From NCBI GenBank assembly GCA_002842035.1, contig PHBP01000004.1, positions 62,001 to 126,000 of the forward strand: 64,000 nucleotides of DNA, in the 5' to 3' direction. The notes beneath the pieces are model-generated. The model was not told where the DNA came from and did no database searches. It saw only the letters and a list, made by a program, of their open reading frames with translations. How positions within the stretch are numbered: position 1 is the first letter of the stretch; every line of letters starts with the position of its first letter. Positions 1 through 64,000 of the stretch are shown piece by piece. The DNA is from Candidatus Cloacimonetes bacterium HGW-Cloacimonetes-2. GTDB lineage: Bacteria; Cloacimonadota; Cloacimonadia; Cloacimonadales; Cloacimonadaceae. The translations under genes and the position numbers were made by a program.

Positions 1-210
1 GTCGATATCGGTGATATTCTGGACGTAGGTAACGTCGTAGCCGAGGTGTTCAAAATAGCGGCGTACCACATCAAAGAAGATGAAGGCGCGGGCATTGCCG
101 ATATGGAAGTAATTGTAAACAGTCGGGCCGCAGGCATAGAGCTTTAGCTTGCCGGCCTCGAGAGGGATGAATTCCTCTTTCTTGCGCGTCATTGTGTTGT
201 AAATCTGCAT
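1..210 (-). CDS. cysS: Cysteinyl-tRNA synthetase, N-terminal part (runs off the window)
   Basis: Cytoplasmic class I synthetase that charges tRNA-Cys. Only the first 70 codons are inside; the rest lies before base 1. The visible part has the class I signature HIGN (residues 36-39) in the context [13 protein letters not shown], the zinc-ligand Cys27 in YACGPT, and the QNITDID stretch, all diagnostic of CysS. The ATG at 208-210 has an AGGA about 8 bases upstream. It starts 15 bases after the stop of the C25 peptidase gene, so it is probably the distal cistron of that minus-strand run. Identification is secure; completeness cannot be judged. Confidence 0.95.
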
Positions 211-225
211 TCTTTTATCCTAAGA

Positions 226-3200
226 TTAGTTATAGACGACCACTCGCTCGGTTTTCTCTATGCTGGTGCCGGATGAATTACGAGCTCGAATCTTTACGAA
301 ATAAGTGTTATTTGCGATGCGGGAGCCTTGATTGTCTCTGCCGTCCCAGGGAATCGCATTGAAGCCCTGGCGTCCGCTGGTCTCGATCTGGCGGATCTTT
401 CTGCCACGGATCGTGTAGATCGAGATAGTGAGATCGGCATCATCGGAAAGAATAAAGGTAAAGGAAGTCTCACGCTGCATCGGATTGGGGTAGATCAGGA
501 AGCGATCCAAAAAGAAATTGCCCAGGGTCTTTACGATGAAAGTGGTGGATGCCACAGCAGGGAGATTGAAGCTGTCAAAAGCGATCAACTGAACTGTGTG
601 GGAGCCTTCACTTAGCTTGGGTAGCTGGTAATAGAGCATCCCTTGGGTGTAGGAATCCAGATCGTAGCTAAAGTGACCGGTCACGGCAATCGGCTGGAGC
701 GAGCCATCAATCACCAAAAGGATGTCACGACCGGCATTTCCGGCGATATTGATACCGTTTTCATCAGAAATTCTGGCGATCAGCATCGGGGTCTCACCCA
801 CTGTATCGCCTGCTCTGAAATCGAGACTGGAGAGATATAGCTCGATCTGAGGGGCACTGGTGTTTGGCACGGCTACGGCTTGATCACTGAGCTTCATCGG
901 GGCAAAGTAGCTGGTGTAATCGGTCTTGGTCTGGCTATCCCAGATGTATGCAACGATCGAGGCTGTATCGCCATTGCGGATGTCATCGGGAACAATGAAT
1001 CCACCTTGGAAGGCGTTATCGGCGACAGAGACGGTGCCTCGGAAGATCTGCCCGCCCTTTTCGCTAACATTGAGATTATCCAGCCTGTACTTATTGTCTG
1101 TGTCATAAGCGATAAGCTCTGCAGTGCCGGATAGAGGAGTGCTCGAATTAAACTGCCCGGTGAAGGTTGCTTGCTCTCTGGAGAACAGGGTATTTGTGGC
1201 ATCTGCGAAATTGGGGCTGATGCTGAGAATGGACTTGGGCGGGATTGCACGTAGGTGCGGATCGCCAAAGAGCACGTAAACAGCCTCGTTGTAGTTATCC
1301 CCGGTATAAGCGAGCTTGGTGCTCATTATGGCGTTGCCGAGAGGAAGGCGTTGATTGATCATACGGTTCAGATAGATATATAGCATATCAGCATTCTGAT
1401 CCGGGAAGGAGATCCTGCTGGCAGACCAGGATGCTATCGCACCACGGTTTTGCTGGAAGACCAGCTTTTGCCCCAGGCTGTCAAAACCCCAATAATCAAA
1501 GTGTGAAACCTTGCAGCTCATAGCGAGAAAGACAGGAAGCTTGTCGCTGTTTGAGAGCCTTCCCAAGTCAGTAGCACCGTTGAAGTAATCCTCGGTACCG
1601 ATGTTATCATAGCTGCCATGCCCTACGTAGAGCCAGAGCAGCTTGCCATCGTTAACGGATTGGACCATCCGGTCACGTGCTCCGGGTTTGTTTTGGAACT
1701 CGTCGTAAGGGTAGTTCCAGGCGAAGACTTTATCAGTGAAAATGCTGGGATTGAGCACTCCTGCAGCGGTCTGCACCTGCTCTGTGTGAACATCTTCATA
1801 GGGGGTATTGGGACCGTTGTAGAGATCATCAGCCAGCATAACGACACTATTACGCCACATCCCGGGAGTGGGATTGACGGTGTAATTGCGGAAGTTCTCA
1901 ATCATTGTGTTGAGCTCAGTAGTGGTCTTGACAGGATATCTGCCGATGGCAAGCTCCGGGAAGCTATCGTTGGTAAGCATCCCGTACCAATCATCCGACT
2001 GCGTGTCTCCGCGTTGATAGACGATCACCTTGTTCCGAGGGGCTGATTGACCGGATGTATTGACCCAATCAATGGTTCCCAGACCGATCAGGGTAAGAGA
2101 TGAAAGTCTGTTGCTACCTGTACCGCTGAAGTTATGATAGACATAACGCAGGTATTGCCTTAAAGCCACCGGATCAGGATGTCCACCATTGAACTGGTCA
2201 AAGATAGTCTGCTGGTCGATCACTCGAGTTGTCAAGCCGTAGTGATCTCTATAGATACCGGCAATGGTCTCTGCCTGGCTGAGGTATTCCTGAGGTGCAA
2301 TAATTATATTATCCAGAGGGCTGGGATTGGCTGTGAGATCAGTGGGCTCGATGAAGCTGAGATTCAAGGGGCTGTAATACTCTGATGGTCTCACTATCAG
2401 GATGCGTGAGCCTGCAATACCCTGGGTTACCAGATAGCTGTTTGCAGATTGCAGAGGGACTTGACTAACGTCCCACTGCGAATTGACCATATAGGCCTCA
2501 ATACCGGTAGTATTGCCGGTAACGTCATATCTGACCCGCCTAAGAGCATCCGTGGTATAGACAGTGAGCTGTCCATCTGCCTTGTTGATAGTCCTGCCAT
2601 ACTGAAGCTCCAGATAGTCCAGGTAGTAGTTTAGAGTCCTATCCCGGATCATCCTGATGGTGATGTTATTCGTACCATTCACCAAGCCTGTTACTTCCCT
2701 ATTGAACGTGTATAGCGAGATATTGGGCCAACTGAAGGTATATCCATCTATACTTCCCGGGTTGGCAACTGCATTGCCATTGATATAGACCTTCATATAG
2801 TGGTTTACGTAGGAACTTACGATCTCCTGAATGATCTCAAAACGCAGGCGCTGGGTCTTAGACTGGTCCACATCAGCCAGGTTTATCTCAAAGCTATAGT
2901 CTGCATTTGTAGAGCCAAAGAGCCTGGCTGTGTACCAGTCAAAACCGTGCAGGTTGCGACGGTATCTTTCTTCATCCTTGCGTGCTGTTTCAGTGAAGCT
3001 CAAAGTCTCCTGATCCCAGCTTTCGTGCAAAGTACTTGTGGCTATCCTGAGGGGATTGCCTTCGAAGCTCCCGCCAAAGGTAAGCCAATAGACAGTGGTC
3101 TTGGAGTAAGGATTGTAGTAATGATAGTCACCCACTACAGCATTCTTGTCGTGTCCATCTCTGCTGGCACCATAGAAAAGGATATAATCCTGGCTGCCAA

Positions 3201-4071
3201 AGGCACCATCCTCCTCGCCTACCACCTTGATCGGGACTTCTCTAAAGACCGCTCCATTCTGCACGGCACTCGTACCAAGCACCGTACCACCGGTAGTGAA
3301 GAGTCTGAAGCTTCGGGGATCTACATCCGCCAAAGGAAAGGAGCTTAACTGGCTGCGGTTGATGCGGTAGATTCCATTTTGGTCGGTCTCAAGCTTGATC
3401 CACCAATCAGAACGGCTAAAATCAGCATAGTTTATCGTAGGTCTAAAGCTTGTATTCCAGTATCTTGCCTGCTCTGGATTGACCACTTCATTCATCAGAA
3501 TATCAGCAAGTTTATCTGTAACTGGAGTAGCTCTTGATCCGGTATCTCCCAGGATTGCGACCTGTATCCTGGCTCGTTGCAAGACCTCCAGCCCCCTCTG
3601 ACCATCGTATTTGAAAGCATTGATCCTGACAGGTATAAAGTAATAACCACGGAAGCTTGCAATGGGTAGTGGCTCTGCAATGGGTCTCTCCACGGGTCTG
3701 TACTGAGCCTGATCCACCTGATAATCCGCGATCCAGATGCCATCCTGCTCAATCATATTGGGGCCGGGCTGCAGGAGAGCACTTAGTTGCACCGCTTCAA
3801 ACCTGCTATCCAGCAGATCTACCCTGATCTCCCCACCATAAGGCACAGCAACTTTGAACTCCAGATAGGGAAGCCTTGGCGCTCCTATGACCGGCTCGCT
3901 GGACATCCCCGGAGCCAGGATACTTACGTATTCTCCGGCTTGGGATATCGACCAGTTATCGTTCTCAAAGCTCAGTTCTAATCTATCTCCGCTATTACCG
4001 GTCACTGCCAGCTCTGCCACAGCCAGGGTAGCAATCACCAAGAGCCCGAATATCAAGACCAGCTTCTTCAT
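226..4071 (-). CDS. Secreted C25 (gingipain/PorU-like) peptidase with FlgD-like C-terminal sorting domain
   Basis: 1281-residue exported cysteine peptidase-like protein, expected at the cell surface. Residues 1-19 are a signal peptide (KK, then a hydrophobic run ending AVAE). A stretch near 223-237 (WWIKL..DQNGIYRI) is typical of PorU and gingipain relatives. The C25 core spans about 585-940: DDWYGML..PELAIGRYP near 693-713, the catalytic pair His818 (YVGHG) and Cys853 (AMSCKVSHFD), and the closing LFGDPHLR. About 1190-1281 is a FlgD-like/type IX sorting fold (YPNPM..., WDGRDNQG, TYFVKI). Family knowledge: C25 enzymes are either secreted proteases or PorU, the type IX sortase. PorU usually lacks a sorting domain, so cargo protease is somewhat more likely, but I cannot decide. 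Its ATG overlaps the stop of the small membrane gene upstream (ATGA), implying coupled translation. Confidence 0.85.
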   Translation of the reverse strand: MKKLVLIFGLLVIATLAVAELAVTGNSGDRLELSFENDNWSISQAGEYVSILAPGMSSEPVIGAPRLPYLEFKVAVPYGGEIRVDLLDSRFEAVQLSALLQPGPNMIEQDGIWIADYQVDQAQYRPVERPIAEPLPIASFRGYYFIPVRINAFKYDGQRGLEVLQRARIQVAILGDTGSRATPVTDKLADILMNEVVNPEQARYWNTSFRPTINYADFSRSDWWIKLETDQNGIYRINRSQLSSFPLADVDPRSFRLFTTGGTVLGTSAVQNGAVFREVPIKVVGEEDGAFGSQDYILFYGASRDGHDKNAVVGDYHYYNPYSKTTVYWLTFGGSFEGNPLRIATSTLHESWDQETLSFTETARKDEERYRRNLHGFDWYTARLFGSTNADYSFEINLADVDQSKTQRLRFEIIQEIVSSYVNHYMKVYINGNAVANPGSIDGYTFSWPNISLYTFNREVTGLVNGTNNITIRMIRDRTLNYYLDYLELQYGRTINKADGQLTVYTTDALRRVRYDVTGNTTGIEAYMVNSQWDVSQVPLQSANSYLVTQGIAGSRILIVRPSEYYSPLNLSFIEPTDLTANPSPLDNIIIAPQEYLSQAETIAGIYRDHYGLTTRVIDQQTIFDQFNGGHPDPVALRQYLRYVYHNFSGTGSNRLSSLTLIGLGTIDWVNTSGQSAPRNKVIVYQRGDTQSDDWYGMLTNDSFPELAIGRYPVKTTTELNTMIENFRNYTVNPTPGMWRNSVVMLADDLYNGPNTPYEDVHTEQVQTAAGVLNPSIFTDKVFAWNYPYDEFQNKPGARDRMVQSVNDGKLLWLYVGHGSYDNIGTEDYFNGATDLGRLSNSDKLPVFLAMSCKVSHFDYWGFDSLGQKLVFQQNRGAIASWSASRISFPDQNADMLYIYLNRMINQRLPLGNAIMSTKLAYTGDNYNEAVYVLFGDPHLRAIPPKSILSISPNFADATNTLFSREQATFTGQFNSSTPLSGTAELIAYDTDNKYRLDNLNVSEKGGQIFRGTVSVADNAFQGGFIVPDDIRNGDTASIVAYIWDSQTKTDYTSYFAPMKLSDQAVAVPNTSAPQIELYLSSLDFRAGDTVGETPMLIARISDENGINIAGNAGRDILLVIDGSLQPIAVTGHFSYDLDSYTQGMLYYQLPKLSEGSHTVQLIAFDSFNLPAVASTTFIVKTLGNFFLDRFLIYPNPMQRETSFTFILSDDADLTISIYTIRGRKIRQIETSGRQGFNAIPWDGRDNQGSRIANNTYFVKIRARNSSGTSIEKTERVVVYN

Positions 4072-4283
4072 TTTTCCGGCTTTGTTTTAAAGACCCTCTC
4101 CATTCCGTATATCAAGAGATAAAACATTGTCATAAAGACAAATATCCCCAGCATCCCCTTGCCCAGTATTGATACTGAGCTCAGGAAGTTATCCCGGATG
4201 GTCGGGCTTGCGACCGTCTCTGCGGTAGCATTTATCGTATCAGCCCCAAGGGCTGTCGTAACCTGTAATAGCGGTGCGAACAT
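4068..4283 (-). CDS. Small single-pass membrane protein (OadG-like in shape)
   Basis: 71 residues. One hydrophobic segment at about 42-61 (GKGMLGIFVFMTMFYLLIYG) is followed by a basic tail (ERVFKTKPEK), suggesting a single membrane span with the C-terminus inside. The size and a glycine-containing helix resemble the gamma subunits of sodium-pumping decarboxylases (OadG), but no alpha or beta subunit is nearby, so that is only a resemblance. A good GAGGTGA ribosome-binding site precedes the ATG. The stop overlaps the start of the C25 peptidase gene by 4 bases, which argues that this short ORF is real and co-translated with it. Function unknown. Confidence 0.6.
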   Translation of the reverse strand: MFAPLLQVTTALGADTINATAETVASPTIRDNFLSSVSILGKGMLGIFVFMTMFYLLIYGMERVFKTKPEK

Positions 4284-4298
4284 TCTTCACCTCGTTCC

Positions 4299-4763
4299 TT
4301 AATAATGATAGGAGCGGTTGTTCTTGATCATCATAGCTCTATAGATCTGCTCGACCAGTATCAATCGCGCCATCCTGTGCGTGAAAGTAAGCCGGGAGAG
4401 GCTAAATACCTGATTCGCTCTCTCCTTCAGGATAGCAGCAGTTCCATAAACACCACCGATGACAAAGACCACTCGCTTGTTCTCTGATATATTAGTCAGA
4501 AATCCGCTGAATTCAAGTGAAGATTTCATCTCCCCCGTTTCATCCAGCAGGACCAGATAATCGTTTGATTCAATTTTACTTAGGCAGCTTTGCGCCTCTT
4601 TTTGCTTGACCTGTTCTATGCCGGAATTAGTCTTTAGACTCTCGTCGGCAAGCTCCACAATCTCCAGCTTGCAAAAGGCTTGCAAGCGTTTTTGATATTC
4701 CGATACCGCCTCGATCAGCCATTTGTCTTTGGATTTGCCAAATTGGATCAGGCGAAGATTCAT
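4299..4763 (-). CDS. rlmH: 23S rRNA pseudouridine-1915 N3-methyltransferase
   Basis: SPOUT-class methyltransferase that modifies pseudouridine 1915 in helix 69 of 23S rRNA, using SAM. The protein (154 residues, the normal family length) begins MNLRLIQFGKSKDKWL and shows the family pattern: DYLVLLDETGEMKSS, then VVFVIGGVYG for the knotted SAM site, and the C-terminal LTFTHRMARLILVEQIYRA. It ends SYHY, close to the usual YHH/YHK tail. The ATG at 4761-4763 overlaps the TGA of the upstream ptb gene (TGATG), so I prefer it to a TTG one codon earlier. It is in an apparent operon with ptb. Confidence 0.95.
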   Translation of the reverse strand: MNLRLIQFGKSKDKWLIEAVSEYQKRLQAFCKLEIVELADESLKTNSGIEQVKQKEAQSCLSKIESNDYLVLLDETGEMKSSLEFSGFLTNISENKRVVFVIGGVYGTAAILKERANQVFSLSRLTFTHRMARLILVEQIYRAMMIKNNRSYHY

Positions 4764-5668
4764 CAATTATCGGGCATACAAGCCAAACCCATCGCCATAC
4801 AGAGCATCTTGGTCTCGCCATCGTCTGCCCGTGAAGGGATCAGGATCGGAACCTTGGTTCCCATCACGACGTGCGCCACCCGATACTTGCAATAATAGGT
4901 AAGCAGCTTGCCAAAGATATTACCGGCCTCGATATTGGGCACGATCAGGATATCTGCCTGCCCACCCACGGGTGAGCTGATATTCTTGATCTTGGCGGCA
5001 GCCATATCCACCGCATTATCAAAAGCCAAAGGACCTTCCACGATACAGCCGGCAATCTGCCCGCGTTCGTTCATTTTTGCCATAATGGCAGCATCGACTG
5101 TTGATTGCAGCTTGGGATTGACAGCTTCGATCGCTGAGAGGATCGCTACTTTTGGAATGGGATTACCCAACGAATGAGCCACCTGGACCGAATTTCGCAC
5201 AATGGCAACCTTCTCAGAAAGTTCAGGAGCCAGATTAATCCCGCCATCGCTCATCAACCTCAGTCCATCCGGATGTTCATAAGCCAATACGTCAGAGATC
5301 ACTTCGCTGATTCTAAGTCCCTTTTCCTTGTCCAGAACTGCCTTGAGCAAGACAGCTGTATCGGTCTTGCCTTTGAGGATCAGATCACCGCGTTTCTCGT
5401 GAACCAGCTCGACCGCTTTCTTGGCAGCCATTACCAGATCCTTGCCTGTATCGACGATCTCAAAGGCATCCTTGTATTCAGGAGCCATTTTTTCAAGAAG
5501 TTCCAGTATGGCAGGTCGATCTCCCACCAATATCGATTCGGCAAGTCCTTCCTGTTTTGCCAGGATAGCTGCATCGAGCACAGATTCTGTCTGCGCTGCA
5601 GCGATGATTGCCGTGCCTCTTTTGCGGGCTTTGACTTTTTCTAACATCTCGGAAAAATCTTTGTACAT
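4763..5668 (-). CDS. ptb: Phosphate butyryltransferase family (acyl-CoA to acyl-phosphate)
   Basis: 301-residue phosphotransacylase of the PTA/PTB family. It swaps CoA for phosphate on butyryl- or branched acyl-CoA, giving acyl-phosphate for ATP synthesis by a kinase that is not in this window. Family features are AQTESVLDAAILAKQEGLAE near the N-terminus, SDGGINLAPELSEK, and the C-terminal glycine-rich part with GQADILIVPNIEAGN and HVVMGTKVPILIPSRADD. The ATG at 5666-5668 is preceded by GGAG with good spacing, so the TTG one codon earlier is unlikely. With pta at 59988 the genome has two phosphotransacylases, fitting fermentation of amino acids to acetate and longer acids. Exact acyl preference cannot be read from sequence. 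Confidence 0.88.
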   Translation of the reverse strand: MYKDFSEMLEKVKARKRGTAIIAAAQTESVLDAAILAKQEGLAESILVGDRPAILELLEKMAPEYKDAFEIVDTGKDLVMAAKKAVELVHEKRGDLILKGKTDTAVLLKAVLDKEKGLRISEVISDVLAYEHPDGLRLMSDGGINLAPELSEKVAIVRNSVQVAHSLGNPIPKVAILSAIEAVNPKLQSTVDAAIMAKMNERGQIAGCIVEGPLAFDNAVDMAAAKIKNISSPVGGQADILIVPNIEAGNIFGKLLTYYCKYRVAHVVMGTKVPILIPSRADDGETKMLCMAMGLACMPDN

Positions 5669-5689
5669 CAATACTCCTTCATATGAAGC

Positions 5690-6571
5690 TCAAACGCCGT
5701 AATTATCTATAAATTGATCCACCAAATCAGCATCTTCAGGCTGCAGCTCGTTCATAATCTTCTTCAGCGCTTCCTTCTGAATCTGGCGAACTCGTTCTCT
5801 GGAAAGCCCCATCACTTCCGCGATCTGGGCAAAGTTCTTGCTCTCCTGTTCCTCATTCAGTCCATAATAAGTCCGGATGATATCCGCTTCACGGTTGTCC
5901 AGCTTGTCAATTGCCTGAGTGAGCTTTTCGTGAATCCTTTCTCTATAATAGATCTTCTGCGGATCCACCAGGTCTTTATCCTCAAAAAGATCTTTGGTCG
6001 TGTATTCCTGATAATCCCCGGATTGCAGGATATCATCAAATGAGGTCGTCTCGATCCGATGCCCGCGCAGTTGATCGATCGACTTTTCAGTAATATTCAT
6101 CTTGTCCGAGAGCTCTTCGATCGAAGCATTCTCTCCGGTTTCGCTGAAATGCCTATCCTCGGCAGCCCGCAAACGGTGCACAGAGCTTGATTTGCCCATT
6201 GGCACACGGATCAACGAGCTCTTTTCCGAAACCGCCAGCATTATCCGCTGTTTTATCCACCAGATAGCATAGGAAATCAGCTTGATATCCTTGTCCGGAT
6301 CGAATTTCTCAATTGCCTTGATCAATCCGATATTACCTTCACTGATCAGTTCCGAAAGAGATAAACCTCTATTCTGAAAGCGGGAAGCTATCTTCACTAC
6401 AAATTTCAGATTCGCCTGAGTAAGCCGATTGATAGCGTCCTGATCTCCATCCCGGGCCTTTCTTGCCAAGACTTGCTCTTCCTCGCGGGTAAGAGTCTTA
6501 AATTTGGATATTTCTTTCAGATAGTGCTGTAGTGCTCTATCCGCGAATACGCTTTCCCTGGACCTATTCAT
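5690..6571 (-). CDS. rpoD: RNA polymerase sigma-70 factor, primary (RpoD/SigA) type, short form
   Basis: 293 residues, directing core RNA polymerase to -35/-10 promoters. Region 1.2 begins almost at the N-terminus (LQHYLKEISKFKTLTREEE). Region 2 follows with NLKFVVKIASRFQNRGLSLSEL and the -10-binding stretch KLISYAIWWIKQRIM. Region 3 lies about 130-200, and region 4 ends with the helix-turn-helix FAQIAEVMGLSRERVRQIQ. It lacks region 1.1, as do short primary sigma factors in Bacteroidetes, Chlorobi and relatives. Whether it is the only primary sigma or a group 2 factor cannot be decided here. It sits between ptb and the M23 peptidase gene on the same strand with short gaps. Confidence 0.93.
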   Translation of the reverse strand: MNRSRESVFADRALQHYLKEISKFKTLTREEEQVLARKARDGDQDAINRLTQANLKFVVKIASRFQNRGLSLSELISEGNIGLIKAIEKFDPDKDIKLISYAIWWIKQRIMLAVSEKSSLIRVPMGKSSSVHRLRAAEDRHFSETGENASIEELSDKMNITEKSIDQLRGHRIETTSFDDILQSGDYQEYTTKDLFEDKDLVDPQKIYYRERIHEKLTQAIDKLDNREADIIRTYYGLNEEQESKNFAQIAEVMGLSRERVRQIQKEALKKIMNELQPEDADLVDQFIDNYGV

Positions 6572-6595
6572 AGAATCTCTATCCTCAATATGAGC

Positions 6596-7819
6596 TTAAT
6601 CAATTGGTAGCACCCTATTTGGATTGATTGGTTTACCCTTGATACGATATTCAAAGTGCACGTGCGGCCCTGTCGTGGAGCCTGTTGTACCAACCGTTGC
6701 GATCTGCTGTCCTTGCCTTACGACGTCGCCTACACTCACCAGATTACGCTCGTTATGCGCATAAATGGTCATCACAAAATCAGGATGTTCCAATACCACC
6801 ACATTGCCATAGCCACCTTGCGTCCCGGAGTAAACAACTGTTCCATCCAAGACAGCATAGATCGGAGTGCCGGTTCTGGCGGAGATATCGACTCCCTTGT
6901 GTGGACGTCCGTTTCTGATCCCATAACGAGAGGAGACTCTGCCTTCAATCGGCATTATCAGATCGTTGCGCAATTTCCCGCTTTCAGATTCAGTGACCTG
7001 AGGAGTGCGAACCGGTGGACGTCCTGAAGGCGTGCCCACGATATAAAGCCTCTGCCCTACGCTGATTTCATTTGAACTCAGGTTATTACGGCGTTTCAGA
7101 TCGTCAACCGTGATGCCGTTGTTGGTCGCAATACGGTACAAAGTATCACCGCGTTGAACGATATAGACCTGCTGTACTACCACCGTATCACTGGGCGCCG
7201 GGGTTCGGGGCGTGGCAACCGGCTGAACGGTTTCGGCACCGGCTTGCTCGGCTCGGGCTGCAGCGGCGGCTGCCTCTGTATCCACCGGGGCTCCTGCCAA
7301 TTCAGGATCTTTGATAATGATCTTATCTCCGGGCCGGATCGGCATATTGGCATTTTCAAACCCATTGTATTCCAGAAGCTGCTGCAAAGATATGGAGTTA
7401 TTGACCGCAATACGGTATAAACCCTCTCCCTGAACCACTGTGTGGTAGTATTCGGGGGGAAGATTCATATTTCTTTGGAAAGCCGGAGCAGTAGGGGGAC
7501 TAGCTGGTGGATTTGTTGTCGGAGTGGGGCTGGGAGTACTGGGAGTCGGGGAGGGAGCCGGAGTAGGTGTCGTAGGCCTGGGTGCAGGCTGACGCACAGA
7601 TACCTTGAGACGTTGGTTGATGCTCAAATTATCGCTGCTAAGGTTGTTGAGGCGCTTTAGCTCAGTTACGGAGACACCGTATCTGCGGCCAATCGAATAT
7701 AGCGTATCACCTTGTCTTACGCGATGATAGTTATATTCCACAGCCATCAAAAGCAGTGGAGTTGATAAAATAATCAACAGCACCACAGTCTTCAGTAATC
7801 TATCTAATCGTAAAATCAT
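6596..7819 (-). CDS. Cell-wall endopeptidase-like protein: three LysM domains plus M23 (LytM) domain
   Basis: About 407 residues, exported and acting on or regulating cleavage of peptidoglycan (NlpD/MepM type). The order is: signal anchor (MILRLDRLLKTVVLLIIL); LysM 1 (VRQGDTLYSIGRRYGV); a Pro/Thr/Ser-rich linker; LysM 2 (VVQGEGLYRIAVNN); an Ala/Pro linker; LysM 3 (VQRGDTLYRIATNNG); and a C-terminal M23 domain with GRPHKGVDIS and GPHVHFEYR, which supply the HxxxD and HxH zinc ligands. These look intact, so it may be an active enzyme rather than an NlpD-like activator. I start it at the ATG ending at 7819, preceded by AGAG; a second in-frame ATG at 7834 has no ribosome-binding site. The 5' end overlaps acyP by about 20 bases. 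Confidence 0.9.
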   Translation of the reverse strand: MILRLDRLLKTVVLLIILSTPLLLMAVEYNYHRVRQGDTLYSIGRRYGVSVTELKRLNNLSSDNLSINQRLKVSVRQPAPRPTTPTPAPSPTPSTPSPTPTTNPPASPPTAPAFQRNMNLPPEYYHTVVQGEGLYRIAVNNSISLQQLLEYNGFENANMPIRPGDKIIIKDPELAGAPVDTEAAAAAARAEQAGAETVQPVATPRTPAPSDTVVVQQVYIVQRGDTLYRIATNNGITVDDLKRRNNLSSNEISVGQRLYIVGTPSGRPPVRTPQVTESESGKLRNDLIMPIEGRVSSRYGIRNGRPHKGVDISARTGTPIYAVLDGTVVYSGTQGGYGNVVVLEHPDFVMTIYAHNERNLVSVGDVVRQGQQIATVGTTGSTTGPHVHFEYRIKGKPINPNRVLPID

Positions 7820-8069
7820 TGTAACTCTTTGCATGGTCTATTTTTACAGCGTCTATCCTACGGATGTTCGCCCGGCTGAAATCATTCTCCACACTATGGA
7901 TAAAAATCTCATAATCCTCAGCCGCTGCCTGAGCAATAATCAAGACTGTGGAATCAGACTGATTACGGACGTATCCCTTGATATTGTGCCTCTCAGCACA
8001 TCTCAGCACGTGCCAGCGAAAACCGACACCCTGAACCCGGCCGTGAACTGTCAGCTCCCAAGTCTGCAT
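7800..8069 (-). CDS. acyP: Acylphosphatase
   Basis: 89-residue enzyme that hydrolyses acyl-phosphates such as acetyl- or carbamoyl-phosphate. It carries the signature GRVQGVGFRWHV, including the phosphate-binding loop and catalytic Arg, and the matching KGYVRNQSDSTV with the catalytic Asn. The usual family length is about 90. It is the first gene of a minus-strand run that continues into the M23 peptidase gene, which it overlaps. A credible promoter lies at 8097-8125. In a cell making acyl-phosphates through Ptb and Pta it could act as a relief valve; this is only inference. Confidence 0.92.
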   Translation of the reverse strand: MQTWELTVHGRVQGVGFRWHVLRCAERHNIKGYVRNQSDSTVLIIAQAAAEDYEIFIHSVENDFSRANIRRIDAVKIDHAKSYNDFTIR

Positions 8070-8096
8070 ATTTTAAACTCGTTACAGCTTTTTTTC

Positions 8097-8125
8097 TTGA
8101 TAATTGAACTCTGCATATTTGTCAA
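8097..8125 (-). promoter_or_regulatory. Putative sigma-70 promoter for acyP
   Basis: Read on the minus strand: TTGACA at 8125-8120, a 17-base spacer, then TATCAA at 8102-8097. The acyP ATG begins at 8069, giving a leader of about 20 bases. The -35 is perfect; the -10 matches 4 of 6 consensus positions. Confidence 0.5.
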
Positions 8126-8375
8126 GCTTTCCTTTTCTCACCAAAGCTTTTTTTAGGAGGCAAGGGTTTGTAAGGCGGGAGGACGCGCCTACTCAGAGCG
8201 CTGCACCATATCTGGGGTGGCAAAGTCCTGATTTGTCACAGCGATCGGAGATCGCTAGGTGTTTTGATATAAACAAGTGCACCCTGTAAGCTACTACAGA
8301 TCCCGCATTTCCGCCGGCATTTGTTTGAGTTAAAAGGAAGTTCCGGAACATCATAACCGACTATCACTTGTCGCA

Positions 8376-8746
8376 TTGTTTTAACTCATAAATATGCCGG
8401 TTTTAATCACGTGTTACTATGGGTCTTGTAAGGCAGAATTATCAGTCAAAAACAGTAGCACGGTAGTCTTACAACATTTATGTGGGTGCGTCGTCTTGTC
8501 GCACAGCTTTTCTGAGCGACAGGATGTCGCTCCCACACACCACTCCACCACTCCACCACGGCACGTAACACCCAGCGCTTTCTCTGTGGCAAAGAAAACT
8601 CCTATCTCTTTTACTACTTGTTAAAAGCTCCCCTATTGAATCCCAAGGCAAAACCCTTGCACTGCTCTGGAGATCCCCTTGTCGCCACAAGGGAATCACT
8701 AGGGGATCACTAGGGGATCTCCAGTGGATTCAAGCAGGGACGAAGC
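8376..8746 (-). repeat. Composite intergenic repeat, copy R1 (inverted relative to R2-R4)
   Basis: This fills most of the gene-free interval 8070-8803. On the minus strand it starts at the GCTTCGTCCCTGCTTGAA box (8746-8729). It continues with a 54-base foldable core (8722-8669), a purine-rich stretch with CCACAGAGAAAGCGCTGG, GTGGAGTGG repeats, two small hairpins (GAGCGACA..TGTCGCTC and GTGCG..CGCAC), and a degenerate 23-base inverted repeat whose arms lie at 8432-8454 and 8376-8398. The same modules in the same order form R4 at 43951-44450. The short frames inside have no protein-like content. The remaining part, 8070-8375, shows only a 7-base inverted repeat at 8240-8256 and no gene that I can support. 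Confidence 0.8.
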
Positions 8747-8783
8747 ACAAAAAAAGGAAGCGGCTTTCACACCGCTTCCTTTA
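8746..8783 (-). terminator. Rho-independent terminator of ppdK
   Basis: A 10-base stem (8754-8763 with 8772-8781, AAGGAAGCGG and complement) with an 8-base loop. On the minus strand it is followed by a T-run (plus-strand A7 at about 8749-8755). It lies 20 bases beyond the ppdK stop. Confidence 0.85.
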
Positions 8784-8803
8784 TCTATCTGTTTATTAAC
8801 AGT

Positions 8804-11524
8804 TTAGCTGAGATTGGCAATCGCTGCAGCTACGCGTGCGATCGGCACACGGTATGGTGAGCAGCTTACGTAGTTCATACCAACTCTGTGGCAGAAATCG
8901 ACTGAGCTGGGCTCGCCACCGTGCTCTCCGCAGATCCCGACTTTGAGGTTGGGATTGGTGCTACGGCCGCGGCTAACGCCCATTTCTACGAGCTGACCTA
9001 CGCCTTCCTGATCGAGGAAAGCGAAAGGATCGTTCTTCAAAAGGCCCTTGGCTTTGTAGATCTCAAGGAAAGTACCGGCATCGTCACGTGAATAACCAAA
9101 GGTCATCTGAGTGAGGTCGTTGGTACCAAACGAGAAGAATTCGGCGCTCTGGGCGATCTTATCGGCTGTGAGGGCAGCGCGTGGTATCTCGATCATAGTA
9201 CCGACCAGGTAATCGACTCTGGAGCCTGCCTCGGCGAAGACTTCTTCTGCCACTCTGCGAATGATCTGTTCCTGCATCTTAAATTCGGCAGCGGTGCCGA
9301 TCAGGGGAATCATAATCTCGGGGATGGCTTTGAAGCCCTTGGCGTTTACCTTGAGAGCAGCTTCAATGATAGCTCTGGCCTGCATCTCGGTGATCTCGGG
9401 ATAAGTGTTGCCAAGGCGGCATCCTCGGTGACCCAGCATCGGGTTGAACTCGTGCAGTGAATCTACACGTTCTTTGACCTTTTGGGCGGGAATTCCGAGC
9501 TCATCGGCGATTTCCTTTTGCTGATCTTCCTGGTGAGGCACAAACTCGTGCAAGGGAGGATCCAGCAGGCGGATGGTGACGGGGAATCCGGTCATCGCTT
9601 CAAAGATACCTTCGAAATCGCTGCGCTGCATAGGCAGGAGCTTTTCGAGGGCTTTGCGGCGTCCGGCTTCGTCATCGGCAAGTATCATCTCGCGCATGGC
9701 TTTGATGCGGTCGCCTTCAAAGAACATATGTTCCGTGCGGCAAAGACCGATGCCTTTTGCGCCAAAGTTGCGGGCTACAGCGGCATCACGGGGTGTGTCG
9801 GCATTGGTGCGGACGTGCATTCTGGTGTACTTCTCGGCGAGATCCATAATAGCACCGAAATCTCCGGAGAGCGCGGCATCCTGGGTCTCGATCTTGCCAA
9901 CGTAAACCTGTCCGGTGGAGCCATTGAGGCTGATCCAGTCACCTTCTTTATATACTTTTCCGTCAACTGTCATAGTGCGGTTTTTGTAATCAATTACAAG
10001 AGCTCCGGCACCGGAAACGCAGCACTTACCCATTCCCCGGGCAACCACTGCGGCGTGGGAGGTCATACCACCACGAGCGGTAAGGATGCCTTGGGCAACG
10101 TTCATACCGCGAAGATCTTCGGGAGAAGTCTCGATGCGCACGAGTACGACTTTCTTGCCATCAGCAGCCCAAGCTTCGGCTTCATCGGCAAAGAACACGA
10201 TCTGACCGGTGGCAGCACCGGGAGAAGCAGGCAGGCCCTTGGCAATGGTTTGAGCCTTAGCAAGGCCTTCCTTGGTGAAAACGGGGTGAAGCAACTCGTC
10301 CAGTTTGTTGGGCTCGATGCGCTTCAGAGCGGTCTTTTCATCGATCTTGCCTTCACGCAGCAAGTCCATAGCGATCTTGACCATAGCGGCACCGGTGCGC
10401 TTTCCATTACGGGTCTGCAGCATCCAAAGCTTGTTCTCCTGGATGGTAAATTCCACATCCTGCATATCGATAGCGTGGGCTTCCAGCTTCTCCTGGATGG
10501 CAAAGAGTTCGGCATAGGCAGCCGGCATTGCTTCTTCGAGGGAAGGATAGTTTGCAGCTCGGTCTTCTTCGGTGATTCCGGCAAGCTCTGCCCAGCGTTG
10601 GGATCCAATCTTGGTGATCTGCTGAGGAGTGCGGATACCGGCGACGACGTCTTCGCCTTGGGCATTGATCAGGTATTCACCGTTAAAGAGGTCTTCACCG
10701 GTGGCGGCATCACGGGTAAAAGCAACGCCTGTGGCGCTGGTGAGACCCATATTTCCAAAGACCATTGCCTGGACATTTACTGCGGTTCCCCATTCTTCAG
10801 GGATATTGTTCAGCGCGCGGTAGTAAGCAGCGCGGTCGTTGTTCCAGCTATCAAACACGGCAAAAACGGCTCCCCAAAGCTGCTCCCAGGGATCAGCGGG
10901 AAAGTCGTGGCCAGTGCTGTCTTTTACGGCTTTTTTGAAAAGAGAAACGAGCTGTTTCAGATCATCAGTGGTAAGATCAAGGTCGTTTGTGATGCCCTTA
11001 TCGTGCTTCATCTTGTGGATGATCACTTCAAAGGGATCCTCTTCTTCTTTTGAGGTGGGTTTGAGACCCAGGACGACATCGCCGTACATCTGGACAAAGC
11101 GACGGTACGAATCCCAGGCAAAGCGGTCATTACCGGTCTTGGCAGCAATACCCAATACGGCATCGTCATTCATACCAAGATTGAGAATGGTGTCCATCAT
11201 ACCGGGCATGGAAGCTCTGGCACCGGAGCGGACAGAAACCAAGAGAGGATTGGTGTTTGAGCCAAAGCTCATACCCATCAGGTTTTCCACATACTTTACA
11301 GCAGCTTCGACTTCGGATTTGAGCAGCTCACGGACTTTGTCTCTACCGAGCTGGTTGTATTCGGTGCAGACATCGGTTGTGATGGTGAATCCGGGAGGGA
11401 CCGGGACACCAATAATATTCATCTCGGCAAGGTTTGCACCCTTTCCGCCCAGCAGGTTCTTCATGTCGGCTTTGCCTTCGGCTTGGCCGTTACCAAAAAG
11501 GTAAACGCGTTTTGTAGCAGTCAT
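8804..11524 (-). CDS. ppdK: Pyruvate, phosphate dikinase
   Basis: 906-residue enzyme interconverting pyruvate + ATP + Pi and phosphoenolpyruvate + AMP + PPi. It serves glycolysis with PPi or gluconeogenesis in anaerobes. The N-terminal ATP-grasp part opens with YLFG and LLGGKGANLAEM. The swivelling phosphohistidine domain has GGMTSHAAVVARG with His490. The C-terminal PEP-binding barrel ends with the catalytic Cys865 in GICGEHGG and SCSPYRVPIARVA. Length matches the bacterial family (about 870-910). The ATG at 11522-11524 follows a strong GGAGGATAA. It is a single-gene unit: a terminator lies downstream and the gene upstream is divergent. A possible -35 TTGACA sits at 11599-11594, without a convincing -10. 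Confidence 0.97.
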   Translation of the reverse strand: MTATKRVYLFGNGQAEGKADMKNLLGGKGANLAEMNIIGVPVPPGFTITTDVCTEYNQLGRDKVRELLKSEVEAAVKYVENLMGMSFGSNTNPLLVSVRSGARASMPGMMDTILNLGMNDDAVLGIAAKTGNDRFAWDSYRRFVQMYGDVVLGLKPTSKEEEDPFEVIIHKMKHDKGITNDLDLTTDDLKQLVSLFKKAVKDSTGHDFPADPWEQLWGAVFAVFDSWNNDRAAYYRALNNIPEEWGTAVNVQAMVFGNMGLTSATGVAFTRDAATGEDLFNGEYLINAQGEDVVAGIRTPQQITKIGSQRWAELAGITEEDRAANYPSLEEAMPAAYAELFAIQEKLEAHAIDMQDVEFTIQENKLWMLQTRNGKRTGAAMVKIAMDLLREGKIDEKTALKRIEPNKLDELLHPVFTKEGLAKAQTIAKGLPASPGAATGQIVFFADEAEAWAADGKKVVLVRIETSPEDLRGMNVAQGILTARGGMTSHAAVVARGMGKCCVSGAGALVIDYKNRTMTVDGKVYKEGDWISLNGSTGQVYVGKIETQDAALSGDFGAIMDLAEKYTRMHVRTNADTPRDAAVARNFGAKGIGLCRTEHMFFEGDRIKAMREMILADDEAGRRKALEKLLPMQRSDFEGIFEAMTGFPVTIRLLDPPLHEFVPHQEDQQKEIADELGIPAQKVKERVDSLHEFNPMLGHRGCRLGNTYPEITEMQARAIIEAALKVNAKGFKAIPEIMIPLIGTAAEFKMQEQIIRRVAEEVFAEAGSRVDYLVGTMIEIPRAALTADKIAQSAEFFSFGTNDLTQMTFGYSRDDAGTFLEIYKAKGLLKNDPFAFLDQEGVGQLVEMGVSRGRSTNPNLKVGICGEHGGEPSSVDFCHRVGMNYVSCSPYRVPIARVAAAIANLS

Positions 11525-11779
11525 TTATCCTCCATTGTTATCAATTTAACAGTTAGTTTACTTTCAGATACCAAAGCTCTAAGATGCCCATTTTGTCAAC
11601 TGCTATTTTAACTATACCTTATCAATCGCCTGACTTAGGACAATCTTTGTAAATCCATAGGCTATTGATTCAATAAAACAATACTTGACAAAATAAGTTG
11701 TTTAGTCTCTATGAGATTTATGGGGAATCGGAGCTCCAAGCATTGATGAATACTGGTCTGGACAGGCTGGAGACTGGAA

Positions 11780-13942
11780 TTGTCAAACACTGAAGCAGAT
11801 CAGTATATAATAAACAGGAGCTTCGTTGGCAGAATAGAGGAGCTTGCTATCCTGGAGCGCTACCGGGAGGAGTGTTTCTCTATCAGGCAAAGCACTGCTG
11901 TCTTTGTTGCTGCAAAGCCGGGACAAGGCAAGACGGCTCTCGCCTGCGAGTTTTACCGCAGAAATTCGGATCATTTTGTCTATTACTTGTTATGTCACCC
12001 GCAAGCCCCTGATCTATACGAGCTGAAGCAATTCCTGGCATCTGTCTTTGCCCAGGGCTCCAGCCCGGATAAAGCAGCTTTTGAGCTTGCTTATGCCAAG
12101 CTGAACGAAAGATACCCTACCAAGCTGCCCCGCAGATCGGTTCTGGGCTCGATGCTAGGGCTTAGTTGGCAGGGATCATACTGGGAAAACCTCGCAGTGG
12201 ACGAACGTGAAGAGCTTCAAGCAGATGCTTTCCAAGACCTCTTGTCTCTGCTGGCACAATCTGGCAAAACTATCCTGATCATAGACGATGCCCAATGGAT
12301 CAGCCAGCAAAGCGTGGACTTCCTCAATCAAGCTCTCACAGCGATCAATCACCCCATATTCCTGCTCGTCTGCCACAGGCCCTTACCCGATGGAAAGCAC
12401 CCCCTAGGTGTCTTCTATGCTCCACGCAGAAAACGCTTCACTCTCAACGGACTCATCAAAGAAGACTCCGCAGCACTGATGTGCAAACTCCTGAACATCA
12501 AAAATCTATCCGATGAATCAGCGGATTCTCTTAGCTTTCATTCCCAAGGCAGTCCCCTATTCATCGAGCAGCTCGCATCATACATTGATCAAGTAGGCGG
12601 TGACACTGCCAAACAACTTCGCAAGGGGCTCAAGACTCCTATTGAACTAAATACCATCATAATCAACCGCTTCAACAATCTCGATCCGCAATTAAGGCAC
12701 CTTGTAGAGATTGCAGCTCTGATAGGGATGTATTTTGACATACGCATACTGCAGAGACTGATTCCTGATTGCGATGAGGCCCTGCAAGCCGGACTCGATG
12801 CTCAGTTCTGGAGCATTTCCCACCGCCAGATCTACGTCTTTTACCACGCTCTGCTAAGGGATTCGGTACTCAGTAGTATCGATCCAAAAGAACGAGTGGA
12901 GACTCACTTCAAGATCGCCAAAGCCTACTGCGATCTTTACGAAGGCAAGGAAAAGGAAGCTGCCGGACTGCTTGCAGAGCAATATATCCAAGCCGGAGAC
13001 TACGAGAAAGGGCTGTATTTTCTCACCCTTGATGCCCATCAACAGGTCAAGGCAAGCCGCTTCAGCTCCGGCATTCGCACCCAACAATCCGCTCTCAGGA
13101 TTTGCTACAAATACCTCGGCAAAAGCCATCACATTTATCTGGAGATACTGTTTTGGGTAGGACTGTACCACCACTATCTGCTCCAATACTCCACCGCGGA
13201 AAAGATTTATCTGTATGTACTGCGTTCCCGCAGAGCTGAATACGGCCCCCGAAATCTGCTGTTATCTCCCTATATCAACAACCTAGGCAGGCTTTATAAA
13301 GACACCGAGCGCTATGTCGCGGCAGAATCTCTGCTAAAGAAATCCCTTGAGATGGAGCGCTCCGGCACTATAGAGAGCAACGTTGCGGATCGTACCAACA
13401 ACCTCGCCTCACTATACAGCAAGACCGGTCAATATGAGCTGGCTCTGGAGTATTCCTATGAAGCTCTGCACTACTTTGAGATCTCCGGACACGCTTATAC
13501 AGATAGGTTTGTAGCTTTGATGCAGAACAATATCGCTGCACTTCACATCAAACTGAATCACCTGGATAAAGCTGAGGAACTGCTCAAGAAAGCTTTGCAC
13601 TACAGGCTTTCCACTTCTGATTACAGAGTTGCCGATCTTGCCCGCGTCTATGATACTTACCACTCCTTGTATGCGAAACGCGGCGATCACAAACGCGCCC
13701 TCTATTACCTGAGAAAATCGCTCAGGGTTTACTACTCCTCGTTTGGACAGCGAAATCTGCCCTATGCCCAGGCCCTGATTGCTGTCGCTGACCTCTACCA
13801 GCAGATTGACAATCTCCCCAAAGCCATCAAGCTCTGGAGACTGGCAGATAGCATTCTGAAACAGGTAGTTTCGGCAAAACATCCCTCTGCAAAGATGCTG
13901 AAAACCCGCTTGCTTCTGTCAAGTGATGCCGAAAGTTCTTGA
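11780..13942 (+). CDS. Predicted AAA/STAND-type ATPase with TPR C-terminal half
   Basis: 720 residues. The N-terminal half is a P-loop ATPase of the AAA_16/MalT-like kind: Walker A AAKPGQGKT (Gly48-Thr52) and Walker B TILIIDDAQW (Asp169-Asp170). From about 420 to 690 there are tandem tetratricopeptide repeats (for example YSTAEKIYLYVLRSRRAEYG and YLRKSLRVYYSSFGQRNLP). Many such proteins are transcription regulators with a terminal helix-turn-helix, but I see no DNA-binding domain, so a scaffold or signalling NTPase is equally possible. The start is a TTG with GGAG 7 bases upstream; an in-frame TGA at 11747 and no earlier ATG leave little alternative. It shares its end with the LPP20-like gene's upstream region, suggesting a two-gene unit. 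Confidence 0.75.
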   Translation: MSNTEADQYIINRSFVGRIEELAILERYREECFSIRQSTAVFVAAKPGQGKTALACEFYRRNSDHFVYYLLCHPQAPDLYELKQFLASVFAQGSSPDKAAFELAYAKLNERYPTKLPRRSVLGSMLGLSWQGSYWENLAVDEREELQADAFQDLLSLLAQSGKTILIIDDAQWISQQSVDFLNQALTAINHPIFLLVCHRPLPDGKHPLGVFYAPRRKRFTLNGLIKEDSAALMCKLLNIKNLSDESADSLSFHSQGSPLFIEQLASYIDQVGGDTAKQLRKGLKTPIELNTIIINRFNNLDPQLRHLVEIAALIGMYFDIRILQRLIPDCDEALQAGLDAQFWSISHRQIYVFYHALLRDSVLSSIDPKERVETHFKIAKAYCDLYEGKEKEAAGLLAEQYIQAGDYEKGLYFLTLDAHQQVKASRFSSGIRTQQSALRICYKYLGKSHHIYLEILFWVGLYHHYLLQYSTAEKIYLYVLRSRRAEYGPRNLLLSPYINNLGRLYKDTERYVAAESLLKKSLEMERSGTIESNVADRTNNLASLYSKTGQYELALEYSYEALHYFEISGHAYTDRFVALMQNNIAALHIKLNHLDKAEELLKKALHYRLSTSDYRVADLARVYDTYHSLYAKRGDHKRALYYLRKSLRVYYSSFGQRNLPYAQALIAVADLYQQIDNLPKAIKLWRLADSILKQVVSAKHPSAKMLKTRLLLSSDAESS

Positions 13943-14018
13943 CATCTCAGGCTTTGAGCCCAGACTATCCCAAGAGATCGCGTCCACCCCAAAACTGCAA
14001 GCGGTCTTTGGAGTTGCA

Positions 14019-15056
14019 ATGAAGAGAATCCTCTTAATTTCAGGCTTGTTGATGATTACGATCTTCGGCTTTGCGATGGCAAGGCGTCCCGAAGGCAGAC
14101 GCGGCACTCCCGATTGGGTCGCCAATCCCACTGTAATCGATACCACAAACCAAAAGTATATCAAGCTTGGCACAGGCTCCAGCCGTGAAGCTGCTATCGC
14201 CAACGCACGCGAACAAATCACCGCTCAATTCCGCGGAGTGCTCAGCGATACCGACCGCCTGAAACTGATCCGCGCCTTCGCCCTGATGACTGATAGCATC
14301 TACGACTCGCAGACCAAGACCCGGATAGAGGCTGCCTATTCCCAGCGAGAGGATGATCTGCTCCAAATGCAGCTAACCCGATTCTGGACAGCATCTTCCA
14401 GCCGTTATTATGCCAGTGTGGAGATGGACCGCATCGCCTCGGGAGTGACATACCGGGAATTGATCGAATCCTGCGATCGCAAGGTTTTGGCCCTGTTTAC
14501 CGCAGCAGGATTGCTCCAAAATACCGATTTCCAGATTTTCGCGTTGCTCGATGCAGCCACCGCCATAGATTTTCTTTCCGCACAAGCCAAGACAGAACTC
14601 GTAACGATCTCTCCCTCTGCCATATCGACCATCAGACCTGCCTACGACAGCGAAATCCTCAAGCTTCAGCGCAATAACTCCGCTTTGGAAATGCACTTCA
14701 GGATCGAATCCGAGCTGGATTCCATCCCTCTACAAACGGGATTTACCCAGTCTCTGATCGCACCCTATGGTTTTACCCTCGATCCTCAAGGGGATTATCG
14801 CTTTCGACTGGTGCTCTCCCGGCAAAATCCCGAGCTGGTGCGTCGTAATATCCACCGCTATCGCTACGTCTTAACTATGACCGATCCGAGCGACCGGGAA
14901 CTGATCCGCTATGAAGGAAGCAGCGAAATACGGGAGAAAATGCGCAATCCGGAAGCACATTACCTCAGATTGCAAGGCGAAATCGAAAGCCGGTTTCGTG
15001 AGCACCTGAGGGTATGCCTGGATAGTATGGCGATAAGCCTCTTAAACCGCAATTAG
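14019..15056 (+). CDS. Exported LPP20-like protein of unknown function
   Basis: 345 residues. I start it at the ATG at 14019, with GGAG 6 bases upstream, because it gives a proper signal peptide (MKRILLISGLLMITIFGFAM); the longer frame from 13923 adds 32 residues of no known type. After the signal comes a stretch shared by LPP20-family envelope proteins: PDWV, YIKLGTGSSREAAIANAREQI, which describes repeated Ala-rich helices that follow a GxG turn. No lipobox Cys is present, so it is probably periplasmic or loosely membrane-bound rather than a lipoprotein. The rest is soluble and not recognised. It lies directly after the ATPase-TPR gene and probably shares its transcript. Confidence 0.65.
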   Translation: MKRILLISGLLMITIFGFAMARRPEGRRGTPDWVANPTVIDTTNQKYIKLGTGSSREAAIANAREQITAQFRGVLSDTDRLKLIRAFALMTDSIYDSQTKTRIEAAYSQREDDLLQMQLTRFWTASSSRYYASVEMDRIASGVTYRELIESCDRKVLALFTAAGLLQNTDFQIFALLDAATAIDFLSAQAKTELVTISPSAISTIRPAYDSEILKLQRNNSALEMHFRIESELDSIPLQTGFTQSLIAPYGFTLDPQGDYRFRLVLSRQNPELVRRNIHRYRYVLTMTDPSDRELIRYEGSSEIREKMRNPEAHYLRLQGEIESRFREHLRVCLDSMAISLLNRN

Positions 15057-15106
15057 ATAGCCTGTATTTTCCAGCATATTTCTGCTGCTGATATACGTCA
15101 GCCGGA

Positions 15107-15326
15107 GCTTCGTCCCTGCTTGAATCCACTGGAGATCCCCTAGTGATCCCCTAGTGATCCCCTAGTGACGACAAGGGAATCTCCAGAGCAGTGCAAGGGT
15201 TTTACCAGTGTTTTCAAGGGGGGAAAATTTAACAAGGAGTAAAAGAGAAAGGAGTTTTCTTTACCACAGAGAAAGCGCTGGACGTTACGCGATGTGGTGA
15301 AGTGGTGGAGTGGTGTGTGGGAGAGA
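15107..15326 (+). repeat. Composite intergenic repeat, copy R2
   Basis: This lies in the gene-free interval 15057-15391. It starts with GCTTCGTCCCTGCTTGAA, then the 54-base core (15131-15184). Here the core has three TAGTGA units and lacks the inner CCCTTGTGG arm. Next come a purine-rich stretch with CCACAGAGAAAGCGCTGG, then GTGGTGAAGTGGTGGAGTGGTGTGTGGG. The copy fades out where R1 and R4 carry the GAGCGACA hairpin. Nothing else is recognisable in the interval. Confidence 0.8.
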
Positions 15327-15391
15327 TATCACCCAGAGAAATAGATTGACTGATTGCACAAGATAGAAAAGATTGGCAAATGGAGGTACTT

Positions 15392-15910
15392 ATGACAGAA
15401 GAAATTTTTGAAAGCCGCGAAATGCCGGCTGATGAACAAGATAACGCCAAAGAGCGGATCATTGACGAGGATCCCGTAAAGATGAAATTCTATGAAAACC
15501 TCAGGAAGAAAGCCAAGGATTGGACAGGCGACAAAGCCGGAGAAAAGGGTGGAAAACTGGCAGAATATCTATTTCTGTTGCCGGATTTCTTCATCCTGCT
15601 CACTCGCCTTGCTGTAGATAAGCGTGTTCCTTCCAAGAAAAAGCTTTTGGTCGCAGGGATAATCAGCTATGTGATGCTGCCGATCGATATCATCCCTGAT
15701 TTTATCCCCATCATCGGGCATGTGGATGACCTCGTACTGGTGGTTTTGGGCCTCAATATGGTGCTCAACGAGATCGACCACAAGATACTTTTGGACAACT
15801 GGAGCGGCGAAGGCCAGCTACTGGAAATCCTGCAAAAGATCACTGCCACCGCAGAGAATTTCCTCGACAAAAACATCCTCTCCAAGATCAAGAAGTTCTT
15901 GAACAAGTAA
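15392..15910 (+). CDS. DUF1232 (YkvA-type) membrane-associated protein
   Basis: 172 residues. The DUF1232 core is clear at about 85-125: KKLLVAGIISYVMLPIDIIP, then DFIPIIGHVDDLVLVVLGLN. This Pro-Ile-Asp-Ile-Ile-Pro-Asp pattern is the family signature; the biochemical role of the family is not known. The N-terminus is acidic and probably cytoplasmic. An earlier in-frame ATG at 15380 is itself part of ATGGAGGT, which looks like the ribosome-binding site for the ATG at 15392, so I use the latter. rdgB follows 5 bases later, in the same operon. Confidence 0.85.
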   Translation: MTEEIFESREMPADEQDNAKERIIDEDPVKMKFYENLRKKAKDWTGDKAGEKGGKLAEYLFLLPDFFILLTRLAVDKRVPSKKKLLVAGIISYVMLPIDIIPDFIPIIGHVDDLVLVVLGLNMVLNEIDHKILLDNWSGEGQLLEILQKITATAENFLDKNILSKIKKFLNK

Positions 15911-15915
15911 TCGTT

Positions 15916-16509
15916 ATGAAGCTGCTCATCGCAACTCATAATAGGGATAAATTGTCCGAAATTCGGGCTCTACTTGCCGGCATCAAGCTGGAAATCCTAT
16001 CTCTGGACGAGTATCCGGAGCTTCCAGAGGTCGTTGAGGATCGCGATACGATCGAGGGTAATGCCGCCAAGAAAGCTTTGGAGACAGCAATCCACAGTGG
16101 AATTTGCTGTTTGGCTGATGATACCGGTCTCTTTATCGATGCCTTGGGCGGCGCTCCGGGCGTCTATGCCGCCAGGTTTGCCGGAGAGAGCTGTACTTAC
16201 CGGGACAACCGTCTGAAAGCATTGGACTTGCTTAAAGACAAAGCAGATCGCAAGGCTCTGTTCAAGACAGCCGCGGTCCTGGCTGCTCCGGACGGAATTA
16301 TTGCGATCAGGCAAGGCGTCGTAACGGGCAAGATCACTACGCAAGAGCTTGGTGATCAGGGCTTTGGCTATGACAGCATCTTTGAGCTGGATGGCACAGG
16401 CAAGACTTATGCCCAGATGGATGCAGAGATCAAAAACGAGATCTCGCACCGGGCTCTCGCACTCAAAGCAATCCTGCCAATCCTGAAGACTTTGGCACAA
16501 TTGGATTAG
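15916..16509 (+). CDS. rdgB: Non-canonical purine NTP pyrophosphatase (RdgB/HAM1)
   Basis: 197-residue housecleaning enzyme that hydrolyses dITP, ITP and XTP to monophosphates, keeping deaminated purines out of DNA and RNA. It begins with the family motif LLIATHNRDKLSEI (SHT/N-x-x-K substrate loop). It continues with EGNAAKKALETA, the metal-binding LADDTGLFIDALGGAPGVYAA (residues about 71-91), and near the end GFGYDSIFELD and KNEISHRALAL. All are as expected at normal length. It is the second gene after the DUF1232 protein. Confidence 0.96.
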   Translation: MKLLIATHNRDKLSEIRALLAGIKLEILSLDEYPELPEVVEDRDTIEGNAAKKALETAIHSGICCLADDTGLFIDALGGAPGVYAARFAGESCTYRDNRLKALDLLKDKADRKALFKTAAVLAAPDGIIAIRQGVVTGKITTQELGDQGFGYDSIFELDGTGKTYAQMDAEIKNEISHRALALKAILPILKTLAQLD

Positions 16510-16558
16510 CTTCCGCCGTCAGACCGGTTATTATTTAAGAGAATAGTAGAAAGAGGTT

Positions 16559-17917
16559 ATGGATATGATCAACAAGCAGATTTTTAGGCAGTATGATATC
16601 CGCGGAATCGTGGGTGAGGATCTCACAGAAGAATCCCTCTATCTGATCGGAAAAGGCTATGGCACCTATATGCGCAGAAAGGGCTACAAGACCGTCGCAG
16701 TAGGCGGTGATGCCCGTCCCAGCACTCCTGGTTTTGTCGATGAATTCTGCCGGGGCTTGCTCTCCACAGGTTGCGATATCACCAGAATCGGGATAGTTGC
16801 CACTCCCGTCCTGTATTTCTCCATTTGGAAGCTAAAAACAGATGGCGGAGCAATGATCACTGCCAGCCACAATCCTTCCCAGTACAATGGAATCAAGCTC
16901 AATTTGGGCCTCGGTTCTGTTTATGCGGAAGAGCTCCAGAAAGTGCTCCAGATCATTCTGAAAGAAGATTTTGAGCTTGGAGAGGGCAAGCTCGAAGAGT
17001 ATGAAGGGATGAACGAGACTTATATGGATTATATCGTCTCAAATATCCATCTGGAAAGGCCTGTGAAAGTGGTCGTGGATGGTGGAAACGGAATGGGCGG
17101 GCCATATCTGCCTCCTATCCTGAGACGCCTGGGCTGCGAAGTGATCGAGCTTTACACCGATCCGGACGGCACTTTCCCCAATCACCACCCGGATCCTACC
17201 GTCGAAAAGTATATGAAAGACCTATCTGCCAAGGTTACAGAAAGCGGCTTTGAAGTTGGTATCGGTCTGGATGGAGATGCAGATAGAATCGGGGTCGTGG
17301 ACGAAAAAGGCAAGATGCTTTATGGAGATCAAATCCTCAATATCCTGGCTCGGGACTACCTGAGAAAGAATCCCGGAATGCCGGTGATCGCTGATGTGAA
17401 ATGCTCCAAAAACCTCTACGATGATATCCGCAAGCACGGCGGCAAGCCGATTATGTATAAGACCGGACACGCCAATATCAAGATGCATATGAAGGAAATT
17501 GGGGTGGAATTTGCCGGAGAAATGAGCGGTCACGTCTTCCTGGCTGATAGATATCTGGGATTTGACGATGCTATATACGTAAGCGCGCGCTTTATCGAGA
17601 TCGTGTCGCAGACCGGTAATCCGGTCAGCAGCTATCTGGCGGATCAGCCCAAGATGTATAATACGCCTGAATTGCACGTGCCTTGCGCGGATGAAAGGAA
17701 GTTTGATGTCGTGGCAAAGGTCTGCGAGGAGTTTAAGGCAGAAGGTTATGACGTCAACGATATCGATGGCGCCAGGATCACCTTTGATGATGGCTGGGGC
17801 TTGGTAAGAGCATCCAATACCACTCCGGTCTTGGTGACACGCTATGAGGCTACATCAGAAGTCCGGATGAACGAGATCAAAGTGCTGATCGAAGGCAAGA
17901 TCAAGAAGTATATCTGA
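16559..17917 (+). CDS. Phosphomannomutase/phosphoglucomutase
   Basis: 452-residue alpha-D-phosphohexomutase of the AlgC/ManB type, interconverting mannose-6-P and mannose-1-P and probably the glucose phosphates, for sugar nucleotide and surface polysaccharide synthesis. Motifs in order: FRQYDIRGIVG; the phosphoserine loop GGAMITASHNPSQYNG (Ser in ASHNP); the metal loop GIGLDGDADRIGVVD (DGDADR); the sugar loop GEMSGHVFLAD; and a C-terminal phosphate-binding stretch RASNTTPVLVTRYEA. The ATG at 16559 has AGAGG upstream. It is the last gene of the plus-strand run and ends at the terminator at 17931. Confidence 0.93.
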   Translation: MDMINKQIFRQYDIRGIVGEDLTEESLYLIGKGYGTYMRRKGYKTVAVGGDARPSTPGFVDEFCRGLLSTGCDITRIGIVATPVLYFSIWKLKTDGGAMITASHNPSQYNGIKLNLGLGSVYAEELQKVLQIILKEDFELGEGKLEEYEGMNETYMDYIVSNIHLERPVKVVVDGGNGMGGPYLPPILRRLGCEVIELYTDPDGTFPNHHPDPTVEKYMKDLSAKVTESGFEVGIGLDGDADRIGVVDEKGKMLYGDQILNILARDYLRKNPGMPVIADVKCSKNLYDDIRKHGGKPIMYKTGHANIKMHMKEIGVEFAGEMSGHVFLADRYLGFDDAIYVSARFIEIVSQTGNPVSSYLADQPKMYNTPELHVPCADERKFDVVAKVCEEFKAEGYDVNDIDGARITFDDGWGLVRASNTTPVLVTRYEATSEVRMNEIKVLIEGKIKKYI

Positions 17918-17930
17918 TAAATATCATACA

Positions 17931-17972
17931 AAAAAAAGCATCCTGAGTTTAGCGGCTCAGGATGCTTTGCTT
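17931..17972. terminator. Bidirectional terminator between the hexomutase gene and hisS
   Basis: A perfect 10-base stem (17938-17947 GCATCCTGAG with 17956-17965) and an 8-base loop. It is flanked by A7 on the left and a T-rich right side (TTTGCTTTA), so it can stop transcripts from both convergent genes. Confidence 0.9.
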
Positions 17973-17986
17973 TATGGGGTATAATA

Positions 17987-19249
17987 CTAATGATTGAGCT
18001 TAGTCTTGAGGGTGGATACGAGCTCAGAGAGTTTGATCAGGCTTTGCTCTCCGCTCTGCATATCCTTTAGCATCACGCTTTCCTGGGCAAGCTCGTCCTC
18101 GCCGATAATGGCGGCAAAGCGGGCTTGGGAGTTGTTGGCAGCTTTGAGCTGTGATTTGAAAGAAGATTTATCGGGATCAAAGCCGATGGTGATGCCTTCC
18201 ATGCGCCAGCGGTTGATCCAGGGTAGGATAAAGTCGCGAGCTTGCTCTCCCATCGGGATCAGGTAAAGATCCGTTCCGGGGCTTTCTCCAAGGCTGATGC
18301 CTTCGTTTTCCAGAGCAATCAGAAGACGCTCTATACCTCCGGCAAAGCCGATTGCGGGAGTGGGCTTGCCGCCAATCTGCTCGATCAGACCATTGTATCT
18401 ACCGCCTCCGGCGAGGGAGTTTTGGGCACCGATGCCTTCATAGACGATCTCAAAAGCGGTGTTTGTATAATAATCCAATCCTCTTACGATCTTGGGATTG
18501 ATCGTGTAGGGGATGGAAAGCTTGTCCAGATAGCTCTTGGCTGCAGCAAAATGATCCCGGCAAGGCTCATCGAGATAGTCAAGCTGGGAGGGGGCACTAC
18601 CGGCAATCTGTTTGCAGGTGGTCACCTTGCAATCGAGCAAGCGACGGGGTTTGGTCTCGTAACGCTTTTGGCAATCCGGGCAGAGGGATTCCAGATGCGG
18701 CTGGAAGTATGCGCGCAGGGCGTTGTCGTAATCTTGTGAGCAATTGGGACAGCCAACGCTGTTGAGCTCCAGACGCAGGTGTTTGAGCCCGAGTCCGCTA
18801 AGGAAAAGCCAGAGGAAGCTGATCAGTTCAGCATCCCAGTATGGATTGTCGGAGCCAATAAATTCCAGTCCGTATTGGTAAAACTGGCGATAGCGTCCGG
18901 CTTGGGGACGGTCGTAGCGAAACATCGGCCCCCAGTACCAGAGCTTGTTATTTCCGCTTGAAGCCATATTGTGTTCCACATAGGCTCGCACCACGGGAGC
19001 TGTGCCTTCCGGACGCAGGGCAAAGCTGCGGCCCTTCTTGTCTGTAAAACGATACATCTCTTTCTGGACTACGTCCGAGCTTTCGCCGGAGCTGCGCTCA
19101 AAGAGATCGCTCACCTCAAAGATTGGAGTGGTGATCTCTTCATAGCCAAAGGCTTTGGCCAGTTCTGTGAACTTTGCCTTTAGTGCCTGCCAACGATAGG
19201 AATCCTTTGGCAGAATATCATAAGTCCCGCGGGGGATGCTGTAAGACAT
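17987..19249 (-). CDS. hisS: Histidyl-tRNA synthetase
   Basis: 420-residue class II synthetase charging tRNA-His. The N-terminus MSYSIPRGTYDILP, motif 2 (MFRYDRPQAGRYRQFYQYGLE), the histidine-specific GLDYYTNTAFEI, and motif 3 (GFAGGIERLLIAL) are all present. They are followed by a C-terminal anticodon-binding domain (DLYLIPMGEQARD onward). A Cys-rich pocket (SVGCPNCSQDY and LCPDCQKRYE) is inserted in the middle, looking like a zinc-binding insertion found in many HisS proteins. It is the last gene of a minus-strand operon with truA 10 bases upstream, ending at the shared terminator. Confidence 0.97.
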   Translation of the reverse strand: MSYSIPRGTYDILPKDSYRWQALKAKFTELAKAFGYEEITTPIFEVSDLFERSSGESSDVVQKEMYRFTDKKGRSFALRPEGTAPVVRAYVEHNMASSGNNKLWYWGPMFRYDRPQAGRYRQFYQYGLEFIGSDNPYWDAELISFLWLFLSGLGLKHLRLELNSVGCPNCSQDYDNALRAYFQPHLESLCPDCQKRYETKPRRLLDCKVTTCKQIAGSAPSQLDYLDEPCRDHFAAAKSYLDKLSIPYTINPKIVRGLDYYTNTAFEIVYEGIGAQNSLAGGGRYNGLIEQIGGKPTPAIGFAGGIERLLIALENEGISLGESPGTDLYLIPMGEQARDFILPWINRWRMEGITIGFDPDKSSFKSQLKAANNSQARFAAIIGEDELAQESVMLKDMQSGEQSLIKLSELVSTLKTKLNH

Positions 19250-19259
19250 ATAAACCTCT

Positions 19260-20021
19260 TTAGTTTAGCTGATATATATCAGGATAGAGCACGTTTGTAA
19301 GATATAGCCCGGCTGCCGGAGCTGGAACGACCATAGTTTGCTTTGGATCAGCCTCTGTCAGAATCCTGCTGAGGGTATCCTTGTCCAGAGATTTAGTACA
19401 AAGATTTGCAAGACTGCCCACAATTCGGCGTACCATATTGTGCAAAAAGCGATCTGCACGCAGGCAAAAGACATAATGGCTCTCAGTCTCTGTGATGGAG
19501 AGTTCCTTCAGATCGCAGATGCGATTGGGAATCTCCGGATTAGCCACGGCAAAGGAGGAGAAATCGTGAGATCCCAGCAGGACAGTGGCAAGCTCCTGCA
19601 TCCTGGAAAGCTCAAGGCGCTGATTGATCAGATATCCCATATAGAGACGCTGGAAGGGGATTATCTCCTTGGCGAGCAGGTAGCTGTATTGCCGCTCATA
19701 AGCTTTGTAGCGGGCGTGGAAATCGGGTGGAACATCCCAAGCTCCCACGATGCGGATATCGTAATCAAGGAGCCGATTGAGTGCCTTGGTCATCTGGTAT
19801 GGAGTCATTCTGCCTTCATAATCGAAGTGAGCATATTGGCCTGTGGCGTGGACACCGCTATCAGTTCTCCCGGCACAGGTAATGCCGATGATCTCGTCTG
19901 TCATACGATACAGAGCTTTCTCGATGGTGGATTGGATGCTTTTGCAGTGAGGTTGGACTTGCCAACCGCAGTAAGGGCTGCCATCATAGGCAATCTTGAG
20001 AGCAATTCTGCGTTTATCCAT
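19260..20021 (-). CDS. truA: tRNA pseudouridine(38-40) synthase
   Basis: 253-residue enzyme that isomerises uridines 38-40 in the tRNA anticodon arm. The catalytic loop is CAGRTDSGVHATGQ (Asp in RTDSGVHA), preceded by YCGWQVQPHCKSIQ and followed by RYKAYERQYSYLL and the RNA-contacting FLHNMVRRIVGSL. Length and order are normal. The start overlaps the stop of the upstream membrane-protein gene (TGATG). hisS follows 10 bases later, so both tRNA genes share a transcript with two envelope genes. Confidence 0.96.
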   Translation of the reverse strand: MDKRRIALKIAYDGSPYCGWQVQPHCKSIQSTIEKALYRMTDEIIGITCAGRTDSGVHATGQYAHFDYEGRMTPYQMTKALNRLLDYDIRIVGAWDVPPDFHARYKAYERQYSYLLAKEIIPFQRLYMGYLINQRLELSRMQELATVLLGSHDFSSFAVANPEIPNRICDLKELSITETESHYVFCLRADRFLHNMVRRIVGSLANLCTKSLDKDTLSRILTEADPKQTMVVPAPAAGLYLTNVLYPDIYQLN

Positions 20022-20665
20022 CAGATCGCTCCCAGGAGGACCAGTGCAGTCAGGAATACCATAGCCATAAAGTTCTCAAGGCTAAAGAAGCTGCGCTCTA
20101 TCACTTCCTCACCGATGCTGGCTTCGACCTGCTCTTCTATCTCGTGAGCTTTTAGGTAGTTCTGGTGCATTAGTTCTGCGAATGCTCCAAAGACTCCGCC
20201 AAGGCTATCTGCTCCCTTGATTTGCCTCTCGTGCAGGAGCGCAAAGTAACTGCGGATAAAGAGCACGGAAGCCATCAGAGTATAGGTGATCTTGCCTACC
20301 AAGGGGTACTTTTGCAGCCGGTGGGTATCCATCAAGAAGTGTCGGGTATCAACTGTCCCAAGAGCATATAGTGAGATCACCAGAAAGTAGATGATCTGCA
20401 GGCTAAAAAGCAGCATCGCGGGGAAAGGAGTGGCAAAAACACTGGCTATGATCCAGTAACCGGTGATGAAGATCAATACCTTGCGCATTGCCAGCAGTAG
20501 CTTGTTATAGATTGATGGTTGAAGCAGATAATAGACCATAAAGAGCAGGATCAGCAGGATCAGTTGCTTGATTGAGGCATCAAATCCCAAGGTGAGAGCG
20601 ATCACCAGAATGATGAGTTTCAGCCAGAGGTTTTGTTCCGAGAGTATTCTGAGAGAGAGCTTCAT
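20021..20665 (-). CDS. Multi-pass membrane protein, unknown (EcfT-like in outline)
   Basis: 214 residues with about five hydrophobic segments (around 15-45, 60-80, 85-105, 130-145 and 195-214). They are separated by short charged stretches and one long polar helix at about 145-190 (HERQIKGADSLGG, then EIEEQVEASIGEEVIERS). The pattern of several N-terminal spans, a cytoplasmic helical region and a last C-terminal span resembles energy-coupling factor T proteins, but I do not see the paired Ala-Arg-Gly motifs that would prove it. Start and stop overlap both neighbours (ATGA and TGATG), so it is tightly coupled to the TPR lipoprotein upstream and to truA. Confidence 0.6.
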   Translation of the reverse strand: MKLSLRILSEQNLWLKLIILVIALTLGFDASIKQLILLILLFMVYYLLQPSIYNKLLLAMRKVLIFITGYWIIASVFATPFPAMLLFSLQIIYFLVISLYALGTVDTRHFLMDTHRLQKYPLVGKITYTLMASVLFIRSYFALLHERQIKGADSLGGVFGAFAELMHQNYLKAHEIEEQVEASIGEEVIERSFFSLENFMAMVFLTALVLLGAI

Positions 20666-22917
20666 TCAAGCGGAGCTTCCTCTTCCAGTGGCTCTTGCGG
20701 TGTAGGTTCCTGTTCATCGAGCAGATCAAGCGCTTGATCAGATAGTGCTTCCACAGGTTCTTCGATCTGTTCAGGCAGTTCAGGTAGTGGTTCTTCATTT
20801 TCAATAGGCTCTACAGCAAGACTGTCTTCAAAAACAGGTATCTCAACCCAGGCACTGGAATCCGCCTCTGCTCCCTGCAGTTCCCCAATGATCTCCTCGG
20901 AGATTGTATCGACTACAGCAGCTTCCCTAAAGATCAGGAAATTCGTTCCATCAAACAAGCGACGACTCCAATCGCCATATTTGCCTGTGTTTTGACTCTC
21001 GAGGATAGTCTGCAGATAGGGCAAGGCACTGGTAGTATCTGCACGTTCAATGGCGTAATGCCAGGCAAGGCGGAAACGTGACTTGAGTTTGATCTCTTCG
21101 GATTCTGTCTCCAGCAAGTCGGTGAGAGCAGTAACCATCGAATCTGGCTGAGCGGGATATAGTCCCAATGCCCAGTCCAGCTTGGCTTCTGCTTCCTCGA
21201 TACGGGGATCAATGATCCTCACTCGCTGGCCGTTGTATAATAGTCTGATGCCATTAGTGTATTTGTTCCCGGGATAATCTGTCTGCATCTGGCTCAGGAT
21301 ATCAGCCACCTGCGGGTCTTTTTGTCCCAACTTCATATGCAGGCTCGCTTTTACAAACTTCACAAAGGGGATGATCTCGGTATCGAAACGCGCTAAAGAC
21401 AGATTGATATTGCTGATCCTGTTTTGTTTGGCTTGTATATCAGAGGCGAGGTTACCCAGTAATCTTTGAAGCTCTGCTGTATCTGTCGGCTGTGGACGGG
21501 ATAAACTGTCAGGAACGACCGCAGTGCTATCTGCAGGCACCTCCAGTGAATCTGATATAGCAATGTTCAGGGTATCTGCCTGAATGAGCCGGGATGAATC
21601 CGCCCAAGCTGCCATCCTCAGAGAGTCATCCAGCGCTGTCTGAGCCAGGTGCGTCTGCAGCGAGTCCCTCCGTGTAAGAAGGCTATCCAATTGAACACTA
21701 ACGCTATCCAGCAGGCTTGCCAGTTTCCCGCGCTCGTCTATAACACGCTGATACAGCACAAAGCTGGAATCAGGCGCTTCCATCACTCGTTCATAGTTAT
21801 CAGCAGCCAGATAGTGATAATCCAAAAACTGCTGCAAGTTATTCTCACTATTGAGATTTGCACCCTGTCCCAGCTGCTGGAGAGCGGTGACTTTGGCTTG
21901 AGCTCTGGATACATACTCGCCGGTCGCAGATTCTGTGCGAACCCGGTTGTAGCTCGCAGTAGCTGCGGCTCTATCGCCACGTTTAAAGAACTGGTAGTCC
22001 CCCAGAAAGTAAGCTGCTGCAGAAGATGAAGGTGTCCTGGGATAATCACGCATAATAGCATCAAACTCCTGCTGAGCAGCTTCGTTGTTGCCTGATGCCG
22101 CCAGGAGTCTCGCTTTTTGCACTCTAGCCAGAGAGAGCTTATCTGCTCTTACTTCGTTCTTGATTACCCCGCTGATTGTATCCAGTCCCTCATCCAGGCT
22201 ACCCAGTGCCAATTGATTCAAAGCTATATAATACCTTGCTTCCAGCTTCAATTCCTTGGATGCCTTGCGGATATCCACCAGCTGTTCCAATTGCCGGTTT
22301 GACTGCTCGTAAAGCTTTTGTACATAGAGGTTTTTGCCCATCAGGAAGTAAGCCTCGTAAGACTCTTTGCTATCCGGATAATCTGTTATTATACGCTGCA
22401 GCCAAAACTCTGCCCTCAGGTAATCCTTGTCCAGTATCTCAAAATCCGCCAGTGTCAGCAAAGCCTTGGGATGATAATCTCTAAACTTGTTATCCCTGAT
22501 AAAGGCTTCCAGCCTGGATTCTGCCTCAGCCGGCTGGTTGATCTCACGATAGATCTTTGCCAGGAAGATATTTGCATCCGGGATATACTCACTCTCGGGG
22601 AAGAGCCGGATCAGATTTTCAAACTGATCCTTGGCTTGAAACGCGCTATTACCTTTGAAGTAGAGAGCTTGAGACATCAAGAATAGAGCTTCTTCGACCT
22701 GCTTGCCGCTCTTGCGCTCCGATATGATAATACCGCATTTCTGGATGGTTTTGGTATATTCTTCCACTGCCTGCGGACTGGGCCTGCCATTGGAATTGAG
22801 CGGACGTGCCTGAGCAGCCTTGAAATAATTGCGTGCGTTGTACATTGTATTGCTGAGGCCGCATCCGGCACCAAACAATATCACAAGGATCATGATCGCA
22901 AGATTATATCTTCTCAT
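20662..22917 (-). CDS. Large TPR lipoprotein (outer-membrane assembly-type)
   Basis: 751 residues. The lipoprotein signal peptide ends at a lipobox (LFGAGC, Cys about 19), so it is probably anchored in a membrane. Residues about 55-360 are tandem TPR-like helices (FENLIRLFPESEYIPDANIF, AEFWLQRIITDYPDSKESYE, FDAIMRDYPRTPSSSAAAYF), the kind found in BamD, YbgF and other envelope assembly factors. The middle has a Ser/Asp-rich spacer with a coiled-coil look. Further TPRs lie around 530-640, and the tail is very acidic and Glu/Pro-rich (EEPLPELPEQIEEPVE). No enzyme motif is seen. It starts the transcript that runs into truA and hisS; its -35 may overlap the hutH stop. Confidence 0.8.
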   Translation of the reverse strand: MRRYNLAIMILVILFGAGCGLSNTMYNARNYFKAAQARPLNSNGRPSPQAVEEYTKTIQKCGIIISERKSGKQVEEALFLMSQALYFKGNSAFQAKDQFENLIRLFPESEYIPDANIFLAKIYREINQPAEAESRLEAFIRDNKFRDYHPKALLTLADFEILDKDYLRAEFWLQRIITDYPDSKESYEAYFLMGKNLYVQKLYEQSNRQLEQLVDIRKASKELKLEARYYIALNQLALGSLDEGLDTISGVIKNEVRADKLSLARVQKARLLAASGNNEAAQQEFDAIMRDYPRTPSSSAAAYFLGDYQFFKRGDRAAATASYNRVRTESATGEYVSRAQAKVTALQQLGQGANLNSENNLQQFLDYHYLAADNYERVMEAPDSSFVLYQRVIDERGKLASLLDSVSVQLDSLLTRRDSLQTHLAQTALDDSLRMAAWADSSRLIQADTLNIAISDSLEVPADSTAVVPDSLSRPQPTDTAELQRLLGNLASDIQAKQNRISNINLSLARFDTEIIPFVKFVKASLHMKLGQKDPQVADILSQMQTDYPGNKYTNGIRLLYNGQRVRIIDPRIEEAEAKLDWALGLYPAQPDSMVTALTDLLETESEEIKLKSRFRLAWHYAIERADTTSALPYLQTILESQNTGKYGDWSRRLFDGTNFLIFREAAVVDTISEEIIGELQGAEADSSAWVEIPVFEDSLAVEPIENEEPLPELPEQIEEPVEALSDQALDLLDEQEPTPQEPLEEEAPLE

Positions 22918-22948
22918 GCGGCAAGACCCTCATCACCACGGCTTTTTG

Positions 22949-24478
22949 TCAAATGATTTCTAATCCGGATTCCGTCAGGATAGTATTCAAAACTCCACTC
23001 CCTACCAATTCCACTGATTTGTTGATATCGGTATAGAGGATGCGATCCTTGCCCAATGGCTCGACCGCCTCTCTCAAAGCTGCTTTGATCTCTTCCAGTA
23101 CTGATGAACTGGCAATCTCCCGCTGATCCAGTGCAGACGCAGCAATCATCAGTTCAATCGCCAAGACCGTGCGCACATTCCTGGTCACCTGCAGCAGTTT
23201 TATGGCAGAGACAGAGCCCATACTCACGTGATCTTCCTGATTGGCAGAGGTGGGGATGGAATCCACTGAGGCAGGATGTGCCAGTACCTTGTTTTCCGAA
23301 ACCAATGACGCGGCAGTAAGCTGAGCGATCATATAGCCGGAATCAATCCCGGGACGATTTGCCAGAAAAGCATTTAAGCCTCGGTTCAGAGCCGGATTGA
23401 GCATCTGCTCCACCCTGCGTTCTGAGATCGATGCCAGCTCCGATATCGCAATCGCCAAAGTATCCAGCGCAATCGCCAGCGGCTCGCCATGGAAGTTTCC
23501 TCCGGAGATCACCTTGCCTTCATCGGCAAAGATCAATGGATTGTCTGTGGCAGAATTGAGCTCGATTTCGAGCACGGAGCGTACATAAGATACCGCATCG
23601 CGCACCGAGCCATGCACCTGGGGTGTGCAACGCAGACTATAGGCGTCCTGAACGTTACCGCAATCGCGATGACTTTCCCTTAGCGGACTTCCGGCTAAAA
23701 GCTTGCGGATATTTGCTGCAGAGGCGATCTGCCCGGGATGAGGACGCAAGTTGTGCACAAGCTCGTCAAATGCCCTGGGCGTACCTTTGAGGCTATCGAT
23801 GGACATCGATGCAACTGCATCGGCAAGCTGCAAAAGACGCTCCACTTCCAAAAGCGACAAAGCACCGAGAGCAGCCATCACCTGAGTGCCATTATTCAGC
23901 GCCAGACCTTCCTTAGCCTGGAGTGTAACAGGAGTGATCCCGGCCTTTTGCATCGCCAAAGCACCACTCATTCTCTCCCCCTGATACTCCGCTTCGCCTT
24001 CGCCGATCAGCACCAAAGCAAGGTGCGACAGAGGTGAAAGATCTCCGCTGGCTCCGACCGATCCACGCATCGGAATCACAGGATGAACACCACGATTGAG
24101 CATATCGACAAGGGTCTGCAAAGTCTCGGGACGTATCCCGGAATGCCCCTTGGCAAGAACATTTATACGGAGCAGCATTATAGCACGTGTCTGTTCACGA
24201 TCATAAGGCTCGCCGACATTGACGGAATGGCTGCGGATCAGATTCACCTGTAATTCCGCGATATGTTCACGCGGCACGGTGACTGTGCTGAATTTGCCAA
24301 AGCCGGTGGTAAGCCCATAGACGACATCGCCATTCTCGATCACTTTATCCACATAAGCCCTGCATTTGATTACCTTTTCCTGGCTTTCGGGGCTCAGTGC
24401 TATCTGTGCTTCATTACGGGCAACCTGCTCCAATTGCTTTAGGCTCAGGCTGTTGCCGTCGATCATAAGTACTTGCAT
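22949..24478 (-). CDS. hutH: Histidine ammonia-lyase
   Basis: 509-residue enzyme that removes ammonia from histidine to give urocanate, the first step of histidine fermentation. The self-cyclising MIO tripeptide is present as Ala143-Ser144-Gly145 in GSVGASGDLSPLSH. The active-site Tyr54 lies in YGLTTGFGKF, and the C-terminal part has the family's QEDHVSMGSVSA. The ATG at 24478 follows GAGG. Length is standard (about 500-510). No hutU, hutI or other histidine-pathway gene is adjacent; it stands alone upstream of the TPR lipoprotein gene, with its stop 31 bases before that ATG. Confidence 0.97.
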   Translation of the reverse strand: MQVLMIDGNSLSLKQLEQVARNEAQIALSPESQEKVIKCRAYVDKVIENGDVVYGLTTGFGKFSTVTVPREHIAELQVNLIRSHSVNVGEPYDREQTRAIMLLRINVLAKGHSGIRPETLQTLVDMLNRGVHPVIPMRGSVGASGDLSPLSHLALVLIGEGEAEYQGERMSGALAMQKAGITPVTLQAKEGLALNNGTQVMAALGALSLLEVERLLQLADAVASMSIDSLKGTPRAFDELVHNLRPHPGQIASAANIRKLLAGSPLRESHRDCGNVQDAYSLRCTPQVHGSVRDAVSYVRSVLEIELNSATDNPLIFADEGKVISGGNFHGEPLAIALDTLAIAISELASISERRVEQMLNPALNRGLNAFLANRPGIDSGYMIAQLTAASLVSENKVLAHPASVDSIPTSANQEDHVSMGSVSAIKLLQVTRNVRTVLAIELMIAASALDQREIASSSVLEEIKAALREAVEPLGKDRILYTDINKSVELVGSGVLNTILTESGLEII

Positions 24479-24570
24479 TCTATCCTCTTTGATAAAGTTA
24501 ATTTGCTATCTTGTGGATGCATCCAATTCCGAAGCGCTGATTTTGTCAATTGCAAGCTATTTTTTTTAAG

Positions 24571-24598
24571 TGACGAGTGACGAGTAACGAGTTACGAG
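24571..24598. repeat. Four tandem degenerate heptamers (TGACGAG type)
   Basis: TGACGAG, TGACGAG, TAACGAG, TTACGAG in direct succession. They lie between hutH and the terminator of the sulfur fusion gene, after an A/T-rich run. No function can be read. Confidence 0.8.
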
Positions 24599-24641
24599 AA
24601 GGCGTCTATTTCGTCCATTTAGTTCATACTGCCCATCTCAC

Positions 24642-24671
24642 AAAAAATCCGAGCCCGGTCTCCCGGGCTCG
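24642..24671 (-). terminator. Rho-independent terminator of the sulfur fusion gene
   Basis: A 9-base GC-rich stem (24650-24658 CGAGCCCGG with 24663-24671) and a 4-base loop, followed on the minus strand by T6. It lies 24 bases past the stop of the gene at 24696. Confidence 0.9.
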
Positions 24672-24695
24672 ATATCTATACTACTTTGGGATCAA

Positions 24696-27164
24696 TCAAA
24701 TAAAGAGATTGAGATTAGCTTGTTCTGCTTCGGAGAGATAGGTCGCAACTCCGCCGATGGTGACTCCATCGATCAGTTCTTCCGCCATCACGCCCATAAT
24801 GTCCATAGACATCTGGCAGGCGATCATCTCGACTCCCGCGTGCTTGGCTTGCATTATCATCATCTCCAGAGAATCCACGTTCTTATCCTTCATCCTTTTG
24901 CGCATCAAGAGCGGTCCCATCCCGGCAAAATTGATCTTGGATAATGCCAGGCCTTTGGAACTGGAGGGCATCATCATCCCAAACATCTTGCCCATAAAGT
25001 CCTTTTCGACCTTGGGTTTATTGGTTCTTTTGATGATATTGAGTCCCCAGAAGGTGAAGAACATCGTGACTTTCTTGCCGGTAGTGGCAGCACCATTGGC
25101 GATCACGAAAGACGCCAAAGCTCTGTCCATATCATCACTAAAGACCACGATGGTTTTGTTTCTGCCACCGGCTACTCCAACGCTCTGCTCCACTGCCCCG
25201 CCCTTTTGGACTGTGGCAATGATCTTGCGTCCTTCGGTCTCAATTCCGATCAGGGTATTCCCCGTCATTTTGCACCAAGCCGGCACGTCTTTGGCAAAGC
25301 CCTGATCTGTGGCAGAAATCCTGAGCTGATCTCCATTGGCGAGGCGATCCATCTCCATCTTCAAACGCATTATAGGCCCCGGACACTGCAAGCCGCAGGC
25401 ATCCGCCTCAAAGGTCTTGCCGCTGGGGGTACTGCTCTTCTCGGGATCGCTCTGATAGATATGATCGTCCTTGCCAATCACATCTTTGGAGAAGATATCC
25501 TCGTTGGATTGCTTTTGAGTGGCGTGTTCATAGGTAAGGTAACCGCCGGAGAGGTTGTAAACCTCGGAAAAACCGCTCTGCACCAGGATGCGCGAGGCAA
25601 AGTAAGAACGGTGTCCCGTACCACAGAAGACCACGATTTTTTGCCCTTTGGGAATCTCGTCCAGGCGTCCACGCATAGTATCGACATCGATATTAACAGC
25701 GCGGTCGATACTGCCCAGCTTGTGCTCATCAGGTGTACGCACGTCGATCAGGACTGTATTGGAATAGTCCAGATTGCGTAGCTCGTCCCAGTGTATGATC
25801 TTAACCATCCCGTTGAGGATATTATCCGCCACCATACCGGCAACATTAACCGGATCCTTAGCAGAGGAGAAAGGCGGCGCATAGGCATGCTCGATCTCTT
25901 CCAGATCATAGATTGTCTCGCGGTGTTTGAGGATATGAGCCATCATATCGATACGTTTATCCACACCGTCAAAGCCCACAATCTGAGAGCCCAGGAGCCT
26001 GCCATCCACAGGATCAAAGACGATCTTGACCGTCATAGGCAAGGCATCGGGGTAATAGCCCGCATGCGAAGAGGAATGAATGATTGAAGAGATATAGGGA
26101 ATTCCCTCGTGTTTGAGCACCTTCTCGGAGACACCCGTGGCAGCCACTGTAAGATCAAAGACCTTGGCGATAGCGGTCGAGATTGAGCCGATATACTTGC
26201 GTTTGTTTCCCAGCACCATATTATCGGCTGCGATACGTCCCTGCTTGTTGGCTGGCCCTGCCAGATAGGTGAGGAAAGGCTTACCTGTAATCGGGCTGGG
26301 AAAGACCACTGCATCGCCCACGGCATAGATATCCGGATCGGTGGTCTGCATATATTCATTGACCACGATGCCTTTGTTGACGCCCAGTTCCAGTCCGGCT
26401 TTTTCTGCCAGATGGCTGTCCGGACGCACTCCAATGGAAAGCACCACCATATCGGTCTGCAAAGATTTTCCGCTTTTGAGGCGGACGTGCAGGCCATCCG
26501 GCTCTTGCACGAAGGCATTGACCGCATCCTTGAGATAAAATTCTACTTTCTTGGTCTTGAGATGCTGATGTACTTCCGCAGCCATCTCATAATCCAGAGG
26601 TGTCATCACCTGCTCCGCCATCTCCACGATAGTCACGAAGATGCCCAGATGATGCAAATTTTCCGCCATCTCGAGGCCGATAAATCCTGCTCCCACGATT
26701 ACTGCGCGTTTTACATCGTGAGTCTTGATAAATTCCTTGATCTTGTCTGTATCCGGCACACTGCGCAGGGTAAAGATGCGATCATCACTGATGCCGGGGA
26801 TGCCGGGACGCAGAGGCTCCGCTCCCGGGGAAAGCATCAGTTTATCATAGTTTTCCGTGTATTCTTCACCTGTCTTGGTGTTTTTTACCGTGACACTTTT
26901 GTTTGCTCTATCGATGGAAATCACTTCGCTGTCGATGCGCACATCCACATTCAGCCTGGCTTTGAAGGATTGGGGAGTCTGCACAAAGAGGCGATCCCGC
27001 TCCGCAATTACTCCGCCAATGTAGTAGGGCAGGCCGCAATTTGCATAGGATATGTAGCTGCCTCTTTCAAACATAATGATCTCTGCGCTCTCGTCCATTC
27101 TGCGCAATCTTGCTGCTGTGGTTGCTCCGCCGGCGACACCGCCAACGATCAGATACTTTGCCAT
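24696..27164 (-). CDS. Four-module fusion: CoA-disulfide reductase, rhodanese, TusA and DsrE-like domains
   Basis: 822-residue cytoplasmic protein for persulfide/thiol chemistry. Residues 1-450 are an FAD- and NAD(P)H-dependent reductase of the CoA-disulfide reductase/NADH-persulfide reductase type: GGVAGGATTAARLRR, redox Cys43 (YANCGLPYY), nucleotide loop GAGFIGLEMAE (158-168) with Glu181 favouring NADH, FAD motif YAVGDAV, and HAYAPPFSSAKDP with Tyr428. Residues about 453-548 are a rhodanese domain with Cys514 in CGTGHRS. About 583-655 is TusA, with Cys594 in CPGP. About 668-822 is a DsrE-like domain with Cys783 (ACQMSMDIMG). All four reactive cysteines are present, so sulfur could be passed along one chain. 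It stands alone between a promoter and a terminator. The substrate is unknown; polysulfide or CoA persulfide is likely. Confidence 0.92.
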   Translation of the reverse strand: MAKYLIVGGVAGGATTAARLRRMDESAEIIMFERGSYISYANCGLPYYIGGVIAERDRLFVQTPQSFKARLNVDVRIDSEVISIDRANKSVTVKNTKTGEEYTENYDKLMLSPGAEPLRPGIPGISDDRIFTLRSVPDTDKIKEFIKTHDVKRAVIVGAGFIGLEMAENLHHLGIFVTIVEMAEQVMTPLDYEMAAEVHQHLKTKKVEFYLKDAVNAFVQEPDGLHVRLKSGKSLQTDMVVLSIGVRPDSHLAEKAGLELGVNKGIVVNEYMQTTDPDIYAVGDAVVFPSPITGKPFLTYLAGPANKQGRIAADNMVLGNKRKYIGSISTAIAKVFDLTVAATGVSEKVLKHEGIPYISSIIHSSSHAGYYPDALPMTVKIVFDPVDGRLLGSQIVGFDGVDKRIDMMAHILKHRETIYDLEEIEHAYAPPFSSAKDPVNVAGMVADNILNGMVKIIHWDELRNLDYSNTVLIDVRTPDEHKLGSIDRAVNIDVDTMRGRLDEIPKGQKIVVFCGTGHRSYFASRILVQSGFSEVYNLSGGYLTYEHATQKQSNEDIFSKDVIGKDDHIYQSDPEKSSTPSGKTFEADACGLQCPGPIMRLKMEMDRLANGDQLRISATDQGFAKDVPAWCKMTGNTLIGIETEGRKIIATVQKGGAVEQSVGVAGGRNKTIVVFSDDMDRALASFVIANGAATTGKKVTMFFTFWGLNIIKRTNKPKVEKDFMGKMFGMMMPSSSKGLALSKINFAGMGPLLMRKRMKDKNVDSLEMMIMQAKHAGVEMIACQMSMDIMGVMAEELIDGVTIGGVATYLSEAEQANLNLFI

Positions 27165-27196
27165 CTGAAGCTCCTTTTGAGGATTATACTATACAG

Positions 27197-27227
27197 AATA
27201 TACTAATTAAAGGCACCTTTTTGTCAA
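27197..27227 (-). promoter_or_regulatory. Putative promoter of the sulfur fusion gene
   Basis: On the minus strand: TTGACA at 27227-27222, then TATATT at 27202-27197, with a 19-base spacer that is longer than ideal. A second AT-rich box TATAAT lies at 27188-27183. The gene starts at 27164. Confidence 0.4.
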
Positions 27228-27316
27228 CTTAAAGATTTACTATTAGCGTGGATAATCGGTTTTTTTATTCACGGCAAAAGGCATCCCTCGGCGGATATCC
27301 TCCTCGGCAATTTCTT

Positions 27317-27389
27317 CCTGCTTGAATTCTCTGGAGATCCCCTAGTGATCCCCTAGTGATTCCCTTGTGGCGACAAGGGGATCTCCCCG
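27317..27389 (+). repeat. Composite intergenic repeat, copy R3 (core only)
   Basis: CCTGCTTGAA, a few bases, then the complete 54-base core at 27333-27386 with outer arms GGAGATCCCC/GGGGATCTCC and inner arms CCCTTGT/ACAAGGG. The downstream modules seen in R1, R2 and R4 are absent. It sits in the gap 27165-27468, which otherwise holds only the promoter of the gene at 24696. Confidence 0.85.
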
Positions 27390-27468
27390 GGATTACAACG
27401 CCATCACCAGACTGTCCTATAGGGAAGACAGTGCGGCAAATCAGCCTAATGTGTTAAACGGAATGAGC

Positions 27469-28746
27469 TTAGAAATAACGGATCAGAATATAGGCGGTAG
27501 AAATCACCAGCGAATTGAGGGTATAGATCAAGCCAATCTTGGTGAAATCGCCAAAGCTGATATGGTGACCGTTTTTGTGAGCAATACCGACTGATACGAT
27601 ATTGGCAGAAGCACCGATCAGGGTACCATTACCACCCAGGCAAGCTCCCAGGGAGAGTGACCACCAGACTGGTTTGATCGCTTCCGGAGGGATCTGAGCT
27701 CCGATATCCTTGATCAGGGGAATCATCGTGGTCACAAAGGGAACGTTATCGACAATCGCGGAGAAAATCCCCGAAAACCATAGGATTACTACAGAAGTGG
27801 AGCGGATATCGTTGTGAGTAATCTTCACAATCTGCTCCGAGACCAGCTTGATAAAGCCAGTCTCGATGAGGCTTTCCACGATCATAAAGAGCCCGATGAA
27901 AAAGAAGATCGTAGCCCAGTCGATATCATTGGCGAGCACTTTATCGACTCGCTTTCGATTGCTGAGTATCAGCAGAGTAAGCCCGGCGATCATAGCAATC
28001 GCGGCTATATCCAGCCCGATTTTGTCCTGAAAGATAAAAGCAAGCAACATCAGCCCAACCACCAGCAGAGATCTGTGCATCAGCTTGCGATTTTGGATCA
28101 GGTTGTCCTCACGAAATTCCATCAGGCGAGCCCGGTTTTGATTTGTCACTATCATACTTTTACGATAGATGAGCCAGGTGATACCCAGGCTGGTAATGGT
28201 GATCAGGATGATAATGGGGCTCAGGTTGTAGATAAAATCCATAAACACATAGTTTGTAGCGCTACCAATCAGGATATTGGGCGGGTCACCGATCATTGTG
28301 GCTGTACCTCCGATATTGGAGGCGATTGCCATTGTTATAACAAAGGGAATCGGACTGATTTTGAGCTCAGATGCTATCAAGAGAGCAATCGGAACCAGCA
28401 TCATCACGGTCGTGACGTTATCCAAAAAAGCAGAGATAAGTGCAGTGATCGCAAACATAAAGAGCATTATCCGGACGGGGCTGGCTTTGGCGAGCTTGGC
28501 GGTCTTGATAGCGATGTATTGAAAGATGCCGGTCTCGCGGAGCACCGCCATTACCATCATCATCCCGATTAGCAGGAATATCACGTTCCAGTCAACAGCC
28601 GCAAAAGCTCTTTTCTGGCCCACAATATGAAAGGCTATCACCAAAAAACCGCCCATCAAAGCGGCAGTCATCTTATTGATCCACTCGGTCATAATCAGCA
28701 CGTAAGTGATTGCGAAAATCACCAGTGCCACAATCATCTGTATCAT
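27469..28746 (-). CDS. ArsB/NhaD-type (SLC13-like) anion or sodium/proton permease
   Basis: 425-residue inner-membrane carrier with about 11-12 hydrophobic spans. It shows the ion-transporter superfamily pattern: GGTATMIGDPPNILIGSA in the first half and GNGTLIGASANIVSVGIA in the second, which are the paired re-entrant substrate loops, plus AFLDNVTTVMML and SAIVDNVPFVTTMIPL. This pattern fits the ArsB/NhaD/P-protein branch; the substrate (sodium/proton or an oxyanion) cannot be read. I start it at the ATG ending at 28746, preceded by TGAGGAT, rather than a TTG 12 codons earlier with no ribosome-binding site. It is separated by a terminator from the btuF-btuC genes upstream. Confidence 0.88.
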   Translation of the reverse strand: MIQMIVALVIFAITYVLIMTEWINKMTAALMGGFLVIAFHIVGQKRAFAAVDWNVIFLLIGMMMVMAVLRETGIFQYIAIKTAKLAKASPVRIMLFMFAITALISAFLDNVTTVMMLVPIALLIASELKISPIPFVITMAIASNIGGTATMIGDPPNILIGSATNYVFMDFIYNLSPIIILITITSLGITWLIYRKSMIVTNQNRARLMEFREDNLIQNRKLMHRSLLVVGLMLLAFIFQDKIGLDIAAIAMIAGLTLLILSNRKRVDKVLANDIDWATIFFFIGLFMIVESLIETGFIKLVSEQIVKITHNDIRSTSVVILWFSGIFSAIVDNVPFVTTMIPLIKDIGAQIPPEAIKPVWWSLSLGACLGGNGTLIGASANIVSVGIAHKNGHHISFGDFTKIGLIYTLNSLVISTAYILIRYF

Positions 28747-28782
28747 TTTAATCCTCAGTGCCGGGTCAAACCCCGGGGGCAA

Positions 28783-28812
28783 ACAAAATATCCGGCTGCT
28801 AACAGCCGGATA
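28783..28812 (-). terminator. Terminator after btuC
   Basis: A 10-base stem TATCCGGCTG (28789-28798) with its complement at 28803-28812 and a 4-base loop. On the minus strand it is followed by TTTTGTTTG. It separates the btuF-btuC transcript from the permease gene. Confidence 0.8.
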
Positions 28813-28906
28813 ACACTATCTATCAATCATATAGCTTTTGCATACCCACAATTTTGGCTCAGTATGGCAAGATGTGGATTTTTAGTCAATGGAATTGTGT
28901 GAACTA

Positions 28907-29848
28907 TTAGTTCTTGCTAAGGAGCCAGATGAAGAAGGGGCAGCCAACTGCTGCAGTGACGACACCTACCGGCAGTTCGATGGCAGTCAGATTCTTGGCA
29001 ATCAAATCGCAGAGCACGAGAAAGATTCCCCCGCTCCAGACGGAAAAGATGTAGATCTGCTTTTGCCCGGAAGGGATAACAAACCTGACCAGATGGGGAA
29101 TGATCAAGCCGATAAAGCCAATGATGCCTGCATAGGAGACATTGATGCCGATCATAATGGAACTAAGGATAAAGATCTCTTTTCTGATGCGCGAAACGTT
29201 TATGCCCACGCTGCCGGCATAGAGATCACCGCTGCTGATGATCTCCAGACTTCGAGAACGAAAATAAAGATAGACCAGCAGAATCAATGAGACAAAAGAA
29301 AGGATCAGGAAGACAGTCCATTCGTTGTGGCTGAAGATTCTGCCCAGATTACCCATCAGAGTTCCCAGTATCAGCATTGTATCCTTTCTAAACAGATACA
29401 TTGTCAAAGAGATTCCTGCAGAAAAGAACATACCTGAGATTACACCGGCAATCAAGAGACGACTGCGATCGAAGCTGCCTTTTTTCTGAGCCATAGCCCA
29501 GACGATCAGGAGGGTGAGCCCGGCTCCCAGAAAGCCGCCCACCGGCATTAAAAGTGTAAAACCCAGTACTCCCAATAGAATTGATCCGAAGGCAGAGCCG
29601 GAAGATATGCCCAGAATATAGGGCTCAGCGAGCGGATTTGCCAGCATCACCTGATAGATCGAGCCAATCCCGGCAAGGGTCATACCTGTAATCAGAGTTA
29701 ACAGTAATCTGGGGATGCGGATCTGCCAGAGGATGCCCGAAGATGGACTCCCGATCATCAGATAAACAGCTATTGCGGTAAAGCTGATCAGGATGAGTAT
29801 AAGGATGGCGAGGATACGTTTTGCAGAGTTCAATTGCCCATCCGCCAA
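28907..29848 (-). CDS. btuC: BtuC/FecCD-type ABC transporter permease
   Basis: About 310-residue inner-membrane permease for import of vitamin B12 or an iron chelate. It has FecCD hallmarks: IRIPRLLLTLITGMTLAGIG, then VMLANPLAEPYILGISSGSA (the ATPase-contacting and pore helices), and the C-terminal FIGLIIPHLVRFVIPSGQKQ. About ten spans are visible. It overlaps the end of the binding-protein gene. The longest frame starts at a TTG (29846-29848) without a ribosome-binding site; a TTG at 29831-29833 overlapping the upstream TGA (TTGA) is a reasonable alternative. No ATPase gene (btuD/fecE) follows: a terminator comes next. B12 versus siderophore cannot be decided. Confidence 0.88.
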   Translation of the reverse strand: MADGQLNSAKRILAILILILISFTAIAVYLMIGSPSSGILWQIRIPRLLLTLITGMTLAGIGSIYQVMLANPLAEPYILGISSGSAFGSILLGVLGFTLLMPVGGFLGAGLTLLIVWAMAQKKGSFDRSRLLIAGVISGMFFSAGISLTMYLFRKDTMLILGTLMGNLGRIFSHNEWTVFLILSFVSLILLVYLYFRSRSLEIISSGDLYAGSVGINVSRIRKEIFILSSIMIGINVSYAGIIGFIGLIIPHLVRFVIPSGQKQIYIFSVWSGGIFLVLCDLIAKNLTAIELPVGVVTAAVGCPFFIWLLSKN

Positions 29849-30678
29849 TTATCAAAGATAGCTGCAAGCGCTTTCATCCCCTCGATTACCCGGGGACCTG
29901 CCCGTTGGATCAGATCGGGATTGATATCGCTTTCAAAGTAGATACGATTGTTTTTGAGGGCAGGGATATTCTGCCAGCCCTTGCGGGATTTGATGGATTC
30001 CAGAGTGTCCTGTGAATAGCAGATTATAATGTCCGGGGCAGCGGTTACAATACGCTCCGGATCGACACGGGAATAGTCTCGTTCCAGGGTGCTGAAGACG
30101 TTGTCTCCTCCGGCAGTCTCGATCAATTGGCCTACGAAGGATTGATCCGATACACTCATCAGAGGGTCGCGATAGATCTCCAGATAGACCTTTGGACGGC
30201 GTTTACTCATATTGTTGGCACGGATCATTTCAATCTCCCGCCTAATGCTATCTGCCAGCACTATAGCTGATTCTATGCTGCCGGTGAGCTCCCCCAGGTG
30301 GCGGACACCAAGTAGTAAATCCTCCAGATTTGCGGGATAGCTGCTCTCCACCCGAAGACCGAGCTTGGTAAATTCCTTGGCGATGGCTTCTTGCTCCAGG
30401 GCAGAGGAGAAGATAATCGTAGGATTCAGCGAGATCACTTTCTCACGATCCAAGGCACCGAAATTACCCACCACCGGCTTTGTCGCAAGGCTGGGAGGGT
30501 AGTTGCACTCTGCGGTAATCCCCACAATGCGCTCTTCCAAACCCATTGCACAGAGGATTTCGGCTGTTTCAGGCGAAAGTACGACGTAGCGATCGCTATC
30601 TGAACGATCCCCTTTGGTGCATCCTGCAGTAGGCCCCAGGACAAACAGCGCCAGGAGCAGAAATATAGTGTATCTCAT
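29830..30678 (-). CDS. btuF: Periplasmic substrate-binding lipoprotein, BtuF/FecB type
   Basis: 282-residue helical-backbone binding protein that delivers B12 or an iron complex to the adjacent permease. The ATG at 30676-30678 follows GGAG and gives a lipoprotein signal (MRYTIFLLLALFVLGPTAGC); a longer frame upstream lacks both. The family pattern is complete: VVLSPETAEILCAMGLEERIVGIT, KVISLNPTIIFSS, PKVYLEIYRDPLMSVSDQSF, ETAGGDNVF, RIVTAAPDIIICYS. Together with the permease it forms an import module lacking its ATPase here. The 133-base upstream gap is too short for a full cobalamin riboswitch. Confidence 0.88.
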   Translation of the reverse strand: MRYTIFLLLALFVLGPTAGCTKGDRSDSDRYVVLSPETAEILCAMGLEERIVGITAECNYPPSLATKPVVGNFGALDREKVISLNPTIIFSSALEQEAIAKEFTKLGLRVESSYPANLEDLLLGVRHLGELTGSIESAIVLADSIRREIEMIRANNMSKRRPKVYLEIYRDPLMSVSDQSFVGQLIETAGGDNVFSTLERDYSRVDPERIVTAAPDIIICYSQDTLESIKSRKGWQNIPALKNNRIYFESDINPDLIQRAGPRVIEGMKALAAIFDNWRMGN

Positions 30679-30748
30679 TGTTCTCCATTGATATCTTCTT
30701 GCGTGTTGAATCACCGGAATGCCTTGCTTTGTCAAGGAAACTTTGAGC

Positions 30749-30776
30749 TTGATTATTTTCATTGACCGATTATAAT
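30749..30776 (+). promoter_or_regulatory. Putative sigma-70 promoter for cls
   Basis: TTGATT at 30749-30754, a 16-base spacer, and a perfect TATAAT at 30771-30776, pointing toward the cls gene at 30812. It is one of the clearest promoter matches in the window. Confidence 0.6.
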
Positions 30777-30811
30777 ATGGATTAGAACTTGGAGAGAGAA
30801 GATTATGCGAG

Positions 30812-32380
30812 GTGGAAGAATTGTGGTCCTATAAGGTGTGGAACATTGTAATCCTGATTCTTTTTATACTTTTGATGCTATTGGCGATTTCGTCGGTTGC
30901 CAATCTGATCATCAAAGGGACCCTTAGCACCATCTTTACAGGCCTTACAATTCAGATAATCAACGTAGTGTTTTTGATTACCATCGTGCTGATTATCCAT
31001 ATCCTCGTGATGGAAAATTCCAATCCCGTGCATACCTTGGCGTGGATTCTCGTGCTTGTCTTTGTGCCGGTACTGGGCTTTGTGTTTTACCTCTTCTTCG
31101 GCAGAAACTGGCGCAAGAACAGGATATTCAACCGTAAAGGACAACGGGATGCCGGGGAGATTCGTAATCTGCTCCCTCAGAGTAGCTATCGCCCGCCGAG
31201 GCATAGTGTGGCAGCCAGATTGATCGCTCTGATGGATCGGAATCCCAAAGCCATTCTTACAACCTACAACCAAGTGGAGCTCATAGCCGATACCAGGAAT
31301 GCCTTTGACAGGATTTGCGAAGGAATCCGCCAGGCAAAGAGCCACATCCATCTGGAGTACTTTTCCATAGCAAACGACTCCACTGGCAGGACACTGATGC
31401 AGCTCCTTTTGGAGAAGCGCAAGCAAGGTGTGGAAATCAGATTGATATACGACGACGTAGGCTCCTGGAAGCTGGGACGCAAAGCAAAGCTCAAGCTCAG
31501 AGATGCGGGAGTTGAGCTGGCCCCCTTTATGCCAGCATGGATACCTTTTCTAAATAGCAAGCTGAACTACCGGAATCACCGTAAGTTGGTGATTATCGAT
31601 GGCCTTTCTGCATATCTGGGCGGGCTCAATATTGGGGATCAGTATCTGGGGCTGGATAAGTACTTTGGCTATTGGAGAGATTCACTGATGGTGATCAATG
31701 GCGAGGGAAGCCTGGCTCTGCAGAGCATCTTTCTGATGGATTGGTTTTTCGTGAGCAGAAAGGATCTGCTCATCGACCAGCATTGGGATAGGTATCTGCC
31801 AATGGAGCAGGCAAAACAAGGTATCGAGCATCCGGTGGCAGTGCAGGTATTGGCTAGCGGACCTGATACGGATCACGCAAACATCCTGCAGGTGTATTTT
31901 GATGCCATATCCTCTGCTGCTGTCTTTATCGGGATCACCACACCCTACCTGATCCTCAATGAAAGTCTCCTGATGGCGCTGAAAACAGCAGCAGGAAGAG
32001 GCGTAAGAGTGCAGATAGTGGTTCCGGGAAAGGCAGACCACCTAATGGTCTATTGGGCATCGAGATCATATTTCGAGGAGTTGCTGCTCGCAGGAGTCGA
32101 GATCTTTATCTATCAGAAAGGCTTTATGCATGCCAAGGTATTGATCATCGATAATGAGGTGCTATCCGTAGGCACGACCAATATGGATCTAAGAAGTTTT
32201 AACCACAATTTCGAGCTGAACGCGATGATCTTTGATGAGAGCCTGGCTGTAGAGGCTTTGGCTCACTTTACCGAGGATCTGTCGCACTCGATCAAGCTCG
32301 AATATGAGGAGTTTCGCCTGAGATCTACCTATAAGAGATCTCTGGAATCACTATTCAGGCTGTTTTCACCACTATTGTAA
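30812..32380 (+). CDS. cls: Cardiolipin synthase (phospholipase D family)
   Basis: 522-residue inner-membrane enzyme that joins two phosphatidylglycerols to make cardiolipin. It has N-terminal membrane spans (about 10-35, 40-66 and 72-96), a PLDc_N-like FGRNWRKN stretch, and two HKD motifs: His256-Lys258-Asp263 in NHRKLVIIDG and His440-Lys442-Asp447 in MHAKVLIIDN. Each is followed by the conserved GGLNIGDQY and GTTNMDLRSF. The listed start is a GTG; a TTG at 30821 (3 codons in) has the better ribosome-binding site GAGGTGG, so the N-terminus is uncertain by a few residues. It is divergent from btuF; the nuclease pair follows 9 bases later. Confidence 0.94.
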   Translation: MEELWSYKVWNIVILILFILLMLLAISSVANLIIKGTLSTIFTGLTIQIINVVFLITIVLIIHILVMENSNPVHTLAWILVLVFVPVLGFVFYLFFGRNWRKNRIFNRKGQRDAGEIRNLLPQSSYRPPRHSVAARLIALMDRNPKAILTTYNQVELIADTRNAFDRICEGIRQAKSHIHLEYFSIANDSTGRTLMQLLLEKRKQGVEIRLIYDDVGSWKLGRKAKLKLRDAGVELAPFMPAWIPFLNSKLNYRNHRKLVIIDGLSAYLGGLNIGDQYLGLDKYFGYWRDSLMVINGEGSLALQSIFLMDWFFVSRKDLLIDQHWDRYLPMEQAKQGIEHPVAVQVLASGPDTDHANILQVYFDAISSAAVFIGITTPYLILNESLLMALKTAAGRGVRVQIVVPGKADHLMVYWASRSYFEELLLAGVEIFIYQKGFMHAKVLIIDNEVLSVGTTNMDLRSFNHNFELNAMIFDESLAVEALAHFTEDLSHSIKLEYEEFRLRSTYKRSLESLFRLFSPLL

Positions 32381-32389
32381 GGAGGGTTT

Positions 32390-35185
32390 ATGCCGGTATT
32401 GAGGATAGTTTCATTCAAAGAAGATGTCATCGCTGCAGCTCTGCAGAGGATTATTGAGGGTAGTTATCTTATCTTTCCGAGCAGAGCATCCGCTGCAATC
32501 GCTGAACAGGTGGCTTATCAAGACTGGACGCTGGAAGATGTGAGCTACTTTAGTATGGATGATTTCAAGACCTTGCTCACTCTATCAGATATGCCTATAT
32601 TGCAGGAAGATAAAAGGTTGATATGTCTGTATCGGGCAATGACTGCCGAGGATCGGGAATTCTATCATATCTACCGCTATGGCGATCTGGTAGGCTGGGG
32701 ACAGGAGTTTTTTAAGTTTTTTGACGAGTTGGCAGATGAATTGGTGGAGCCCCGGCGATTGATTGACTTTCACCTAAGTGGTGGATACACGCTACAACAT
32801 TGGCAGGAAGTCTTTATCGAACGTATCTGCGAGATCAGGGAGCGTTATGGCAAGCTGGTAAGTGAACTGGGCTTTACTGATCGAATCTTTCTGGATCCAG
32901 CATCCCTGGATCTCCCCTATCGGGACAGGACCTTTATCTTTGTGAATCAGAACTACTATTCCGCGCTGGAAAAGCTGATTATCGAGAGGCTTGAGCAGAA
33001 TGGAAACCGGGTTGAAATAATATTCCAGGGGCCTGCCGGGGCATTTGACTTTGATCGTATGAGAGCCGGTAACATTGCGTTAAAAGAGCTGCTGGAATCA
33101 GGAGAGCATCGCTGTGAGAAAATCGAAATCCAGACTACGGAAAATGAAGATCAGATGGCTCTAGACTTTCTGAGCTATTCTATAGATAAGCCAGGCGGAA
33201 CCATTGTGGATGCCCAGTACAGCTCAAAGGCTTATGGCAGACTGATCGATGAGAGCTTGGGCAAGGATACTGTTACTCAGAGTTTTGTGGAGCTCTTTGC
33301 CTACCAGTTCCTGGCTCGGGTAAAAACCGATATAGATGCTATGCATAGAAGCTTTGAAGGTAGATACCTACCGTTGCAAAACCTGCTGGATGATCTGAGC
33401 CTGGATGCCTTCTTTGCGCCACTTGGGTTCACTGATCAGAAAACCTTAAGAGACGATCTGATGAAGCTTTGCCGGGAAGACTATCTGTATGTTGATAGAG
33501 ATTTACAGATTTTCAACGGGGAGGACGAGTATAACTCGCCTGCTTTGAAAGCAGCACTAGAGGCATATCTGAAGGTTTTGGATAGCTTCGCAGGCGTTAC
33601 TGGGATCAAGGAATTGATCGCTCTGATTGATAGCCCCAAGACGCTAAAGCTGGAGGCATTGCTCCGTGAGGAACAACTAAGGTATTCCAACGCTGCCGAG
33701 GTCTTTTATGAGAGACTGGCAAACTTTAGATCATTGGAGGATCTGGGTCTGATAGACGATTGGAAAGAGATTTCCGGGGATACGTCGGTAGCTGCAGGAA
33801 TACTGGAGCTATTTCTTGAGTCGCTGAAAACAGCTCAGATTCGCTGGAGCATGAACATCGCAAAGAACTCAGGCTATGAGATTACTAACCTCCTGGACAG
33901 CCGTAATCTGAGCTTTGAGCGTCTGGTCTTCTTCCACGTCAATGAAGGCAATATCCCCTCCAATCCGACCTCGGTGTGGCTCTTGAATGAGACACAGCGC
34001 AGCAAACTGGGACTCAAGACCTACGACGAAATCAGGAACTGGGAAAGGTATTACTTTCTGCGCTTACTGATGGTAAGCCAAAGGGTTAGAATATATTGCC
34101 ACGCCCATAAAGAGCAGGATATTGAGCCTAGTTCATTCGTCTCAGAGCTGCTCCAGATCAGCAGAGACCTCGGGCTGCAAGAGCTGGTGATAGAACTGCC
34201 ACGCCTTGCTCCACGCATCTCTGATCTCTATCAAAACTACAAGGAACTCAGTAATGGTGTATTGTCAATAGATAGTACACTGAAAGGGCTGGATGATCAT
34301 AAAAGCTTCTTCAATCTGCCCTATACAAAAGATGATCTGCCGGTTGAGATCAGGCTCGGCTTCTACTCACTCAATCAGCTAATCAGAAACCAGTTCATTT
34401 GGTATATTCTGAACTATAGGAAGCTAAAAGAGCCTGTTTACCAGGTGGATGAGACCTTGTCCCGCAGGTTCTTTGGCACCTTGATCCACGAGTATCTGGC
34501 TGTTTTGATGTCTGATCTCAGTGGACCACACACAAGTTACCGGATAATCAAAGAACGCCTGGCAGATAGAGATTACTTGCAAAGTAGCCTGATACGCATC
34601 CTGGAGAATCCGGTCTATAGATTGAAATTACCACAGAATTACAATTGGGATTTCCTCCGTGATATCATCTCTGGTTGTATCGTTGACACGATGTATTGGT
34701 TCTTTGATAGCTGGCTTCAGGAACGAGTAGGAAAAAATGGCTTTACTTTATTGCCGGAATCTGAGAGGGCTCAGGAATTGAGGTATAAGCCATATCTGCA
34801 GCACGGGGATAACTCGATAATGATCAAGGGTATTGCTGATTTACGGCTGGAAACTCCTGACAAGTATCATATCATAGACTTTAAGACAGGTAATCACGAT
34901 GCCAGACAAATGGTCTTTTATGAGCTATATTACTACCTGCTGGACGAGCCCTTACTGGCTGATAAGATGCAATCAACCATCTGCAGGATCCTGGATAGAG
35001 ATGCTGAGACAATCAAAACAGAAGATAAGATGCGGCAGAAACTGAGCCAAGCCCTGGTCGATACCCTGGACACAATTAAGCTTGATGGTTTTGGTCTTCC
35101 CGCCAGCACTACAGACCGGCTCAGGCACAAACAGCTCTCCCGGGCTGATCTCTATACAATGGACAGAGGGGCAAAGAATGTATAA
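32390..35185 (+). CDS. AddB-like subunit: inactivated helicase fold plus PD-(D/E)XK nuclease
   Basis: 931 residues; probable partner of the helicase gene that follows, acting in end resection for recombinational repair. The N-terminus (YLIFPSRASAAIAEQ) takes the place of a Walker A site but lacks the Lys, so no ATPase activity is expected, as in AddB. The middle has RNLSFERLVFFHVNEGNIPS and RNWERYYFLRLLMVSQRVRI, a RecB/UvrD-like fold without intact motifs. The C-terminus is a PD-(D/E)XK nuclease: FGTLIHEYLAVL, Asp817 (GIADLRL), Asp830-Lys832 (IIDFKTG) and the Q-x3-YELYYY motif. I do not see the Cys cluster that holds the iron-sulfur centre in classical AddB. The ATG follows AGGAGGG. Confidence 0.8.
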   Translation: MPVLRIVSFKEDVIAAALQRIIEGSYLIFPSRASAAIAEQVAYQDWTLEDVSYFSMDDFKTLLTLSDMPILQEDKRLICLYRAMTAEDREFYHIYRYGDLVGWGQEFFKFFDELADELVEPRRLIDFHLSGGYTLQHWQEVFIERICEIRERYGKLVSELGFTDRIFLDPASLDLPYRDRTFIFVNQNYYSALEKLIIERLEQNGNRVEIIFQGPAGAFDFDRMRAGNIALKELLESGEHRCEKIEIQTTENEDQMALDFLSYSIDKPGGTIVDAQYSSKAYGRLIDESLGKDTVTQSFVELFAYQFLARVKTDIDAMHRSFEGRYLPLQNLLDDLSLDAFFAPLGFTDQKTLRDDLMKLCREDYLYVDRDLQIFNGEDEYNSPALKAALEAYLKVLDSFAGVTGIKELIALIDSPKTLKLEALLREEQLRYSNAAEVFYERLANFRSLEDLGLIDDWKEISGDTSVAAGILELFLESLKTAQIRWSMNIAKNSGYEITNLLDSRNLSFERLVFFHVNEGNIPSNPTSVWLLNETQRSKLGLKTYDEIRNWERYYFLRLLMVSQRVRIYCHAHKEQDIEPSSFVSELLQISRDLGLQELVIELPRLAPRISDLYQNYKELSNGVLSIDSTLKGLDDHKSFFNLPYTKDDLPVEIRLGFYSLNQLIRNQFIWYILNYRKLKEPVYQVDETLSRRFFGTLIHEYLAVLMSDLSGPHTSYRIIKERLADRDYLQSSLIRILENPVYRLKLPQNYNWDFLRDIISGCIVDTMYWFFDSWLQERVGKNGFTLLPESERAQELRYKPYLQHGDNSIMIKGIADLRLETPDKYHIIDFKTGNHDARQMVFYELYYYLLDEPLLADKMQSTICRILDRDAETIKTEDKMRQKLSQALVDTLDTIKLDGFGLPASTTDRLRHKQLSRADLYTMDRGAKNV

Positions 35186-38100
35186 GTTTAAGAACAGCAT
35201 AGTCACAGCCAGCGCCGGAACAGGCAAGACATACAGGCTCTCAGTGGAATTCATATCCTTGATCCTGAACTATTATGGATCTACCGATATGCAGCCAGAT
35301 AACATCCTGGTTCTTACCTTTACCCGTAAAGCAACAGCCGAGATCAGAGAGCGGATCATCTCGCATATAGACTTGCTGCTCATTTCTGATCATAAGTTAG
35401 CTACTGATGAGCAGGTAAAGAGCAAGCACAGCCTGATCTCCTCAATCAGAAAGATCAATCCTGATCCTGAGCTTCCTGCAGATGAACTCACACCAACTGA
35501 AGAGGGTAAGTTACTCTCGCTGAGGCAAATCTTTGCGGCAGACAAACAGCAACTCAGGGTAATGACCATCGATGCTTATATCAATAGTATCTTCCGTAAT
35601 CTGGTGCGTCCTCTGCGCAGCCTGGATAGCTTTGAGATAGATCTAAACACTGCGGATAAGCACCTTGCTGATATCTTGAACAGCCTGATGAGTCCCAGGA
35701 TCAAAAACCGTATCGACAAGCTCCTGCAGCGTAAGATCAGGCCTTCTCTGGATCAATACAAGGATTTCATCATCTCATTGATCAAACGACGCTGGACCTA
35801 CTATCTGATCAAGAACAGACTCCTGCTCGATACGCAGCGCAGCTTGCAGGCATACCTCGTGCAGGACAAAAGCCCGGATACTTTCAAGGATGAATTCATC
35901 AGAATCCTGGGGGTTATCCGCAGTCTCATACTGGAAACTCAGAGCAGAGATAATAACAATCCCTGGCCTGACTTCTTCAACAAAGAGTTCAAGCAGCTCT
36001 TTGATAAATTCCCCGATAATGACCCTGATTTGGGCAGACAATTGGAGAAGCTGGCTCTGGACAATCAGAAGCTCTACAAGTTACTCACAGATATCTCCGG
36101 CTCTAAACTAAAGAACATCTACAACGGCAATAAGTTCCGCAAGAAGGACGACCTCGAGACAAAGGAGCAGATGCAGCAAGCACAGGCTGAGTTAAAGTCC
36201 TTGATAGCTGATTGGTTGGTCTATAGCTTGATCGGAGTGGAACAAAGCGAGATCATAGACATCTGGGGGGAAGTCCTCGCTGAATATGATAAGCTGATTT
36301 ACCGCTACCGATCTATGACCTACGATGATATCGCCTGGTTTACCTTTGAGGCTTTGTACAGTGCTGATCCTCCCATCTTCAATGCTATGGATGAAGCCCT
36401 GGCATCGGAGTTTTACCAATTCCTGGCTCATCGTAACCGTTTCATCCTGATTGACGAGTTTCAAGATACTTCTATTATCCAGTTTAGCATCCTGCAACCT
36501 ATCATCGAGGAGGTATGCTCGGGGCTGGGAACGCGTAGTTACGGTGGTGTGGTCGTAGTAGGAGACGAAAAGCAATCCATCTTTGGTTGGAGAGGTGGTG
36601 AGCGGGAACTTCTTTTGAGGCTTCCTGCCATCATCAAGCCCATAGGTGATGTCAAGACAGATGTTCTGGACAAGTCCTGGCGTAGCAGCCCACACCTGAT
36701 GCGATACATCAATGGTGTCTTCTCGGCTCCCCAGCTTCACGATTATCTGGCAAAACGCTCGATGAATTGGGATTACTCCCCTGTAGAAAGTATGAAGCCC
36801 AATCTGGACACTCAAAGCGAACTGAAGCTCTGCATCAGAGGCTACAGCAACCGCTCAGCTAACGAAGATGATATCGACTATATTCAGGACACATACCGCG
36901 ACTTTATCACCAGGATGATCCTGCCAGAAATACAAAAGAACGATGGCTCATCCATCGCTATCCTCTGCCGTAGAGGCAAGGAACTAAGCGAAATGCAATT
37001 GATGCTTGAGGGATTGGGCGAGACAGGCGTGTTTGAGCCAAATGCCGATCTCACCGAGCATCCCCTGATCACACCTCTGATTGATTGGCTCCGCTACCTT
37101 GCCTTTGGCGACGACTTTAGCCTCATTTCATTCCTGCGCTCCGATTATATCCTGCTCAAGGCAGCCCCTATCAAAGAGATTATCGACTATCTAAGCCTCG
37201 AGCAGGAGAACAAGCAAGGACCAGCAGCACCAATGATCCTTACCGAGATCAGGAAGCTGGCAGATGAATGCAGAAAACATAGTATCTATGATTCCTGCTT
37301 GAAGATTGTTAATGAAATCTACAATCCACAAAACCCCAGCGAACGCGACTATCTGAACATCCACGCCTTCCTGAAGATCATCCGGGAATACGAGCTCAAT
37401 CACAGCGCTGAAGGACTCTCCATATCTACCCTACTGCGCTATCTGCAAGACAACAAAGCTCAGGAGTTTATGCGCCAGCGCACTCTCAACGACCAGGCTC
37501 CGGTTCAGCTCCTCACTATCCACAAATCAAAGGGGTTGGAATTTGATAAAGTCTTTGTGTTTTACAATCTCAGCTTCCGCGGAAAGCCTGATTACAACCA
37601 GATTGTTTCCTATATAGACTATATGGGTGAGGACTACAAGCAGCTCAGAGACTTTGCCATCAGCCTGCATTACGCCAAATTGATTGAAGAATCCAGCTTC
37701 TCATATCTGGCAGAGGCAGACAAGCGCCGCGAGATGCTGGAAGAGCTCAATACTCTTTACGTAGCCTTCACAAGGGCAGTTGAGAGCCTGAATATCTATT
37801 TTACTTTCAATTCCTCAGATTCCTGGCCGGATTATTATGATGCGATCGCTCCGGATAGACTCAGCCTCCCAGCTCTAATATGTAACATCGGATACGAATA
37901 TATGCTCACAGAAGGAATAGCCCCTGACAAAGGGCTCTTCTATACCTGCTCACCGTCCTACAATCCTACAGCCTCCGAGAGCTCTCAAAAACTCAAGGCA
38001 GACTCAGTGATCACATCTTATCCTGTTAATCTGCCCTATCTCTCAGCCCGCCCGGATTATCAGGAGCGCGACCAACTACCCAATCTGAAGCAGCTTTGGC

Positions 38101-38540
38101 TGGAAGATCGATCTGCCCTCTATGGAGATCTGGCTCATTACTATCTGTCATACCTGATCAGAAACACCGATATCGAGCGCTTGCAGGGCTTAAAAGCCTG
38201 TATTTTCCGCTTTGGATCGATCCTCTCCAAAACTGCCATTGAGGCAATCTGCAGCCAGACAGATCAGTTCTTCGCAAAGCAAGCAAGGCTCTATGAACCT
38301 GCTTGGGACAAGATATTCACAGAAAAGAGCATCTGGAGCGGTAATAAAGAGTACAGAATAGACCGGATGATGGTCAATACCAACGAACAAATGATTTTGC
38401 TGGTAGATTACAAAACAGGCAGAATCCACGAGCTTGAACAGCTTGACCGCTATCGCAGCATCCTGATGGAATCTCCTTGGATAGAGCGCAACAACTATCG
38501 CATTGAAACTGAGTATATCCAGTTCAAGCTTCGGCTCTGA
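35178..38540 (+). CDS. AddA/RecB-like UvrD helicase with C-terminal nuclease domain
   Basis: 1120-residue superfamily 1A DNA helicase-nuclease. Motif I is TASAGTGKTYRL (Lys17), and motif Ia VLTFTRKATAEIRERI. Motif II is ILIDEFQDTS and III is VVVGDEKQSIFGWRGG. IV-VI are present as KSWRSSP, LLTIHKSKGLEFDKVFVF and LYVAFTRAVESL. The C-terminal nuclease has Asp1062 (YRIDRMM) and Asp1077-Lys1079 (VDYKTGR). I start it at the ATG at 35178, which overlaps the upstream stop by 8 bases and has GAGGGG upstream; a longer frame from 35082 is only antisense-like overlap. With the preceding gene it makes an AddAB-type complex, likely a double-strand-break resection machine. Confidence 0.9.
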   Translation: MYKFKNSIVTASAGTGKTYRLSVEFISLILNYYGSTDMQPDNILVLTFTRKATAEIRERIISHIDLLLISDHKLATDEQVKSKHSLISSIRKINPDPELPADELTPTEEGKLLSLRQIFAADKQQLRVMTIDAYINSIFRNLVRPLRSLDSFEIDLNTADKHLADILNSLMSPRIKNRIDKLLQRKIRPSLDQYKDFIISLIKRRWTYYLIKNRLLLDTQRSLQAYLVQDKSPDTFKDEFIRILGVIRSLILETQSRDNNNPWPDFFNKEFKQLFDKFPDNDPDLGRQLEKLALDNQKLYKLLTDISGSKLKNIYNGNKFRKKDDLETKEQMQQAQAELKSLIADWLVYSLIGVEQSEIIDIWGEVLAEYDKLIYRYRSMTYDDIAWFTFEALYSADPPIFNAMDEALASEFYQFLAHRNRFILIDEFQDTSIIQFSILQPIIEEVCSGLGTRSYGGVVVVGDEKQSIFGWRGGERELLLRLPAIIKPIGDVKTDVLDKSWRSSPHLMRYINGVFSAPQLHDYLAKRSMNWDYSPVESMKPNLDTQSELKLCIRGYSNRSANEDDIDYIQDTYRDFITRMILPEIQKNDGSSIAILCRRGKELSEMQLMLEGLGETGVFEPNADLTEHPLITPLIDWLRYLAFGDDFSLISFLRSDYILLKAAPIKEIIDYLSLEQENKQGPAAPMILTEIRKLADECRKHSIYDSCLKIVNEIYNPQNPSERDYLNIHAFLKIIREYELNHSAEGLSISTLLRYLQDNKAQEFMRQRTLNDQAPVQLLTIHKSKGLEFDKVFVFYNLSFRGKPDYNQIVSYIDYMGEDYKQLRDFAISLHYAKLIEESSFSYLAEADKRREMLEELNTLYVAFTRAVESLNIYFTFNSSDSWPDYYDAIAPDRLSLPALICNIGYEYMLTEGIAPDKGLFYTCSPSYNPTASESSQKLKADSVITSYPVNLPYLSARPDYQERDQLPNLKQLWLEDRSALYGDLAHYYLSYLIRNTDIERLQGLKACIFRFGSILSKTAIEAICSQTDQFFAKQARLYEPAWDKIFTEKSIWSGNKEYRIDRMMVNTNEQMILLVDYKTGRIHELEQLDRYRSILMESPWIERNNYRIETEYIQFKLRL

Positions 38541-38552
38541 GGATACCGCAGA

Positions 38553-39533
38553 TTAGCTTTTTACCACCTTGGTGTAGAGCTTGGCACCCGATGCAGAGCC
38601 AAAGTAGCCCAGCGCGTTGTGTACGCCTCCATTCAGGTAACCTTCATTGTTGTACAAGAACCGGTAGTAATTATCATCTATACTATAGATCGTGAAGCGG
38701 TAGCGACCATAGAAAGCCACACCCTGTTTGAAATCCCGTAGTAGCGCGTGATTCCCGCCTGCTTCCGGATAATTCAAAGCCAGATACTTAGCAAAGAGCC
38801 GGATTCTGCGCATTGAATCCCCGCTGCTATTATAGATCCAGGCAATGCTTGAATCAGCATAGGTGATTCCAAAGATGGGTATGGTAAATTCCAGATCGGT
38901 GGAGAATTCTTCCAGGCAGTAAATCTCCAGATACATATTGAGACTCCCCGTAAAATCTCCTGTATTGACTGCCAGAGGATAGCTCTCTCCCAAGTCTTCA
39001 AAGGATATGCTATCTGTAGTCGCCGGATTCAGCGAATATCCCTCTCCCTCGATATTTAGATTGTTAAAGTCCTCCACCGGCTGCACTTGCTTTGGAGTAA
39101 CCGTCTCAGCCCAAACCAGCTTGTCGTATCCCGGTATCTCAGCTTCAATCCGATAGCGCTGATTCGCTTTTACAATGTATCCTGACAAATCCACATACTT
39201 GATCTTGGGAACGGTTAGCTGGTCATTCTGCCCCATATCAAGCACCGGTTGCAGCTCAATAACCGCAGTAGTATCATTACCGCTCAGCTCATAGATCTTG
39301 ATGTTAGCATCAGTTACAAAGAGCTCAGTAAACTCAAACTCCTCAATATTGTTGCTCTTGGTCAGAAAGACCGGATTCTCATTATCGATCGGAGAGCCCA
39401 CCATCAGCAGTGCTGCCAAGCTATATGTATCCCCTTTAAAGCGAGGTCCGGCAACGTTTCCATCACAGGAAAAGGATATTGCTGCCACGAACAGCAGCAG
39501 TCCGATCAGTAATCTATTTCTTAGTTTTACCAT
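38553..39533 (-). CDS. DUF4249 surface lipoprotein
   Basis: 326 residues, exported with a lipoprotein signal (LLLFVAAISFSC, Cys about 23). It fits DUF4249: TYSLAALLMVGSPIDNENPVFLT near the start, then a beta-rich body (VDLSGYIVKANQRYRIEAEI, WAETVTPKQVQP) and a C-terminal part ending in ASGAKLYTKV. Family knowledge: DUF4249 lipoproteins are encoded next to TonB-dependent receptors and probably assist substrate capture, like SusD-type partners. This gene overlaps the receptor gene by 7 bases, supporting the pairing. It converges with the nuclease operon, with no clear terminator between them. Confidence 0.85.
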   Translation of the reverse strand: MVKLRNRLLIGLLLFVAAISFSCDGNVAGPRFKGDTYSLAALLMVGSPIDNENPVFLTKSNNIEEFEFTELFVTDANIKIYELSGNDTTAVIELQPVLDMGQNDQLTVPKIKYVDLSGYIVKANQRYRIEAEIPGYDKLVWAETVTPKQVQPVEDFNNLNIEGEGYSLNPATTDSISFEDLGESYPLAVNTGDFTGSLNMYLEIYCLEEFSTDLEFTIPIFGITYADSSIAWIYNSSGDSMRRIRLFAKYLALNYPEAGGNHALLRDFKQGVAFYGRYRFTIYSIDDNYYRFLYNNEGYLNGGVHNALGYFGSASGAKLYTKVVKS

Positions 39534-41854
39534 GTTACGTTTACTCCTATGAAGGGGATAAAGGGAAATTGAGCGCTATCCCGGGTGACCAAAGTCGGGT
39601 CCCCATTGTCATCCAGGCTTACATAATAGCTTCTACCACCCACGTTGTCACGATTTGTCACGTTTATAAACTCCAGATAGGGCTCGATTGTGCCCCAGGA
39701 ATTGGTAAAGAGCAGCTTGGTGCTAAAGTCCCATCGCAGATAATGTGGCAATCTTACCCTGTCCTGATAGCTGTAAATGATCTGAAAGTTGTTTCCATCA
39801 AAGTAAAAGTGCTCCGGTACCTGATCCGGCTGTCCGGTAAGATAAGTAAAGTTCGTGCCGATTTTTAGCTCTGCCCCCAGAGGTGTCCAGCCTGTATTCT
39901 CGCTGATGTTGTATGTCTCTACTACATTCAGAGAGTGAGTCCGGTCATACCGTGGGAAAAAGTAACGGCTTTCCCCTGTCTCGGGATCCAGATTGAGTCC
40001 CTCCATCTTGCGTTGAGTTCGGCTGAGAGTGTATCCCACAAAACCAGTCAAGCCCTGCCAATCGTTCCTGATCAGCAGATCAGCACCCCAGGTATAGCCT
40101 TTGCCGACATGGAATGTATCGCTAAGGGTTCCATTTTGGCTATCCCAATTGTAGTTCGTAGCCTCGTTGAATTCCAAAATCTTGTCGTAACTCTTGTAAT
40201 ACAATTCCAGATCAAAACCGATACCCGGCTCAAAATCTCTGGTATAGCCCAGGATATAGTGATTGCTTACACCCGGATCAAGGCTGCCATCCAGAGGGAA
40301 CCAGACGTCAAAGGGAGAGCCTGTCCCCATACTCATCAGGGTCAAAAACTGATGAAATCTGCCAAAGCTTACATAAACACTCTCATTCAGATCCAGCCTT
40401 CTACGCACGGATATTCTGGGATCAAAGCTCAGGTAAGACGCTTTGGGGAGGCTGGGTAAATTGAGCTTCAAGCTTTGATACCAAGTAAGCCTTAGCCCCG
40501 GCTGGACTGTCCAGATTGCATCCGGATTCCAGCTATCCTGAATAAATACTGAGCTCATCAGAGAGCGAATATCGATATCCGGAAGACTGTTTGGATCGTA
40601 ATTGTAGCTCGTATCGCTATTCAGCCAGGTATCGTTGTATTTTATCTCAAAACCCGCATCAACCTGATGTTCGTTTGAAGGCATCCAGCTAAGGGTTCCC
40701 TTTCCGGTTACATCATCGATCCCGTTGATTCTGGTAAAGATCGGTTCACCCTCGGGACTCACCTGCGAAAGCTCGCTCCCAAATCTGCTGCCTGCCAGAA
40801 TGAAACGTGAATAGAGCTTGGGATTGAAGATGTGTCTCCATTGGGCTGAAAAGGTCTGGTTACCCCAATCAGCATAGATCGTATCCCCGAAATTGATCTT
40901 GAGCTTGTCCTGCCCGAAATAGGTGCTTACCGTAAACTGGTTTCGGCTGTCCATATCCCAATTCAGCTTGGCGTGTCCATCATAAAAGTAATAGTCTGGA
41001 ATGTCATCGATCAGTTGTTGCAGCAGTTCTACATAAGTCCTGCGGAATGATCCCATATACGATCCATTCTGCGAACCCACCTTCCACGGCCCTTCCAGTG
41101 TCAGACTGCTGGAGATCAGACTCAGCCTGGCAATTCCCTGATGATACCGGCGATTACCCTGGCGATTGGCAACATCCAGGACAGAAGACAGCCTGCCGCC
41201 ATACATTGCCGGATATGCGCCTTTGATCAGTTCCGCACTGTCAATAGCATCTGTATTGAAGGTACTGAAGATACCGCCAAAGTGATTAGGATTGTAAACA
41301 TCTGTATCATCTATCAGAATCAGGTTTTGATCCGGACTACCGCCTCTTACATACAGTCCAGCGCTAAAATCTGAAACCGGAGTAACTCCGGGGAGAGTAA
41401 TCAGCGAACGAAAGACGTCTGCTTCAGCCACCGATACTATGTCTTTGAGTTCTTCGGTAGTTCGGCGAATCACACTCACCGGGATATTCACGCTGTTGTT
41501 ATCACTTTCGGCTGATCCAGTTACTCTTACTCTACCCAGCTCGATTCCGCTTTTATCAAGGGAGAAGTTGTGGCTCAGGTTATCAGAAGTATCATTCACC
41601 GTAAAGCGATAGCTTTTACTCCCATAAGAGACCAGGCTTACTTCCAGAGTGTAGGTCCCGGGCTGGTTTATCGTGATCACATAGTAACCCTGGCGGTTAC
41701 TCTGCGTACCGATCCGCAATTCAGCAATCCTGAGATTTGCATATTGCAGAGGTTCATTGCTCTCAGAGCGTGTTACAAACCCGCTGATAGTTGCAGCTTG
41801 CAGTCCCATCCAGGCAAAGGACATAACTATTAGTATGATTATTAGCTTTCTCAT
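39527..41854 (-). CDS. TonB-dependent receptor with carboxypeptidase-regulatory N-domain
   Basis: 775-residue outer-membrane transporter. The signal peptide is residues 1-21 (ending LQAA), followed by a carboxypeptidase-D-regulatory-like domain at about 22-107 (ISGFVTRSESNEPLQYANLR). The plug domain is at about 130-230 (LITLPGVTP, GLYVRGGSPDQNLILIDDTD, GAYPAMYGGRLSSVLDV), then a C-terminal beta-barrel ending in aromatic FIGVNVTW. It probably imports an unknown ligand together with the DUF4249 partner downstream and is powered by the TonB-ExbBD genes at 50884-53234. No TonB box can be picked out confidently. It starts with an ATG after GAGGTATT. Confidence 0.92.
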   Translation of the reverse strand: MRKLIIILIVMSFAWMGLQAATISGFVTRSESNEPLQYANLRIAELRIGTQSNRQGYYVITINQPGTYTLEVSLVSYGSKSYRFTVNDTSDNLSHNFSLDKSGIELGRVRVTGSAESDNNSVNIPVSVIRRTTEELKDIVSVAEADVFRSLITLPGVTPVSDFSAGLYVRGGSPDQNLILIDDTDVYNPNHFGGIFSTFNTDAIDSAELIKGAYPAMYGGRLSSVLDVANRQGNRRYHQGIARLSLISSSLTLEGPWKVGSQNGSYMGSFRRTYVELLQQLIDDIPDYYFYDGHAKLNWDMDSRNQFTVSTYFGQDKLKINFGDTIYADWGNQTFSAQWRHIFNPKLYSRFILAGSRFGSELSQVSPEGEPIFTRINGIDDVTGKGTLSWMPSNEHQVDAGFEIKYNDTWLNSDTSYNYDPNSLPDIDIRSLMSSVFIQDSWNPDAIWTVQPGLRLTWYQSLKLNLPSLPKASYLSFDPRISVRRRLDLNESVYVSFGRFHQFLTLMSMGTGSPFDVWFPLDGSLDPGVSNHYILGYTRDFEPGIGFDLELYYKSYDKILEFNEATNYNWDSQNGTLSDTFHVGKGYTWGADLLIRNDWQGLTGFVGYTLSRTQRKMEGLNLDPETGESRYFFPRYDRTHSLNVVETYNISENTGWTPLGAELKIGTNFTYLTGQPDQVPEHFYFDGNNFQIIYSYQDRVRLPHYLRWDFSTKLLFTNSWGTIEPYLEFINVTNRDNVGGRSYYVSLDDNGDPTLVTRDSAQFPFIPFIGVNVTW

Positions 41855-41969
41855 AATACCTCAGTAAATCAGGTTCAGGAATCCTCTATGATGCCAATTC
41901 TAAATCACTATTGGGGATTCCTAATGCCCCAAGACAAAATAACTGAATTGCCATCTCCGGCAAATAAGA

Positions 41970-42002
41970 GAAAAAAAAGAGCGCTACAATCGCAGCGCTC
42001 TT
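41970..42002 (-). terminator. Terminator of the cargo gene at 42021
   Basis: A 9-base stem AAGAGCGCT (41977-41985) with its complement at 41994-42002 and an 8-base loop, followed on the minus strand by a run of T. It sits 19 bases past the stop. Confidence 0.9.
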
Positions 42003-42020
42003 GTAACTGCTTTAGATAGA

Positions 42021-43775
42021 CTATTTAATCAGCATCAGGCGTTTCTGAGCCTGATAGCCTGTAGCTGAGAGCCGGTAGAAATAGACTCCATTGGCGACAA
42101 TTATCCCGGAGCTATCTCTGCCATCCCAGTTGATCACTTGTGCGCCCTGGCTGATCGCTCTGCTATAGACTCTTTGTCCACGGATATTAAATATCTCTAG
42201 CAGTCCGCTATCTCCGGCTTTGACTTCCACAGCAATTGCCGTACTTGTGGCAAACGGATTGGGACGGGCATCTCCCAATAGATCGCGCACTGGCAAGCCC
42301 GGTACATCAGTACCAGGATTGAGGTTCAAAGCCAACGGTCCGTAAAACTCGGTGCTACCATCCAAAGAAACGGATTCCAACCACACATAATAGCTCCCCG
42401 GTACGCTCAAAGCTTCACTGGTAAAGCTGTAGTTGGCACCATCGCTCTGGTTTTCAGCAGGAATCGAGGGCACTGTGATACAGCTCGCTGTGCTGAGCAC
42501 ATCGGTTGAGCCAAGATAGAGATTGTAACAGGACATTGCAGTTTCGCTGGCGGTGCTCCAGTTTATCACAGCTTGGCCATTGCTATTGAAGCTGCCCATA
42601 AAGTTTGTGAGAACCACCGGCAGAGTCTCATCAACCAGGGAAGCCAGGGTAAACTCTCCCACATCCGAGACATCGATGGCTGTAATCGTATTGCCGGCTT
42701 GGTTAAAGTCCGGCCAGATCGTCCAGGGAGCCCAGGGACCGCTTCTGTACAGGACTCTCCAATCTCCGGGAGCTTTGCCATTGTACTCAAAAGTGAGATT
42801 CAGGCTAAACTGGTCAAAGGTAGAGCCCAGCTCCCAGTAATGATCCACCAGTGGATAGAGTGGCGCTGGTGTTCCGGGGTTTTGTCGGATCAGGTTCAGA
42901 TAAAAATGCGTCATATCTCCATTCATTCCGCCCGGAGTCCCGCCCAGAATGTCCATACTGGCATCCTGACTTGGGAAATCCACAGTCGCAGGTAAGGAGC
43001 CGACATTTACCAATTCATTGGCAGTAGTCTGAGATAAGGTGCCAGGCCGGATATCCATCGTGAAATCAAACCAGCCGTAATTGGGATAGACCACGCTGGT
43101 GATTCCGATCATATCGAGCTCCACCTTGTAGTTCGCAGCGGCAAAGAGCGCAGCCCAGGAGGGATCGCTATTAGCAACATCGATCCATCCAAAGCCATAA
43201 CCGGTCTGGAAAGCACCGGTGCCAATATCGCCTTCCCACGGGCTCAATAGCGGGCTCAAGGCTCTTACCTGAGCTTGATTTGGATAGGGAGTGGTAATCA
43301 CGAAACTGGCATTATTCATCGTTAATACAGGCGTTCCATTGTGCGAGATGTATCCTGAGGCATTGCTGTAGACCCTTACGTCGCCGGACAAGCCGGGTAG
43401 ATCCCAGGGTAAGGCAGGATCAAGCGTATTGATTCTGCGGAAGGAGACTAGATCAAACTCTGTAAAAGTCATAGCTAATTCTGCAGGCGCACTCGCAAGA
43501 TCAGTATTTTCTCCTGTGCAAGTGATAGTTGTAGCAAAACCCGAATGGATGTTGTTTTCTGCATAGTAATGGAACATCGCGTTTGTCCCAAAAGTAAACC
43601 AATTGCCATCACCGGTGGGAAAGCCGGGACCATCTGCGTCGTAAACCCAATTGCCTGTGCGGTTGTAGCCTTCAAGATTGTCCACATTGAAGGTAAACAG
43701 AGCCTGCGCTCCCAAAGACAGCGGCAGCACTATCAGGGCTAAAACCGCCAATACGAATGATCTTCTTTGTAACAT
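42021..43775 (-). CDS. Secreted protein with FlgD-like type IX sorting domain, unknown function
   Basis: 584 residues. The ATG ending at 43775 follows AAAGGAG and gives a signal peptide (LAVLALIVLPLSLGAQA); a longer frame adds 23 residues without a ribosome-binding site. The body is rich in aromatic and Asn/Gly residues and looks like beta-sandwich surface protein; no enzyme motif is seen. A fibronectin-like stretch (AVINWSTASETAMSCYNLYLG) precedes the C-terminal domain. The last 85 residues are a FlgD/type IX type A sorting fold: GDARPNPFATSTAIAV, FNIRGQRVYSR, WDGRDSSGIIVANGVYFYR. The gene has its own terminator; upstream lies the R4 repeat. It is probably displayed on or released from the cell surface. 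Confidence 0.75.
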   Translation of the reverse strand: MLQRRSFVLAVLALIVLPLSLGAQALFTFNVDNLEGYNRTGNWVYDADGPGFPTGDGNWFTFGTNAMFHYYAENNIHSGFATTITCTGENTDLASAPAELAMTFTEFDLVSFRRINTLDPALPWDLPGLSGDVRVYSNASGYISHNGTPVLTMNNASFVITTPYPNQAQVRALSPLLSPWEGDIGTGAFQTGYGFGWIDVANSDPSWAALFAAANYKVELDMIGITSVVYPNYGWFDFTMDIRPGTLSQTTANELVNVGSLPATVDFPSQDASMDILGGTPGGMNGDMTHFYLNLIRQNPGTPAPLYPLVDHYWELGSTFDQFSLNLTFEYNGKAPGDWRVLYRSGPWAPWTIWPDFNQAGNTITAIDVSDVGEFTLASLVDETLPVVLTNFMGSFNSNGQAVINWSTASETAMSCYNLYLGSTDVLSTASCITVPSIPAENQSDGANYSFTSEALSVPGSYYVWLESVSLDGSTEFYGPLALNLNPGTDVPGLPVRDLLGDARPNPFATSTAIAVEVKAGDSGLLEIFNIRGQRVYSRAISQGAQVINWDGRDSSGIIVANGVYFYRLSATGYQAQKRLMLIK

Positions 43776-43950
43776 ATTATCTCCTTTACGATTAGGTGTT
43801 TGATCATCTGAGACTGATTTAAGCGGAGAGATTTTCTTTGGCAAGTATTTATTGGTGGTTTTCTATACGCATCTCTATGTAATATGGATTCTTATCCACA
43901 ATGACTTGTTTGAGTAGATAGCCGGGTAATAAAACATATATCCACCATTG

Positions 43951-44450
43951 CTCCCTGCTTGAATCCATTGGAGATCCCCTGGTGATCCCCTAGTGATTCC
44001 CTTGTGGCGACAAGGGGATCGCCAGAGCAGCGCCGGAGTTTTGCAAGTGGTTTCAAAAGGGAAGGATTTAACAAAGAGCAAAGGAGAAAGAGGGGTTTTA
44101 CCACAGAGAAAGCAGAGAATAGCGGAGAGAAGCAGAGAACAGCGCTACGCGCTGTGATGGAGGGGTGGAGTGGGAGCGACATCTTGTCGCTCGGATTGAC
44201 TGTGCGTCAGGATGACGCACCCACGTTTATTGCTCGGAGGGGTGGAGTGGGAGCGACATCTTGTCGCTCGGATTGACTGTGCGTCAGGATGACGCACCCA
44301 CGTTTAATACTTGGAGTGATGGAGGGGGCGCTACGCGTTGTGATGGAGTGGTGATGTACCGACCACGCTATTGTTTTGACTTATAATTCTGCCTTGATAG
44401 TCTTGAATTGACAAGCTGGTCATTCCCGGCAGAATTATGAGTTAAAACAA
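43951..44450 (+). repeat. Composite intergenic repeat, copy R4 (longest)
   Basis: This fills most of the gene-free interval 43776-44566. It has CTCCCTGCTTGAATCCATTG, the 54-base core at 43970-44023, then CCACAGAGAAAGCAGAGAA and further AGCGGAGAGAAGC-like purine repeats. Two tandem copies of a hairpin pair follow (44159-44306), then a 23-base inverted repeat with arms at 44371-44393 and 44428-44450 (21 of 23 pairs). Homology with R1 continues weakly past the right arm (AAAACAATGC, TATGAT). The rest of the interval, 43776-43950 and 44451-44516, shows nothing I recognise. Confidence 0.8.
44159..44306 (+). repeat. Perfect 71-base tandem duplication with two hairpins per unit
   Basis: Bases 44159-44229 and 44236-44306 are identical (period 77). 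Each unit has GAGCGACA TCT TGTCGCTC (8-base stem, 3-base loop), a short spacer, and GTGCGTC AGGAT GACGCAC (7-base stem, 5-base loop), ending CCCACGTTTA. R1 carries a single diverged unit. Confidence 0.92.
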
Positions 44451-44517
44451 TGCAAGCAGTTGTAGCCGGGTATGATACGCCGGGCTTTCGCTCGTCACAA
44501 TAATTCCTCTTACCAAA

Positions 44518-44544
44518 GAAAAGCCCTGCAAATGCAGGGCTTTT
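44518..44544 (-). terminator. Terminator of the cargo gene at 44567
   Basis: AAAAGCCCTGCA (44519-44530) and its exact complement (44533-44544), so a 12-base near-palindrome that ends in T-rich sequence on the minus strand. It lies 23 bases past the stop. Confidence 0.85.
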
Positions 44545-44566
44545 CGATATCTCAAAGAGGAACTGA

Positions 44567-46726
44567 TTATTTAACCAGGACCATCTTCTTGGTTTCGTTG
44601 TGGTTACCGGCGGTAAGTCTGTAATAATAGACACCGCTGGAAACGGCACTACCGTTGTTGTCGGTTCCATTCCATACGAAGGAGTGGCTACCGAAAGCAA
44701 GGGGTCCATTCACCAGAGTCTTCACCAGCTGGCCTTTGACGTTGTAAACGTTCAGGCTGCCGTTTGTGGCGGCGGGGATATTGAAGCTGATTGTGGTCTC
44801 AGGATTGAAAGGATTGGGGTAGTTTTGGTTCAGCAGGCTGGTTGTGGGTGTAACTGTGACATCATCGCTATTTATTGGCTGACCAACGGGGAAGACGATC
44901 TGAAGTTCAGCAAACATCACCTGACCACCATCGTTTGTGGGATGGTAGGGAGGGGTGATGGAGTTTGATCCCCAGGTATAGTCGTTGTACATCATCAAAC
45001 CGATCTTACCGACCTTGTTTTCTCCCTGCATTCCAACGTATTTCACCATATCTGCAGGATATACCCACATAGGTTTGATATTTGCCATTTGAGGGGTTTC
45101 GATGTTATTGAGGACGATGGGCTCACTCCAAGTGCGACCATTATCCGGAGTGACAGCGATGTTGATCTCGGGGACGTTTGCCCACTGAGCATAATCGGTA
45201 TCACTGTTGTAATTGAACTGACGTGCACGCCAGGCATCCTGCCACACTGCAACCATCATACCCTGAGGAGTACCCTCGGAGATCTTGACGTTGTTGTAGT
45301 GGAACATCATAGCATCAGTATGGGCAGTCTCATCCCAGTGCGGGAAGGGCCAGCCGGTGACGGTGGCAAGATATTGCTCGCCTTCGATGGTCTGATATTC
45401 GGCTTCGCCCCAAGGAGCTTCAAGATCCCAGGGAGTGAAGGTCTGGTTGAAGGTATCAGTGGGATCCTTCTGGGGATAGATGTCCTTAACTGAGAAGTTA
45501 CGGGCGGTAGGATCAAAGATGAATTCCTTCATAAACTGGAAGGCAGGATAGTAGGTGCCTTCGTTTGTGGAATATGCCCAAATAGCGGGGACGTGGATCT
45601 TACCTTCGCTATCGACAACAGCGTTCAAGTGGCTGGAGTTTGCGATATTCCAGCTAAGAGCATCGTTGGGATAAGGAAGTTCGTTGGCATCGACAAAGTA
45701 TCCGGTGCCACCGGGCTGTCCGGGAGGATTCCAGGTAGGAATGTTGCTGAATGCGCTGACGCGGGTCCAGGTACCCTGGCCGTAGTTGTCGCACATAAAG
45801 ACATCCATATCGGGCTCTTCAATGCTATTATCATCAGCATCTACAGCAAAGTGATAACCGGCATAATAGATGTTACCGGCATTATCAGTAGTGATGGCGT
45901 GGAAAGGACGACGCCATTCTTCCTGATCGTTGTTCCAGTCGTTCATTTCGGGGATGGAAGTATAATTCCATACCAGAGGAGTTCCCATTTCAATGTCGTC
46001 ACCGTTGAAATCGGCGTAGGCAATGTAGAGGTTCTCGCTGGGACCGGCATTGTGGGTTACGGAGTTGCGGCCGGCGAGATAGATTCTGCGCTTGCCCTGA
46101 ACCGGTGAGGGACCGATCTGAGCGGTAGGCCATATGAATTCGTTATCAGTAGTGGTACCATGAATGGAAGTCATATTGACAGGACCATTGACGGCAACCT
46201 GAAGGTCGTTGAACAGACCGGCGATACCGGCGAGGAATGCATCGGATGCGAACTGAACTTCAAAAGCAGCATCAGCATCGGCATTGCAGTGCCAGGCATA
46301 CATAGGCTTTCCGGAGACCGGATCGACTGCCAGAGTGGGATAACCTTCGTTGTTCTGAGTTTCGGTAATTTCGTTGTTGTTGATAACAGCACCGGAAGCG
46401 TCGATGTAGGAGTAGAACACGCGACGGGTGGCTGTGGGTTGGCGTTTTCCATGATATGTAAGGAAGTATCCGCCGCCTTGCTCATCCGGGATCACACGAA
46501 GCGGGATGCCATTGTAGCTACCGATCATGTAATCGTAGTATGACGTTAGAATGGATGTGGGATTGACAGTAAACGTGAATTCAGGTACGGTTCTGGTGGC
46601 AGGCATTCTCATGCCGGGCTCACTCAGATAAACCGGAGTTCTGTTATCTGTCGGAACCATAGTCTCGGCAAAAGCTACTCCCACTAATAGGGAAAGTGCC
46701 AATGCCAGAAGTACGAGTTTCTTCAT
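44567..46726 (-). CDS. Large secreted type IX-style cargo protein (sialidase/BNR-like propeller features)
   Basis: 719 residues. Signal peptide 1-20 (LALALSLLVGVAFAE). The body has repeated beta-propeller-like segments with Asp-box flavour, for example TPDNGRTWSEPIVLNN and a second TDNAGNIYYAGYH. No catalytic set for a sialidase is visible, so a binding or display role is as likely. The C-terminal 85 residues form the type A sorting domain: LNQNYPNPFNPETTISF, VYNVKGQLVKTLVNG, WNGTDNNGSAVSSGVYYYRL and a final KKMVLVK. A strong GGAGGTAATA precedes the ATG. The gene is 19 bases downstream of the PorV-like gene, on one transcript with it and with the larger secreted protein further upstream. Confidence 0.8.
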   Translation of the reverse strand: MKKLVLLALALSLLVGVAFAETMVPTDNRTPVYLSEPGMRMPATRTVPEFTFTVNPTSILTSYYDYMIGSYNGIPLRVIPDEQGGGYFLTYHGKRQPTATRRVFYSYIDASGAVINNNEITETQNNEGYPTLAVDPVSGKPMYAWHCNADADAAFEVQFASDAFLAGIAGLFNDLQVAVNGPVNMTSIHGTTTDNEFIWPTAQIGPSPVQGKRRIYLAGRNSVTHNAGPSENLYIAYADFNGDDIEMGTPLVWNYTSIPEMNDWNNDQEEWRRPFHAITTDNAGNIYYAGYHFAVDADDNSIEEPDMDVFMCDNYGQGTWTRVSAFSNIPTWNPPGQPGGTGYFVDANELPYPNDALSWNIANSSHLNAVVDSEGKIHVPAIWAYSTNEGTYYPAFQFMKEFIFDPTARNFSVKDIYPQKDPTDTFNQTFTPWDLEAPWGEAEYQTIEGEQYLATVTGWPFPHWDETAHTDAMMFHYNNVKISEGTPQGMMVAVWQDAWRARQFNYNSDTDYAQWANVPEINIAVTPDNGRTWSEPIVLNNIETPQMANIKPMWVYPADMVKYVGMQGENKVGKIGLMMYNDYTWGSNSITPPYHPTNDGGQVMFAELQIVFPVGQPINSDDVTVTPTTSLLNQNYPNPFNPETTISFNIPAATNGSLNVYNVKGQLVKTLVNGPLAFGSHSFVWNGTDNNGSAVSSGVYYYRLTAGNHNETKKMVLVK

Positions 46727-46745
46727 TATTACCTCCTGATAATAT

Positions 46746-47774
46746 TTAGTATCTCATCTTAAGCGACAGACGATGTGCGCTGGTGAGGAAAGTCTCTGCC
46801 AGGTAGCCCATATCTGTGTATGCGTAGTCTATATTGAAGATTCCTACGGAAGAAGGAACCTGGTATCCAACGCCGAAGCTGACACCATTAGTATCGTAGT
46901 TTAGCTGGTATCCGGCTCTCAGATAGAGGTTGCCGAGTCTGTACTCGGTGCCCACGTTCCAAGTTTCCTTGCGGTCTATGACGTTGTCAAGCTGGAGTGA
47001 AGCAATCCAGTGGCTGGTATCATTGCGCATAATGTCACCACTGATACCGAGCGAGAAGCTCATAGGTACCTTGCTGTCGAGTTCCAAGCCGTCTTCATCA
47101 ATCACGCCGTCGCCATCATTGTCAAAGAGATCAAAGGGATCTTCGTCAAAAGAACCATCTTCATCATCATCAACGCGGTAGCGAATATCCGGACCGAAGT
47201 TTCTCAGTGCCATACCTATCTTGACGTTTTTCCAACCAGTGTTGTACATCGAACCAAGATCAAAGGCATAGCTGTTCACACCGTATTCGTAGAGGTTTTC
47301 ACGCAGGTATTTGATACCGATGCCGGCAGAGAACTTGTTTGTAAAGGTCTGTCCGACTGCAATACCAAAAGCCATACTGCTATTGGTAAATTGCTCGCCG
47401 GTGGGACCAAAGGTCTCTTCATCTGTGATATCCATCTTGTCCATATGGAGGACGGAACCATATATGGCAGCGGTCTGCACACCATTTGTCATAGTGGCAG
47501 CGGCAAATTCATGCATTATGCTGGCAGGCCAGTTTGTATGAGAAGCAAAGACCTGATTCTCATTTGCAGGAGCCAGACCAGCAGGATTCCAGAATACGGA
47601 AGAGACATCATCAGTAACTGAAGTGTAGGCTTCACCCATACCGATGGCACGGGCGTCAATACCCAGCTTCAAGAACTGCATTCCGGCAGTACCGGTCTTT
47701 CCAAAGGGTTTTGCAAGCATCAAACCGGGAAGGCTAAGCAAAAGTACAACGATTAGAATAGTAGTCTTTTTCAT
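46746..47774 (-). CDS. PorV/UPF0164-family outer-membrane barrel
   Basis: 342 residues. After the signal peptide (LIVVLLLSLPGLMLA) comes the family signature: GTAGMQFLKLGIDARAIGMGEAYTS and DDVSSVFWNPAGLAPA, as in PorV and PorQ. The rest is a beta-barrel with YLRENLYEYGVNS-type strands and an aromatic C-terminus (SLKMRY). PorV is the outer-membrane shuttle that receives cargo in type IX secretion, which fits its place between two cargo genes. Residues 202-230 form an unusual acidic insert (DDDEDGSFDEDPFD, then DNDGDGVIDEDG) like a pair of calcium loops. The ATG follows GGGAGAGA. Confidence 0.88.
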   Translation of the reverse strand: MKKTTILIVVLLLSLPGLMLAKPFGKTGTAGMQFLKLGIDARAIGMGEAYTSVTDDVSSVFWNPAGLAPANENQVFASHTNWPASIMHEFAAATMTNGVQTAAIYGSVLHMDKMDITDEETFGPTGEQFTNSSMAFGIAVGQTFTNKFSAGIGIKYLRENLYEYGVNSYAFDLGSMYNTGWKNVKIGMALRNFGPDIRYRVDDDEDGSFDEDPFDLFDNDGDGVIDEDGLELDSKVPMSFSLGISGDIMRNDTSHWIASLQLDNVIDRKETWNVGTEYRLGNLYLRAGYQLNYDTNGVSFGVGYQVPSSVGIFNIDYAYTDMGYLAETFLTSAHRLSLKMRY

Positions 47775-47784
47775 TAATCTCTCC

Positions 47785-50700
47785 CTATTTGATGATTACG
47801 AACTTGCCGACCTTGCGTTCGTTGTTTGCTCTGTTCTCTACAGAATAGAGGTAAACACCGGGTGCAATGATCTGGTTGTTTCTGGAAAGCAGATCCCAGG
47901 CATGGATACCGCTGGCGGAAATACCCAGGGCTGCAGCTTTGGACACTGTGATTATGTCTTCGGTATAAGCACCATTGTGCTCGATCTGATCTACCAGATC
48001 ACCGGCCAGAGTGTAGATGCGGATAACGCAACGCTCGGGCAGGTTGGCAAACCACAAGCGACGACTACGGTCTCCATTGGTATCATTGGCACGACGTCCG
48101 TCGAATTGGCTCTTACCGATGTATGGATTGGGGACGACATAGATGTTGTCCATATTGTTTGTAGCGGTTCCACCCGGGAAGAAGACCTTCATATTGGCAT
48201 CGGAGTCACGTCCGGTTTCAAGGAAGTTCAACAAACGGATCGGAATACCGCGGTCGTAAGCTGTGAGAGCTGTGTAGTACTCCACACCCTTCCTGGGGTA
48301 GTTTATGGAGGCTTGATAGTATCTACGGGCAAGACGGTTCTTCATCAATCTCTCGAGCGAGGCAGGATTGCCAATGGCAACCTGGCCACCCAGACCGGGA
48401 AGCGGAAGAAGTTTTCCATCTTTGAGCTCATCATAGATGCTTACAGGGCAATCAGGATGCTTGAACAATCTGGCTTGCAGATTCTTGATAGATTCAAGAT
48501 CAAGGCCGGGATTGTCTGTGGCAATCTGCTGCGCTTGAGCTACCAGAGCAGCACTGTAATCAACAGCGGGATCATACAGCGGGAAGCCGTAGAAATCGCC
48601 GGTAACCGGCACAAGCTCGTAAGTATCGCTTTGTTCGTAGAACTGACCATACTGGCTGGGATTGTTCCAGGCATTCTTGTTTGGAAGATCGGTATCAATA
48701 CCCAGGTATCCACCGAAATCTGCAAATTGAGGAGTACCAGAATTAACCGTATAATCCATATGATCCTGAACTGTATCGATCTTATCCCAACGGCTGATCA
48801 TCTCCCAATCTTCCTGAGAACCGGTTCCGGAACGACCCCACATTGTATAACCCTGGAAGTCGTGACGCAGACGGTTTGCAGTGATGGGATTGACTACTGC
48901 GTTGTAATTATAGATATAGTTACCAAGCTCATCAACCAGAGGACGGAATTCTTCGGGAATACCGGCAAATCCACTGGCAACCAGAGCGGGATCAGCATAG
49001 CTATCCAGATGACTGAGAGCAGGATTGTCCTGCCAACCCATTGAACCGGCACTCACTGTCTTTACGTCATAGGCAAATTCAGAACGGTTGTCCCAGAAGA
49101 GATCAATTCTATTGCCATTGTCAACGAGTTCGGCGTGAAGTTTGGGGATTTCAGGGGGTTCAGGCGGATCATAGTGACGGAAGATATCGGGCTGGGTAAC
49201 AGTATCGAGCACCTGGGCGTCGCCATAGATGATCTTTGCCCATTCTGCGGATTTCTTCAGATCTTCCAGATCCTGGCCGGGGAACACCGCAACCACAATC
49301 TTCATTGTCTTGCCGGGAGGCAAGTTCCAACGATACTTGTAGTGTCCGCCTTCCATCTCATTGTATTCTGGAGTGCCGGGTTGGGCACCGTAGAACGCGA
49401 AGAGGAAACGGGTATCATTTGCAGAAAGCTGCTCAAAGTGAGTCTGGTCTGCCTGTTCAGGCCGCAATGCGTCAAACTTGTCGTCATTGGGATTGCGTCC
49501 TGTTAGCAGCCAGTACTTCTCATTGGCAGTTTTCCTTGGAGAATAATTGAAGGACAGCGGATTAAAGTCATCCGGTCCATCACCCACCTTCCAGTACCAG
49601 CAGTGGAACCTTAGCTCTTCAGGATCGGGAGTACACACACGGGCACCCACAAAACCTGTGGTAAGTCCATTGTCTCCATCCTGATCTCTGGTGTAAGCAA
49701 ATTCGTAGCCGGAACCTTTTACGTATCCGGAAACGTCGTCGGCTGCTTTTTCAGGACCCATACTTTGAGGACCGCAGTCGGCATCCATATAGATACCCAT
49801 TGCGCAATCGAAGAGAGTATCCTGAGTGGCGATGTTCATATTAGTGATATTGAATTCGACATACACCATATTCTTGATGTAGTCGTAGCTCCATTGATAT
49901 GACATCTGACGCACGCGAACATTGAGGTGTTCGTGGGAGTTTGTACTGCGGGAGCCACCAAAGTCGCGGTCACGCTTTACCCCACCAAAGGGATCATAGT
50001 CATAATAATATGAGATGAAGTCCTGCTCGGAGACGGGGAATCCGTCTTCATCGATCAAGCCATCACCATCGTCATCATAAGGATTGGAATATGAATAGGT
50101 CAGGAATGTTCTATCCGAAAGATCCATAAATCCCAAAGGGAACCAGATCTCGGCATTGGAACCATTCATAATCAGATTGTAGTTATCATTTTCGTGAAGA
50201 TAGGCTCCACCCAGCGGGGCAAAGACCGTAGGCAATTCTGCCGGCGCTCTAAGCGGGAAGGTGTAGCCGGGGCCATCTTCGTCGATCTTGCCATCACCAT
50301 CGTCATCATCTCCCCTCTTTTGGGTTCTGGACGAGGCAGTCATGATCTGATCGACGGCATTGTACAGGTTGTATTCATCAACCCAGTTTGCATTACCGAC
50401 GACCAGCGGGTTGTAGGCGGGCAAGAACTCATATAGATCTTTGTCGCCGTCAAATCCAACAGTTGTCAGAGTGTCTATGACTGGTTTTAGACCTGGATGC
50501 CACAGCGGAGAACCTTCGAAAGTATATCCTGTGCTATCCGCACTGGGGTTGTTTGCCAACCAGTATAGCTTACGATTGGCATCGTCCCTGCGGTATTTCT
50601 TTGCACCAAACCAGAGGGCTCCCTGATAGAGGTAGTCTATACCGCTACCACCAGGATACTCCAGTGAAGGATATTGGGGTACTACATCGTCGCCAGAGCC

Positions 50701-50868
50701 AAAGAAACCGTAGTTACTAACACGCAGCCAGATATTACCGACGTTGTGATATTTGGATAAATCCAGTTTCTTGGTTCCGGTCGATGGTACTGCCATCGCT
50801 GCGTAAATGGAGCCAACCGAGAAGATCAGCAGCAGCAAAAGGCATAACACATACTTATTAAACTTCAT
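47785..50868 (-). CDS. Giant secreted surface protein with calcium-loop motifs and FlgD-like C-terminus
   Basis: 1027 residues. I start it at the ATG ending at 50868, with GGAG 7 bases upstream; a frame 4 codons longer lacks a site. The signal peptide is MKFNKYVLCLLLLLIFSVGS followed by IYAA. Two acidic calcium-loop-like motifs occur: DDDDGDGKIDEDG (residues about 187-199) and DDDGDGLIDEDG (about 265-276). The middle is large, aromatic and Asn-rich, without a known enzyme domain. The C-terminus (VVPNPYIGKSQF, VIRIYTLAGDLV, WDLLSRNNQIIAPGVYLY, GKFVIIK) is a FlgD/type IX-like sorting fold with a longer insertion than usual. It lies between tonB and the PorV-like gene in one transcript. Probably a major surface component; function unknown. 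Confidence 0.78.
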   Translation of the reverse strand: MKFNKYVLCLLLLLIFSVGSIYAAMAVPSTGTKKLDLSKYHNVGNIWLRVSNYGFFGSGDDVVPQYPSLEYPGGSGIDYLYQGALWFGAKKYRRDDANRKLYWLANNPSADSTGYTFEGSPLWHPGLKPVIDTLTTVGFDGDKDLYEFLPAYNPLVVGNANWVDEYNLYNAVDQIMTASSRTQKRGDDDDGDGKIDEDGPGYTFPLRAPAELPTVFAPLGGAYLHENDNYNLIMNGSNAEIWFPLGFMDLSDRTFLTYSYSNPYDDDGDGLIDEDGFPVSEQDFISYYYDYDPFGGVKRDRDFGGSRSTNSHEHLNVRVRQMSYQWSYDYIKNMVYVEFNITNMNIATQDTLFDCAMGIYMDADCGPQSMGPEKAADDVSGYVKGSGYEFAYTRDQDGDNGLTTGFVGARVCTPDPEELRFHCWYWKVGDGPDDFNPLSFNYSPRKTANEKYWLLTGRNPNDDKFDALRPEQADQTHFEQLSANDTRFLFAFYGAQPGTPEYNEMEGGHYKYRWNLPPGKTMKIVVAVFPGQDLEDLKKSAEWAKIIYGDAQVLDTVTQPDIFRHYDPPEPPEIPKLHAELVDNGNRIDLFWDNRSEFAYDVKTVSAGSMGWQDNPALSHLDSYADPALVASGFAGIPEEFRPLVDELGNYIYNYNAVVNPITANRLRHDFQGYTMWGRSGTGSQEDWEMISRWDKIDTVQDHMDYTVNSGTPQFADFGGYLGIDTDLPNKNAWNNPSQYGQFYEQSDTYELVPVTGDFYGFPLYDPAVDYSAALVAQAQQIATDNPGLDLESIKNLQARLFKHPDCPVSIYDELKDGKLLPLPGLGGQVAIGNPASLERLMKNRLARRYYQASINYPRKGVEYYTALTAYDRGIPIRLLNFLETGRDSDANMKVFFPGGTATNNMDNIYVVPNPYIGKSQFDGRRANDTNGDRSRRLWFANLPERCVIRIYTLAGDLVDQIEHNGAYTEDIITVSKAAALGISASGIHAWDLLSRNNQIIAPGVYLYSVENRANNERKVGKFVIIK

Positions 50869-50883
50869 GAAACACTCCATTTG

Positions 50884-51531
50884 TTAATTCCGGGATAACG
50901 TGAATTGGATAGGTACAATAACTAGAGTATTGACTGGTCTTCCACTACTCATACCGGGACGGAAGCGAATCCTGCGCACTGCGGCAATGGCAGCCTCATC
51001 GAGACCACCGGGACCACTTTGCACTGATCTGCGTACGCTGATATCGCCGATCACTCCATCAGCATAAACCTCGACTTCGAGGATAACGGTACCCTGGAGG
51101 CCAGCCCTGCGGGCAAACTCCGGGTATTCCGGGCTGATAGCACCAATAGGCACAGGAGGATCATCGTATGGTGTGAATTCCACCAATCTGTCTTCACCTT
51201 GTCCCAAATTGGCCGAGGTTGTAGAGGTGATATCACCGACCGACTGGATGATCTGGGTAAGATCTTCAATATTGACCGGTTCTGTACCAAACTCATCACT
51301 GATCGATATTGCCACATCGATCGCGACTTCGGTCTCTGGTTGTTCGATCTTTTCCCTTTGTTCCATCGGGATATCCACCAATTCCATCTCGGAGCTGGTG
51401 AAGCTTTGTTTCTTTACTTCTATTTTAGGAGTTACCATCAGGACAAACAGCATAAGAGCCAGAGACAGGGCAAGAGCCTTTGAGAACTGGGCGTTTGCGA
51501 TATCTTTCCAATCGTTGAGATTAGCTTTCAT
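50884..51531 (-). CDS. tonB: TonB-type energy transducer
   Basis: 215 residues. The N-terminus is cytoplasmic then one span at about 20-34 (ALALSLALMLFVLMV), followed by a short periplasmic linker that is acidic rather than Pro/Lys-rich. The TonB C-terminal domain is at about 130-215: ISPEYPEFARRAGLQGTVILEVEV, DISVRRSVQSGPGGLDEAA and VRRIRFRPGMSSGRPVN. It couples proton-motive force from ExbB-ExbD to the outer-membrane receptors nearby. It is 8 bases downstream of the second exbD, so the complete set tonB-exbD-exbD-exbB is one operon. Confidence 0.93.
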   Translation of the reverse strand: MKANLNDWKDIANAQFSKALALSLALMLFVLMVTPKIEVKKQSFTSSEMELVDIPMEQREKIEQPETEVAIDVAISISDEFGTEPVNIEDLTQIIQSVGDITSTTSANLGQGEDRLVEFTPYDDPPVPIGAISPEYPEFARRAGLQGTVILEVEVYADGVIGDISVRRSVQSGPGGLDEAAIAAVRRIRFRPGMSSGRPVNTLVIVPIQFTLSRN

Positions 51532-51539
51532 ATCTCCCC

Positions 51540-51974
51540 CTAATTCCTTTTGGTCTGGGCTTCAAAGGTTACTATCAATGTATTAGCGTCCTGCAATTGC
51601 CGCATAACGTCTGACATTACTCCATACTTGGTCTCCCTATCGGTTCTAAAGCAGACTATGACTTCAGGGTTTTCTTCTTTCTTCTTGAGAAGAGTGTTGT
51701 AAACCAGGACGTCCGTTTCTTCTTCGATCCTCGTGGGGAGATCATCTATCAATATTGTCTCATCTCTCATAACGTAGATGGTTGTGGTGAGGTTTCTGGG
51801 AATCCTCTCGATGCTCTCTGCAACAGGCCAGCGATCACGCTCGACCCAGAATTGTTTTTCCTGGACGAACACTGTGGTCACCATAAAGAACAGGAGCAAG
51901 AGGAAAGCGATATCGGACATTGAGGCGTCCGGTATCTTGGCGTCAGCTTTCTTTGGGGTCTGAATGTTTGCCAT
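51540..51974 (-). CDS. exbD: ExbD/TolR-family protein, first copy
   Basis: 144 residues. An N-terminal cytoplasmic tail precedes one span with the essential Asp in SMSDIAFLLLLFFMVTTVF (residues 18-36, Asp21), and a periplasmic domain (LTTTIYVMRDETILIDDLPT, YGVMSDVMRQLQDANTLIV). In the family this Asp carries protons for the ExbB-ExbD motor. It lies between the second exbD and tonB with gaps of 8-9 bases. It differs clearly from the other copy (51984), so the pair is an old duplication rather than a recent one. Confidence 0.93.
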   Translation of the reverse strand: MANIQTPKKADAKIPDASMSDIAFLLLLFFMVTTVFVQEKQFWVERDRWPVAESIERIPRNLTTTIYVMRDETILIDDLPTRIEEETDVLVYNTLLKKKEENPEVIVCFRTDRETKYGVMSDVMRQLQDANTLIVTFEAQTKRN

Positions 51975-51983
51975 TTCTTTCTC

Positions 51984-52406
51984 CTAGTTCGTTGAAAGAG
52001 AGATCTTTTCGACCTTCATTGCCTTGAGGCGGTCCACCACGGCGATCATATACTCATATTTGGCATCACGATCGGTGATGACCTTGAAGATCATCTGCGA
52101 GTTCTCTTTCAGTTTGGCCTTGATAAGGGCATCCAGCGCTGAGTTGTCATAACGGCGCGGGGCTTCCTTGTTAATCACCACTGTACCATCCGGCAGGATC
52201 TGCATACGAGTCATCTCTTTCTCGGTGAGATTCACCGTCTTGGATTCCTCTTGTTCCTTGGTGGCTTGCGGTAACACAATTTTGATACCTTCTTTGACGT
52301 CGAACTTGGTAGTCGCCATAAAGAAGATGATCAACAGGAAGGCGATATCCGACATTGATGCTGTCGGAATTGCTGCTTTCCCCTTCCTTTTACGACCGAT
52401 TTTCAT
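51984..52406 (-). CDS. exbD: ExbD/TolR-family protein, second copy
   Basis: 140 residues. A basic N-terminus (MKIGRKRKGKAAIPTA) precedes one span with the proton-carrying Asp in SMSDIAFLLIIFFMATTKF, and a periplasmic domain with GTVVINKEAPRRYDNSALDA and MIAVVDRLKAMKVEKISL. Two ExbD subunits with one ExbB are common in this phylum group and in Bacteroidetes. It lies 9 bases after exbB. Whether the two form a mixed dimer is inference. Confidence 0.93.
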   Translation of the reverse strand: MKIGRKRKGKAAIPTASMSDIAFLLIIFFMATTKFDVKEGIKIVLPQATKEQEESKTVNLTEKEMTRMQILPDGTVVINKEAPRRYDNSALDALIKAKLKENSQMIFKVITDRDAKYEYMIAVVDRLKAMKVEKISLSTN

Positions 52407-52415
52407 TTTTCCCCC

Positions 52416-53234
52416 TTACTTATTTTCAATAAGGGTTTCAACTACCTTCTCGGTGGCACGTTGCATATCGATGACAAGACCATCGACCATCGTAATGAAG
52501 ATGTTATTAAAGAACTGAATCGGAATAGCGACAAGCAAACCGGCCTGGGTAGTGATCAGAGCGATCATAATACCGGAGGCAACGATCGTAGCATCGACCG
52601 CACGGGCAGCTGCGATAGCTGCGAAAGCGGTGATCATACCGGACACTGTTCCAAGGAATCCCAACATCGGTGCCAGAGTGATGGCGCTGGACATTTCGAC
52701 AAAGCCTTTCTCAAGATAGCTCATCTCGATCATAGCGGCATTTTCGATAGCCTTTTCAACTGATTCCACTCCTTGATCTGCTTTCAGCAAACCGGCATAA
52801 ACGATAGCAGCCACAGGACCACGGGTCTTTTTAGCAAGCTCTGCGGCATCTTTATATTTCTTATCTTTGACCATTGGTAACAGCTGATTCAGGAAAGCAT
52901 TGAGATTGATCTTGGCATAGATCAGGGTGATGAATTTCCAGACGACATAGGCCAAACCATAAATGGTGACCAAGAGGATAGGCCACATGGCCCAGCCACC
53001 GTCTTTGAACCATTTCACTGCGCCGCTGCCAAAAACCAGCTCGGCAAAGTTCTTGGTAGTGCTTTCTTCTTCGGTTGTTGCCACTGCGGCGTCAGTAGCT
53101 GTCTCTGCTACCGGAGCTGCCACTTCGGCAGGGGTTTCGGCCGGAGCAGGGGCTTCCTGCGCATATGCCAGACTCGTGAACGCAAAGCTCATTGCCATAA
53201 TCAGCAGCAAGGTTAACGAGAATCTCTTTTTCAT
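52416..53234 (-). CDS. exbB: ExbB/TolQ/MotA-family proton-channel protein with N-terminal extension
   Basis: 272 residues. A signal-like segment (residues 1-25) leads into an Ala/Pro/Glu-rich periplasmic linker (EAPAPAETPAEVAAPVAE). Then come three spans: about 78-105, about 175-200 (ITLAPMLGFLGTVSGMITAF) and about 215-245 (ASGIMIALITTQAGLLVAIP). The conserved LGFLGTVSGMI and TTQAGLLVAIP loops are diagnostic. The extension is longer than in E. coli ExbB and is common in Bacteroidetes-type relatives. It is the first gene of the exb-tonB set, 28 bases after the receptor gene. Confidence 0.93.
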   Translation of the reverse strand: MKKRFSLTLLLIMAMSFAFTSLAYAQEAPAPAETPAEVAAPVAETATDAAVATTEEESTTKNFAELVFGSGAVKWFKDGGWAMWPILLVTIYGLAYVVWKFITLIYAKINLNAFLNQLLPMVKDKKYKDAAELAKKTRGPVAAIVYAGLLKADQGVESVEKAIENAAMIEMSYLEKGFVEMSSAITLAPMLGFLGTVSGMITAFAAIAAARAVDATIVASGIMIALITTQAGLLVAIPIQFFNNIFITMVDGLVIDMQRATEKVVETLIENK

Positions 53235-53262
53235 TATGTGATTCCTCCTTAGGAATTAAATT

Positions 53263-56259
53263 TTAGAAATTGAATGAAACACCGAGGGTCACGCCACGGT
53301 AGTTGTTGGTGAATCCCGGGTTTCTGATGGCACGGTCATGCACATGGGCAACTTCGGGATAGACAAAGTTGGTGGTCGAATCCGCTATATCGGCTCCATC
53401 TTCATAAGGAGAACCGGTGCGGGGATAAACGGTCAACACGTTATTGGTCTTGAACAGATTTTCGACGTCGAGGAAGACCCTGACGCTCATATTCTTGGGC
53501 AAGCTAAAACCTTTGGAAATCCTCAGGTTTGCCTGCTGAGTTAAGTCCTTGCGTTGGCTATTGGTAGCCAGCATATTGGTGCTGATCTCGCTTTGAGGAG
53601 TATAAGGAGTGCCGGAAGCAAAGCTCCAGGTCAGGTTTGTAGTAAAGTCATCAAAAGGCACCACGAAATCAGTGAAGGGAAGGAAGAATTCCTCGCCTCT
53701 GCCGATACGGAAGGTGTAATTCAAGCTTACATTATGACGAATATCCCAATCCAGCGGGAATTCACGGAGATTGGTCATCTCGTCCTGAATCACGGTGCTG
53801 GAGTTGTTACCCTGTGCCCAAGCCAGTGAATAGGCTGCGGACCAGGAATGGAAGTTTGACATAATCTTCTCAAGCTGGATGTCTATACCACGGGCTGAGC
53901 CGTAGTCCTCAGAAATAAAGCGATACCAGGTAACTTGCTCTTCGCCCGGCTTCTTCTCTTTTACTGTGCTAACGTAGTTATAAAGATTCTTATAATACGC
54001 AGTCATATCGAGCACATAGTCCTCGGAAAGTTGTCTGGAAAGACCAACCTCGTAGGTCATAGTGATCTGAGGCTCAAGAGCGGGATTACCGACCGTGATG
54101 ACCTGATCAGAAACGTTTGCATCGGTAGGTGTCTTACTGGTGAAGACAAACTGCATCTGCGGAAGTTGATTCTGATAGTTGTAGGCAAAACGAAGCACTG
54201 TGTACTCGTCGATCGGGTGAGAAACTCCCAAGCGAGGTGAGAGCATCATCTGCAAACGGTCTTCTTTGGGGAATTCGACCATTCTGTAGGTTCCGTTGTC
54301 CTGCGCGACCTGATACTTGCTGCCAAGATACCACATATCGAGACGCAGACCGGCATTCACGATCATACCTTCCCATTCCATCTTGTCTTGCAGATAATAA
54401 GCAGCCTGCCAGGGATCTGCGATGTAACCATCGCGTTTGCCCGATGCTGCCACTGCGGCATTGTAATAATCCATCGGCTTGTAGATGGCTTGAGGAGCAA
54501 GATCGTCGTCCGCAATGTCAAAGACATCATAAAGTTCGGTAGGTATTGGATCGCCAATCTCCCAGTCCGTCAAATCTGCGGGATCGAAGATACCACGGAG
54601 ATAGTCCTGACGGCGATCATCATAGATGGTCAGGAAGTTCTGCAGCTGATTCTTTTTGATGCGGTGTTTGATGATCTCGATACCGCTCTTGGCAAGGTGA
54701 ATATCACTGGCTTGCCACTCAAAATCAGCCCTGGCGGAGAAGGTATTGGTGATGTCATCAACAAAGTTGCTATATATAGTTCCGGGAGCGCTGAAGCCAG
54801 AGACCACTCTGGGGTTCTCAACGCTGGCAATACGATATGTCCAATAGGAAGCAGGCAGGAAGCCTTCATCGTAAACGCCGTCGGAATCGTTGTCAATACT
54901 TGAATAGCCATAATTGCCAAGCAGCACCTGGTCTGTATAATCAGCACCGGGATTGGCAGGATCGACATCCAGATTGATATAACCATCACGTGCAATACCT
55001 CTGGGACCGGATTCGCTGTCCTTGGTATAATAGCTGGCCTTGACCTTGAGGTTCATAGTGGGATTGAACACGTGGTCGTAGGTGGCAATATACTGGCTCT
55101 GCACTGTCTCGTCATAAGCATAGTGATGCAATGCATAGCGCTGGCTGTAGGCAAAGGGATAGTTCACAGAGCGATCTCCGCGCATGGCGAAGGTAACCCT
55201 GGAAGCAGGATTGAAGACATACTTGGTCTTGAGGTTGACGTTGTATGAATTGTAGTTGCGGTTACCAACATCGATACCTGCAATACTCTCTCTTGCGGCA
55301 TACGGATCGTATGGCACATAGTCATATTCCAGAAGTTGCACGCCTTTATAGAAATAGTCCGCATTGGGATTGCCGATGTAGTAATCCTTGAGCCTGCCAT
55401 CAAGCCATTCACCACCACCATTGAGGTAGAATGTAAACTTTTCTTTGAGATTGGCTCCGGCAAAGGGAATCACCGGTCCACCAATGGCAAACTTGAAGAC
55501 GTCCGAATTTCTACCTTCACCGATCAGATGGTCGGTGTTGTATTCGATCTTTCCGGAGAAATAAGGATCGCCGTCTTTGGTAACAATGTTGATCACACCG
55601 GATTGGGCATTGCCGTATTCGGCAGGGAAACCACCGGTCATAACCTTCATATCGCTGATAGCATCAGTATCGACCTGGAGGGCGCTACCGCCATCAACCG
55701 GATCACTGACCGACATACCATCAACTGTGAAGTTCACTTCGTTGGGACGGCCACCACGAATGTGCAGCTCACCGCCAACATTTGATACACCAGCCTGAAG
55801 GGCTACGATTTCCGCAACGCTGGAAACAGATGAGTCCACTATCTGTCCCATTTCGATGTTTCTCACCGTTCCACCGGATTCGGTGTTTACCCTGGTCTGC
55901 TCACCAACCACGCGGATGGTCTCTGTCTGGATACCGGCACGACTCATGACCGGAGTAAGACTTGTAGTCTGGTCAACAGAAATGCGAACATCCTGATAGA
56001 GGGCATCGTTGTAACTGATCAGGGAGAACCTGACATTGTATGCGCCAGGCGGTATATTAATGATGATCGCAGTACCACGATCATTGGTTTGGCCACCCGT
56101 GATTCTTTGGGTGCCGCGCATCACGGAGATATTGACATAAGCCAAGGGTCTCCCCGAATTATCACGGACACGGACCGCGAGACGACCGGTTGTTGCGGCT
56201 TCCAGCATTACTGTGCCGAACAATAACAATACTAGCAGGATCAATGCAAACTTACGCAT
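53263..56259 (-). CDS. Large TonB-dependent receptor
   Basis: 998 residues. I start it at the ATG ending at 56259, which follows a strong GGGAGGT, 6 codons inside the longest frame. Signal peptide (LILLVLLLFGTVMLEAA), then a carboxypeptidase-regulatory-like domain (GRLAVRVRDNSGRPLAYVNI). The plug is at about 130-230 (IVALQAGVSNVGGELHIRGG, VNFTVDGMSVSDPVDGG, MTGGFPAEYGNAQSGVINI), and a 22-strand-type barrel ends in GVTLGVSFNF. It is the first gene of the run leading into exbB-exbD-exbD-tonB and probably shares their transcript. A loop near residue 450-460 carries a DNDSDGVYDEG motif like those of its neighbours. Substrate unknown. Confidence 0.93.
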   Translation of the reverse strand: MRKFALILLVLLLFGTVMLEAATTGRLAVRVRDNSGRPLAYVNISVMRGTQRITGGQTNDRGTAIIINIPPGAYNVRFSLISYNDALYQDVRISVDQTTSLTPVMSRAGIQTETIRVVGEQTRVNTESGGTVRNIEMGQIVDSSVSSVAEIVALQAGVSNVGGELHIRGGRPNEVNFTVDGMSVSDPVDGGSALQVDTDAISDMKVMTGGFPAEYGNAQSGVINIVTKDGDPYFSGKIEYNTDHLIGEGRNSDVFKFAIGGPVIPFAGANLKEKFTFYLNGGGEWLDGRLKDYYIGNPNADYFYKGVQLLEYDYVPYDPYAARESIAGIDVGNRNYNSYNVNLKTKYVFNPASRVTFAMRGDRSVNYPFAYSQRYALHHYAYDETVQSQYIATYDHVFNPTMNLKVKASYYTKDSESGPRGIARDGYINLDVDPANPGADYTDQVLLGNYGYSSIDNDSDGVYDEGFLPASYWTYRIASVENPRVVSGFSAPGTIYSNFVDDITNTFSARADFEWQASDIHLAKSGIEIIKHRIKKNQLQNFLTIYDDRRQDYLRGIFDPADLTDWEIGDPIPTELYDVFDIADDDLAPQAIYKPMDYYNAAVAASGKRDGYIADPWQAAYYLQDKMEWEGMIVNAGLRLDMWYLGSKYQVAQDNGTYRMVEFPKEDRLQMMLSPRLGVSHPIDEYTVLRFAYNYQNQLPQMQFVFTSKTPTDANVSDQVITVGNPALEPQITMTYEVGLSRQLSEDYVLDMTAYYKNLYNYVSTVKEKKPGEEQVTWYRFISEDYGSARGIDIQLEKIMSNFHSWSAAYSLAWAQGNNSSTVIQDEMTNLREFPLDWDIRHNVSLNYTFRIGRGEEFFLPFTDFVVPFDDFTTNLTWSFASGTPYTPQSEISTNMLATNSQRKDLTQQANLRISKGFSLPKNMSVRVFLDVENLFKTNNVLTVYPRTGSPYEDGADIADSTTNFVYPEVAHVHDRAIRNPGFTNNYRGVTLGVSFNF

Positions 56260-56278
56260 CGACAAACCTCCCTTCATC

Positions 56279-56668
56279 CTAGCTGTTTATTAACTTTATT
56301 TTTCTGATATCAAAGACTATATCCCATCTTGGGATGGTACTTTTCTTCTTAAAACGCTTATCCTCAGCTTGTAAAAAATAGTCAAGCAGTTTTTTTTCTA
56401 CTTGAGCGCAAGTTTCAGTCTCGTAATAACTCGTATCTTTAGATTGTTTCAGAGCGTCCCAAAACAGGCCTATCCCTGCCATCCCGTTTTCGCTTCCCTG
56501 TGCATCCCGCTGAACTCCGGCAGGTCTAAAGCAGATCAAGCCGAAATCAAGTCGAACGCGGTTCGACTTGATTTCGGCTTGATTTGCTCTTGATATGCTT
56601 TTGATCATAGGGAAGGTAGCAGAAGCCGGGGTGGGATATACCTGCCCAAAACGCGTATGGCCAATCAT
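56279..56668 (-). CDS. Short ORF coupled to purM, carrying an in-frame palindrome; possible YraN-like remnant
   Basis: 129 residues. The ATG overlaps the purM stop (ATGA), the usual sign of coupled translation, so the frame is probably translated. Residues about 25-46 (SRANQAEIKSNRVRLDFGLI) are encoded by the near-perfect palindrome at 56530-56588. The C-terminal 45 residues look like real protein: CAQVEKKLLDYFLQ and then PRWDIVFDIRKIKLI. That part faintly recalls the end of the UPF0102/YraN nuclease-like family (Lys-rich helix, then R-F/W-D-V), but the conserved N-terminal motifs of that family are missing. My reading is a real or decaying gene altered by insertion of a repeat; low certainty. 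Confidence 0.4.
   Translation of the reverse strand: MIGHTRFGQVYPTPASATFPMIKSISRANQAEIKSNRVRLDFGLICFRPAGVQRDAQGSENGMAGIGLFWDALKQSKDTSYYETETCAQVEKKLLDYFLQAEDKRFKKKSTIPRWDIVFDIRKIKLINS
56530..56588. repeat. Long near-perfect palindrome inside an ORF
   Basis: Left arm 56530-56557 and right arm 56561-56588 are complementary over 28 bases, with one G-T pair (56534/56584) and a 3-base centre GCG. The arms contain ATCAAG, ACTTGAT-type repeats. No T-run follows on either strand, so it does not look like an ordinary terminator. Confidence 0.92.
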
Positions 56669-57675
56669 CTTTGGAGTATCACGGCTGCATCATCTCTTCT
56701 TGGCACTATTCTGCCTAAAGCAAAGGCATCTGTTTCATTGATCATTGCATCGACAAGCTCGGGTCTTACGACCGCAATCATACCAACACCCATATTAAAA
56801 GCTTGGTAGGCAACATCATCTGCCAATTTTCCGGCATCCTTGAGCCAGGTAAACAGAGGCGGAACCGGATACTTGAGATCAATCTCGGCAGTGCAGTTCG
56901 CAGGGATAATCCGCTTGAGATTACCCTCGATGCCGCCACCTGTGATGTGAGCCAGGCCCAGGAGCGCTTGATTAGCCAGATAGGGCAAAAGCACCTGATA
57001 ATAGCTCTTGTGGATGCTCAGGAGTGTCTCGGCAACTGTCATTCCAAGCTCTTGAACATAGCTGTCAACCTTAAGCCCGAGGTGTTCAAAGACGATCTTT
57101 CTCGCCAGAGAATAGCCATTGGTGTGCAAGCCTGTACTGGGGAAACCCAGTAGAACCGCACCCGGAGCGATCTCTCTGGGTATCAGCCTGTCCTTCTCGA
57201 CAAAGCCGATAATCGTCCCGACCAGATCAAAATCATCCGCGTGATAGATACCTGGCATCTCTGCCATTTCACCGCCGATCAGGGCGCAGGAATTCTCACT
57301 GCAAGCCTTGACCAGACCGCCAATGATCGTCTCCACTTTGGCAGTATCCATTCCCGAAAGGCCAATGTAATCCAGAAAGAACTGAGGATGCGCGCCTTGC
57401 ACCAGGATGTCATTTACGCAGTGATTTAACAGATCCTGGCCTATCGTATCGTAGATTCCAGCCATAATCGCCACCTTGATCTTGGTGCCGACTCCATCGG
57501 TGGAAGCCACGAGAATAGGCTGTTTCCACTGGTTTTGATCGAGCTTGTAAAGACCGCCAAAACTGCCCAGTTCGCTCAGGACATTCTGGTTATAAGTTTG
57601 CTTTACGACGTTTTTGATTGCCTTGACGGCAGCTTCTCCCGCCTTGACATCTACTCCGGAGCTTTTGTAATCCAT
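56665..57675 (-). CDS. purM: Phosphoribosylformylglycinamidine cyclo-ligase
   Basis: 336-residue AIR synthetase of de novo purine synthesis, converting FGAM to AIR with ATP. It has the N-terminal MDYKSSGVDVKAGEAAVKAIK, the ATP-binding VASTDGVGTKIKVA (STDGVGTK), NDILVQGAHPQFFLDYIG, GGEMAEMPGIY and HITGGGIEGNLKRII, all family landmarks, with normal length. It is preceded by AGAGGAATT and follows the PfkB kinase gene by 7 bases in the long minus-strand operon; the palindrome-bearing ORF overlaps its stop. No other purine gene is in the window. Confidence 0.97.
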   Translation of the reverse strand: MDYKSSGVDVKAGEAAVKAIKNVVKQTYNQNVLSELGSFGGLYKLDQNQWKQPILVASTDGVGTKIKVAIMAGIYDTIGQDLLNHCVNDILVQGAHPQFFLDYIGLSGMDTAKVETIIGGLVKACSENSCALIGGEMAEMPGIYHADDFDLVGTIIGFVEKDRLIPREIAPGAVLLGFPSTGLHTNGYSLARKIVFEHLGLKVDSYVQELGMTVAETLLSIHKSYYQVLLPYLANQALLGLAHITGGGIEGNLKRIIPANCTAEIDLKYPVPPLFTWLKDAGKLADDVAYQAFNMGVGMIAVVRPELVDAMINETDAFALGRIVPRRDDAAVILQR

Positions 57676-57682
57676 AATTCCT

Positions 57683-58576
57683 CTAACACGTCCATTGCTT
57701 TAAATTGCCCAGCATCTCGTCGATCGTTGCCCGATCTGTCTTTGCCAGAGCATCGACACTAAACTCGCTGACATCGAGCGCTGCCATCACCGTTCCATAA
57801 AGCACAGCCTTGCGGATATGCTCGTCATCCAGACTGCCGACCTCGGTCAAATAGCCCAGGAACCCTCCGGCAAAGCTATCTCCGGCTCCGGTAGTGTCTT
57901 TTACCTGCGGGATCGGATAAGCCGGAGCAAAGTAGAAAGAATCACGGCTTACTGTGACTGAGCCATATTCCCCGCGCTTGATCACGACCAGCTTGACGCC
58001 CATATCGTGGATACTGCGCGCAGCGGCAAAGATATCTCTGATCCCGGTAAGCTGACGGATCTCGTCCTCATTGATGAACAGGATATCGACCCGCTGGATC
58101 AGCTCTCTCAAGCGATCCGGGCAGAGCGTGATCCAGTAATTCATCGTATCGCAAGCAACCAGCGAATACTGCTTTACATCGTCCAGCACCTTATGTTGGA
58201 GGTCGGGATGGATGTTTGCCAGAAAGAGCGTGTGGCAACTACTGCAGCTCGTGGGCAGCTTGGGCTCGAAATCCGCAAAGACATTGAGCTCGGTGAAAAG
58301 AGTCTGAGCCTGGTTAAAATTCTCATAAACTCCAGACCAGCGGAAGGTCTTGCCTTCGACTACTTCCAAGCCATTGACGCAGATATTGCGGCTCTTGAGC
58401 AGATCAATGGCACTATTGGGAAAATCCGTGCCGACTACGCCAACGATTCTTACATCGGTAAAATGCGAAGCGGAAAGCGAACCATAGACAGCAGAACCGC
58501 CAAGAGCATCGACCACTTTGCCGGCTGGGCTCTCGATGGTATCAAAAGCAATGGAGCCAACGATGACGAGGCTCAT
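57683..58576 (-). CDS. PfkB-family carbohydrate/nucleoside kinase
   Basis: 297-residue ribokinase-fold kinase. The N-terminal GGSAVYGSLSASHF and the catalytic C-terminal DTTGAGDSFAGGFLGYL (Asp of GAGD as base) are intact, with NEDEIRQLTG in between. This subgroup, with a shorter N-terminal lid and a SIAFDTIESPAGK start, is often annotated as a sugar or nucleoside kinase; the substrate cannot be read. Sitting between an aminotransferase and purM, a nucleoside substrate is possible, but that is only context. Its ATG overlaps the end of the small membrane gene by 4 bases. Confidence 0.88.
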   Translation of the reverse strand: MSLVIVGSIAFDTIESPAGKVVDALGGSAVYGSLSASHFTDVRIVGVVGTDFPNSAIDLLKSRNICVNGLEVVEGKTFRWSGVYENFNQAQTLFTELNVFADFEPKLPTSCSSCHTLFLANIHPDLQHKVLDDVKQYSLVACDTMNYWITLCPDRLRELIQRVDILFINEDEIRQLTGIRDIFAAARSIHDMGVKLVVIKRGEYGSVTVSRDSFYFAPAYPIPQVKDTTGAGDSFAGGFLGYLTEVGSLDDEHIRKAVLYGTVMAALDVSEFSVDALAKTDRATIDEMLGNLKQWTC

Positions 58577-58776
58577 TGTGTCTGTCCCGGAGTCTGGGTG
58601 GTGTCCGCCTGGGGAGCTGAGTTTTGCCAGTTGATATTATCTACCTGGTTCAGCTTGGTCATCACAAAGACAATCGCGATCAGAGCCGCCATCATCAGGA
58701 TGACCTTGGTCCAGTTGAAGCTCTTCTTGCGCTTGTCTTGCCAGCGTTCGCGGAGTTTATCGTTGAAATCTTTCAT
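58573..58776 (-). CDS. Small single-pass membrane protein
   Basis: 67 residues. A basic N-terminus (KDFNDKLRERWQDKRKKSFN) should be cytoplasmic. One span lies at about 24-40 (KVILMMAALIAIVFVMT), followed by a short polar tail rich in Gln, Thr and Pro on the outside. It overlaps the PfkB kinase start by 4 bases and lies 1 base from the aminotransferase stop, so it is translated in this operon. No family recognised. Confidence 0.6.
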   Translation of the reverse strand: MKDFNDKLRERWQDKRKKSFNWTKVILMMAALIAIVFVMTKLNQVDNINWQNSAPQADTTQTPGQTQ

Positions 58777-58777
58777 C

Positions 58778-59977
58778 TTAGCTTAGTTCTTTGAGGAAGG
58801 CGGCAAAACGCTTTGCACCTTCGATCAGGTTTTGCATACTGTTGGCATAAGAGAACCGGACGGAACCTTCGAGCCCGAAAGAACCACCTGCGACCAGTGC
58901 CACGTGGTATTTCTCGAGCAAGACTTCGCAGAATTTGTCTGCATCTGTGATGCCCAGCTTGTTATTCTGGAGATAAGAGCTGATATCGGGCATTATGTAG
59001 AAAGCACCCTGGGGCTTGAAGCACTTCAGCCCGGGATTCTTCATCAGCTCTTCATAGAGGAAGTCTCTGCGCTTTTCAAATTCTTTGCGCATCGCTTCGA
59101 TGGAATCATCTTCCTCATTGAGAGCGGTGACGCAGGCTTTTTGGGTGATGGAATTGACGCAGGAAGTGGCGTGTTCCTGCACTCTGCCGGCTGCTGCTAT
59201 TATCTCCGCGGGACCTGCAGCATAACCCAGACGCCAGCCTGTCATCGCGTAGGCTTTGGAGACGCCATTGATCACGACAGTCTGATTGATCATCTCAGGA
59301 CGTACACTGGCGATGGAGATGTGTTTTACACCGTCGTAAACCAGCCTTTCATAAATCTCGTCCGAGATCACCAGAATATTGTGTTTGATACAGAGATCAG
59401 CGATGGCTTCCAGCTCTGCCCGGGTGTAAACACCGCCTGTGGGATTGCCGGGTGAATTGAGGATCAGGACTTTGGCATTGGGACTGTCCGCGATGACCTT
59501 GGCAAGGGTGGCAGCATTGATCTTGTAGCTGTCTTCCAGAGTGGTCGGCACATAGACCGGCTCGGCATTGGCAAGCATCGCCTGGTAGGGATAGCTGACC
59601 CAGTAAGGACTCGCCATCAGGACCTGATCTCCCGCGTCGCAGGCAGCAATCAGGATATTGATGATGGAAGCCTTGGCACCCGGAGAGACGAGGATCTGTT
59701 TTGGCTCGTACTTGATGCCGTTATCGCGCTCCAGCTTGGCGGCAATTGCCTTGCGGAGTTCTATGATACCTGCGTTTGCAGTGTAACGAGTGAAGTTGCC
59801 ATCGAGGGCTTTGTGAGCAGCGCTCTTGATGTAATCAGGAGTATTAAAATCGGGCTCGCCCACACCAAAATTGATTACATCGATACCGGAATCCTTCATT
59901 TCCTTAGCCTTGGCAGACAAAGTCAGGGTAGGAGAAGGTTTTACCATACGGATACGATTGGACAATTTGATAGCCAT
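58778..59977 (-). CDS. aspC: Class I aspartate/aromatic-type aminotransferase
   Basis: 399-residue PLP enzyme that moves amino groups between amino acids and 2-oxo acids, central to amino-acid fermentation. Motifs: FGVGEPDFNTPDYI near the start, PYWVSYPYQAMLANAEPVYV, the NSPGNPTGGVYTRAEL stretch, DEIYERLVYDG, and the PLP-binding Lys241 in NGVSKAYAMTGWRLGY. Subgroup I-beta (AspC/AspAT of bacterial type) fits best; exact substrate range is uncertain. It lies 10 bases after pta. Confidence 0.92.
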   Translation of the reverse strand: MAIKLSNRIRMVKPSPTLTLSAKAKEMKDSGIDVINFGVGEPDFNTPDYIKSAAHKALDGNFTRYTANAGIIELRKAIAAKLERDNGIKYEPKQILVSPGAKASIINILIAACDAGDQVLMASPYWVSYPYQAMLANAEPVYVPTTLEDSYKINAATLAKVIADSPNAKVLILNSPGNPTGGVYTRAELEAIADLCIKHNILVISDEIYERLVYDGVKHISIASVRPEMINQTVVINGVSKAYAMTGWRLGYAAGPAEIIAAAGRVQEHATSCVNSITQKACVTALNEEDDSIEAMRKEFEKRRDFLYEELMKNPGLKCFKPQGAFYIMPDISSYLQNNKLGITDADKFCEVLLEKYHVALVAGGSFGLEGSVRFSYANSMQNLIEGAKRFAAFLKELS

Positions 59978-59987
59978 TATACGCTCC

Positions 59988-60983
59988 TTACTTTTTATTG
60001 GCCATTAAGAGGACCAAGACGGCTGTATTAACTATATCTTCTGTGGAACAACCACGGGATAGATCGCAGATGGGTGCTGCCAGTCCCTGAATGATAGGAC
60101 CGATAGCTTCTGTCTTGCCTATACGCTGGGCAATCTTGTAACCAATATTACCACTCTGCAGATCAGGGAAGATCAGGGTGTTTGCTTTGCCGGCAACTTT
60201 GCTGCCCGGGGCTTTGGAGGCTGCAACTTTGGGCACGATTGCAGCATCGAGCTGGAGCTCGCCATCAAATGCAAAATCAGCTTTGCGATCGGTCATTATC
60301 TGGATAGCATCGCGGACTTTCTGCACCAGTTCGTGCTCTGCACTGCCCTTGGTGGAGAAAGAGAGCATTGCAACGACGGGATCTTCGCCCAGAAGTGCCC
60401 TATGGGTCTCGGCTGTGCTCATCGCGATATCAGCCAATTGTGAGGCATCCGGGAGAGGCACCACTGCACAATCTGCAAAGAACATTACCCGCTCTTCGCC
60501 CATAAAGTCCGGCAAGACCATTATAAAGCAGGAGGAGACTGTCTTGAGGCCTTGCTTGACTCCTACTACCTGCAAGGCTGCTCTCAGCACATCAGCAGTA
60601 GTATTGGCTGCCCCTGCGACCATACCATCAGCGATCCCAAACTTTACCAGCAGAGCTCCGAAGAAGAGCGGCTGTCTCACAGTCTCGGCTGCTTGAGAGG
60701 GAGTGATCCCCTTGTCCTTTCTCTTTTCGTAAAAGAAATTGGCAAAGCGGTCGATATCATGATAGCTTTGGGGATCGATGATGTCGCAACCACTGAGACA
60801 GACGTCCCATTTCTGTGCGTCTTCCTTGATTGCGCCTTCACTACCTATCAGGATCACCTTGGCAAGCTTTTGCTCCGTGATCATCTGAGCTGCTTCGAGA
60901 GTTCTGCGGTCAAAAGCCTCAGGCAGTACAATATTACCGCCTTTGGCCATAGCGCGGGATTTGAGTGTGCTTAAAATGTCCAT
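59988..60983 (-). CDS. pta: Phosphate acetyltransferase
   Basis: 331-residue short-form Pta, converting acetyl-CoA + Pi to acetyl-phosphate + CoA. Acetate kinase would then make ATP; it is not in the window. The features are NIVLPEAFDRRTLEAA, DGMVAGAANTTADVLRAALQ and the C-terminal GKANTLIFPDLQSGNIGYKI with LSRGCSTEDIV. It differs from the longer E. coli Pta by lacking the N-terminal domain, as in clostridia. With ptb and ppdK it fits an anaerobic fermentative cell. It is followed by aspC after 10 bases. Confidence 0.95.
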   Translation of the reverse strand: MDILSTLKSRAMAKGGNIVLPEAFDRRTLEAAQMITEQKLAKVILIGSEGAIKEDAQKWDVCLSGCDIIDPQSYHDIDRFANFFYEKRKDKGITPSQAAETVRQPLFFGALLVKFGIADGMVAGAANTTADVLRAALQVVGVKQGLKTVSSCFIMVLPDFMGEERVMFFADCAVVPLPDASQLADIAMSTAETHRALLGEDPVVAMLSFSTKGSAEHELVQKVRDAIQIMTDRKADFAFDGELQLDAAIVPKVAASKAPGSKVAGKANTLIFPDLQSGNIGYKIAQRIGKTEAIGPIIQGLAAPICDLSRGCSTEDIVNTAVLVLLMANKK

Positions 60984-61001
60984 TTATCCTTCCAGTTTAC
61001 A

Positions 61002-63098
61002 TTATTCTACTACGAGTAAGGAAATATCCGCCAGCTTCAGGAAGACCTGCTTGATCCTCCAGAGCAAAGCATAGCGGTTTTGCCTGATGGTGGTGTCTTC
61101 CACATTGACCAGGACTTTGTCAAAGAAGAGGTCGATACTGGAGCCATACGCTACGAGCAGCTCGATAGTGCCGGGATAGTCGTTTTCCAGCAGTCGCTGC
61201 TTTACCTTTTGTTCCAGACTGACCAGGTCTTGGTAGAGCAGTAATTCTGCTTCTTCAGTGAGCAGGCTTTCATTGACGGCAGAATGCTCTTTTTCTGCAG
61301 CTATGATATTGGAGACGCGCTTAAAGCCAATCACCAAACGGACAAAGTCCTCACGATTGCGATAGCTCTGCAGCGCTGTAGCTCGATAGATCAGATCTGT
61401 GACGTCAAAGCAATCTTCCTGCATTACTGCATCCACGACATCGTAATCGATCCCGTTTTGCTGGAGCAACCACTCAACACGTTGCTTCATAAAACCACGC
61501 ACCATCACAGGAGATTCTTCCTGGATACCGGCTTCTGTATTGATAAGCTCCAGGCTCTGATCAATCAAGCGCTCCAGATTGAGCTTCCACTTGCGTTGAC
61601 CGATGATTTGCACAATCCCGTTTGCTGCTCTGCGTAAGGCATACGGATCGCCGGAGCCTGTAGGCATCATTCCAATGGCGATGATTCCGCAGACAGTATC
61701 AAGCTTGTCTGCTATAGCCACAAGACTGCCGGTAATGGTCTCAGGGAGGCTGTCGCCCTGTCCCTTTGGCATATAATGTTCATAGATAGCTTCCGCCACT
61801 TCCGGATCTTCCCCGCCTGCCAAGGCATACTGCTTTCCGATATAACCCTGCAGCTTGGTAAATTCTTTTTCCCCCAGCATAGTTGTCACCAGATCAGCTT
61901 TGCAGAGCTTAGCTGCTCTGATGGCTTTGGCAACGGTTTCTTCCCCCAGACCAAGCTCACTTGAGATAAAGACAGCAAGCGAAGCAATCCTGTTGGATTT
62001 CGCTGCCACAGTGCCTAATTTGGATTGAAACACCACTTCATTGAGTTTTGGTATATAGCTCTCAAGCGGCTTTGCGCTATCTTCCTTGAAGTACCACATA
62101 GCATCCGCCAGCCTTGCACGTACGACCTTTTCGTTACCACCCCGGATAATCTCCGAGCAAGCCGGATCGCCATTTGAGATAAAGACGAATTTGTTAGTGA
62201 GTTTCCCGGTCTTATCCACTACAGAAAAGTACTTCTGATTCTGGCTGATGGTCGAGCTGATAATCTTGTCCGGCAAGACCAGAAACTCCCTGTCAAACTC
62301 TGCCACCACGGCAGTCGGATACTCCACCAGATCAGTGACCGTATCGATCAGTCGTTCATCCATCACAACCTTCTGTGATGAGTCCTGCCCCAGGCAACTC
62401 TCCAGTTGTGCTCTCAGGATCGCTTTACGTTCATCCCGCAAAGCTATCACGCGGTGCTCTCTCAGTGTCCCACAATAGTTCGCCTGGCTACAGATCTGGA
62501 TTTCCTTGCCCAGTCCCAGATACCTGTTGCCATAGCTGGTTCTGCCACTCTTGATTCCATATGCTTCCAGCGGTAGCAGTTCATCTCCCCAAAGTGCCAC
62601 AATCCAGCGCAAAGGCCGGATAAAGCCCAGCTTTGCCTGATTCCAGATCATCTTCTTGGGGAAAGGTATCTGCGGTAAAAGCTCCAGCAACCACTGTGAG
62701 ATGATTTCCGCTGTCTGCCTGCCCGGGATATCCAGATCGATACAGACGAATTCGCCTTTTTCTGTGCTTTCTGTGCTTACCTGGCTGATATCCGCCTGGT
62801 TCTTTTTCAGAAATCCCAATAGTGCCGGAGCTGGTGCTCCATCTGCAGTAAAGGCAATTGACTTGGCGGGACCGGTGCGATGCAGCTTGCGATCTGCCTG
62901 TGCCGAAAGGAGTCCTTTGCACTCGATCACAAACCTGCGTGGTGTAGAGCTCAGCATCAGTTCACTATATGCCAGCTCAGTGGTTTTAAGCAGATTCTCA
63001 AAGCTTTGTTTGATGTATTTAACTGCCGGATCAATCGAATCAACCGGGATTTCTTCGACACCGATTTCCACGAGCAGATCTTTGTAATCCAAAATCAT
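61002..63098 (-). CDS. glyS: Glycyl-tRNA synthetase beta subunit
   Basis: 698-residue beta chain of the bacterial alpha2-beta2 glycine-tRNA ligase; it binds tRNA while the alpha chain (GlyQ) carries the active site. The N-terminus (DLLVEIGVEEIPVDSIDPAV), the central IRPLRWIVALWGDELLP, the HD-like PKGQGDSLPETITGSLVAIADKLDT and the C-terminal anticodon-binding part match the family. Length is normal for beta alone, so glyQ is not fused. No glyQ is adjacent in the window, unusual because the genes are normally paired. It lies 18 bases upstream of pta. Confidence 0.95.
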   Translation of the reverse strand: MILDYKDLLVEIGVEEIPVDSIDPAVKYIKQSFENLLKTTELAYSELMLSSTPRRFVIECKGLLSAQADRKLHRTGPAKSIAFTADGAPAPALLGFLKKNQADISQVSTESTEKGEFVCIDLDIPGRQTAEIISQWLLELLPQIPFPKKMIWNQAKLGFIRPLRWIVALWGDELLPLEAYGIKSGRTSYGNRYLGLGKEIQICSQANYCGTLREHRVIALRDERKAILRAQLESCLGQDSSQKVVMDERLIDTVTDLVEYPTAVVAEFDREFLVLPDKIISSTISQNQKYFSVVDKTGKLTNKFVFISNGDPACSEIIRGGNEKVVRARLADAMWYFKEDSAKPLESYIPKLNEVVFQSKLGTVAAKSNRIASLAVFISSELGLGEETVAKAIRAAKLCKADLVTTMLGEKEFTKLQGYIGKQYALAGGEDPEVAEAIYEHYMPKGQGDSLPETITGSLVAIADKLDTVCGIIAIGMMPTGSGDPYALRRAANGIVQIIGQRKWKLNLERLIDQSLELINTEAGIQEESPVMVRGFMKQRVEWLLQQNGIDYDVVDAVMQEDCFDVTDLIYRATALQSYRNREDFVRLVIGFKRVSNIIAAEKEHSAVNESLLTEEAELLLYQDLVSLEQKVKQRLLENDYPGTIELLVAYGSSIDLFFDKVLVNVEDTTIRQNRYALLWRIKQVFLKLADISLLVVE

Positions 63099-63107
63099 CC
63101 CCGTTAA

Positions 63108-64000
63108 TTAGAATTTATAATTCAGGCTTAGCTGATTGAGCAGACCCAGGTCTCCCCCGGAGCTCAGCCCATAAGATATCTGATAATTGCGCCAGTTCCA
63201 AGCCGCACCCAGAGCCAGCCCTGAGGTCCAGCCCCAGTTTCCGCCGATATTGCCATCTCCGGCATCGCTGGAGAAACCGCCTCTGAGTATAAAGGCGTCA
63301 TTAAGATTGTATTCCAGCCCAAGCCCTGCAACGATGTTTTCGCCTGTAGCTTTGCTGATATCCAGGCTGGAGATTACCCGCTCGCCAAAGCGGTAGCTGA
63401 CACCTGCAGCAGCGATAAAAGGCAGGGTCTCTTTGTACTCTGAATCGGAGTAATGCGTCAGTTGCAAGCCCAGATTGCGAAATCCCAGCCCCACCTTGAT
63501 ACGATCATTGACCGGATGATGAAAGAGTCCGCCATCCAAAACAACCGCCATTGCAGAGCTATCGTCGATCTGATCATACACGACCTTGATACTGCCGCCC
63601 AGATCGATCATCGGGCTTACAAACTTGGCAAGCGAAAAGCCGGCTATGATATTCTGTGCACCAAAGGTCTCGCCGGTCTCGATCAGATCTCCCTGTTGAG
63701 AGATCTCGGTGCGTTCCATCGTACCAAAATTCATATACTTGAGCTGAAAACCATAGGCAGTAAAAGGATCTTTGGAGCGCACAAATTGCACTGCACCGCC
63801 ATTGGTATCCACATAATAATTCACATAGGTGCTACTGATTTCCGATTGATCCAGCCTGATAATCGAAGCCGGATTAAACTGCATTCCATCGGGATTCTTT
63901 TCCAAGCCCATCATCGCCTGCCCCATTGCGGCAGCGCGAGCGGATATGCTTACTTTGAGAGGCGCGAAACCGGCAGTGCCGGCATCTTCGTTTATAGCAT
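63108..64000 (-). CDS. PorV/PorQ-like outer-membrane protein, 5' end beyond the window
   Basis: About 297 visible codons of a UPF0164-type barrel. The frame runs unbroken past base 63926 to the window edge and includes EDAGTAGFAPLKVSISARAA then AMGQAMMG, the PorV-family start pattern, so an internal ATG at 63926 is not the real start. The body has NPDGMQFNPASI and barrel strands, ending in the aromatic SLNYKF. A second PorV-like protein in this window (46746) lies in the surface cluster; this one opens a metabolic operon (glyS, pta). Whether it serves type IX secretion is inferred from family alone. Confidence 0.85.
   Translation of the reverse strand, partial: AINEDAGTAGFAPLKVSISARAAAMGQAMMGLEKNPDGMQFNPASIIRLDQSEISSTYVNYYVDTNGGAVQFVRSKDPFTAYGFQLKYMNFGTMERTEISQQGDLIETGETFGAQNIIAGFSLAKFVSPMIDLGGSIKVVYDQIDDSSAMAVVLDGGLFHHPVNDRIKVGLGFRNLGLQLTHYSDSEYKETLPFIAAAGVSYRFGERVISSLDISKATGENIVAGLGLEYNLNDAFILRGGFSSDAGDGNIGGNWGWTSGLALGAAWNWRNYQISYGLSSGGDLGLLNQLSLNYKF

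Follow-up and report, generated by a model that had tools for sequence, protein, structure and literature searches.

The composite repeat at positions 43951–44450 raises the question of what sort of element carries the same series of short repeats and hairpins in the same order at two distant sites. The window, i.e. the whole stretch of 64,000 nucleotides that was analysed, is C11:62001-126000 of a Cloacimonadota genome of 2.5 Mb in 14 contigs. Copies R4 and R1 indeed share the order proposed for them in the initial annotation (core, CCACAGAG stretch, GTGGAGTGG stretch, GAGCGACA hairpin, GTGCG hairpin, inverted repeat), and module mapping (Table 1) confirms that nothing follows the GTGG stretch in R2 or the core in R3. 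The outer limits have to be redrawn, as the 23-base inverted repeat that was taken for the element's end makes up just the left-hand half of module C; R4 continues beyond 44450 to ~44489, and R1 beyond 8376 to ~8201 through C2 and D. The repeat is non-coding, up to ~600 bases long, and present at dozens of intergenic sites. We favor, at a probability of roughly 60%, its interpretation as a BOX-like repeat that is composite, interspersed and non-autonomous.

Table 1. Repeat copies in the window (R1–R4, window positions) and the two forms of the B–C junction elsewhere in the genome (contig:position).
Feature	Position	Strand	Remarks
R4 module A	43952..44066	+	Long imperfect palindrome; terminal inverted repeat TTGAATCC..GGTTTCAA; three 11-nt words GTGATYCCCTN
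R4 modules W1 + W2	44067..44128	+	Word repeats AACAAGGAGTAAAGGAG and ACCACAGAGAAAGCAGAG
R4 module G	44142..44173	+	GCGCTACGCGC hairpin and GTGGAGTGG words
R4 module B, copy 1	44170..44224	+	Head-to-head dimer of GTRG-tagged REP hairpins
R4 module B, copy 2	44247..44301	+	Tandem duplication, period 77 bp
R4 module G, second piece	44326..44353	+	
R4 modules C1 + Cm	44372..44489	+	Without C2
R1 module A	8628..8740	-	
R1 modules W1, W2, G	8538..8625	-	
R1 module B	8481..8537	-	
R1 module C (C1, Cm, C2)	8260..8451	-	Two long hairpins in inverse orientation
R1 module D	8201..8257	-	GCGATC.. and TGGCAAA..TTTGCCA hairpins
R2	15113..15315	+	A, W1, W2, G; without B or C
R3	27317..27386	+	Only the left part of A
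B–C fusion sites	C1:60489, 121427, 159465, 216392, 226556; C13:13186		
B–C spacer form	C1:240596, C14:47278, C14:54077		Spacer AAGNGGGCAGCAATGAC kept

The family is a large one. A 37-nt pattern of the 5′ core, searched across the whole home genome with up to three mismatches, finds 73 sites, and its reversed control none; this count replaces the BLAST count for module A, and BLAST counts of modules are to be read as lower bounds. With a shorter pattern built on the A words the reversed control is useless in the home genome, because GTGATCCCCTAGTG is the same read backwards. R1 and R4 align with E=2e-46, at least 40 further genomic sites align to R4, and the best locus-to-locus matches reach E=4e-80. 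That these likenesses reflect chance or faulty assembly is scarcely credible: the assembly does consist of 14 contigs with repeats at several contig ends, but matches of this strength lie within unrelated flanks, the absence of reversed-pattern matches and the counts refute it, and independent genomes contain the family as well.

Module A, the most numerous module, is ~115 bp long, starts CTYCCTGCTTGAATCCACTGG and ends CCAGTGGTTTCAAAAGGGAAGGA, and forms an imperfect inverted repeat, with imperfect terminal inverted repeats (TIRs), whose interior holds the three 11-nt words and an inner hairpin, CCCTWGTGGCGACWAGGG. An alignment of 64 copies from two genera is almost gapless, with 78.9% of the stem cells paired. 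The arms covary across the two genera, with 138 both-side changes compared to 84 in shuffles (0 of 500), although the count is inflated by relatedness; slid versions give 50–66. No GTRG-stem layout is present at the ends of either A (~115 bp) or module C (~195 bp), and neither passes as a GTAG REP.

These properties bear on whether the copies are structured RNAs or regulatory leaders, maintained by selection and degenerate at their 3′ ends. Stable folding (z of about -7), the covarying pairs, and the fact that G-U outnumbers A-C in the A stems of the home genome would all agree with such a role. However, one strand of R4 folds as well as the other (z of -7.2 and -7.3), so that folding does not discriminate between a role as RNA and one as DNA, and the outer A stem of a second genome of the same family, G009, has no G-U excess. 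Copies occur in every kind of gene arrangement, Rfam covariance models at gathering score give no match in the window, and presence among relatives is patchy, with none in two congeners. We consider the RNA explanation improbable, and the initial suggestion of structured RNAs with truncated 3′ ends is not supported as such; many short copies are internal deletions.

The distribution of A among relatives is uneven. Its word pattern has 194 matches in G009, some of them overlapping by one word, and a few each in G042, G044, G010, G066 and G003; the other 100 of the 107 genomes of the order, including the congeners G001 and G002, have none. In other Cloacimonadota genera A stands alone. In G009 it is either alone or adjoins a GTAG REP, with the junction ..ATTCGCCCCTAC|TTCAATCC; at several G009 sites (L031, L206, L214, L215, L227) A often starts exactly at the CTAC end of the REP (..ATTCGCCCCTAC|..CAATCC), which suggests a shared junction or target. 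Near-perfect palindromes whose arms have other sequences are found in genus g10; the A copies of G044 are nearly perfect palindromes with different but matched arms, TCAATCCCAGCTAA/TTAGCTGGGATTGA. After A in G044 comes a CGTC-type REP in three of seven copies, and W1-like words in one. A search for target-site duplications (TSDs) at 25 stand-alone G009 copies of A gave only a noise-level excess, in line with the initial report of no clear duplication. Downstream of the orthologous PPDK gene, G001, G003, G005 and G009 lack the R1 composite. We also note that an A-type element lies upstream of a DUF1232 gene both in the window (15113-15315) and in G009 (L175:1318-1407), although the genes further upstream differ and the shared element may be a coincidence.

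Iterated comparison of the loci yields a full chain of A, W1, W2, G, B, S, C1, Cm and C2, followed by either D or W4/W5/E, with module B present once, twice or not at all. Across 39 mapped loci the modules downstream of A lie in A's orientation in 182 cases and in the opposite one in 5, and 452 ordered module pairs agree with the chain compared to 14 that disagree. None of 2000 shuffles does as well. The 5′ edge is sharp, with the edges of inter-locus matches clustering at the start of A, and the upstream flanks of matching loci show no similarity apart from other modules.

Several pairs of loci match over hundreds of bases. C1:226762 and C1:60647 match over 604 bp (86%); C14:8697 and C14:28238, at unrelated sites, are colinear from A to the tail with 93% identity over 420 aligned bases; and C14:46987 and C14:53804, also unrelated sites, are colinear over 347 bp (91%). 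In addition, six unrelated sites have in common a derived fusion of B to C, CGCACCCA(C/A)A|(T/A)GTTTTGAC, in which a 25–30-base spacer has been lost. Because derived junctions and near-identical A-to-tail pairs recur at unrelated sites, the joined modules must have been copied together. The initial description as a mosaic interspersed element holds, in the sense that several repeat families which also exist separately have been linked in a constant order and have spread jointly. Short copies had been attributed to 3′ truncation; 3′ losses do occur, but so do internal deletions, and many short copies keep their 3′ modules.

Copying as a unit is not the whole history of every locus. The C segments of C1:216122 and C1:226762 are only 3.6% apart while their A elements are 14.3% apart, and across loci the distances in A correlate weakly with those in C1 (r=0.33, p=0.04) and not significantly with those in the whole of C (r=0.12, p=0.25). 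The corresponding value for A and B (r=-0.01) comes from a weak test, since B is short and nearly uniform. The weak to absent correlation between A and C indicates that not every composite derives from one unbroken unit, and together with near-identical C segments beside divergent A elements it points to exchange between copies, or to recombination onto older A sites. The latter is the basis of the main rival explanation, stepwise assembly, in which older A sites served as landing pads and the right-hand modules spread by recombination or gene conversion, or by sequential preferential insertion. The abundance of A and its solitary occurrence in other genera speak for it, as do the C1:216122/C1:226762 pair, the frequent GTAG REP beside A in G009, and the repeats that follow A in G044. 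We nonetheless regard it as unlikely on the whole, given the derived internal junctions common to unrelated sites and the near-identical A-to-tail pairs. The best reading is that the composite was copied as a unit and then underwent internal deletions, with segments also swapped between copies.

The oddest feature of the A cores is their regional confinement. Contigs C1, C4, C5, C11, C13 and C14 (983 kb, 39% of the genome) hold 65 of the 73 cores, and the others (C2, C3 and C6–C10; 1,524 kb) hold 8; among these, the 271-kb C8 has no core and the 532-kb C2 a single one. The density is ~12 times higher on the rich contigs, with the two groups having been set after the counts were seen; a uniform distribution would place ~29 and ~44 cores in them. 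A chimeric bin was considered as the cause, and samples of tetranucleotide and GC composition do not clearly separate the rich contigs from the poor. The dnaA gene is at C14:55102, on a rich contig, and the long stretch between genes directly upstream of it, which may be the region of the replication origin, contains a composite (C14:53804-54269).

A might be a landmark of a chromosome region, in the form of a protein-binding array of 11-bp-phased words. The 65:8 division, the 11-bp spacing of the words and the composite next to dnaA would suit such a function, yet the contig groups were chosen after the counts and the contigs are unordered, the orientation of A on C1 is mixed, congeners lack A, and modules that look mobile accompany most copies; we hold this to be very improbable. 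A somewhat different proposition, which we put forward tentatively and with little confidence, is that A forms a palindromic family that spans the lineage, has words phased at 11 bp and acts as a fixed left-hand docking site for the assembly and spread of further repeat families, its copies being confined to one part of the chromosome. If true, the spread or retention of A would be tied to chromosome position.

Module B falls into a described class, that of GTAG/GTRG REP dimers. It consists of two hairpins with GTRGG on the outside, GTGGG-AGCGACATCCTGTCGCT and the inverse of GTGGG-TGCGTCATCCTGACGCA, arranged head-to-head (GTGGG-stem ... stem-CCCAC) as in GTAG REP dimers. The tag GT(G/A)GG is present in 44 of 45 aligned copies, each hairpin has an 8-bp stem and a 3-nt loop, and three stem pairs have compensated changes. 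The tag is mostly GTGG in composites and GTAG (the GTAGG form) in copies beside a RAYT-like gene. This gene (C2:456445-456648, 228 aa) is the only Y1_Tnp gene in the home genome, and its product matches PF01797 (45.3 bits) with an HUH motif, NHVHM. The initial annotation had noted the lack of a transposase, and none occurs in or beside the composites, but this single Y1/RAYT-like gene lies elsewhere in the genome and is a possible genome-encoded helper of the kind that was to be sought. B dimers bracket it on both sides, and this fit to the REPtron layout makes it a candidate mover of B, and of B only, there being no link to A or C. The protein may be dead, as it scores 45.9 bits against the NCBIfam RAYT equivalog NF047646, below the cut-off of 80, and is cut at its C-terminus by a REP: the match covers positions 28–118 of 146, short of the C-terminal end of the model, and the REP array supplies the C-terminal codons. 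The gene region (C2:456300-457200) sits between two DNA methyltransferase-like reading frames.

Module C comprises GTTTTGACTTATAATTCTGCC..GGCAGAATTATGAGTTAAAAC, followed by a similar hairpin in inverse orientation, GTTTTAACTCAAACAAATGCC..GGCATTTGTTTAAGTCAAAAC, and unfused copies start mostly with CGCTATTGTTTTGACTTA. A search for an autonomous C element through its left terminus returned only known C copies, and no copy of A or C with a gene inside was found. Module E (GGATTCCTGCC..GCAGGAATGACGG) has a GTCATTCC/GGAATGAC motif. The W1 and W2 words have stand-alone relatives in G021 and G001. Families of 9–11-nt word repeats (CACAGAGAAAAG, AAAGAGGAAAAGAG, GTCCATTTC, TTCACCAC and CAGTGATCAG) are also intergenic in several Cloacimonadota (G001, G021); we found no literature description of these families, and nothing on the CACAGAG word.

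Under the composite-repeat interpretation, the left end would be element A, the palindromic repeat found on its own in relatives, and the word repeats, the GTRG-REP dimer, the inverted-repeat pair of C and the D/E hairpins would have joined its right side. The joined chain would then have been copied as a unit into many places between genes, after which copies would have eroded by internal deletion and exchanged segments. The copying would have been by transposition in trans, most likely through a hairpin-recognising enzyme of the HUH/Y1 type acting on single-stranded DNA hairpins, which we infer from the palindromic modules, the lack of a TSD and the resident HUH gene. Against the interpretation as a whole, no TSD, defined right end or autonomous copy was found.

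Comparison with known systems places the composite among modular small repeats. In the intergenic mosaic elements of Neisseria several short repeat families are interleaved between genes and flank one another in variable order, whereas one order and orientation dominate here. The closer likeness is to BOX of Streptococcus pneumoniae (boxA-boxB-boxC), which is 67–637 bp long, present in ~125 copies and thought to be parasitic (PMC3049150). Both are non-coding and modular, with a fixed order (452:14 pairs here), a middle module of variable number (here B), lone modules and modules that fold (PMC3049150). BOX is reported with TIRs and TSDs; here A has imperfect TIRs, and the 25 G009 copies gave no TSD signal. 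The present parts include REP dimers and word repeats, in another phylum. We would thus set the composite beside BOX by build, a likeness drawn from the description of BOX and not its sequences, and not file it as a BOX member. GTAG REP dimers, BIMEs, and the REPtron layout of a Y1 transposase gene flanked by its REPs, are described elsewhere (PMC3733652, PMC2817692), and module B resembles them in tag, stem, loop, dimer arrangement and flanked Y1 gene. The differences are that A and C are without the tag layout and longer than the 20–40 bp palindrome, and that the RAYT-like gene, besides being divergent, has a truncated C-terminus. Module E and the repeat after A in G044, both with the GTCATTCC/GGAATGAC motif, are provisionally assigned by that motif to the CGTC-type REP superfamily (PMC3733652), which concerns only the last module of the composite. 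The initial view that this is not a described family thus holds for the whole, with no Rfam match and no literature found on repeats of such kind in Cloacimonadota, but not for module B. Few bacteria are known to have small modular repeats of the BOX sort, and how these spread is still unsolved. In the present case one can see the parts, the joined unit and its deletion derivatives, both within one genome and across genera of an uncultured phylum, with one part linked to a RAYT-like gene of the same genome, so that the order of assembly, and movement of the composite through its REP part, become testable by strain comparison. On the best reading, the composite is new in its parts and its host, and BOX-like in kind.
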